Source of the DNA: Bacteroidota bacterium | GTDB taxonomy: Bacteria > Bacteroidota > Bacteroidia > B-17B0 > Aurantibacillaceae | NCBI GenBank assembly: GCA_025362395.1 | Contig: JANYGK010000100.1 | Coordinates: 1 to 33,060, forward strand | DNA: 33,060 nt | Direction: 5' to 3' | Part shown: positions 1 to 33,060 of the stretch, piece after piece | Position numbering within the stretch: the stretch's first letter is position 1 | Layout of the letters: each line of letters opens with the position of its first letter | Translations under genes and position numbers: made by a program | The notes under the pieces: generated by a model | Databases searched by the model: none | What the model was told of the DNA's origin: nothing | Seen by the model: the letters and a program-made list of their open reading frames with translations, nothing else

Positions 1-522
1 TACATAATCATAAATTGATGAAGCTGTTTTACAATTGACTAAAATATTATTTAAAAAAGTGAATTCTTCGTTATTAAAAATTATAGGTTCTTTCGGTTGA
101 TTTATTTTCAGCACATCAAATATCTCCGGCCATAAACAATAGTTTTCAATTTCAAAACTTTCTGTTGTAATGTAAAATGTGGCAGGTAAATTATATTTTT
201 TCAAAATAGGCCATGCTACGGTATAATTGTTCATGTATCCGTCATCAAATGTTAGAGCAATACATTTTTTATTTGTCTTTGATTTTAAAAATATTTCTTG
301 AACAGAAACTATTTCAAAGTTTTTTTTTAAATAAATGATTAATTCTTCAAATTGAGAAGTAATCATATGCCTCTTATTTAAATTACTTTTTAGATGTGAG
401 ACTCCATGAAAACATAAAATTAAATTATTATTTTTTGAAAATTTGGAAAAAATCTTTTCTAATCCTAAAGTTGTAATGATTGGAAATACAATATTTTTTG
501 ATATTTTTTTGACAATTAGCAT
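1..522 (-). CDS. Polysaccharide deacetylase (NodB homology), partial, runs off left edge
   Basis: The minus strand reads open from an ATG at 522 to base 1 (174 codons) with no stop, so the C-terminal part lies outside the window. Residues 34-41 (LILCFHGV) correspond to the first NodB-domain strand, and residues 91-96 (TFDDGY) are the canonical metal-binding and catalytic-base motif of family-4 carbohydrate esterases. The later His-x3-His motif is not visible. Family knowledge: such enzymes remove N-acetyl groups from surface or cell-wall polysaccharides. It lies divergent to a flippase, 41 bp away, which fits a surface-polysaccharide cluster. The DNA is very AT-rich, like the flippase and unlike everything after 2040. 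The start is supported by a TAnnTTTG element ending 5 nt upstream. The substrate cannot be told. Confidence 0.85.
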   Translation of the reverse strand, partial: MLIVKKISKNIVFPIITTLGLEKIFSKFSKNNNLILCFHGVSHLKSNLNKRHMITSQFEELIIYLKKNFEIVSVQEIFLKSKTNKKCIALTFDDGYMNNYTVAWPILKKYNLPATFYITTESFEIENYCLWPEIFDVLKINQPKEPIIFNNEEFTFLNNILVNCKTASSIYDYV

Positions 523-527
523 ATCTA

Positions 528-535
528 CAAAAGTA
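528..535 (-). promoter_or_regulatory. Bacteroidota -7 element for the deacetylase gene
   Basis: The minus strand reads TACTTTTG, a perfect match to TAnnTTTG, ending 5 nt before the ATG at 522. No -33 TTG is seen at the expected spacing. If used, the transcript would be leaderless or almost so. Confidence 0.45.
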
Positions 536-563
536 TGATTAAATTTAAAAAAATTATCGTAAA

Positions 564-2039
564 TTGGGAATAATAGCTAAACAAGGCATATTAAATAGTA
601 TTTTTAGTTACTTTGGGATAGTTTTGGGATTCATATCCATTGTGTATATCCAACCTAATTTTTTGAGTACTTCCGAAATCGGGTTAACAAGAATATTGGT
701 TTCCTTCTCTCTTATGTTCGCTATTTTTATTCCTATTGGAATTGGTTCTGTTACAACAAGATTTTTTCCCCAAATTAAAAATGCAGAAAATAAGCATCAC
801 GGACACTTTTTTTTAATACTATTATTTTGCATAGTTGGTTCAATTATTTTGAACATGTTTTTCTTATTATTTAAAGCTAATATTATAAATTTTTATCATG
901 AAAAGTCTCCTTTATTTAATGAGTTTTATTATCTAGTTTATTATTTCCCATTTATTTTAGCTTTAATAATGGTTTATAATATTTACTCTGCATCATTATA
1001 TAAAACAGTTTATACTGTTTTTTTGAATGAGGTTTTTATTAGAGTTTTACAGATTGTATTTATCTTTTTATACTATTTTAAATTTTTAAATTTTAACGAA
1101 TTTATTCTGACTTTTGTTTCTGCTTATTTAATTCAATTAGTATTATTAGTAGCCTATATATATAAATTAGATAAGTTTTCATTTAAGATAAATTGGTCTT
1201 TCTACCGTTCTTTTTTTTCAAATAAAATAGTTGTTTTTTCTTTTCTAATGATTTTTACAGCGTTTGCTTCTATTGGTATTAAAATGGTGGATCAAGTTAT
1301 TATGGGGCATTATTTAAATCTTTCGTCTATTGGTATTTATGCCACAAGTATATTTATGGTTTCCATTATGGAGGTACCTATTAATAGTTTGGAAAGAATT
1401 TCAAATACAATTGCTGCAAATTCTTGGGCTAATGATGATATTAGTAATATAAAGAAAATTTATTACGATTCAGTCCGTGTTCTAATGCTCATAGGTGGAT
1501 ACTTGATGTGCGGATTAATATGTTGTTCAAATAGTATATTTCAATTATTACCGGAAGAATTTATCGTTGGAAAAAACTGTATGATCGTTATGGCTATTTG
1601 TTCTTTTCTGAATCTATCAACAGGAATTAACAGTACAATAATTGCCACTTCCCATAAGTATTTCGTGATTTCAATATTTTTATTAATTTTGATTTTAACA
1701 AGTATTATTACAAATATTATTTTTATACCAAAATATGGAATTATAGGTTCCGCATATTCAACCTTAATTTCTATAGGAACTTATAATGTTTTAAAAGTGA
1801 TTTATTTATGGTTCAGATTAAAGATGTTGCCATATAATAAAACCAGTATATTTATCCTATTAACTATTATTCTATCCTTTTGTGTCGTTTATTTTATTCC
1901 TGATCTGCTTAATCCATATTTAAATATTCTGTTTAAAGGGTTTTTAATTACAATTATTTTTTTTATTTCTACTATTAAATTCAAATTGGCAGAAGAAATT
2001 ACTTCTAAAATTACTTTATTGAATAGAATCAAATTTTGA
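564..2039 (+). CDS. Oligosaccharide flippase (Wzx-like, MOP superfamily)
   Basis: A 491-residue, strongly hydrophobic protein with about 12-14 predicted membrane segments and no soluble domain. The N-terminus (MGIIAKQGILNSIFSYFG, then GFISIVYIQPNFL) is typical of the polysaccharide-transporter branch of MOP exporters, which flip lipid-linked glycan units across the inner membrane. The start is a TTG at 564: an in-frame TAA at 546-548 leaves no room for an upstream ATG, and the N-terminal motif begins right at this codon. The stop overlaps the next gene by 4 bp (TTGA), implying translational coupling. Base composition is extreme: lines 841, 901 and 1021 have 9, 12 and 11 G+C per 60. This suggests acquisition by transfer, as is common for O-antigen or capsule loci. 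The exported glycan is unknown. Confidence 0.88.
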   Translation: MGIIAKQGILNSIFSYFGIVLGFISIVYIQPNFLSTSEIGLTRILVSFSLMFAIFIPIGIGSVTTRFFPQIKNAENKHHGHFFLILLFCIVGSIILNMFFLLFKANIINFYHEKSPLFNEFYYLVYYFPFILALIMVYNIYSASLYKTVYTVFLNEVFIRVLQIVFIFLYYFKFLNFNEFILTFVSAYLIQLVLLVAYIYKLDKFSFKINWSFYRSFFSNKIVVFSFLMIFTAFASIGIKMVDQVIMGHYLNLSSIGIYATSIFMVSIMEVPINSLERISNTIAANSWANDDISNIKKIYYDSVRVLMLIGGYLMCGLICCSNSIFQLLPEEFIVGKNCMIVMAICSFLNLSTGINSTIIATSHKYFVISIFLLILILTSIITNIIFIPKYGIIGSAYSTLISIGTYNVLKVIYLWFRLKMLPYNKTSIFILLTIILSFCVVYFIPDLLNPYLNILFKGFLITIIFFISTIKFKLAEEITSKITLLNRIKF

Positions 2040-3343
2040 AAAAAGTACTGATCATTACATACTATTGGCCGCCAACAGGCGGGGCAGGGGTACAGCGTTG
2101 GTTAAAGTTCAGCAAGTATTTCGGAAGCCTTGGTTGGGAGCCGGTTATTTATACGCCTTCCAATCCTGACTTTCCGATAAATGACGATACACTTTTAAAA
2201 GACATTCCCAAAGACCTTACAGTACTTAAAACGCATATTACCGAACCTTACGACATCTATCGTAAAATCATGCGGAAGAAAAAAACAGAAACAGTTAACC
2301 AGGGGTTTTTATCGGAAGGAAAAGAGAATACATTTTTGCAATCTGCCATGATCTGGATCAGGGGAAATTTTTTTATTCCCGATGCTCGGATGTTTTGGAT
2401 CAAACCTTCCGTAAAGTATTTATCTGAGTATATTAAAACACAGCATATCGACGCGGTTATTAGTACAGGCCCGCCCCATAGCATGCATTTAATCGCTATG
2501 GGTTTAAAAGATAAATGCAATATTCCATGGATAGCTGATTTCAGGGATCCCTGGACACAGATCGATTTTTACGACAAATTGAAGTTATCTTCCTTTGCAA
2601 ACCGTAAACATAAACAGTTAGAGTGGGAGGTGCTTACCAAAGCAAATAAAGTGGTAACTGTTAGTCCGAGCTGCGGCTTGGATCTTGAAAAGTTAGGAAA
2701 CCGAAAAGTCGATATTATTACCAATGGTTTTGATACGGATGATTTTGAATTCGATGAAATACTGCCACCTTTAACGGGCTTTTTATTTCATCATACAGGC
2801 GCCCTTAATAAGGACAGAAATCCTTATACGCTATGGAAAGTATTGGGGGATTTATGCAAGGAAAACCCTAAGCTTAAAAAAGACCTTATATTAAAATTTA
2901 CCGGTAAAACGGATGCGATTGTTTTTGAAAACCTTAAACATCAAGGCTTGCAGAATAATGCACAACGATCGGATTATATGCCCCACAGTGAAGTGGTAAA
3001 AGCAATGGCGCAATCGCCGGTTTTATTATTGCCGTTAAATAACACACCCAATAATAAAGGCGTGCTGTCCGGTAAATTATTTGAATACCTCGCTGCCAAG
3101 CGCCCAATCTTTGGGATCGGTCTTCCCGAAGGCGATGCTGCACGTATTTTAAAAGAGACACAAGCCGGTAATTTATTCGGCTTTGATGATTATAACGGCA
3201 TGAAGCAGGCTGTTATAGAGCTTTATGAAAAGTATTTAAGTAATAATCTTTCCGTTCAATCTAACTCTATTGACCGGTATTCAAGAAAGAGCTGTGCGGA
3301 AAGCTACACAGCTCTTTTAAATGAAATTTCAACGGATAAATAA
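2036..3343 (+). CDS. Family 4-type glycosyltransferase
   Basis: 435 residues with a GT-B organisation. The N-terminal Rossmann half begins MKKVLIITYYWPPTGGAGVQ, a hallmark of Bacteroidota GT4-like enzymes. ADFRDPW lies near residue 170, and the C-terminal nucleotide-sugar-binding half carries GKLFEYLAAKRPI followed by LPEGDAARIL. It would transfer a sugar from an activated donor to a growing surface glycan on the cytoplasmic side. The TTG start overlaps the flippase stop (TTGA), so the two are probably co-translated, yet its GC is far higher (31 and 27 G+C per 60 in lines 2041 and 2101). The last ~20 codons contain a perfect 11-bp hairpin that may act as the terminator. The stop lies 1 bp from the stop of the convergent TonB receptor. 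Donor and acceptor are unknown. Confidence 0.88.
   Translation: MKKVLIITYYWPPTGGAGVQRWLKFSKYFGSLGWEPVIYTPSNPDFPINDDTLLKDIPKDLTVLKTHITEPYDIYRKIMRKKKTETVNQGFLSEGKENTFLQSAMIWIRGNFFIPDARMFWIKPSVKYLSEYIKTQHIDAVISTGPPHSMHLIAMGLKDKCNIPWIADFRDPWTQIDFYDKLKLSSFANRKHKQLEWEVLTKANKVVTVSPSCGLDLEKLGNRKVDIITNGFDTDDFEFDEILPPLTGFLFHHTGALNKDRNPYTLWKVLGDLCKENPKLKKDLILKFTGKTDAIVFENLKHQGLQNNAQRSDYMPHSEVVKAMAQSPVLLLPLNNTPNNKGVLSGKLFEYLAAKRPIFGIGLPEGDAARILKETQAGNLFGFDDYNGMKQAVIELYEKYLSNNLSVQSNSIDRYSRKSCAESYTALLNEISTDK
3286..3318. terminator. Terminator-like hairpin embedded in the glycosyltransferase 3' coding end
   Basis: AAAGAGCTGTG (3286-3296) and CACAGCTCTTT (3307-3317) form a perfect 11-bp stem with a 10-nt loop, ending in TTTT on the plus strand. 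The minus strand has a weaker T run (CTTTCTT). It lies just before two convergent stop codons separated by 1 bp, so it could terminate transcription from either side although it is coding sequence. Confidence 0.6.
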
Positions 3344-3344
3344 G

Positions 3345-5816
3345 CTACGATTTCTTATCGGTTCTTATATTAAAAGGGATCATTAATTTAAAGCTGATGT
3401 TTCTGCCCATACTATAAATTCCGGAACGGCCTGTGCCATTGTTCGGATAATTATCAAAATACTTAAGCCTGCTCATGTTCGATTGATAAGCTACATCCGT
3501 TAAATTGGTACAAAAAATGCCTATAGTACAAAGTACGTTTCCGTTCTTATTACAAATATCCGATCCTAACCCTGCATCGAACAAAGTGTAGCCGGGAGTT
3601 TTAGTTTCAGTATTATCCGCTAGAAAAGCCCTGTTTTGTGCGGCATAATATTGCATACCTGCTTTAATATAGAGGTGCCGAAAGTATCCCGCTTTTTTTC
3701 TGAACTCGGCACGTAATTCGGAGTTAGTGTGTACGGGCGGAATAAACGGTAAATACCTATTGCCGGCATTTATTACGGCGCCTGCCCCTCCTTTGTTAAC
3801 GGCGTATACTAATGAGATAGAGTTTTCAAAATGTAACCAATCTAAAGGATGCGGGTGAATATCTATACGGGCTTCCCCGCCGAATAAATGCGCTTTGGTT
3901 TGTTTAAATTTATACACCGGATAATTATTTCCTGCTTCAAGGTAAATAGAATCGCCACCGGTAAAGCTTTGAAGCTTTTGATTAAAAATATAATTATCAA
4001 TTATATTACTGAATACTTCCCCGCTAATAGAAACGTGCCGGCTGTCATAAAAGATTCCGACATCTTCCTGTAAATTAAATTCCGGTTTAAAATTAGGATC
4101 ACCCAATTGCTCAAAGCCTGTGCCCGGGTGTACACCTTTGGCCGATATCTCGGAAATGTTCGGAGCCCTGAAACCTCTTGCCACATTGGCTTTTATTAAT
4201 AACCGGTCCGTAATGTTGTAAGTAACGCCAAAGCTACCTGAAAAACCCCTAAATACATGGTTATAATTTTCAAATTGTTTTGTAGCACCTGTGGTATCCG
4301 TTGCCTTCATGTCAAACCCTGTTACCGGATTTGCTGTAGTATATAATTCACTGTTTTTAAATGAGCGTGTATCATAGCGTGCACCGGCTACTATATCAAA
4401 TTTTTTAATTTCTTTTTTAATATAAATAAAGGGTGCAAAATCAAATAATGTGTAATTGGGAATAACGAACTCAGTTCCTTGGTCTGTATTATTTGTTTGG
4501 TACATGCCGTTAATTCCTATCGTAGATTCCAAACCTTTTTTTTCCGGGAAATAAAATTTTACATCATACGTGGCGGTTTGCAATTTTAAATAGAGCCCTG
4601 CAATACCGGGATTCTCCGGATGCGCATATTCTCTCCTAATACTTTTTTGGTAGCCGAACTTTAAAGCTAATTTACTTTGTTTAATGTAAAATTGGCTTAC
4701 GGATGATAGACGGTAATGTTGTACACGCTGATGTATAGGGCTAATGTTATAAGAATTTAACTCACCCGTACTTACGATTGGCCTTAGTGTATCAGCTTCT
4801 GTAATTTGCTTGGTAAATTTTCGGGTAAGAGAATCACGGCTGCCATCCGGTATTTCCTGTAAATTATCATAGAGGCTCATATTTAAATGTGAGTAACCCC
4901 ATTTCCTGTTCATACCTATATATGCATTCAGGTCTTTCTCTTTAAATCCTGTATTATAAACCCTTCCATCGTATTTATTTTTAAAATTGGCGGCTTCTTT
5001 ATAAGAACCTCTCATGCCAAATACATTGCTTTTTATATTCCCTGCAAAAGCCCCTGATGCTGCATGCAAGCCATTATTGTTTTGATAATTTGTTTGTATG
5101 CTTCCTTTAATAAGGCCTTCGGGCGCGGTATTGGCAGGCAATAAATTAACCACGCCGGCAAGTGCATCCGAACCATATATTAAACTTGCAGGCCCTTTAA
5201 TTACTTCTATCCTGTCAATTAAAAACTGGTCTATTTCAATACCGTGTTCATCTCCCCATTGTTGTCCTTCCTGGCGAACACCGTCAAATAGGGTTAGTAC
5301 ACGGTTATATCCCAAACCACGGATGTAGGGTTTTGAAACGTTAGGCCCCGTGCTTAATACGTTTACACCGGGCACTTTTGCAATGGCATCTATCACATTA
5401 GTAGCTGTATTTTGCTCCAAATATTTTTGGTCTATAGATACAATGGGTACAGGGTTTCTTCTTGCTTCGGTAGCTTTTGAAACACCTGTTACTACTATTT
5501 CGTTGGCTTCAATGTGTGATTGTTCCATTTCAACCGAAACGGAGGCAGTAGTTGACAAATCAATTGTTTTTATAACGGTTTGGTAGCTTAATAATCTTAC
5601 TTGCAATAATGCTTTAACAGGAGGAAGGTTTTTTATTTCAAAAGTACCGTCCGCTTTGGTAACGCTTGAAATTTTAAGATCCGGAAAATATAACACTGCT
5701 CCCGGAAGCACCTCATTAGTTTGTTTATCTTTGATAATACCTTTTAAGGTTGATTGGGCGTGGCTATGATACGATATATATAATGCAAGGATGCATAGAA
5801 TTTTTTGAATTGACAT
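3345..5816 (-). CDS. TonB-dependent outer-membrane receptor with carboxypeptidase-regulatory-like N-domain
   Basis: 823 residues. A signal peptide (about 1-20, ending SYHSHAQ) precedes a CarboxypepD_reg-like beta domain (about 22-100, GIIKDKQTNEVLPGAVLYF). An IVVTG TonB-box-like segment follows, then a plug domain (about 115-225, with YIRGLGYNRVLTLFDGVRQ and IEVIKGPASLIYGSDALAG) and a C-terminal 22-strand-type barrel. It imports a ligand through the outer membrane using TonB energy. The plug motif with EGQQWGDEHGIEIDQ resembles receptors for metals and metal chelates, but the ligand cannot be assigned. It is the last gene of a minus-strand unit after a His/Cys small exported protein and yidD. 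The neighbouring His-containing protein makes a transition metal the leading guess. The ATG start is supported by the signal peptide. Confidence 0.9.
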   Translation of the reverse strand: MSIQKILCILALYISYHSHAQSTLKGIIKDKQTNEVLPGAVLYFPDLKISSVTKADGTFEIKNLPPVKALLQVRLLSYQTVIKTIDLSTTASVSVEMEQSHIEANEIVVTGVSKATEARRNPVPIVSIDQKYLEQNTATNVIDAIAKVPGVNVLSTGPNVSKPYIRGLGYNRVLTLFDGVRQEGQQWGDEHGIEIDQFLIDRIEVIKGPASLIYGSDALAGVVNLLPANTAPEGLIKGSIQTNYQNNNGLHAASGAFAGNIKSNVFGMRGSYKEAANFKNKYDGRVYNTGFKEKDLNAYIGMNRKWGYSHLNMSLYDNLQEIPDGSRDSLTRKFTKQITEADTLRPIVSTGELNSYNISPIHQRVQHYRLSSVSQFYIKQSKLALKFGYQKSIRREYAHPENPGIAGLYLKLQTATYDVKFYFPEKKGLESTIGINGMYQTNNTDQGTEFVIPNYTLFDFAPFIYIKKEIKKFDIVAGARYDTRSFKNSELYTTANPVTGFDMKATDTTGATKQFENYNHVFRGFSGSFGVTYNITDRLLIKANVARGFRAPNISEISAKGVHPGTGFEQLGDPNFKPEFNLQEDVGIFYDSRHVSISGEVFSNIIDNYIFNQKLQSFTGGDSIYLEAGNNYPVYKFKQTKAHLFGGEARIDIHPHPLDWLHFENSISLVYAVNKGGAGAVINAGNRYLPFIPPVHTNSELRAEFRKKAGYFRHLYIKAGMQYYAAQNRAFLADNTETKTPGYTLFDAGLGSDICNKNGNVLCTIGIFCTNLTDVAYQSNMSRLKYFDNYPNNGTGRSGIYSMGRNISFKLMIPFNIRTDKKS

Positions 5817-5858
5817 AAAATTTAATTTGTAAAAAAGAAAATTAGGTTTCCCTCAGCG

Positions 5859-5885
5859 TATAGAAATACGTATTGCAATTCTATA
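5859..5885. repeat. Nested dyad upstream of the TonB receptor gene
   Basis: TATAGAA (5859-5865) and TTCTATA (5879-5885) are inverted arms that flank the perfect palindrome AATACGTATT (5865-5874). It sits in the 76-bp gap between yidD and the receptor, 43 nt before the receptor ATG. It could be an operator or an mRNA hairpin; the function is unknown. Confidence 0.35.
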
Positions 5886-5892
5886 TCAACTA

Positions 5893-6102
5893 CTATTTTA
5901 CCGGGTCGTAACCGCTTCCTCCCCATGGGTGGCAGCGTAAAATACGTTTTAGTGACATCCAACTTCCTTTAAAAGCGCCGTATTTATTAATGGCATCAAT
6001 GCCGTATTGTGAGCATGATGGTGTATAACGGCACGACGGTTTTAAAAGCGGAGAAATGCTGTATTGGTAAAAGCGAATGATCGCCAAGGATATAAACTTC
6101 AA
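5893..6102 (-). CDS. yidD: Membrane protein insertion efficiency factor YidD
   Basis: 69 residues covering the whole YidD family: an N-terminal amphipathic helix ([17 protein letters not shown]), then [15 protein letters not shown] and the C-terminal [13 protein letters not shown]. Conserved cysteines are present. Known role: a peripheral inner-membrane protein that assists YidC-dependent insertion. It usually lies beside rnpA/yidC; here it is instead between a small exported protein and a TonB receptor. The start is TTG at 6102, because family members begin immediately with this hydrophobic stretch and there is no in-frame ATG nearby. The 49-bp gap upstream and 76-bp gap downstream allow one transcript. 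Confidence 0.93.
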
Positions 6103-6151
6103 TAATTTAATTTTTAATGTTAATGACTTGAGTTAATTTACCTTGAATAAA

Positions 6152-6484
6152 TTATGCCATTGGCGGACCTCTCAAGAGAGAGGTATTATATTGAAATTGT
6201 TTTAAATCTTCCCGTTTATAGATGAAAGACGTTTGTTTCGGCTCTTTTAAAGGAAGAAAATTCAATATGAATTTAAATACTGTGTAGTAAACAGGTGTGT
6301 CAAATTTTTCGAAATTACAATCTCTTGTATTTTGATCATCATTAAAAGAAAAGCCTGAAGACAAAGATTTTACGGCATCATGCGTATGTCCCAACAAGTT
6401 GTGGATATACACTTTAGGAACTGATGCGAATAAAACAACAGCTAATAAAATCGAAGAAAATAATATTTTATATTTTGCTTTCAA
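6152..6484 (-). CDS. Small exported or membrane-anchored His/Cys protein, function unknown
   Basis: 110 residues. A hydrophobic N-terminal segment (about 5-23) acts as signal peptide or anchor. It is followed by H28, H33 and H35 in YIHNLLGHTHD, then by DCNFEKF with C56, and the end is SLLRGPPMA. I do not recognise a named family. The His cluster next to the membrane and the position directly upstream of yidD and a TonB receptor suggest a periplasmic metal-related accessory, but that is inference. The start is TTG at 6484; no internal ATG exists before the last residues. A perfect TAnnTTTG with a -33 TTG lies only 5 nt upstream, so the mRNA may be leaderless. Confidence 0.75.
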   Translation of the reverse strand: MKAKYKILFSSILLAVVLFASVPKVYIHNLLGHTHDAVKSLSSGFSFNDDQNTRDCNFEKFDTPVYYTVFKFILNFLPLKEPKQTSFIYKREDLKQFQYNTSLLRGPPMA

Positions 6485-6489
6485 TGATA

Positions 6490-6517
6490 CAAATATATAT
6501 CTTTTTTAATAAATCAA
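6490..6517 (-). promoter_or_regulatory. Promoter of the small protein-yidD-TonB receptor unit
   Basis: On the minus strand, TTG at 6517-6515, a 17-nt spacer and TATATTTG at 6497-6490 match the Bacteroidota consensus at both elements. The -7 element ends 5 nt before the TTG start codon at 6484. Confidence 0.6.
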
Positions 6518-6721
6518 ATCATATTAACGTTTTTTTGAGATGAGGATAAAGTAATTATTTTGCTTTTTGCCATTTAACGTGCTATCTACATTGACCTGCC
6601 GGGTTTTTGAACCGTTCATCCGGTCGCATACCGTTCAAAAATAGATATATTATATTTATAGTATATATAGTTTGCATGAACAACAGTTGATATATACTTT
6701 TTACCTGCTTTATTTTTTTAA

Positions 6722-6853
6722 GTAAAGTGGGTGCATCACAAACCGGGAGCCGGCTTCAAGATAGAAAAATTTTATGCAGAATTTTTTCTACTGACCTCAG
6801 AAAAGAACGAAGCACGGTTTTATAATAAGGTGATTATCCTACACGATAAATAA
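6722..6853 (+). other. Start-less short open frame, possible gene remnant
   Basis: Plus-strand codons from 6722 to a TAA at 6851-6853 read KWVHHKPGAGFKIEKFYAEF and on to FLLTSEKNEARFYNK, with natural-looking composition. A stop lies immediately upstream (6719-6721), and there is no ATG, GTG or TTG that would give a sensible start. It may be the decayed end of a gene or chance. Confidence 0.2.
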
Positions 6854-6869
6854 AGTGCTAGTATGCACT
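6854..6869 (-). terminator. Weak hairpin downstream of the 196-aa membrane protein gene
   Basis: AGTGC (6854-6858) and GCACT (6865-6869) pair around a 6-nt loop. On the minus strand this is followed by TTTATTTAT. It is only 3 bp beyond the stop at 6873. The short stem makes it a weak candidate. Confidence 0.3.
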
Positions 6870-6872
6870 ATC

Positions 6873-7463
6873 TTATAAAATAAAAAACAACAAAATGGTA
6901 ATTACAGCTGTTGTTAGGGTGACCCATAAAATTTTAGATGTAAAACGATCAAGCCCGTCATTAAAAAACAAGGAGATAACGGTAATAAAAAGCATAATAC
7001 AATAAAGCTTAAAGTCTGAATCAATGCTGTACTTCCAGTTCCAGCCCGGGTTGGTTAAATAGATGGGCTTGCCAAACACATTGTGTTCAACACGCACGGT
7101 ATCATTTGTATGTAAGTCGGGTACATCAAAGTCTGTAAAGTTTGATGTATATTTTCCCGCATTGGTTTTTAAAATAAGTGTCGTGTTTTCAAACGTTCCA
7201 TACCCTGATACTGTTTTATAAGATTCAACCTGTTTATCGACCACAATTTCCTTTTTGATGTACGTTGCTTTATTAAAGAGCAGTGCGACAGCTATAAACA
7301 GGATTATATAAAGCGATCTTACAATCCAAGCGGCCTTAAAAATGAAGCCTTTACGGTAGATCCTATTATAAAGGGTTCGTTTTCTTTTAAAGAGCACATT
7401 CTTTTTATCGGCTAATTTCAAAAGCCTCAACCTTTCCTCATTTGTCAGTCTTTGTTTTCTCAT
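6873..7463 (-). CDS. Hypothetical membrane protein
   Basis: 196 residues, not recognised. A basic cytoplasmic-looking N-terminus (1-43, many Lys/Arg) precedes a membrane helix at about 44-64. A roughly 85-residue polar segment, probably extracytoplasmic and beta-rich (VSGYGTFENTTLILKTNAGK), comes next. Two closely spaced C-terminal helices follow (about 150-168 and 176-196). The start is ATG at 7463. It stands alone: the nearest minus-strand genes are 228 bp upstream and 388 bp downstream. No catalytic motif is visible and no function is proposed. Confidence 0.7.
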   Translation of the reverse strand: MRKQRLTNEERLRLLKLADKKNVLFKRKRTLYNRIYRKGFIFKAAWIVRSLYIILFIAVALLFNKATYIKKEIVVDKQVESYKTVSGYGTFENTTLILKTNAGKYTSNFTDFDVPDLHTNDTVRVEHNVFGKPIYLTNPGWNWKYSIDSDFKLYCIMLFITVISLFFNDGLDRFTSKILWVTLTTAVITILLFFIL

Positions 7464-7476
7464 GTATGTTCAGAGA

Positions 7477-7505
7477 TTGATTTTAAGTCAACAGCTTTAT
7501 TTTTG
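7477..7505 (+). promoter_or_regulatory. Orphan promoter-like sequence
   Basis: On the plus strand, TTG at 7477-7479, an 18-nt spacer and TATTTTTG at 7498-7505 match the Bacteroidota consensus. Downstream there are only 9- and 13-codon open frames before the convergent gene end at 7692. It is either a chance match or the promoter of a small RNA. Confidence 0.25.
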
Positions 7506-7691
7506 TGTCAAGATAACGTAGTATGAGATTAGCTATGTTTACCCTACAATGAATTTAATACAATTTTTGTTGAAATGTATTATTATATGAAAACTTAAAT
7601 AGAGAACCTTTATGCCCTGATTAAGCGTACAGTTTTTGTAAACTTAAAAAAACCATAGTAAATAACCGGGAAATTAATTTGAACTGTATAG

Positions 7692-8111
7692 CTAAGCGTT
7701 AGACAACTGTAAAGATTTTAGCCATTGCTCGGCATCCGTTTGATTCCTAAAAAATTTTACGGGCTTATTTGTTTTTAATGTTTTTAAATAAAAGTTTGCC
7801 ATTAATTTTTGAGGCAACGAATTAATAACATAAGCCTTAGCAAGCGAGTAGCTCATAGCGATAGGGCTCGATAATAGTTTTATACTTTCATAGGTAACGT
7901 TGGCATAATCACCTGAAACGATTAATACGTAAAACTGTTTATTGTCGGCAAAATCTAACATGTTTTTAATAACCTGTGCAGCTTCTGATGTTCCGTACTC
8001 AACATCCTTTGTTGTGTTAACCTGTAAGATATAGTCGCTTCGTAATTTAATTTGACAAAGCCTGTCCGAAAACTCCTTAATAGTTTTAACCGGTTCAACA
8101 ACTGTTTTCAA
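7692..8111 (-). CDS. STAS/SpoIIAA-like small protein
   Basis: 139 residues, soluble. The pattern of a central hydrophobic strand (FYVLIVSGDYANVTYES), then AMSYSLAKAYVINSLPQKL and a C-terminal FRNQTDAEQWLKSL resembles the STAS/SEC14-like (SpoIIAA-like) small proteins common in Bacteroidota, where the final Phe-Arg...Ala-x-x-Trp-Leu is typical. Such folds often serve in regulatory partner binding or have unknown roles, and the precise function is not known. The start is TTG at 8111; an in-frame TAA a few codons upstream excludes a longer frame. The gene is divergent to the LytS-type kinase, 180 bp away. Confidence 0.65.
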   Translation of the reverse strand: MKTVVEPVKTIKEFSDRLCQIKLRSDYILQVNTTKDVEYGTSEAAQVIKNMLDFADNKQFYVLIVSGDYANVTYESIKLLSSPIAMSYSLAKAYVINSLPQKLMANFYLKTLKTNKPVKFFRNQTDAEQWLKSLQLSNA

Positions 8112-8291
8112 TACGATATAGGGTTTAGTATAGTATTAAAGCTATGAATTTAAAAAGACAAATAAAAATATTTAACTTCCTTTGTTAAAAGGATGGTTTT
8201 TTCAACCTGTAAACTAAATAGTTGATGGATAAAAAAAAGGCGAACATCTATTATGTGCGGTAATTAAATCCTCTTTCACTTAATTTGATAC

Positions 8292-9353
8292 ATGATTACA
8301 CTGCAAAAAAATAATTTGGCGTTTAAGGCAAGCATTCACATTTTTATATGGCTTGTTTTATGTACTATGCCGTATTTTCTTTCTTCCACCGAAGCACCCG
8401 CGTTCGGTAAAATGCTCAAGTATTCGTGGGTACCAATGCTTTTTTACGCACTTATTTTTTATTTAAACTATTTTGTATTGATCGAAAAGTTGCTCTTTCA
8501 TAAAAAAACAGTGTATTATAGTATTATAAATCTTGCATTAATTATTTTGTGCACATGGGTTATTTACGAGGTTAAACATTTAATAAACACCATGTATCCT
8601 ATGTTAAAGCCTCCGGGCTCCTTAAATCCCGGTCATAAGCCCTCTTTAAAATTATTTATTTATAAGGATACCTTATCCCTCATTATTCCTATAGCTGTAT
8701 CCATAGCGGTTACCGTAACTGAAAAATGGACCCGTACCGAGTTTGAGAAAAAAGAAGCGGTAAGCGAAAACCTGAATTCAGAATTACAACATTTAAGATA
8801 CCAGTTGCATCCTCACTTTTTTTTTAATTCTCTTAATAACATTTACGTATTAATAGATCGTTCACCCGCAATGGCCCAAGAAGCTGTTCACAGCCTTGCA
8901 CAGCTGATGCGTTATATGTTATACGATACCGAATCGGGGCTAACTTCTGTGAGTAAAGAAATGGAATTTATGACGCAATATATTAACCTGATGAAGTTAA
9001 GGGTATCTGATAAAACAACTGTTCATACGGATTTCCCGGCGCTTACCCAAGACTGTAAAATAGCCCCATTATTATTTATTTCTTTTATTGAAAATGCCTT
9101 TAAGCATGGCATTTCTGCTACACATCCTTCTGAACTGCTGTTTAGCTTAACCGTAAAAGATAATACCATTAGGTTTAGTGCACAAAACACAAATTTCCCT
9201 AAAACAAGTAAAGATAAAAGCGGATCGGGTATTGATTTAAGCAATATTAAGAAACGTTTACAGTTATTATACCCTGATAGTTATATATTTGAAACAAAAG
9301 TGGATGGCGAGGTTTTTAAAGTAACTCTTACCATTGATCTGAACACTAATTAA
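8292..9353 (+). CDS. LytS/YehU-type sensor histidine kinase
   Basis: 353 residues. Four predicted membrane helices (about 12-30, 47-66, 76-94 and 126-143) form the sensor part. A His_kinase domain of the LytS class follows: QLHPHFFFNSLNN with phospho-acceptor H175, ENAFKHG (N268, ATP-binding N box) and GSGIDLSNIKKRL (G box). It lacks a separate periplasmic domain, so the signal is probably sensed in or near the membrane. It is 10 bp upstream of its LytTR response regulator and surely forms a pair with it. A TAATTTG (one base short of the -7 consensus) ends 4 nt before the ATG. Confidence 0.93.
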   Translation: MITLQKNNLAFKASIHIFIWLVLCTMPYFLSSTEAPAFGKMLKYSWVPMLFYALIFYLNYFVLIEKLLFHKKTVYYSIINLALIILCTWVIYEVKHLINTMYPMLKPPGSLNPGHKPSLKLFIYKDTLSLIIPIAVSIAVTVTEKWTRTEFEKKEAVSENLNSELQHLRYQLHPHFFFNSLNNIYVLIDRSPAMAQEAVHSLAQLMRYMLYDTESGLTSVSKEMEFMTQYINLMKLRVSDKTTVHTDFPALTQDCKIAPLLFISFIENAFKHGISATHPSELLFSLTVKDNTIRFSAQNTNFPKTSKDKSGSGIDLSNIKKRLQLLYPDSYIFETKVDGEVFKVTLTIDLNTN

Positions 9354-9363
9354 TAGAGTTATA

Positions 9364-10083
9364 ATGTCTAAAATAAATTGTTTAATCGTAGATGATGAGC
9401 CGCTTGCACTCGATTTGATTGAAAGCTATATAAACAAAACACCCTTTCTTGAACTGAAGGGAAGGTGCGGTAATGCTTTTGAAGCTATGGCCGTTTTAAA
9501 TAGAGATAAAATTGATCTTGTTTTTTTAGATATACAAATGCCTGATATGTCGGGCATGGAATTCAGTAAAACACTAGCTCCCGACATAAAAATAATTTTT
9601 ACTACTGCTTTTAGAGAGTATGCGTTTGAGGGTTTTAAAGTAAACGCGGTTGATTATTTATTGAAACCGTTTAATTATGCCGAATTTTTAAAAGCTTCCA
9701 ATAGAGCAGCGGAGCGCTTTAATTTACAATCTAAAAAAAGAGAGATACCTCACAAAGACCATTTCATGTTTGTGAAATCAGAATACAAACAAATAAAAAT
9801 TAATTTGGATGAAGTATTGTATTTTGAAGGATTAAAAGACTATGTAAAGATTTGGCTAACCTCTCAACCTAAGCCCATCCTTACACTTATGAGCCTTAAA
9901 ATTTTGGAACAGGAACTGGATCCCGGTAAATTTATGCGCATTCACCGTTCCTTTATTGCAGCACTCAATAAAATAGAATCCATTGAAAGAAGCCGGGTAA
10001 TTATTAATAAAGAAAGCATTACTATTGCCGAACAATATAAAGAAAAGTTTCGTGAATTTTTGGACCATAAATCCTTTCATTAG
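9364..10083 (+). CDS. LytTR-family response regulator
   Basis: 239 residues. An N-terminal receiver domain carries the acidic pair D10/D11 and phospho-acceptor D56 (VFLDIQMPD), with the conserved Lys in YLLKPF. A C-terminal LytTR DNA-binding domain (about 135-236) includes YFEGLKDYVKIWL and FMRIHRSFIAALNKIE. It partners with the upstream kinase. Targets are unknown; the lipoprotein and outer-membrane barrel genes 102 bp downstream on the same strand are obvious candidates, though no clear LytTR direct repeat was found by eye in that gap. The start is ATG at 9364. Confidence 0.94.
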   Translation: MSKINCLIVDDEPLALDLIESYINKTPFLELKGRCGNAFEAMAVLNRDKIDLVFLDIQMPDMSGMEFSKTLAPDIKIIFTTAFREYAFEGFKVNAVDYLLKPFNYAEFLKASNRAAERFNLQSKKREIPHKDHFMFVKSEYKQIKINLDEVLYFEGLKDYVKIWLTSQPKPILTLMSLKILEQELDPGKFMRIHRSFIAALNKIESIERSRVIINKESITIAEQYKEKFREFLDHKSFH

Positions 10084-10173
10084 TCATTGTAATCACCAAC
10101 GGTGTTTTAACCCTGTTCTTCTATAACCTTCTTTCAAACATCTATTGCTTTTTTTAGTGTCCGGTAATTATTT

Positions 10174-10181
10174 TAGCTTTG
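10174..10181 (+). promoter_or_regulatory. -7 element for the lipoprotein-barrel operon
   Basis: TAGCTTTG is a perfect TAnnTTTG ending 4 nt before the GTG start at 10186. No TTG lies at the normal -33 spacing, which would fit an activator-dependent promoter. Transcription would begin at or beside the start codon. Confidence 0.5.
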
Positions 10182-10185
10182 CGGT

Positions 10186-11052
10186 GTGAATAAACTCTTT
10201 AACTTATTAAAATTCCCTTTAAGTGCAGCGCTTTTAGGATTGGTCATACAGGCGGCTCTTACAAGCTGTTCAAAAGTAACCTACAGTCATTTAAAGTGGC
10301 AGGCAATACCTTCTGTAACGGATGGTAAACCATTGGAGTGGAGTATTCCATTAAAGTTTTTTCATAAGGACAGTAAATTAAATTATGATATCTCCAATGA
10401 TAAAAAGAACCTTTATGTTGTTTTTAAAATAACGGATGAGCTTACTAAAATGAAAGTGTTAAACTCCGGGATGCAATTTGCCATCGATGTAAAAGGAAAA
10501 AAAATATTTCCTGTAAGTATCGGCTATCCTTTATCTTCCGAGCATAATGTTCAACCCGGTTCCGATGTGCCATATACCGGCGAAGGTAATTTGGGAGAAG
10601 AAACTATATTGGCGGCATCAAAGCAAATGATGAGAATATCAGGTTTTAATGCCGATGTGAAAGAAGGATTAGTACCGCAAAAAAACGAGTATGGCATACA
10701 AACCGCTATAACGGTAACAAGAGATGATATTTTATATTATGAACTTAGGGTGCCTTTTAAAACATTTTATAAAGAAACAATAACCGCCACAGATACGGTT
10801 AATCCTTTTAGTTTTGAGATCACGTTAAATCCTCTTACAGAAGGTAAGATGAACCCCCTCGATGATGCCGGTGATACTAATTCACAAAACGGCGCAGGCA
10901 ATGGTAGCGGAATGCCCGGTGGCGGTGGCTCTATGCCGGGAGCAGGTGGTGGCATGCCCGGCGGTGGCGGTATGCCACGCCATAAAACGGATGTTGCTCC
11001 CGGTAATGAAAAACAGGTGATCACACAAAAATTAAAATTATCTATTAAATAA
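10186..11052 (+). CDS. Lipoprotein with CBM9/DOMON-like domain and Gly-Met-Pro-rich tail
   Basis: 288 residues. A lipoprotein signal peptide ends in the lipobox LTSC with C28. A beta-rich domain (about 40-215) has the spaced pattern DGKPLEWSIPL, YDISNDKKNLYVVFKI and GMQFAIDVKGKK seen in CBM9/DOMON-like binding domains of Bacteroidota; this assignment is by pattern only. Residues about 232-265 are low-complexity (GMPGGGGSMPGAGGGMP). The start is GTG at 10186, since no other Met precedes the signal peptide. It is 8 bp upstream of a large outer-membrane barrel that carries similar Gly-rich stretches, so the two probably work together at the outer membrane. The ligand is unknown. Confidence 0.8.
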   Translation: MNKLFNLLKFPLSAALLGLVIQAALTSCSKVTYSHLKWQAIPSVTDGKPLEWSIPLKFFHKDSKLNYDISNDKKNLYVVFKITDELTKMKVLNSGMQFAIDVKGKKIFPVSIGYPLSSEHNVQPGSDVPYTGEGNLGEETILAASKQMMRISGFNADVKEGLVPQKNEYGIQTAITVTRDDILYYELRVPFKTFYKETITATDTVNPFSFEITLNPLTEGKMNPLDDAGDTNSQNGAGNGSGMPGGGGSMPGAGGGMPGGGGMPRHKTDVAPGNEKQVITQKLKLSIK

Positions 11053-11060
11053 TAAGGTTC

Positions 11061-13952
11061 ATGAAATCGTTTTGTCGTTTTCTTTTGACGTTTTTAGCCT
11101 TAAGCTCAACGGCTTTTGCACAACTTGTTCCGGTATCCGGAAGCATCTCCGATAAATCAGGCATTTTGGTGGGTTCATTAGTGAAAGTGCTGACTAAAGA
11201 TTCTACTTTTGTAACCGGTTCTTCAACCGACGGTGACGGTAAATTCAATATTGATCTGAGTCCGAACACACGTTATATTATTCAAATATCTTTTTTAGGA
11301 TACAAAACATTAAGTCGTATTGTAGAAGTAAAGAGTGCTCCAATAGTATTGGGCAATATTATTTTGCAGGAAGACGCGCAAACATTGAAGGAAGTAGTAG
11401 TAGAAACTGTTCAGGTTAGAGGCACGCAAAAAGGAGATACAACACAATTTAATTCAGATGCATTTAAAACACATCCTGATGCGACAGCAGAAGACCTTGT
11501 TAAAAAAATGCCGGGTATTACTTCCGATAATAATGGGGTAAAAGTAAACGGGGAAACCGTTACTAAAGTATTGGTTGACGGTAAACCTTTTTTTGGTGAT
11601 GATCCTAATGCTGCTTTAAAAAATCTGCCGTCCGAAATTGTAGATAAGATTCAGGTTTTTGATAAAGCCGGCGATCAGTCGCAGTTCACAGGCTTTAATG
11701 ACGGCGATCAACAAAAAACAATTAACATCATTACCAAGAATGGAAAAAATATCGGGCAGTTCGGTAAAATATATGCCGGTTATGGAACCAACGATCGCTA
11801 TAACGCCGGAGCTACGGTTAACAGCTTTAATAATAAAAGAAGAATTTCTTTACTGTTACTTTCCAATAATATCAATCAGCAAAACTTTAGCATTTCGGAT
11901 ATTATGGGAGTGATGAGCAACTCCGGGCAAAGCGGTGGAGGCGGAGGTGGTGGCCCGAGAGGTGGCGGAGGTGGCCCCGGTGGAGGTGGCGGAGCTGCAA
12001 GCAGTTTATTAACGGGTCAGCAAAGCGGTTTAACAGCTACGCAGTCTGCCGGTTTAAATTATTCGGATGCCTGGGGAAAAAAAATAAATGTATCGGGAAG
12101 CTACTTCTTTAACTATACGGATAATAATAACTTATCTAACGTTGTGCGGACTTACTTTACAGATAATAATTTAATTTACAATCAAAATAACTCCACTAAA
12201 ACGGCTAATCAAAATAACCGTCTCAATTTCAGATTTGAGTACAATATAGATTCCAGTAATAAACTCACTATTGTGCCGAGCTTGAATCTGCAAAAGAACA
12301 CAACCAACAGCGTGCTCCTGGGAAGCAATACCATACTTGATAATATCCTGTTAAGCCAAACCAATACCACTTCTAAAATGAACAACCTGGGTTATGATTT
12401 TTCAAACTCTATAGTATACCAGCATAAGCTTACTAAATTGGGAAGAACTATTTCTTTAAACATAGGAACACAGCTTACTGAAAAAAGTAACGACGGAAGT
12501 TATATATCAGATAATATTTACAGGGATACCATGTCTGTGCTCGATCAGAAATACGGGACTTACAGTAACAGTAAAAAAGTATCGGCAAACTTATCTTATA
12601 CAGAGCCCGCGGGTGTTAACGGGCAGGTGTTGGTAAGCTACAACCCCTCTTACATTGCCGGTAAGGTCAATAAATCAACCAATGACTTTAGCGCAGCTAC
12701 CGATGATTATACGAATTTCAATACGTCTTTATCAAACAAATATAATAACATTAATGAGATACAACGCGGCGGCTTAAGTTATAAATACCGTAAAGGCAAA
12801 CTGAATTATAGTGTTGGAGCTGATGCCCAATACTCTACTTTAAAAGGGAATGAAACTTTTCCGGTATCGTATGTCATTAATAAATCATTTACAAACGTGT
12901 TGCCTAATGCACAGTTAAATTATAAATTCAGCCAATCGCGTAATTTAAATGTGAATTACCGTTCTACCACTAATATTCCTAACGTTATCCAATTACAAAA
13001 TGTACTGGATATTTCGAACCCTTTGCAAATTAAATCGGGGAACGCTGATCTGAAACAAACCTTTGAGAACAATATCAATGTTCGGTTCGGAGGATTTAAC
13101 TCCAAAACGTCCCGTAACATCATGTTGTTTTTAAACGGTAATTATGTAGATAACTATGTGAGTAATGCCACGTATATTCTTAAAACAGATTCGTTCATAC
13201 AGGGCTATCATACCAAGGCCGGAAGCCAGTTAACGAAGCCGGTTAACGTTGACGGTTACTATACAACCCGTGCATTTTTGGTTTACGGTTTTCCTGTTAA
13301 GGCAATTAAAAGTAACGTAAATTTAAACGGAGGCATTAACTATAACCACACACCTACCGTTATTAATAATGTAGCCAACATTTCAAATAATTACGCGCTT
13401 AACGGGGGTGTTTTTGTGGGTAGTAATATCAGCCGAAACATCGATTTTTCGCTTGGTTATAACGGAAGCTATAACATTGTAAAGAATACGGTACAGGCTC
13501 AATCCAATAACAATTATTTTACACAAACCACAACCTTTAAAGCTAACTGGATTATTAAAGGCAGGATCGTTCTAAATACAGAAATCAATCATATTTTATA
13601 CACCGGCTTAACCCAAAGTTACAATCAACATTATTTTTTATGGAATGCTTATGCAGGATATAAATTCTTAAAAAATAAATTACTGGAAGCAAAAGTTACC
13701 GTGTTCGATATCTTAAATCAAAACAAGAGTATTAGCCGTACTATTACAGGAACTTATAACGAAGACAGTAAAACCAATGTGTTAACGCAATATGCTATGT
13801 TTACCCTGACCTATACCTTCAGAAATTTTAAAGCAGGTGCCCGGGCTCCAACAGCTCCTGTAGATCCCAATGCGCCACCGAATCCGAATTTCCAAAGAGG
13901 CGGCGGAGGCTTTCCTCCCGGTGGTATGCCACCACCTTCCGGAGGCGGATAA
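11061..13952 (+). CDS. TonB-receptor-like outer-membrane beta-barrel protein (OMP_b-brl_3 type)
   Basis: 963 residues. A signal peptide (about 1-20, FLALSSTAFAQ) precedes a carboxypeptidase-regulatory-like domain (about 25-110). A plug-like domain (about 130-235) carries DGKPFFGDDPNAALKNLP and VFDKAGDQSQFTGFNDGD, the hallmark of the OMP_b-brl_3 family, and is followed by a long barrel. Two low-complexity inserts stand out: Gly-rich residues about 290-314, likely in a loop just after the plug, and a C-terminal tail about 946-963 (GGFPPGGMPPPSGGG). The tail is unusual because barrels normally end in an aromatic residue, so it would lie beyond the last strand. It is co-transcribed with the upstream lipoprotein (8-bp gap). 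Family members are presumed transport or outer-membrane assembly proteins; the substrate is unknown. Confidence 0.9.
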   Translation: MKSFCRFLLTFLALSSTAFAQLVPVSGSISDKSGILVGSLVKVLTKDSTFVTGSSTDGDGKFNIDLSPNTRYIIQISFLGYKTLSRIVEVKSAPIVLGNIILQEDAQTLKEVVVETVQVRGTQKGDTTQFNSDAFKTHPDATAEDLVKKMPGITSDNNGVKVNGETVTKVLVDGKPFFGDDPNAALKNLPSEIVDKIQVFDKAGDQSQFTGFNDGDQQKTINIITKNGKNIGQFGKIYAGYGTNDRYNAGATVNSFNNKRRISLLLLSNNINQQNFSISDIMGVMSNSGQSGGGGGGGPRGGGGGPGGGGGAASSLLTGQQSGLTATQSAGLNYSDAWGKKINVSGSYFFNYTDNNNLSNVVRTYFTDNNLIYNQNNSTKTANQNNRLNFRFEYNIDSSNKLTIVPSLNLQKNTTNSVLLGSNTILDNILLSQTNTTSKMNNLGYDFSNSIVYQHKLTKLGRTISLNIGTQLTEKSNDGSYISDNIYRDTMSVLDQKYGTYSNSKKVSANLSYTEPAGVNGQVLVSYNPSYIAGKVNKSTNDFSAATDDYTNFNTSLSNKYNNINEIQRGGLSYKYRKGKLNYSVGADAQYSTLKGNETFPVSYVINKSFTNVLPNAQLNYKFSQSRNLNVNYRSTTNIPNVIQLQNVLDISNPLQIKSGNADLKQTFENNINVRFGGFNSKTSRNIMLFLNGNYVDNYVSNATYILKTDSFIQGYHTKAGSQLTKPVNVDGYYTTRAFLVYGFPVKAIKSNVNLNGGINYNHTPTVINNVANISNNYALNGGVFVGSNISRNIDFSLGYNGSYNIVKNTVQAQSNNNYFTQTTTFKANWIIKGRIVLNTEINHILYTGLTQSYNQHYFLWNAYAGYKFLKNKLLEAKVTVFDILNQNKSISRTITGTYNEDSKTNVLTQYAMFTLTYTFRNFKAGARAPTAPVDPNAPPNPNFQRGGGGFPPGGMPPPSGGG

Positions 13953-14024
13953 AAAGATTTATTATTGAAATAGTGTGTTGAAAATTAAGAAGTCTGATTA
14001 CTTTTAACTTTCCTTATATAAAAC

Positions 14025-14056
14025 AATAAAGCTCTATTGTGATGTAGAGCTTTATT
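14025..14056. terminator. Bidirectional rho-independent-type terminator
   Basis: AATAAAGCTCTA (14025-14036) and TAGAGCTTTATT (14045-14056) form a perfect 12-bp stem with an 8-nt loop, A-rich on the left and T-rich on the right. It lies between the convergent barrel gene (ends 13952) and ferritin gene (ends 14081) and serves both. Confidence 0.85.
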
Positions 14057-14080
14057 ATAAAATTAATAAAACTTGCACTG

Positions 14081-14647
14081 TTAAGGATTTTCAGTCGTTG
14101 CATCTTCAGCAGACTCTGCATCATCCGGTGTTTTTTCAAGGTCACGGTCTAATGAATACAATGAATGTGAATTTGCATTTTCACCGCCGGCAATTTTAAT
14201 TTTATCAATTAAATTCATAGCCAGTGTTTCTTCTTCTATCTGTTCTTTTACAAACCATTGCATAAAGTTCCAGGTAGCCCAGTCCTCTTCACTATGTGCC
14301 ATTTTAGCGACTGCATAAATGGCTGTAGTATTATCAACCTCATGTTGAAATACTTTTTCAAAGCAATCATTAATACTTTTAGGGTCAGCAGGCGGAGCAG
14401 GTATTGCAGTAACGGTTACTTTTCCCCCTCTTTTTAAAATATATTCAACAAGCTTCATCATGTGGTTACGTTCTTCACCGGAGTGTCTAAAAAGAAAATT
14501 AGCAATTCCGCCACATCCTTGACTATCAGCCCAAGCCCCGTATGATAAAAATATCTGTGCTGCATGAGCTTCTTTAGTCATTTGGTCGTTTAACGCTTTT
14601 TCAAGAGTTTTTGAAAGTCTGTTAGTATTCATAATCTTAGTTTTCAT
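14081..14647 (-). CDS. ftnA: Bacterial non-heme ferritin
   Basis: 188 residues with the four-helix ferritin fold. With a constant offset of 9 from E. coli FtnA numbering, all ferroxidase and third-site residues are present: E26, E59, H62, E103, Q136 and E139 (GEERNHMMKL; HEVDNTT; KEQIEEE). It oxidises Fe(II) and stores the mineral in a 24-subunit cage in the cytoplasm. The last ~25 residues (DRDLEKTPDDAESAED...) form an acidic extension beyond the usual family end. The ATG at 14647 is the longest start; M6 (MNTNRLSKTLEKAL) is equally plausible. Its 3' end is closed by the shared terminator at 14025-14056. Confidence 0.92.
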   Translation of the reverse strand: MKTKIMNTNRLSKTLEKALNDQMTKEAHAAQIFLSYGAWADSQGCGGIANFLFRHSGEERNHMMKLVEYILKRGGKVTVTAIPAPPADPKSINDCFEKVFQHEVDNTTAIYAVAKMAHSEEDWATWNFMQWFVKEQIEEETLAMNLIDKIKIAGGENANSHSLYSLDRDLEKTPDDAESAEDATTENP

Positions 14648-14660
14648 ATATACTCAAATT

Positions 14661-14801
14661 ATGCGCCCGTTAGCGGAAATATGCCGGTATCATAATTTCG
14701 GGATGATCAGAAAAGGACCACAGGAAGGTTTTGCCGGTTTGAGAAAATTATTCCCCAAAAAAACCGAAAGAGCTGCTGTTAAATGGATATATGAATTTTA
14801 A
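14661..14801 (+). CDS. Possible 46-aa small protein
   Basis: An ATG-initiated frame of 47 codons runs divergently from the ferritin gene (13 bp apart) and ends 19 bp before the permease stop. The peptide is basic (RKGPQEGFAGLRKLFPKKTE) with a hydrophobic end (AAVKWIYEF). No TAnnTTTG precedes it and no family is recognised. The open frame may be chance; it does fill nearly all of an otherwise empty 173-bp gap. Confidence 0.25.
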   Translation: MRPLAEICRYHNFGMIRKGPQEGFAGLRKLFPKKTERAAVKWIYEF

Positions 14802-14805
14802 CAGC
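14775..14805 (-). terminator. Candidate terminator downstream of the permease gene
   Basis: GCTGTTAAA (14775-14783) and TTTAACAGC (14797-14805) are perfect 9-bp arms with a 13-nt loop, 15 bp past the permease stop. On the minus strand a run of seven T follows only after about 11 further bases, so it is imperfect. Confidence 0.35.
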
Positions 14806-14820
14806 TAAGTCATTGAATGA

Positions 14821-16158
14821 TCAGATTTCATTCGCTTTCAAAAATGGCCACTCATTGTTTCGTTTTGCTTTTATAAAATAAACAATGGTACCTGCTACAA
14901 TTACCACTACACCGGTGAGCACCATTTTTAAGCCTGTGGAAATAAGAATACATGCCCACATAAGTATAGCAAGGTATACAGGTAAAGGAAAGAAAGGCAT
15001 TTTATAGGGAAAGGTGTCTTTGCTTCTTGCCCTTCGTAATAAAATTAAACCGATGCCTTGCCCGATGAATTGTATTAAAATACGCATGGCTAAAATAGCG
15101 CTGATCACGTCGCCCAGTCTGAACAACAAACTAAAAATAAAGGCAATGCCTCCTAAAAATAATAAAGATACATGAGGAAATTTTTTAGTAGGATGCAACT
15201 TTGCAAATACTTTAAAGAAAGCCCCGTCTGCCGCGGCAGCATAAGGAATGCGGCTGTAACCCAACGTAGCGGAAAATACGGAAGCAAAGGCCACCCATAA
15301 AATAAGACATGTAACAATGTTAGCAGCAGTGTTGCCTGCCAAACGCTGCATAAATACACTGATTACAAACTCGCTGTCTTTAGCTTCGCTCCAGGGAATA
15401 ACACTGGTTACGCTAATGTTCATAGCCAAATATAAAATGGAAATACCGGCAATGGAAAGAAACATGCTGCGCGGAATATTTTTTATAGGATCTTTTATTT
15501 CGCCGCCTAAATGGCACACATTATAATATCCTAAATAGCTGTATACTGTTTTTACGGAGGCGAATCCTATAGCCGCCACAAAGGCGTAGTTTATGGTAAG
15601 CCCGTCATTTATATGGTGTATGGGCGCCATAAAATTTCCGTACGCTATACCGCCGCCAATAATCCAGAGCATCGTAAAAATAACGCCTCCCCACAGTAAT
15701 ACACTTATCTTACCTATCGCTTCAATTTTACGATACAATAAAATAACAATTAATATAACTACACCGCCGCTTACAGCTTTGGATGTAAATGTAGTTAAGG
15801 GTAATAAATACGATAAATAGGATGCAAAACCAATAGCGGCGGAAGCAATTACCAACGGTGCCTGTATCATGGTTTGCCATACAAATAAAAAGCTCATAAG
15901 CTTACCTGCGCGGTTTGTGCCGTAAGCTTCTTTTAAAAAGTTGTAAGAGCCGCCCGCCTTTGGAAAAGCGGCCCCCAACTCACTCCACACCATGGCATCA
16001 ACAAATGAAAGGACAGCACCGGCAAACCATGCATATAAAAAGTAAGGGCCGTTCATCATACCTATAACCATAGGTAAGGTTATGAACGGGCCAATACCTA
16101 CCATATCAATCATATTAATGGCAGTAGCCTGCGCAAGCCCTAAACGCCTTTCCGACAT
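14821..16158 (-). CDS. APC-superfamily amino-acid permease
   Basis: 445 residues with about 12 membrane segments. The N-terminal signature is characteristic of the APC superfamily: INMIDMVGIGPFITLP in helix 1 (a GIGPF variant of the substrate-binding GxG break), then WSELGAAFPKAGGSYNFLKEAYG. It imports or exchanges amino acids or related amines across the inner membrane; the substrate cannot be assigned. The ATG at 16158 lies 4 bp after the stop of the upstream oxidoreductase gene, so the two form an operon. No transporter partner subunit is nearby. Confidence 0.9.
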   Translation of the reverse strand: MSERRLGLAQATAINMIDMVGIGPFITLPMVIGMMNGPYFLYAWFAGAVLSFVDAMVWSELGAAFPKAGGSYNFLKEAYGTNRAGKLMSFLFVWQTMIQAPLVIASAAIGFASYLSYLLPLTTFTSKAVSGGVVILIVILLYRKIEAIGKISVLLWGGVIFTMLWIIGGGIAYGNFMAPIHHINDGLTINYAFVAAIGFASVKTVYSYLGYYNVCHLGGEIKDPIKNIPRSMFLSIAGISILYLAMNISVTSVIPWSEAKDSEFVISVFMQRLAGNTAANIVTCLILWVAFASVFSATLGYSRIPYAAAADGAFFKVFAKLHPTKKFPHVSLLFLGGIAFIFSLLFRLGDVISAILAMRILIQFIGQGIGLILLRRARSKDTFPYKMPFFPLPVYLAILMWACILISTGLKMVLTGVVVIVAGTIVYFIKAKRNNEWPFLKANEI

Positions 16159-16162
16159 AGTA

Positions 16163-17083
16163 TTAATTTATTTCCAATACTATTTTACCGTTTACGCCGC
16201 CGACCGACACTATATCCTGTGCTTCGGCTGCTTCTTCCAACTTCATAGTTTTAGTAATGTGAGGTTTTATTTTGCCTTGCTCTATTAATTGTTTACCATA
16301 TTCTAATTTTGTATACACGGGATTTGAAAAAACAAATTGAGCGGTTACTCCATACTTTCCGGCTAATTCAGCAGAAGGCGGCATAACGATGCTTAATAAT
16401 TTGCCTCCTTTTTTTAATACTTCAAAGCATTTATTTTGTGAAGGCCCTCCTGCTAAATCAGCAACAAGGTCCGCGTCTTTTACAAGCTTTGTAAAATCCT
16501 GTGTTTTGTAATCAATGCTTTCATCGGCTCCGAGTGTTTTTATAAGTTCAACGCCTTCACCTGATGCAGTGCCTATTACATAAGCACCTAATGCTTTTGC
16601 CATTTGTACCATAACGCTGCCAACTGCTCCGGCGGCTCCCTGTATTAATACCTTTTGTCCCTTTTGTAATTGTCCCAACTCTATTAACACGGTGTTTGAT
16701 GTGGTAAGCGGTACAGCTAAAGCTACGGCTTCATTAGCGGTAAGGTTTGCCGGCTTTAAAGCAGTACGTTCTTCTTTAGCTGCAACATATTCGGCATAGG
16801 TTCCTCCCGAAGCAGTTGCAAAAACATCGTCACCGGCTTTAAAGCGTGTTACTTTATTTCCTATAGCCTCTATAATACCCGCTACATCAGATCCCGGGAT
16901 ATAAGGCATTTCCACAGGCATCGTTTTTTGCATGTGTCCCTCACGAATTTTCATATCCAACGGGTTAACAGTTGTTGCTGTCACTTTTATTAAAACTTCA
17001 TCTTCCTTCGGAATTGGCTTATCAACTTGATTTAATTTTAAAACGCTTGAATCGCCAAAAGAAGTGTATTGTATTGCTTTCAT
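16163..17083 (-). CDS. NADP-dependent quinone-oxidoreductase-like MDR protein
   Basis: 306 residues of the medium-chain dehydrogenase/reductase superfamily. The N-terminal GroES-like fold (MKAIQYTSFGDSSVLKL; VNPLDMKIREG; YIPGSDVAGIIEAIG) precedes a Rossmann domain with the nucleotide-binding GAAGAVGSVMVQMAKALGA near residue 148. The catalytic and structural zinc cysteines of alcohol dehydrogenases are absent, which places it with quinone/enone reductases. It would reduce electrophilic carbonyls or quinones with NAD(P)H in the cytoplasm. It is the first gene of a two-gene minus-strand operon with the APC permease; the functional link is not obvious. Confidence 0.88.
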   Translation of the reverse strand: MKAIQYTSFGDSSVLKLNQVDKPIPKEDEVLIKVTATTVNPLDMKIREGHMQKTMPVEMPYIPGSDVAGIIEAIGNKVTRFKAGDDVFATASGGTYAEYVAAKEERTALKPANLTANEAVALAVPLTTSNTVLIELGQLQKGQKVLIQGAAGAVGSVMVQMAKALGAYVIGTASGEGVELIKTLGADESIDYKTQDFTKLVKDADLVADLAGGPSQNKCFEVLKKGGKLLSIVMPPSAELAGKYGVTAQFVFSNPVYTKLEYGKQLIEQGKIKPHITKTMKLEEAAEAQDIVSVGGVNGKIVLEIN

Positions 17084-17254
17084 ATTTTATATATTAAGAC
17101 ATAGTGTAAATTTGCTGTATATTAAAGCGTTTTTTAATTTCATTGCCATGAGCAAAGAAATAAAATGCAATTTAAGAAAATCAGCCATTTAAGCGGTATT
17201 TTTAATGCGAACAATTAATGCTTAGGTATGTTCACGGCTACGTGCATTAAACAG

Positions 17255-17279
17255 AAAAGCCCCGCTGAGCAAGGCTTTT
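17255..17279 (-). terminator. Terminator of tRNA-Arg
   Basis: AAAAGCC (17255-17261) and GGCTTTT (17273-17279) pair around an 11-nt loop, 8 nt beyond the tRNA 3' end on the minus strand. On the plus strand the right arm runs into TTTTTT, so it can act in both directions. Confidence 0.7.
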
Positions 17280-17286
17280 TTGTTTG

Positions 17287-17358
17287 TGACTCTGTCAGGA
17301 ATCGAACCTGAATCTCAAGCTTCGGAGGCCCGAATACTATCCGTTGTACTACAGAGCC
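17287..17358 (-). tRNA. tRNA-Arg, anticodon CCG
   Basis: The 72-nt minus-strand sequence folds into a full cloverleaf. The acceptor GGCTCTG pairs with CAGAGTC (one G-T). The D stem is GTAC/GTAT and the anticodon stem CGGGC/GCTTG. The anticodon loop is CTCCGAA (anticodon CCG), and the T arm is TCAGG-TTCGATT-CCTGA. The discriminator base is A, and CCA is not encoded (the next bases are CAA). It reads CGG arginine codons. A -7 promoter element lies 14 nt upstream and a hairpin terminator 8 nt downstream, so it is a single-gene transcript. Confidence 0.96.
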
Positions 17359-17372
17359 AAAAATTGAGAGTG

Positions 17373-17380
17373 CAAATATA
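17373..17380 (-). promoter_or_regulatory. -7 element of the tRNA-Arg promoter
   Basis: The minus strand reads TATATTTG, a perfect TAnnTTTG, 14 nt before the mature 5' end. Because a tRNA start is unambiguous, this calibrates the promoter motif for the rest of the window. Confidence 0.7.
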
Positions 17381-17391
17381 GAGTAATTATT

Positions 17392-18762
17392 TTAAACGAG
17401 CGGTTGCACAACGCTGTGTGTAGGGTAATCTTTTACCAGGTCTTTAATTAATACGTTACCCTTTGATGTGTTAAGGACTTCATCCATGCTTTTCATTAAG
17501 CTTTGTACGAGTTTTAATTCGGAGGTGTTTTCCATGGGCAGTTCATTTACACCCTTCTCATCCAACCTGTCTAAAATATATTTTACGGTAAGTTTAGATT
17601 CTGTAATGCCGGGTTGGTAGCCTATCTCTTTATCATTGGGTGTTTTTACTTCATTAAAAATACCTGTTTCGGTAAAATCGAAAATAATATTGCGTGCCAA
17701 TCGTACCGGCAGATCCAGTTTTTTTGCAATTTGCATAGCGGTAAAGGGCGTTTTGCCTTCATTAAAATTCTTTACCACATGGTTGGCGATCAACAAAGCG
17801 ATTACACGCTTATACCTTATACTAATGTTAATGATGTCATTCTCTAACTCGTAATGATCAACATTTTGATTGGCAAAGGTGAGTTCAGCTCCAAACATAA
17901 CAACAAACCAAGAATATTGCACCCATATTAAAAATAAGGGTAATGCGGCAAAGCTTCCGTAAATAGTATTGTATTGCGCTACCCCGATCTGTGAAGAAAC
18001 ATAAACCCATTCGAGCAGTTCAAACAGTATGGCTGCTACTAAGCCCCCCAACAAAGCACTTTTAATATTAACTTTAGTATTGGGCAAAGCCATATAAAGA
18101 AATATGAACATACCCCATATTAATGAAAAAGCAAAAACCTTAAGCATAACAAACCCGATAGGGCTTAGTAATGCAAAGCTCGACGATACAGTATCGAGTC
18201 CTGTTTTTAAACCTACGGTTAAGCTGCCCGATAAAATAATAAATATAGGAGCAATTAGCATAATTGATAAATAATCCGTTATTTTTCGTGTCCACACCCT
18301 GTCACGTTTTATTTCCCAAATCTCATTAAAGCTGTTTTCAATGCTGCCCAACAGTTTCATAACCGACCATAATAACAGCACAACCCCTACACCTGCAATT
18401 AACCCGCCTTTGGTATTGCTCAGCATTTTATTGGCATATACAAAAGCCTGCTGTAACAGGTCCTGCTGCTCACTAAAATCCTGCAACAACTGCTTTTGTA
18501 AATTTTCCTGAAATCCAAAGCCTTTGGCAATGGCAAATGCCAATGCAATAATAGGTACTATGGAAAATAAGGTATAATACGTTAAGGCTGTAGATTTAAG
18601 CATGCACTTATCTTCATTAAACCCTTTAATAGCTAATGCAAAAATGCGCAACTGCTTCAGAAAAAAGCCTTGCTTCTTTTCCATTTTATCTAATCTTACG
18701 CGCCATAATTTATGGTTTAGGAAGTGAGTAGTACGTTTAAAGGCTGTAACTAAATTTGACAT
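17392..18762 (-). CDS. YihY/BrkB-family inner-membrane protein
   Basis: 456 residues. The YihY/virulence-factor BrkB domain occupies about 40-305, with roughly six membrane helices and the conserved segments LKSTALTYYTLFSIVPIIALAFA, then GSFAALPLFLIWVQYSWFVVMFGAEL. The C-terminal ~140 residues are soluble and look like a winged-helix-type extension (TAMQIAKKLDLPVRLARNIIFDF), commonly seen in Bacteroidota members and absent from the ~290-residue E. coli YihY. The molecular function is not established; the older name RNase BN for this family was an error. The ATG at 18762 is 32 bp after the stop of the upstream hydroxylase gene. Confidence 0.9.
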   Translation of the reverse strand: MSNLVTAFKRTTHFLNHKLWRVRLDKMEKKQGFFLKQLRIFALAIKGFNEDKCMLKSTALTYYTLFSIVPIIALAFAIAKGFGFQENLQKQLLQDFSEQQDLLQQAFVYANKMLSNTKGGLIAGVGVVLLLWSVMKLLGSIENSFNEIWEIKRDRVWTRKITDYLSIMLIAPIFIILSGSLTVGLKTGLDTVSSSFALLSPIGFVMLKVFAFSLIWGMFIFLYMALPNTKVNIKSALLGGLVAAILFELLEWVYVSSQIGVAQYNTIYGSFAALPLFLIWVQYSWFVVMFGAELTFANQNVDHYELENDIINISIRYKRVIALLIANHVVKNFNEGKTPFTAMQIAKKLDLPVRLARNIIFDFTETGIFNEVKTPNDKEIGYQPGITESKLTVKYILDRLDEKGVNELPMENTSELKLVQSLMKSMDEVLNTSKGNVLIKDLVKDYPTHSVVQPLV

Positions 18763-18794
18763 AGTTTTATAAAAATATAATAATTTAAAGATAA

Positions 18795-19688
18795 TTAAAT
18801 AGAACTGTTTTCGTGCAATTCTTTTCTTAATTGCCGGGCTGTTTTTGTGCTGCCGTCATGACTCCAGCCCGGGGGGCCAAAAACATACATACATTTATGT
18901 TTAAAGGTGGTTCCTTTTTTAATATCCTTGCCAATGTTTTTCCATTCATGAAATACCATATGAAACGGATTGTAAGAATTTAAATTGGTTGTTAAGCCGT
19001 ATTTTACTTCCTCCTCTTCTTTAGCGAACGTGCCAAATAAACGGTCCCAGATAATAAATACCATTCCCATATTTTTATCGAGGTATTTTACATTGCTGGC
19101 ATGGTGTACGCGGTGGTGCGAAGGTGTTGAAAGAAGCCATTCTAAAAAACCTAATTTTCCTACGGTTTTTGTGTGAATGAGTATGCCGTAAATTTGTGTG
19201 GCTGCATATATAAACATGGTGTCTAACGGATCGAAACCCAAAAAAGACAATGGAATAAAATAGATAAAGCGATACACAGGTTGAAATACAGAGGATCGGA
19301 AACCTACGGTTAAATTAAATTCTTCCGATGAATGATGGGTAACGTGAACCGCCCAAAAAAAACGACAGTAGTGATCAACTCTATGCAGCCAGTAAAACAA
19401 AAAGTCTTGGGAGATCAATAAAACAGCCCAGTACAACACAGGATGTATACTTTTATCAATGCCTGTAAATTTAAATTGATAGAAATACCAGAGTACGGCC
19501 AAACAAATTCCTCTTACTAAAATATCCAGCGAAAAATTTAAGACAGTTAAATAGATGTTTGATAAAAGCCCTTTAGTGGAATAGTATTTTTTTTCGTGCC
19601 ACCAACTGTAAAAAATTTCTATCCCTATAACAAGTGCATAGATTGGTATAGATAATTTTATCAGAAGCTCTTCTCTGAATTCATTCAT
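18795..19688 (-). CDS. Fatty-acid hydroxylase / sterol-desaturase superfamily protein
   Basis: 297 residues with four or so membrane segments and the complete di-iron histidine set: H102-x3-H106 (HRVDH), H115-x2-H118-H119 (HVTHH) and H192-x2-H195-H196 (HRVHH). These are the hallmarks of membrane di-iron enzymes that hydroxylate or desaturate lipids using O2. The substrate in Bacteroidota is not determined; ornithine or other lipid acyl chains and carotenoids are possibilities. It starts 12 bp after the giant T9SS protein gene ends and may be partly co-transcribed with it. Confidence 0.9.
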   Translation of the reverse strand: MNEFREELLIKLSIPIYALVIGIEIFYSWWHEKKYYSTKGLLSNIYLTVLNFSLDILVRGICLAVLWYFYQFKFTGIDKSIHPVLYWAVLLISQDFLFYWLHRVDHYCRFFWAVHVTHHSSEEFNLTVGFRSSVFQPVYRFIYFIPLSFLGFDPLDTMFIYAATQIYGILIHTKTVGKLGFLEWLLSTPSHHRVHHASNVKYLDKNMGMVFIIWDRLFGTFAKEEEEVKYGLTTNLNSYNPFHMVFHEWKNIGKDIKKGTTFKHKCMYVFGPPGWSHDGSTKTARQLRKELHENSSI

Positions 19689-19700
19689 TAAATAAAGGCT

Positions 19701-22700
19701 TTAATTGCGGAACAAAGATAAGGAGCCTTTTTCAGTTTTAGAAACATCTTTAATATCAGTATAGTTAATTATATAAAAGTAGCTGCCGTCAACCGCGGCG
19801 GCCCCTGCCCTTGTTTTTCCGTCCCAATATCCGTTTATACCGTCCCACTCATACATTTTTATTCCCCAACGGTCAAAAATACTGCAATTCAGTGATTTAA
19901 TCCCCGACGTTTTAATACTGAACAGATCGTTTTTTGCATCGTTATTAGGCGTAAATACATTAGGGATATTTATCGTTGCATTATTAAGGATCTCAATACA
20001 ATTAGTTACTGTATCATGACAACCTGAACTTGATGAAACTAATAAACTTATACAACACTTGCCTGTATCAGCCGCCGTTGTTGTGACGTTGCTGGTTGTA
20101 TAGGAAGACGTATTACATAATTGCCAGATATAACTCACAGCATTAGTACTGTTATTAATTAAATGGATAGTACTTCCCTGGGTCACTAAGGTGCCTTCTT
20201 GTACACTGAATAAAGCAACAGGTCTGGGAGTTACCGTAATTACTGCAGGTGAAACGTATGATGCAGAACAACCGCTTACAGGGTCGGTAGTAGTGGCACT
20301 TACCGTGTAAGACCCCACCGATGTATAGCAATGAGAGGGGTTGTGTGTGTTCCCCGTAGCGCCGTCTCCAAACTGGTATGTAATGGCATTGGATGAATTA
20401 CTACCGTCATTAAATGTTACGCAAACAGTTGAACAACCGCTTGTATTGCTTGCTATAACTGATAATGATGGAGAAGAATTAACACTAACCGTAGTTAATG
20501 CATTGGAAGCGCAGCCTCCGTTTGAGCCCGATACTGTATAAGTTGTGGTAGTATTTGGAGACGGATTGATAGTAGCGGTAGTTTCGCCGGTGTTCCATGT
20601 ATAGGTAGTAATGCCACTTGCTGTTAATGTAGCAGGCTGCCCGGAACATACGGTTGCCGAAGTTACACTGATTGTTGGAGTAGGACTTACGTTTATGGTA
20701 ATTGTAAAAGGAACTGTATTTACGCACCCCGAACTGTTTGTGCCGGTAACAGAATAAATAGTGGTTGCGACAGGACTAACGGTTTGAGAACTGCCTGAAA
20801 ACAGGTTTGACCATGTATAGGTAGTTGCCCCTGTCGCTGATAAAGCAGTAGATTGCCCTGTACAGATGTTAGGCGGTAAAGATGTTAACGTTAGGGTTGG
20901 CCCGGCATTTACAGAAACGGTTGAAGAAGCTGTTCCGCTGCAGGTACCAATACTTCCGCTTACTGTATAAACAGTTGTTGTAACAGGAGAGACAGAAATA
21001 GTATTTGTACCGGCGCCGGTGTTCCAGGTATAGGAATTAGCACCGTTCGCTGTTAGCAGGATATTAGTTCCCGAACACATAGTGGCAGAATTTACAGTAA
21101 GGGTAATGTTAGAGCCTACAGTTACTGTTGCTGTTTGAATACCCGTGCATACAGAGTTTGATCCGCTTACTGTATAAACGGTTGTAGAAGCAGGAGAAAC
21201 AGAAACAGTATTTGTAATAGCTCCTGTGCTCCAGGTGTAGGAGGTAGCAGCACTTGTAGGAGTTAATACGGCAGACTGTCCCGGGCAAATGGTAGTATTG
21301 TTTACACTTATACTTAAGCCTGAACTCACTGTAACGGTAGCAGTTTTTGTGCTGCTGCATGCCCCATTTGTGCCGCTTACTGTATATACAGTTGTAGAAG
21401 CAGGCGCGACAGAAATAGTATTTGTATTAGCGCCTGTACTCCATGTGTAAGTATTAGCACCGCCCGCAGTTAATATGGTATTTACCCCCGCGCAAATAGT
21501 AACGGAAGTTACCGTTAGTGTTAAGTTATCTACCGCCACAGTGGCTGTGTTTATGCTGCTGCAAGCGCCGTTTGCACCGGTTACGGTAAATACGGCAGTG
21601 CCTGTGGGCGCAACAGAAATCGTATTGGTATTAGCGCCCGTGCTCCATGTATAATTCGTTGCCCCGCCGGCCGTTAACACAGCGTTTCCTCCCAAACAAA
21701 CAGTGGCAGAATTAACCGTAATTACAGGCACAGCATTTACCGTTACTGTAGCTGTTTGTAAACCGGTGCAGATACCGTTTACCCCGGTTACAGTATACAC
21801 AGTGGTTGAGGCCGGTGATACCAAAATAGTATTTGTAGTAGCGCCTGTGCTCCATGTATAAGATGTAGCAGAGCTTGTGGGCGTTAATAAAGCGGATTGT
21901 CCTGCGCAAATAGTCGGGCTGTTAACACTTATGCTTAATGAAGGGCTTACGGTTACTGTTGATGTTTTTGTACTGCTGCATGCGCCGCTTGTTCCGGCTA
22001 CAGTATAAACAGTTGTAGTAAGCGGTGAAACAGAAATGGTATTTGTATTGGCACCGGTACTCCATGTGTAGTTTATTGCCCCGCTCGCAGTAAGCAATGC
22101 ACTCCCCCCTAAACAGATAGTGGTTGAAGTTACGGTAAGAGTCATGTTATCTACACTTACCGTAGTTGTTTTTATACTGTTGCAGATACCATTTACGCCT
22201 GTTACGGTATAAATAGTAGTTGCTGCGGGCGAAACCGAAATTGTATTCGTAGTAGCGCCCGTACTCCATGTATAGTTTGTTGCCCCACTTGCTGTTAATA
22301 TAGTATTGCTTCCTGCACAAATGGTAGCTGAGTTCACTGTAATGGTTGGAGTAGTATTAATAGTTACGGTTGCAGTTTGCATTCCCGTGCAGGTTCCGCT
22401 TGTACCGTTTACTGTATAAACAGTGGTAGAGGCAGGTGAAACAGAAACAGTACTTGTATTAGCGCCGGTGTTCCAGGTGTAAGTAGTTGCCCCGCTTGCC
22501 GTTAATAGGGTGCTATTTCCTGCGCAGGCTGTAGCATTTGCAACAGATAGAGTTAAGCCCGGATTTACGGTAATAATAATGGGTAATCTGTAAATGCCGG
22601 GGCAAGAGCCCGCGTAAACTGTATACGTTCCTGCGGCAGTGTAAGTAGGTGTAGTATACAATGTGCCTGTAAATACGGCATTTCCGCCTGTGATTGAATT

Positions 22701-24380
22701 ATACCATTGTATAGTTGCGGTAGAATTAGTACTTGAAGCCGAAACAGTAGTGGATTGGTTGGCGCATAACGTTTGGCTTGTTGATGAGGTGATAAAAGTA
22801 TACGTTGGAATAGTTTGGTTATTGAGTCCTGTATTTCCTGAGGTAGCCCCGTTCATAGGAAACGCTGAACTAAAAGCAACCGCGTTGGTTACGCCATTTG
22901 GCCCGCCGTTTACATTTTGCGTAAACACACTTCCGTTGCCGGCAATATAGCCGCCGCTTCCGCCGCCGCCCGGCCCTTGTCCTTCATTTGTTAAGGTTCC
23001 TGAAATTATTTGGTTACCGCCGGTGCCGCCATTAGCATTTGTTGTAACAGCGGATATAATGCCGTTACTTTTTAAAATGATTGTTCCTCCGGCTCCCGCA
23101 CCACCGGAACCATCAATACCTTGTACGGGATTACTGAAGTTAGGTGCCCCTGAAGCATTTACACCGTTGGCACCGTTAGCGCTTATAGTTCCCGATCCTG
23201 AAATTGTTCCGTAATTTAATATATAAATAATACCACCTCCTGTGCCGCCGCCGCAAGCATTTACTCCATTTGACTGACCTACGGATTTATGTCCTGAGCC
23301 GCCGCCGCCGCCCATATATATTTTACCTGTAGAATAATCCAGCGGCCTGCCACCATAACCCCCATAGTTAAACCTTTTAAAGCTTCCCCAAAAAGCATTG
23401 TTAGGCGGATTCGTAGTTGGATTACCATTTACCGTAGATGTGCCGTAACCTCCTTTGCCGCCGCCACTCGAAATAATGGATGCCCTGCCTGCAAATTCAA
23501 GGTTAAATGCCGTACTATATGTAGTATTAGGTACACCTAGTCCATAATAACCGGTCAAATTTCCTGCATTACCCCCGCCGCCGCCGCCGCAGTTGTTAGC
23601 ATTTCCGCCGCCGCCCCCGTTTGCAGGAGCTCCTTTACATTGTTTACCGAGTGTGTCATCAGTGGCAGCAGAGTTTATAAGTCGGTCACTGCCTATTCCT
23701 TCTCCTTTTTCGGCTCCGTCATTAGGATTTTTAGTAGCATAATTTCCGTTACCTGTTCCGGCATCTCCAATTGGCACTCCGCCTCTAAAACCTAATGCAT
23801 TTGCTGAAATTAAACCGCCGGAATTAACAGTTGTATTACCATCAACCTCTACGGCTAAAACCCCTCCTGTAGAACCGTTCCAAGGATCTGTTGTAAGTGT
23901 TCCTGTAGCGGCAATATTAAGCGAACTATAACGAGGAACCCTTACAATTTGTGTTTTTCCCGTATTGGAATAAGCATAGGTCAAGCCACAATTTATTTCT
24001 ATTTGTGTACCTGAAATAACGGATTTAACTTCCGCAAACTCGTAATTACCACATGTTCCATAATTATAAATTGTGCCGTATGTACTGTCAGGAGCCCATA
24101 TAGGTGTGGGAATTAATTTAATGAGCGCACCCTGCATTTGTATAACCATAATAAGATCACCGGGGGCAAGAGTGGCGGCAAACCTGGAATTTGAATTTAA
24201 TCCGCTGGCCGTAACATTTATGGTTGCAGTTCCCGCAGGTGCATTTAAAGACAAGGAGGTGAATTCGTTTACTTTTGTATTGGCAACATTTATATTTCCT
24301 GCCCCGCTTTTTCCTTTTTGAGAAAATACATTAAGTGAAAAAAACAATATGGATATAATTAAGTAAAATTTAAACTTCAT
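19701..24380 (-). CDS. Giant T9SS type-B secreted surface protein with Gly-rich region and ten Ig-like repeats
   Basis: 1559 residues from the ATG at 24380. A longer frame opens at 24449, but the chosen Met begins a classical signal peptide (MKFKFYLIISILFFSLNVFS) and a perfect -7 element lies inside the extra stretch. The order of parts is: signal peptide; a beta region (about 20-180, with PGDLIMVIQMQGA); a Gly-rich region (about 185-510, blocks such as GGGGGNANNCGGGGGG); ten Ig-like domains of 68-72 residues (606-1300), each with a Cys near residue 14 and a T-Y-T-W motif; two PKD-like domains (about 1300-1465); and a C-terminal gliding-motility-associated/CHU_C sorting domain (NVFTPNNDAKNDLF, FDRWG, DGSYFYII). 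It is exported by Sec and T9SS and attached at the surface. It is probably an adhesin; the ligand is unknown. Confidence 0.92.
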   Translation of the reverse strand: MKFKFYLIISILFFSLNVFSQKGKSGAGNINVANTKVNEFTSLSLNAPAGTATINVTASGLNSNSRFAATLAPGDLIMVIQMQGALIKLIPTPIWAPDSTYGTIYNYGTCGNYEFAEVKSVISGTQIEINCGLTYAYSNTGKTQIVRVPRYSSLNIAATGTLTTDPWNGSTGGVLAVEVDGNTTVNSGGLISANALGFRGGVPIGDAGTGNGNYATKNPNDGAEKGEGIGSDRLINSAATDDTLGKQCKGAPANGGGGGNANNCGGGGGGNAGNLTGYYGLGVPNTTYSTAFNLEFAGRASIISSGGGKGGYGTSTVNGNPTTNPPNNAFWGSFKRFNYGGYGGRPLDYSTGKIYMGGGGGSGHKSVGQSNGVNACGGGTGGGIIYILNYGTISGSGTISANGANGVNASGAPNFSNPVQGIDGSGGAGAGGTIILKSNGIISAVTTNANGGTGGNQIISGTLTNEGQGPGGGGSGGYIAGNGSVFTQNVNGGPNGVTNAVAFSSAFPMNGATSGNTGLNNQTIPTYTFITSSTSQTLCANQSTTVSASSTNSTATIQWYNSITGGNAVFTGTLYTTPTYTAAGTYTVYAGSCPGIYRLPIIITVNPGLTLSVANATACAGNSTLLTASGATTYTWNTGANTSTVSVSPASTTVYTVNGTSGTCTGMQTATVTINTTPTITVNSATICAGSNTILTASGATNYTWSTGATTNTISVSPAATTIYTVTGVNGICNSIKTTTVSVDNMTLTVTSTTICLGGSALLTASGAINYTWSTGANTNTISVSPLTTTVYTVAGTSGACSSTKTSTVTVSPSLSISVNSPTICAGQSALLTPTSSATSYTWSTGATTNTILVSPASTTVYTVTGVNGICTGLQTATVTVNAVPVITVNSATVCLGGNAVLTAGGATNYTWSTGANTNTISVAPTGTAVFTVTGANGACSSINTATVAVDNLTLTVTSVTICAGVNTILTAGGANTYTWSTGANTNTISVAPASTTVYTVSGTNGACSSTKTATVTVSSGLSISVNNTTICPGQSAVLTPTSAATSYTWSTGAITNTVSVSPASTTVYTVSGSNSVCTGIQTATVTVGSNITLTVNSATMCSGTNILLTANGANSYTWNTGAGTNTISVSPVTTTVYTVSGSIGTCSGTASSTVSVNAGPTLTLTSLPPNICTGQSTALSATGATTYTWSNLFSGSSQTVSPVATTIYSVTGTNSSGCVNTVPFTITINVSPTPTISVTSATVCSGQPATLTASGITTYTWNTGETTATINPSPNTTTTYTVSGSNGGCASNALTTVSVNSSPSLSVIASNTSGCSTVCVTFNDGSNSSNAITYQFGDGATGNTHNPSHCYTSVGSYTVSATTTDPVSGCSASYVSPAVITVTPRPVALFSVQEGTLVTQGSTIHLINNSTNAVSYIWQLCNTSSYTTSNVTTTAADTGKCCISLLVSSSSGCHDTVTNCIEILNNATINIPNVFTPNNDAKNDLFSIKTSGIKSLNCSIFDRWGIKMYEWDGINGYWDGKTRAGAAAVDGSYFYIINYTDIKDVSKTEKGSLSLFRN
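20481..22565 (-). repeat. Ten-copy Ig-like domain array
   Basis: Ten consecutive units of 69, 69, 68, 70, 69, 68, 70, 69, 72 and 71 residues share C-x-G...LTA-G-TYTWSTGA-TNTISVSP-TTVYTV spacing. Units 2-4 and 5-7 form a higher-order repeat of two identical-length 207-residue (621-bp) blocks at 21738-22358 and 21117-21737. Confidence 0.9.
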
Positions 24381-24398
24381 AGTACGAATATTTACTAC

Positions 24399-24406
24399 CA
24401 AATATA
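24399..24406 (-). promoter_or_regulatory. -7 element of the giant surface protein gene
   Basis: The minus strand reads TATATTTG, 18 nt before the ATG at 24380. It decides between the two possible starts: an ATG at 24449 would place the promoter inside the coding region. Confidence 0.6.
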
Positions 24407-24432
24407 CAAAAATCAAAATAGTAAAAAGAAAA

Positions 24433-25689
24433 CTACTTAAATTCTCCAAAAAGTATAGAAAAATATTCGGAATAGTTATAGCCTAATGAATTATAAAGAC
24501 ATCCATCGAAGCTAAACATAAATTTAATATTTATAAGTATTAACATAAAGAAAATCACAAAAACAGGCTTTGATATTCGTAAATTATAAAAACATAAAGG
24601 AATAAAAAACATAAGAATAATATCATTAACAGCCCTATGCCCAAACCCGCAGCCAAGGTTTAAACTCCACCAAGATGCATAAAGTAAAACGTAAGAAATC
24701 AGCAGAAGCAAAATTAATGTATTGTAGATGGTTTTTTTAAAAGAATAAGTAATTAATAAAACAAGTATTACTGGGTAATAGAGGAGCATTCCATTATCAG
24801 GGGAAAACAATAAAGAGTTTATTCTTTTTAAAGATGGAAAAAAGAAAGGTTCTTTATAATATGAATTAGAAAAAAAATTCCCAAAAGCATATTTGTAATA
24901 GTATAATTGAGGTAAAACTATCAATAAACATACAAGCGCGATTAATCCGAGTTTATAAATTGGAAGTGCGCCTAAGCCCCTAAAATTAAGGGTTTTATTA
25001 TAGTATAAAAGAAAGCAAAGAATAGGCATTAAAAAAATAACATTTACGGGCCTTATTATAATAAATAAAGTGGATAAAACGCCTAACCACGCACATTTAG
25101 TAAAGAACGTTAACTTGTTTTTTTTAAAAAATAAAAATAGAATACCTGCAAAGCAGAAAAAGGAATAAATATGAGACATGCCGGTTTCAAAAATTCCATA
25201 ATAGAATATCCCGGTACTGAAAGTAATTATCAATACTAATAAAATAGAATTATACAAAGACCTATAGTCTTTAATAGTAAAGAATAACAGAAATAACCCT
25301 AATGTTAAATAAAAACACCCCGCTGTGTCAACTGATTTTTGATAAAAAAAAGAATATCCTGTTTTATCGAGCGATATCGCATGAGCAATTAACCAAAAGG
25401 GGGCTTGAAGCAATGCTACACCATACGGGTATTTTGTTATTATTTTTCGCGATACTGAATCAATTTCAAACCCGGAGCCTGTTTTTTTGACTAAACTGTC
25501 AGGGAACGCCTTTGTGTTATCATTATAAATAAATACAATGGGAAGGTAAACATTATAGCCTGCTTTATCAGCCCACAATTCAGAATGATAGGTGAAACTT
25601 TTGGCATTGAAGTGCCGGTTTAAGGATAGAAAACATAAAGCGCCATAAATAATTATAAAGTAGGCAATTATTTTTAATTTTAAATTCAT
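24433..25689 (-). CDS. Polytopic membrane protein, GT-C glycosyltransferase-like
   Basis: 418 residues with about 10-11 hydrophobic helices. A first extracytoplasmic loop after helix 1 carries SELWADKAGYNVYLP, then YPYGVALLQAPFWLIAH. This resembles GT-C (mannosyltransferase/ArnT-like) proteins of Bacteroidota that use lipid-linked sugars, in which an acidic residue in this loop is catalytic; the assignment is by pattern only. A GTG at 25695 would add two residues, but the ATG at 25689 is preferred. Neighbours are DUF423 upstream (24-bp gap) and the surface-protein gene downstream (52 bp). The sequence is AT-rich, partly because of its hydrophobic codons. Confidence 0.7.
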   Translation of the reverse strand: MNLKLKIIAYFIIIYGALCFLSLNRHFNAKSFTYHSELWADKAGYNVYLPIVFIYNDNTKAFPDSLVKKTGSGFEIDSVSRKIITKYPYGVALLQAPFWLIAHAISLDKTGYSFFYQKSVDTAGCFYLTLGLFLLFFTIKDYRSLYNSILLVLIITFSTGIFYYGIFETGMSHIYSFFCFAGILFLFFKKNKLTFFTKCAWLGVLSTLFIIIRPVNVIFLMPILCFLLYYNKTLNFRGLGALPIYKLGLIALVCLLIVLPQLYYYKYAFGNFFSNSYYKEPFFFPSLKRINSLLFSPDNGMLLYYPVILVLLITYSFKKTIYNTLILLLLISYVLLYASWWSLNLGCGFGHRAVNDIILMFFIPLCFYNLRISKPVFVIFFMLILINIKFMFSFDGCLYNSLGYNYSEYFSILFGEFK

Positions 25690-25716
25690 AAGCACTTATA
25701 CGTATATCTGTGCTTA
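25689..25716. repeat. Nested palindromes at the start of the GT-C-like gene
   Basis: TAAGCAC (25689-25695) and GTGCTTA (25710-25716) flank the perfect palindrome TATACGTATA (25697-25706). The structure joins the stop codon of DUF423 to the start codon of the next gene. It could influence translational coupling or be a protein site. Confidence 0.35.
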
Positions 25717-26130
25717 AAATACCTGTTCCTGTTTCCTAACCCCTATGCATCCAATTAACACCCAACCGGCTATAAAAAACAAACCGCCTAAGGGAGTTAT
25801 CGGGCCAAGTACACTGAGTTTTTCAACGCCAAATAAATGGCGTGTGCATAAAATATAAAGTGATCCCGAAAACAGAACAATGCCTGTAAAGAAGCACCAG
25901 TAAGCCCAAATAATAAATTTGTGAGTAATATGTTTTGATAAAAGTATTAAGGCCAACATGGCCAATACATGGTACATCTGGTATTTAACGGCTGTATCAA
26001 AACCGGTAAGCTGTTCGGGAGTAATAAGCCCCGTTGGTAGTTTGCTTTTTAAAAAGTGTGCACCCAAAGCACCTAAGGCAACAGCCTTTGCGCCTAATAC
26101 GCCTGTAAAAATGAGTTTTATATCTCTCAT
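25714..26130 (-). CDS. DUF423-family membrane protein
   Basis: 138 residues with four membrane helices and the DUF423 (YgdD/YwdK) signature: GVLGAKAVALGALGAHFLKS at the N-terminus, a central FDTAVKYQMYHVLAML, and PLGGLFFIAGWVLIG at the end. It is widespread, small and of unknown function. It lies 12 bp after the DUF4476 protein gene and 24 bp before the GT-C-like gene, so it is probably in one transcript with both, from the promoter at 27258-27285. Confidence 0.9.
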   Translation of the reverse strand: MRDIKLIFTGVLGAKAVALGALGAHFLKSKLPTGLITPEQLTGFDTAVKYQMYHVLAMLALILLSKHITHKFIIWAYWCFFTGIVLFSGSLYILCTRHLFGVEKLSVLGPITPLGGLFFIAGWVLIGCIGVRKQEQVF

Positions 26131-26142
26131 GTTATGATGATT

Positions 26143-27240
26143 TTATTTAGAAATAAATTTTAAGAAATCGTGTTTTGTTTCTGTAAACTGAAATTGATCC
26201 GCTAATGTTTTTGCAGCTTCTTTATCGGTAATAACATAGTAAATGTATTTTAATAAATCTAATTTTTCCCTGTCGTGTGTAAATAATAGTGCTGTTTTTT
26301 TAGCCTGTTCGGTCGATAAACATACATTTACCAGTAGTTTTTTTGCGGCAATTAATTTTTCATTTTCATACCCTGCCGCTTTTATTTTATCGTAAAGCTC
26401 ATTAAACTTACTGTCATCCATTGGGTCACTGCATTGCATTTTTTGTTGCTTAGCCAGGTTGTCTTGCTCTTCCATGTAGGCTGTGTAATTTTCTTTTATG
26501 GTTTGGTATTTAAAGGCAGTATATAACTGTTGAATATTTTTTTTATCGGTAATATGTAAATAAGCAGGTTTCGCAATAGCCAGTCTGTCCATTTCGGCAT
26601 TAAATGTAAAAAGCATTTGTTGCAGCTGAGCTGTAGTGTAACAATTAAAATTAACAATGTCTGTTATGTAACTCATCTTTCTTTGTTCGTCGTTACAGCT
26701 TTTTAAAAGTATAACGGCGTAACTAAGATCTTTTTCGTTTAAATCAACTTTACAGGTTGAGGTTTGTGGATCGTAATTATGAAAAAAAACAGGTCGGTTG
26801 TTTTTGGCTTTATATAAATTACCGTAAGTATTATTATCTACAACAGGTGCAATTACTTTAGGCGGTTCGGGAACAGGAGGTATGGCAGGCCCCGACAATT
26901 CTGAAACAGATTTAAATTCAAGAAATAATTTTTTGCCGTTATGTGTTAAGGCGTATGTAAATTCTTTATTACTGTATTTCGGCTCATTTACAAATAAAAC
27001 AGAATCCTTTAAAATAAATTCTTTAGTGTTGATAGCAGCAGTAATTTCGAGGGTATGCCAACCCCATACCAAATCGTAAGCTTTAATGTTTGACTGAGGA
27101 GTTGTATTGATTTTTGTTTGATCTACACTCAGCGAAAAAGGATCGCCCAAAGCACTGAATATGACTAATGAATTTGACTGCGATTTCAAAATAGAAACGG
27201 TTAAAATCGTAATAATTAGCAATATAAATTTTTGTGGCAT
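26143..27240 (-). CDS. Secreted protein with two DUF4476 domains
   Basis: 365 residues: a signal peptide (1-20, LLIITILTVSILKSQ), a beta-type domain (about 25-115), a Pro-rich linker (PAIPPVPEPPKVIAP) and two tandem helical regions. The second (about 275-365: CSDPMDDSKFNELYDKIK, then STEQAKKTALLF and KLDLLKYIYYVITD) is a good DUF4476 match. The first (about 160-255: LSYAVILLKSCNDEQRKM, then YTTAQLQQMLFTF and MDRLAIAKPAYLHITD) follows the same plan more loosely. Function is unknown; DUF4476 proteins are typically periplasmic or surface-exposed in Bacteroidota. The ATG is at 27240, with a strong promoter 17 nt upstream. Confidence 0.8.
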   Translation of the reverse strand: MPQKFILLIITILTVSILKSQSNSLVIFSALGDPFSLSVDQTKINTTPQSNIKAYDLVWGWHTLEITAAINTKEFILKDSVLFVNEPKYSNKEFTYALTHNGKKLFLEFKSVSELSGPAIPPVPEPPKVIAPVVDNNTYGNLYKAKNNRPVFFHNYDPQTSTCKVDLNEKDLSYAVILLKSCNDEQRKMSYITDIVNFNCYTTAQLQQMLFTFNAEMDRLAIAKPAYLHITDKKNIQQLYTAFKYQTIKENYTAYMEEQDNLAKQQKMQCSDPMDDSKFNELYDKIKAAGYENEKLIAAKKLLVNVCLSTEQAKKTALLFTHDREKLDLLKYIYYVITDKEAAKTLADQFQFTETKHDFLKFISK

Positions 27241-27257
27241 TTATTAAGTTCAGTTAA

Positions 27258-27285
27258 CAAATTTAAGGTTATTTTTGCGATACAA
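27258..27285 (-). promoter_or_regulatory. Promoter of the DUF4476-DUF423 operon
   Basis: The minus strand reads TTTG (27286-27283), a 17-nt spacer and TAAATTTG (27265-27258), matching both consensus elements. It overlaps the oppositely directed promoter of the saccharopine-dehydrogenase-like gene. Confidence 0.65.
27270..27277 (+). promoter_or_regulatory. -7 element of the saccharopine-dehydrogenase-like gene
   Basis: TATTTTTG, a perfect TAnnTTTG, lies 17 nt before the ATG at 27295. No good -33 element is seen. It falls inside the spacer of the divergent promoter, with only 4 bp between the two -7 elements. Confidence 0.55.
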
Positions 27286-27294
27286 ATTATTGTT

Positions 27295-28626
27295 ATGAGT
27301 AAAATATTAATTATCGGTGCAGGCCGCTCTTCCTCAAGTTTAATAGACTATTTATTGTTGCAGGCTAAAGAGAACACATGGCAAATAACCATTGCTGATG
27401 CTGATAGGAACGCTGTAGAAGCTAAAATAACCAATTACACGGATATCGCTACTGCTGTTGAATTTGATGTGACAAATGCTTTATTGAGAGAGAAATTAAT
27501 TGCTCATGCAGACTTTGTGATCTCTATGCTTCCCGCTTTTATGCATGCCGATGTAGCAAAAGATTGTGTAAGGCTTGGTAAACATTTAGCTACTGCAAGT
27601 TATGTAAGCACTGAAATGCGTGAGTTGGACGCGGAAGCCAAACAAAAAAATATTTTATTGTTGAACGAGTGTGGACTCGACCCGGGCATCGATCATGCTT
27701 CGGCCATGAAAGTAATCCATCATATTAAATCTATCGGCGGAAAAATAACAGGCTTTAAATCGTTTTGCGGAGGGCTTGTTGCTCCCGAAAGTAATGATAA
27801 TCCATGGGGATACAAGTTTAGTTGGAACCCCCGCAATGTTGTATTGGCAGGGCAGGGAACTGCGCAATTCATAGATAACGGCCACTTAAAATTTATTCCT
27901 TACAACCGTATTTATACACAAATACAAACCATTGAGTTGGAAGGTTACGGTAAGTTCGACGGTTATGCAAACCGCGATAGCATCAGCTATAAAGAGCCCT
28001 ATGAATTAACAGATACTACAACAATGCTTCGGGGCACCTTGCGTATGCCGGGCTATTGTAAAGCCTGGAACGTATTTGTGAAGTTAGGCTTAACGGATGA
28101 TACCTATAAAATTAAAAATGCCGATTCCTTAACTTACACACAATTAATAGAATCTTTTTTACCGGACGGGAATGCACCGGTAAAAGTAAAGCTGATTGCC
28201 TTTATGGGAACGGAGATGGATGAGGATGTATTGACTAAATTAGAATATTTAGAATTGTTTTCTAATAAACCGATTCTTTTAAAAGAGGGTTCCCCGGCTG
28301 AATTACTGCAACATTTACTAGAAGAAAAATGGCTGTTGAAACCGGGAGATAAAGATATGATAGTGATGCAGCACCAGTTCGAATATCAATTGAACGGGGC
28401 TTACAAACAATTAAATTCATCGTTGGTTGTTATCGGCGATAACGAAGTGCATACTGCCATGGCTAAAACAGTAGGGTTGCCTTTAGCAATATCTGTAAAG
28501 AATTTTTTAACCGGTAAATTTAAATTGTATGGCGTACAAATCCCTACCGTTAAAGAGATATACGAGCCAATGTTGGAAGAACTTGAAACTTTAGGCGTTA
28601 AGTTTATGGAAAAGGAAATTATATAA
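27295..28626 (+). CDS. Saccharopine dehydrogenase-family protein (LYS9-like)
   Basis: 443 residues. An N-terminal Rossmann fold (MSKILIIGAGRSSSSLIDYL) binds NAD(P). The catalytic domain carries the family signature ECGLDPGIDHASAMKVI, then SFCGGLVAPESNDNPWGYKF, as in saccharopine dehydrogenase (L-glutamate-forming), which acts in lysine breakdown. The true reaction in this organism may be lysine catabolism or a related amino-adipate step. A longer frame opens from a TTG at 27232, but it would overlap the divergent gene and swallow both promoters. The ATG at 27295 matches the family N-terminus. The gene ends 4 bp from the convergent T9SS type-A gene, without an evident terminator. Confidence 0.9.
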   Translation: MSKILIIGAGRSSSSLIDYLLLQAKENTWQITIADADRNAVEAKITNYTDIATAVEFDVTNALLREKLIAHADFVISMLPAFMHADVAKDCVRLGKHLATASYVSTEMRELDAEAKQKNILLLNECGLDPGIDHASAMKVIHHIKSIGGKITGFKSFCGGLVAPESNDNPWGYKFSWNPRNVVLAGQGTAQFIDNGHLKFIPYNRIYTQIQTIELEGYGKFDGYANRDSISYKEPYELTDTTTMLRGTLRMPGYCKAWNVFVKLGLTDDTYKIKNADSLTYTQLIESFLPDGNAPVKVKLIAFMGTEMDEDVLTKLEYLELFSNKPILLKEGSPAELLQHLLEEKWLLKPGDKDMIVMQHQFEYQLNGAYKQLNSSLVVIGDNEVHTAMAKTVGLPLAISVKNFLTGKFKLYGVQIPTVKEIYEPMLEELETLGVKFMEKEII

Positions 28627-28630
28627 CTAT

Positions 28631-31096
28631 TTAATTAGTTTGAACAATACGTGAAATGGATACTTTATCATTAACCGTTGTTTTTACAGAGTAAACACCC
28701 GCAGAATTCGCGCCAAAATTAAATGTATGTATTCCTTCTAAATAACTTGCATCTGCAACCGTAGCTATTTTTTGTCCCAATACCGAATAAATTTCAATGA
28801 CTACTTTTGCATTTAATGCAAGGGTTAATTGTAAAGAAGTATTATCAGTAAATGGATTCGGATAAGCTATAAGGTTATTTTCATTTTCCAAATAATTCTC
28901 TAACCCCACACTATTTATTGTTACAGGTAAAGAATTAGCGACACATCCTAAGGAGTTGGCAACAGCCACATAGTAATTCCCGTTTTGAGTGGCTGTGTAA
29001 GTTTGAGATATAGCACCGTTTACGGCTGCATTGTTATAATACCATTGGTACCCGGAACCTATTGTTGATGACAGGGCCATGCCTGTTTGAGTAATAGTGG
29101 GAGTGGCTGAGGCAGGAAGTAAGCAAAGGTCTACCCCGTTTAAATTGTCTGATCTGAATTTTCTTAAATTAAGATCCGTAAAGTCTTTTGATGCAGTACC
29201 ATCGCCATATAATATATCTCCTCCTCCGTCAGATATAATTTGTAATTGTGTCATGGATAGTTGACTGCTGTTATTGATCGGCATCACACCTTCTATATTT
29301 AAGATTCCGTTTGCCGAAGTATTTAGTAAGATAGGAATATCGCCTGCATTCCCCGTCCATTTATACACGGCACTGGTTATAGGGCTTCCCGCGGAATTAC
29401 CTGCAATAATGATATACGTACCGTTTGACAACCTGATAAGATCCCTGAAACCACGGCCTCCTAAATTGAGTTCGATTGGTGCGCCTATAGTTGGATTACC
29501 GGAAGGCACACCGTTATTAAACCAGGTTTCAAAATTGGTAATAGGTGCTATTACCGCATTGGTACGATTAGAAACAGGAACTAAAGGAGCTCTTAAACCA
29601 ATGTAAAGCGTTGTATTATCAGGTCCGAACACCATACCTTCTGCGGCATACCCGCTGATGCTTTTTGAATCAACACCGGCTGCTGCACTTGCACTGAAAT
29701 TATACCCGTTAGCATCACCCCAGGTTATTAGCTTTGATCTTAAATTACTGTAATAACCTACAATAGAAAAAGTGGTTGCAGCTCCTGTACCGCTTATTAA
29801 TATGGAAAGAAAACAATCGCGGCTCGGCCTTACGGAAAAAGCAGAACCTCCCGTACTCATGGAACCGAGCCAATATTTTTTGTTTGCATTGGTTGGGCTT
29901 GTAGTTGATGCTTCTATATCAGTTTCAGGCTTAGCAGGATCAGGTAAAGCAACTAAACTAGTATAGTTGAACGATACAAGTGGCAGGCCTGAAGAAAATC
30001 TTGAATACACATTTAAAACATCCAGTTCATCATCACCGGAAATATAATAATTATCATCAATGGCAATGGCATCCGATGCATCAGACATTCCTGTGTGCCA
30101 TAATGTGTTTGATGGTGTAGCAGCCGCGGCAGAAGCCGCATAATTAATAATATAAGGTGTTATGTTTGAACCGTCGCTTACATTTACTGTAATAGTTGAA
30201 TAACCTATGCCGGTTGGTGTGATCTTTACATTTCTCAAAGTCCCGCTTCCGGTTAAAACAACATTGGCACTTTGCACTACAACTGTATTGCTGCTTGTGG
30301 CTGTTACCGTTAAACTGCCGGCAGATGTTTGTGCGTCAAAAATGATAAAACCAATTCCTGAAATACTTGCAGGATCTGTAGGGTCGCTGATTACACCGCT
30401 AATGGTATAAGGGCTCGCCGGAGAAACTGTGATACCACCGTCGAGATAATTTGTTGTTGCGGCAACATCCATATCAATAGTAGGAGAAGAATTTGCGCTT
30501 ACCGTATTTCCCGTAACAGCCACATCATCAATTTTAAAGTTTGAAGACGTTCCTGTCCTGACAAACGTCCATCTTAAATATAAAACTGCCTGGTTACCGG
30601 CTCCCGCAGGAAGTGTTAGCGCCGACCCGCTTGCAAGCCCCCATCCGCCCGCAGTGGCTTCTGTATAAGAAATCGTATTATAAGTGCTTCCGTTTGAGCT
30701 CCACTCAAGCATATAGGTGGCGTTTGAATTATAGCCCGATGAAGATTTTCTCATTCCAAATGAAAGGCTTATTAAGGGATAACCGGATGTACTAAGTGAT
30801 AACGTTGCAACCGATGTTCCTGATTGAGAAGAAGGTTCAGACGTTCCTGAAGTGTTTATAAAAGCTACCGAATTGCCTTCACCTAAATAAGCATTACCTG
30901 AAGCGCCGGAGTAACCGGATGAAGCTGTATTTGTACTGATATTCATATTTACTCCTGTAAACGTCCAACCCGTAGGATTCACATTTGGCACTGTACCGAA
31001 ATCAGTAGTGTAAATAACGGTTTGAGCCTGTACTTTTAGAAGTAAGCAAATGCAGAATGTAATAATCCATTTGTTTTTGAATATATGTTTAGTCAT
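28631..31096 (-). CDS. T9SS type-A secreted protein with DUF3616-like region
   Basis: 821 residues from the ATG at 31096 (a TTG at 31117 is less likely, because MTKHIFKNKWIITFCICLLL is a clean signal peptide). An N-terminal jelly-roll-like domain (about 35-200, LEWSSNGSTYNTISY, FKIDDVAVTG) precedes a cadherin-like or Ig segment (about 205-330). A region of about 340-660 has EGMVFGPDNTTLYIGLRAPL and LGGRGFRDLIRLSNGTYIIIAG, which resembles DUF3616 (a predicted beta-propeller). An Ig-like domain (YQWYYNNAAVNGAIS) follows. The last ~80 residues are a type-A sorting domain (YPNPFTDNTSLQLTL, YSVLGQKI, GVYSVKTTVNDK). It is secreted to the surface or medium; its activity is unknown. Confidence 0.88.
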   Translation of the reverse strand: MTKHIFKNKWIITFCICLLLKVQAQTVIYTTDFGTVPNVNPTGWTFTGVNMNISTNTASSGYSGASGNAYLGEGNSVAFINTSGTSEPSSQSGTSVATLSLSTSGYPLISLSFGMRKSSSGYNSNATYMLEWSSNGSTYNTISYTEATAGGWGLASGSALTLPAGAGNQAVLYLRWTFVRTGTSSNFKIDDVAVTGNTVSANSSPTIDMDVAATTNYLDGGITVSPASPYTISGVISDPTDPASISGIGFIIFDAQTSAGSLTVTATSSNTVVVQSANVVLTGSGTLRNVKITPTGIGYSTITVNVSDGSNITPYIINYAASAAAATPSNTLWHTGMSDASDAIAIDDNYYISGDDELDVLNVYSRFSSGLPLVSFNYTSLVALPDPAKPETDIEASTTSPTNANKKYWLGSMSTGGSAFSVRPSRDCFLSILISGTGAATTFSIVGYYSNLRSKLITWGDANGYNFSASAAAGVDSKSISGYAAEGMVFGPDNTTLYIGLRAPLVPVSNRTNAVIAPITNFETWFNNGVPSGNPTIGAPIELNLGGRGFRDLIRLSNGTYIIIAGNSAGSPITSAVYKWTGNAGDIPILLNTSANGILNIEGVMPINNSSQLSMTQLQIISDGGGDILYGDGTASKDFTDLNLRKFRSDNLNGVDLCLLPASATPTITQTGMALSSTIGSGYQWYYNNAAVNGAISQTYTATQNGNYYVAVANSLGCVANSLPVTINSVGLENYLENENNLIAYPNPFTDNTSLQLTLALNAKVVIEIYSVLGQKIATVADASYLEGIHTFNFGANSAGVYSVKTTVNDKVSISRIVQTN

Positions 31097-31148
31097 GGTT
31101 TGAATGATTTTCAGCAAATATCCCTTACAAACTATGAACTTACTTTAC

Positions 31149-31203
31149 TATAATATTATCATAACATTATCCTATTTCAAATAAATGTTATGGTAGTATT
31201 ATG
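31149..31203 (+). repeat. Long imperfect inverted repeat, RNA-hairpin type
   Basis: Arms 31149-31168 and 31184-31203 pair over 20 positions with a 15-nt loop. The exceptions to Watson-Crick pairing are G-U wobbles that form only in plus-strand RNA. It may be an mRNA or small-RNA hairpin or a protein-binding site. Confidence 0.5.
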
Positions 31204-31446
31204 ATTTAATAACCGATACCTTAACTATCGAAAAAGTTTATTTATGCTACAAAAAATTCCTTTTTATAGATGACCTAAAATAGTAAAGCAAATTAAATTA
31301 TAATAATAATTCCTTTGCTGTATGAGTGAGTTGCCATAATGTTATAATTTTTGCACAAAGTTATTTCATGTATTCCAACTCTATTTTAATGCAACATCAT
31401 TAAACTGTTAATCATTAAATAATTATATTATTTTATTGCGTCAATT

Positions 31447-31476
31447 AAAATATAAATGGTAACCAATTTATATTTT
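31447..31476 (+). repeat. Inverted repeat with 11-bp perfect arms
   Basis: AAAATATAAAT (31447-31457) and ATTTATATTTT (31466-31476) pair perfectly. Inside, GG (31458-31459) and CC (31463-31464) also pair, with one bulged A and a TAA loop. It lies about 95 bp upstream of the -7 element of the right-hand gene, so it could be an operator or an upstream terminator. Confidence 0.45.
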
Positions 31477-31570
31477 TATTACTCTGTAATCGCCTATATT
31501 GTTAATAACGTGTTGATTACAAAACATAGGTGTTTAACGTTTTGGTAACATATAGGGGGTGTATTTTTTA

Positions 31571-31578
31571 TAAATTTG
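31571..31578 (+). promoter_or_regulatory. -7 element for the right-edge secreted protein gene
   Basis: TAAATTTG, a perfect TAnnTTTG, lies 23 nt before the ATG at 31602. The nearest TTG upstream is 26 nt away, further than usual. Confidence 0.55.
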
Positions 31579-31601
31579 GACCACTTTAAATAATTAAAAT
31601 T

Positions 31602-33060
31602 ATGATAAAAAATTTACTTTCAATTAAAAATGCAATGGCATGCGCCACTCTTTGCTTCACCGGTGTTGCATTGCAAAGCTTTGCACAATTTACGCCGGGT
31701 AACGTTGTGGTATTACAAGCAGGCGATGGCTCAACAGCTTTAGCAAGCACAGGTAACGCTATTGTATTAAAAGAATTTACTTCTGCCGGAACGCCTGCTT
31801 TCAGCTTGGCCATCCCTACATCATCAACAAGCGGCTTGGTAATTTCAGGAACTGCATCCTCCGAAGGGTTACTTACACGTTCTGCAAACAGCCAGCAATT
31901 GGTTTTTGGAGGGTATGCAAATACTTATACGGCTTCTGTAGCAAGCGCTAACGGAACCCTTGTTCCGAGAGGTGTTATGACGGTTAATGCTGCCGGAACT
32001 TATTCGAGAGTTGCAACAAGTAACACTTTTTTCTCAGGAAATAATATTCGTGGAGCAGCTTCTGACGGATTAAATAATTTTTGGACATCCGGTGGTAACC
32101 AAGGAACAAATTATTTCGGCAATACGTCTGCTCCCCTAACAGTTCAAACTAATGTTACTAATACAAGAGCGGTTGATATTATGGGGGGAAGTCAATTGGC
32201 ATTTTCAACCGGTTCGGGTATAAAAGGAATTTACACTATCGGTTCAGGTGCTCCAACAACTGCTTCTTCTGCAAGTATAGCTATTTCTACAGGCACAGCA
32301 TCAAGTCCTTATCAGTTTTGTATAAGCCCTACTTTTACGGTTGGTTATATTGCAGATGATAATTCAACAACGGGTGGCGGCGGAATTCAAAAATGGGTTT
32401 TCAACGGTACTGTTTTTGTGTTGGCATATACATTTCCTACAAGCTCGGTTTCTACTATAACGGTTGGCGCACGTGGTTTAGTTGCTGATTTCAGCGGCCC
32501 TAACCCTATTATTTATGCAACCACTGCGGAGGGCAGTTCTAACCGTTTAATCTCTATTATTGACGGAGGATCTGTTGGTGCATCAACTATTACAACTTTA
32601 GCAACCGCAACAACTTCAAATACTATTTTCAGAGGTATTGCATTTTCTCCTATGGCATCCTCAAGCTGCACCGCCCCTGCTATTTCTTCTGCGACAAGCA
32701 ATGCCCCTATTTGTTCAAACCAACCGTTAGCCCTACAGGTAACTGCTACAGGTACCGGCACTTTAACATACGCATGGTTTGGATCGGGCTCATTCAGCTC
32801 AACAAGCATAAGCAACCCTACCGTTACCGGCGCTGCATCAGGAAATTACACAGTAGGTGTAACCAATGCCTGCGGAACCGCTACAGCCATTGTTACAGCC
32901 ACTGTTAATCCAACTCCTACTGTTTCTGTAAATGCGGCTTCTATTTGCTCAGGCGGTACGGCTACCTTAACAGCTAACGGCGCAACAAGCTACAGTTGGT
33001 CTCCCGCTACAAACTTAAGTGCAACAACAGGTTCTGTGGTTACAGCCAATCCTACCTCAA
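31602..33060 (+). CDS. Secreted Ig-repeat surface protein, partial, runs off right edge
   Basis: An open frame of 486 codons from the ATG at 31602 to the end of the window with no stop. A signal peptide (about 1-29, ending GVALQSFAQ) precedes a ~330-residue Ser/Thr/Gly-rich beta region (FTPGNVVVLQAGDGSTALAS; GIQKWVFNGTVFVLAYTF; FRGIAFSP). Ig-like domains then begin, with ICSNQPLALQVTATGTGTL, ACGTATAIVTATV and SICSGGTATLTANGATSYSW. The last motif closely matches the repeats of the giant type-B protein at 19701-24380. A T9SS sorting domain is expected beyond the window. The beta region resembles secreted Bacteroidota proteins of unknown activity. Open frames on the opposite strand here are shadows. 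Confidence 0.87.
   Translation, partial: MIKNLLSIKNAMACATLCFTGVALQSFAQFTPGNVVVLQAGDGSTALASTGNAIVLKEFTSAGTPAFSLAIPTSSTSGLVISGTASSEGLLTRSANSQQLVFGGYANTYTASVASANGTLVPRGVMTVNAAGTYSRVATSNTFFSGNNIRGAASDGLNNFWTSGGNQGTNYFGNTSAPLTVQTNVTNTRAVDIMGGSQLAFSTGSGIKGIYTIGSGAPTTASSASIAISTGTASSPYQFCISPTFTVGYIADDNSTTGGGGIQKWVFNGTVFVLAYTFPTSSVSTITVGARGLVADFSGPNPIIYATTAEGSSNRLISIIDGGSVGASTITTLATATTSNTIFRGIAFSPMASSSCTAPAISSATSNAPICSNQPLALQVTATGTGTLTYAWFGSGSFSSTSISNPTVTGAASGNYTVGVTNACGTATAIVTATVNPTPTVSVNAASICSGGTATLTANGATSYSWSPATNLSATTGSVVTANPTS

Follow-up and report, generated by a model that had tools for sequence, protein, structure and literature searches.

Do a LytTR two-component pair and the two envelope genes downstream of it form one fixed sensing module, or is a transport operon here under a switch of its own? 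The question is raised by the window, a stretch of 33,060 nucleotides from a Bacteroidota bacterium (Aurantibacillaceae; assembly GCA_025362395.1, contig JANYGK010000100.1, positions 1 to 33,060, forward strand). Four genes lie in a row on its plus strand: a LytS-type sensor histidine kinase (HK, 8292-9353, 353 aa; His_kinase PF06580, 81.3 bits), a response regulator (RR, 9364-10083, 239 aa) with a receiver (Response_reg, PF00072) and a LytTR DNA-binding domain (PF04397), a lipoprotein (LP, 10186-11052, 288 aa, GTG start, lipobox LTSC) and, after a gap of 8 bp, a barrel gene (OMP, 11061-13952, 963 aa; OMP_b-brl_3 and CarbopepD_reg_2). The kinase and regulator models all passed their Pfam cut-offs. 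The arrangement given in a first-pass annotation was confirmed as open reading frames, with family matches for HK, RR and OMP. HK has four transmembrane segments by hydropathy and a PHFFFN H-box, and no periplasmic domain is evident in it. Between OMP and a convergent ferritin-like gene, a stem-loop at 14023-14058 (minus strand, the one strand scored) is a possible terminator, stem-loops here not being in excess (6 versus a shuffle mean of 5.1).

The OMP_b-brl_3 barrel named by that annotation was upheld by Pfam, PF14905 scoring 83.7 bits against a gathering score of 27. A CarboxypepD_reg-like N-terminal domain occupies 11133-11402 (plus strand, residues 25-114), and Pfam Plug had no match in the window OMP. 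The 50 Foldseek matches listed for the OMP model are all TonB-dependent transporters (TBDTs), at query-length TM-scores of 0.21-0.31 and from a weak model (pTM 0.53); by predicted fold the barrel may resemble this group, which is marked by a plug and a 22-strand barrel.

Upstream of LP, comparative genomics predicts an operator of two half-sites on the plus strand, CTTCTAT (10118-10124) and CATCTAT (10139-10145), with a 21-bp period; 28 bp downstream of the second lies a -7 box, TAGCTTTG (10174-10181, plus strand). The composite element, yNTCTAT-N14-yNTCTAT, then exactly N28, then the -7 box TAnnTTTG, spans 10118-10181. On reading the sequence, no TTTG was found near -33 of the LP promoter, and both parts of the earlier description, an operon promoter with a -7 box and without a -33 element, were borne out. 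Activator control by the LytTR protein, suggested at the same time, gains support from the conserved direct repeat, which keeps a constant spacing to the -7 box and falls inside 10084-10180, the stretch proposed there for binding. A possible HK promoter (8245-8287, plus strand) consists of one good half-site, CATCTAT (8245-8251), N28 and a -7-like box, TTAATTTG (8280-8287), with the HK ATG 5 nt past that box; the half-site upstream of these is degenerate, and a scan of the window's own genome for composite sites at ≤3 mismatches did not pick this one up. A sigma-70-type promoter scan was uninformative in Bacteroidota.

The geometry of the operator recurs beside related regulators. Of the 23 HK/RR-flanking regions at 12 loci with an RR at least 55% identical, 9 carried the 21-bp pair, whereas shuffled sequences gave 0.014 on average; the repeat motif had first been spotted by eye in these same regions. 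Among half-site pairs spaced 8-40 bp, 9 of 13 were at exactly 21. When up to 2 mismatches were allowed, the N14/N28 geometry gave 17 distinct sites, other half-site spacers 1-4 and other promoter spacers 2-6. The composite was found 21 times and the reversed pattern 0 times in 2.68 Mb of loci, with 4 of the 21 sites coming from loci fetched through the pattern itself. In RR-bearing genomes, 7 of 21 matches (≤1 mismatch) lay within 10 kb of an RR, a limit chosen after the matches were seen, against 0.13 expected; without the window's own site the count is 6 of 20. Repeats thin out with distance, to 2 of 17 regions at 48-55% RR identity and 0 of 26 below 48%. At ≤2 mismatches, no composite site accompanies any of the three closest regulators (L083, L084 and L086, 66-69% identical); L083 carries the 21-bp repeat twice, but no -7 box at N28, and neither L083 nor L084 has an LP.

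On a genome-wide scale, the composite at 10118-10181 is the only perfect copy in its own genome and among 396 same-class genomes, over which the pattern as such shows no enrichment (77 places versus 66 for the reversed pattern, by hand tally). Because the bare repeat is not enriched in the window's own genome (216 places at ≤1 mismatch versus 300 for the reversed control; nine perfect copies) and the composite scan of that genome yielded a single convincing site, we claim no distant regulon targets.

Comparable elements are found ahead of operons that adjoin related LytTR pairs; these operons encode either TBDT-DUF4249-LP-OMP or TolC-HlyD-ABC-MacB or RND pumps. Operator sites at operon heads stand before LP in the window, before TBDT-DUF4249 at L023, L131, L156 and L272, before HK at L023, L131 and L085, before TolC at L087, L269 and L271, and before HlyD-RND at L098. 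The TBDT-DUF4249 pair, a proposed transporter and its partner as in BT2172-BT2173, shares the cluster at L023, L025, L085, L131 and L156; it is absent beside the window genes, and LP differs from DUF4249 proteins in having neither a match to their model nor an acidic export signal. Related RR genes lie within TolC-HlyD-ABC-MacB operons at L087, L088, L091, L093, L095, L096 and L099 (assigned as gene clusters, with a Pfam check of L087), no HK of the cluster being called at L096. LP itself adjoins LytTR pairs whose regulators hold three separate positions in their tree (the window group, L127 and L158/L160), the deep forks of the tree being weakly supported. The link between LP and LytTR pairs therefore looks recurrent rather than accidental.

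We consider it fairly likely that the locus is an inducible operon for outer-membrane transport, controlled locally by its own LytTR two-component system. By analogy with its family, the membrane kinase would respond to a signal at or within the membrane by phosphorylating RR. As comparative genomics suggests, RR would bind the direct repeat at 10118-10145 and recruit RNA polymerase to the promoter without a -33 element. RR would thereby activate LP and OMP, probably co-transcribed given the short gap between them. OMP may work as a barrel like those of TBDTs, and LP, as a periplasm-facing outer-membrane lipoprotein, could receive or stage cargo or assist the barrel. Since in relatives similar operators stand before MacAB- or RND-TolC exporters and before TBDT-DUF4249 pairs, the signal is probably an envelope-crossing compound, either a small molecule or a peptide.

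A broader proposal is put forward tentatively, as somewhat less likely to be right than wrong: a class-wide LytTR operator code may allow a single regulator lineage to be joined either to exporters (MacAB-TolC, RND) or to outer-membrane import modules (TBDT-DUF4249, LP-OMP), the two being exchangeable. It would then act as a switch between export and import for a single class of compounds that cross the envelope, and LP would be a new family of periplasmic partners for PF14905 transporters. Through such a shared switch, PF14905 barrels and an uncharacterised lipoprotein family would be connected with efflux pumps and with TBDT-DUF4249 transporters. An operator with fixed -7 spacing would allow the targets of these regulators to be predicted from sequence, and it would illustrate how activation works at a promoter that has no -33 element.

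An alternative to the periplasmic placing of LP is that it covers OMP as a lid on the cell surface, in the manner of SusD or of the DUF4249 proteins proposed as lids. The LP gene adjoins a TBDT-like gene, the OMP homologue, in 26 of 106 distinct LP loci, and CBM9, its best fold match, is a ligand-binding fold (Z 12.4 to 7nwn, 3.2 Å over 146 residues; Z 11.7 to a second CBM9 structure, 1i82). Against a lid, LP reads CSKVTYS from the lipobox Cys, without the acidic surface-export signal defined in the sections of PMC5080379 at hand, and none of the 57 family members whose lipobox was recognised has two acidic residues at +2 to +7, the lipobox pattern having overlooked a number of genuine lipoproteins in the remaining 49. 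Among nine neighbouring DUF4249-like proteins, three read CKKEE or CNKEE and the rest vary. Homologues at L019, L021 and L043 lack Cys in the first 45 residues, and LP matches no Pfam family, lid domains included, up to E=1 and no NCBIfam model over cut-off. We regard the lid as unlikely; LP is, on its structural model, a lipoprotein with a CBM9 fold, and it carries no signal for export to the surface. The CBM9/DOMON-like domain of the earlier description is supported by fold but not by sequence family, the LP profile finding no CBM9 chain up to E=1 among PDB sequences, where its matches were mostly of low complexity. A further difference from CBM9 modules is the long Gly/Met-rich stretch inserted ahead of the final strand of LP. 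The modelled fold, which matches the DOMON haem protein 2ivf_C (ethylbenzene dehydrogenase gamma, Z 10.4) and 7b04, would be compatible with a haem or DOMON role in electron transfer.

The first-pass annotation had proposed a self-contained four-gene module with matching Gly/Pro/Met-rich segments in LP and OMP; in a rival reading built on it, these segments would interact. The segments exist and are plainly composition-biased, each typical of its own protein family: a GMPGGGG-type loop in LP (10867-11001, plus strand, about residues 228-272, of low confidence in the model) that precedes the last beta strand (277-284), a Gly-rich loop in OMP (11910-12020, plus strand, residues 284-320) and a Pro/Gly/Met-rich C-terminal OMP tail with GGMPPPSGGG (13830-13949, plus strand, residues 924-963). 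Their pairing did not hold up, since each occurs without the partner adjacent. The OMP loop is as common without LP (20 of 27) as with LP adjacent (11 of 18), after 9 OMP rows below 35% identity (5 LP-adjacent, 4 not) had been dropped, and the OMP tail is likewise not commoner beside LP; the LP loop is somewhat commoner beside OMP (21 of 26 versus 46 of 80, the non-adjacent set including remote branches). Segment pairing was rejected as a signature on these counts. Strand order in the model would, with low confidence, place the OMP loop outside the cell, away from LP inside, and, again with low confidence, the tail in the periplasm.

Gene order bears on the same proposal. The exact HK-RR-LP-OMP order recurs at L127, with a regulator from another branch, and HK-RR-TBDT-DUF4249-LP-OMP is found at L131 and L156; but kinase-regulator-family genes lie near LP at 11 of the 106 loci and all parts come together at only 5, and most LP and OMP loci lack both an RR and the operator. 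LP was found in 49 of the 396 same-class genomes, the regulator in 59 (E≤1e-60) and OMP in 172 (E≤1e-90); LP overlaps with OMP in 29 of its 49 genomes (Fisher p=0.013) and with the regulator in 11 of 49 (p=0.09), both counted by hand. Independence of the two gene pairs, named at the outset as evidence against a module, is thus largely what was found, although the link looks recurrent. A fixed cassette with interacting segments is, in our judgement, improbable.

Very improbable is an LP-OMP pair for binding or uptake of a metal such as copper, with Met/His-rich loops as soft-metal ligands. LP loops do repeat GMGGGGM, sometimes with His, and the fold matches of OMP include metal and siderophore transporters; but these matches reflect the general TBDT fold, and the Met count in the last 130 LP residues swings from 0 to 15 over the family. 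We give least credence to an efflux or envelope-stress regulator whose adjacency to LP-OMP is incidental and whose real targets lie elsewhere, which would fit the related RR genes in TolC-HlyD-ABC-MacB operons but not the only perfect operator-promoter copy of the genome directly upstream of LP.

The favoured transport operon has known counterparts. Like LytTR two-component systems as described in the sources at hand, it combines a receiver-LytTR regulator and a LytS-type kinase with direct repeats about two helical turns apart just upstream of the promoter; it differs in the half-site yNTCTAT, the N28 distance to a Bacteroidota -7 box and the outer-membrane transport or efflux targets. Among the matches listed in open-licence literature, no published operator for Bacteroidota receiver-type LytTR regulators was found. 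LytTR Regulatory Systems (LRS) have 9-bp repeats mostly 12 bp apart, and LRS-like operons of Bacteroides have 11-bp repeats 11 bp apart, according to the available sections of PMC6193735. These sections also describe a LytTR activator, local autoregulation and, in some species, ABC transporters nearby, features comparable with those proposed here, but the LRS regulator pairs with a membrane inhibitor, whereas the window has a histidine kinase and a receiver domain and on that count falls outside the LRS. LytTR mutations arose in lines of Flavobacterium johnsoniae that had evolved next to an antibiotic-producing organism, their effect being called unknown by the authors in the part of PMC10197871 at hand. 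In the same species, Fjoh_0545 of the PhoBR operon differs from the window OMP in matching Pfam Plug and in its regulator; in the accessible text of PMC8115612 it shares CarbopepD_reg_2 and PF14905, is annotated as a TBDT and has a hypothetical lipoprotein as the next locus tag.

All four genes described in the first-pass annotation were found on the + strand: a LytS-type kinase (HK, 8292-9353; His_kinase family), a receiver-LytTR regulator (RR, 9364-10083; Response_reg and LytTR), a CBM9-like lipoprotein (LP, 10186-11052), for which the family search returned none, and a barrel protein (OMP, 11061-13952; OMP_b-brl_3 and CarbopepD_reg_2), separated by gaps of 10, 102 and 8 bp. Gene order, families and the predicted LP fold are established, and the Gly/Pro/Met-rich segments noted in LP and OMP are real. 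A ferritin-like gene (14081-14647) lies convergent to the operon, beyond a stem-loop, with nothing tying it to the module.

Judging from the genomes compared, the association of LP, HK-RR and OMP is recurrent but the cassette is not fixed: only 5 of 106 distinct LP loci share all parts, and three loci, one of them among the five, combine LP with regulators from other branches. A presence survey of 396 genomes of the same class as the window detected LP (profile of 13 homologs) in 49, the regulator (E<=1e-60) in 59 and OMP (E<=1e-90) in 172. By hand count from the lists, OMP occurred in 29 of the 49 LP genomes versus 143 of the 347 others (Fisher p=0.013), and the regulator in 11/49 versus 48/347 (p=0.09). 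LP neighbourhoods from the survey genomes, 60 relatives and 57 named loci (retrieved via one peptide pattern) amounted to 120 loci, 106 of them distinct at 95% identity. In 26 of the distinct loci, LP had an OMP homolog as its direct same-strand neighbour (22 downstream, 4 upstream), six of these being remote (24-34% identity). HK/RR-family genes lay within six genes of LP on the same strand in 11, three of which are weak or remote (L077, 27% identity; L159 and L161, 4-6 genes off). This count leaves out L154 (RR-LP-OMP), whose RR, cut by the contig edge, is 67% identical over 109 residues. Both features coincided in the window, L023, L127, L131 and L156. The self-contained cassette envisaged by the annotation finds no support. 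The exact four-gene order does recur in L127, with a regulator from a different branch of a tree whose deep forks are weakly supported; L158 and L160 (HK-RR-LP) carry one from a third branch.

In a distant LP branch (L164, L167, L170-L172, L174-L177), an AIR-synthase-related protein (cluster c8; identity checked with Pfam in L170) is encoded next or next-but-one to LP, followed in some loci by a prolyl-oligopeptidase-like gene; neither OMP nor regulator of the window families was seen beside LP there. In L040, a single-contig genome, the OMP just upstream of LP is broken into several ORFs, through either decay or sequencing errors.

The low-complexity segments had been read as matching; they are instead traits of each family. 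Among OMPs at least 35% identical (nine rows below this were left out), 11 of the 18 that adjoin LP and 20 of the 27 that do not carry a Gly-rich loop (>=35% Gly, >=15 residues); a Gly/Pro/Met-rich tail occurred in 7/18 and 7/27, respectively. Within the last 130 residues of LP, a run of 20 residues that is >=60% Gly/Met/Pro was present in 21/26 OMP-adjacent versus 46/80 other proteins. Adjacency here refers to the loci examined; a gene scored as unpaired may still be partnered at another site of the genome.

The good -7 box of the annotated promoter was borne out (TAGCTTTG at 10174-10181; TTTG was not seen at -33), and the suggested activator control is well supported by sequence comparison and can be restated as an operator with a defined repeat and spacing. 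TTCTAT/ATCTAT words recurring at 21 bp were found by reading the regions beside window-related regulators. Scored as yNTC[TG]AT in 23 regions from 12 loci (RR >=55% identical), the 21-bp pair occurred in nine regions, where 500 first-order Markov shuffles averaged 0.014, and 9 of the 13 pairs spaced 8-40 bp stood at exactly 21. The pair faded with RR identity (2/17 regions at 48-55%, 0/26 below 48%). The motif had been defined on the very regions scored and was therefore tested further, as the composite yNTCTAT-N14-yNTCTAT-N28-TAnnTTTG, TAnnTTTG being the -7 consensus stated in a passage of PMC7366714.

The window's own genome holds one perfect copy (10118-10181), three with two mismatches and 56 with three, a total of 60 versus 76 for the reversed control, hence no excess. 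Across the 396 genomes, the composite was found with at most one mismatch at 77 places in 64 genomes, the window copy being the sole perfect one; the reversed control gives 66 (tally of the table), so chance probably accounts for the majority of the 77. The locations near regulators are nevertheless informative: in genomes with a regulator match, 7 of 21 composites lay within 10 kb of it, a limit fixed after the sites were seen, versus 0.13 expected (6/20 excluding the window). In loci fetched by homology, the N14/N28 geometry gave 17 distinct sites with at most two mismatches, other half-site spacers (10-18 except 14) 1-4 each and other promoter spacers (24, 26, 27, 29, 30, 32) 2-6 each; adding four pattern-fetched loci gave 21 sites versus 0 for the reversed pattern. 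Homology-fetched loci without a regulator had zero sites at one mismatch or fewer, and at least the two-mismatch sites of three such loci (L034, L078, L124) look like chance. Counting against the model, no composite with up to two mismatches was found beside the three closest regulators (L083, L084, L086); L083 carries the 21-bp repeat twice, ahead of HK and ahead of OMP, but neither copy has a -7 box at N28.

These comparisons show a repeat-promoter element that recurs with strict geometry at the head of putative transport operons, with some downstream families model-tested and the others assigned by similarity. It precedes LP-OMP in the window and TBDT-DUF4249-LP-OMP (TBDT, TonB-dependent transporter) in L131 (perfect site), L023 (perfect; small ORFs in between) and L156 (one mismatch). 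It also precedes HK in L023, L131 and L085 (HK-TBDT-DUF4249-RR-OMP), TolC-HlyD-ABC-MacB in L087, L269, L271 and L099 (two mismatches in the last), HlyD-RND-TolC in L098 and a 186-aa ORF without family assignment in L270. L025 runs HlyD-ABC-MacB-HK-RR-TBDT-DUF4249-LP in a single direction, with a two-mismatch site before TBDT. A passage of PMC11003636, with reference to a bioRxiv article about transporter lids, describes DUF4249 proteins as proposed TBDT partners.

In L272 (7866-10771), the operator precedes a TBDT-DUF4249 pair whose members share 73% and 68% identity with those of L131, and HK-RR is absent from the 18 kb shown; the pair is a possible trans-regulated target. L271 (3114-14997) has HK-RR-TolC-HlyD-ABC-MacB on one strand and, divergently, TBDT-DUF4249-HK-RR on the other, its two LytTR pairs thus adjoining exporter and importer genes.

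In the proposed mechanism, HK would pass phosphate to RR, which would bind the direct repeat upstream of LP and activate a promoter without a -33 element; OMP would carry out transport and LP would act in the periplasm. LytTR direct repeats of other systems likewise lie just upstream of the promoter, according to a section of PMC6193735, and for Flavobacterium johnsoniae a passage of PMC7366714 states that a -33 motif could not be identified.

The LP model (55 sequences; pLDDT 81.8, pTM 0.74) was graded good, with a folded core mostly above 90, residues about 230-261 below 50 and a last strand at 277-284. Among solved structures, CBM9 modules match it best (Z 12.4 and 12.3; 1i82, 11.7), followed by ethylbenzene dehydrogenase gamma (10.4); Foldseek alone returned zero matches below E=0.001. 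A periplasm-facing LP is predicted from the lack of the lipoprotein export signal, defined in PMC5080379 as K-(D/E)2 or Q-A-(D/E)2: none of the 57 LPs (of 106) with a lipobox recognised by a simple pattern, which overlooked some true lipoproteins among the remaining 49, has two acidic residues at +2 to +7. Some LP homologs (L019, L021, L043) have no Cys in their first 45 residues. CKKEE or CNKEE is the reading in three of nine DUF4249-like neighbours (L023, L077, L156); the rest vary. For OMP, by comparison, only a weak model was obtained (pLDDT 66.5, pTM 0.53); all 50 Foldseek matches listed are TonB-dependent transporters, over 759-993 alignment columns and with low TM-scores by query length (0.21-0.31). 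Strand order and short turns in this model would place the Gly loop outside and the tail inside.

At three promoters the start codon lies 5 nt past the end of the -7 box: window LP (10181-10186), window HK (8287-8292) and L023 HK (644-649). The mRNAs are therefore predicted to be near-leaderless; in B. thetaiotaomicron, 5' UTRs below 10 nt make up only about 3.7%, as reported in a passage of PMC7366714.
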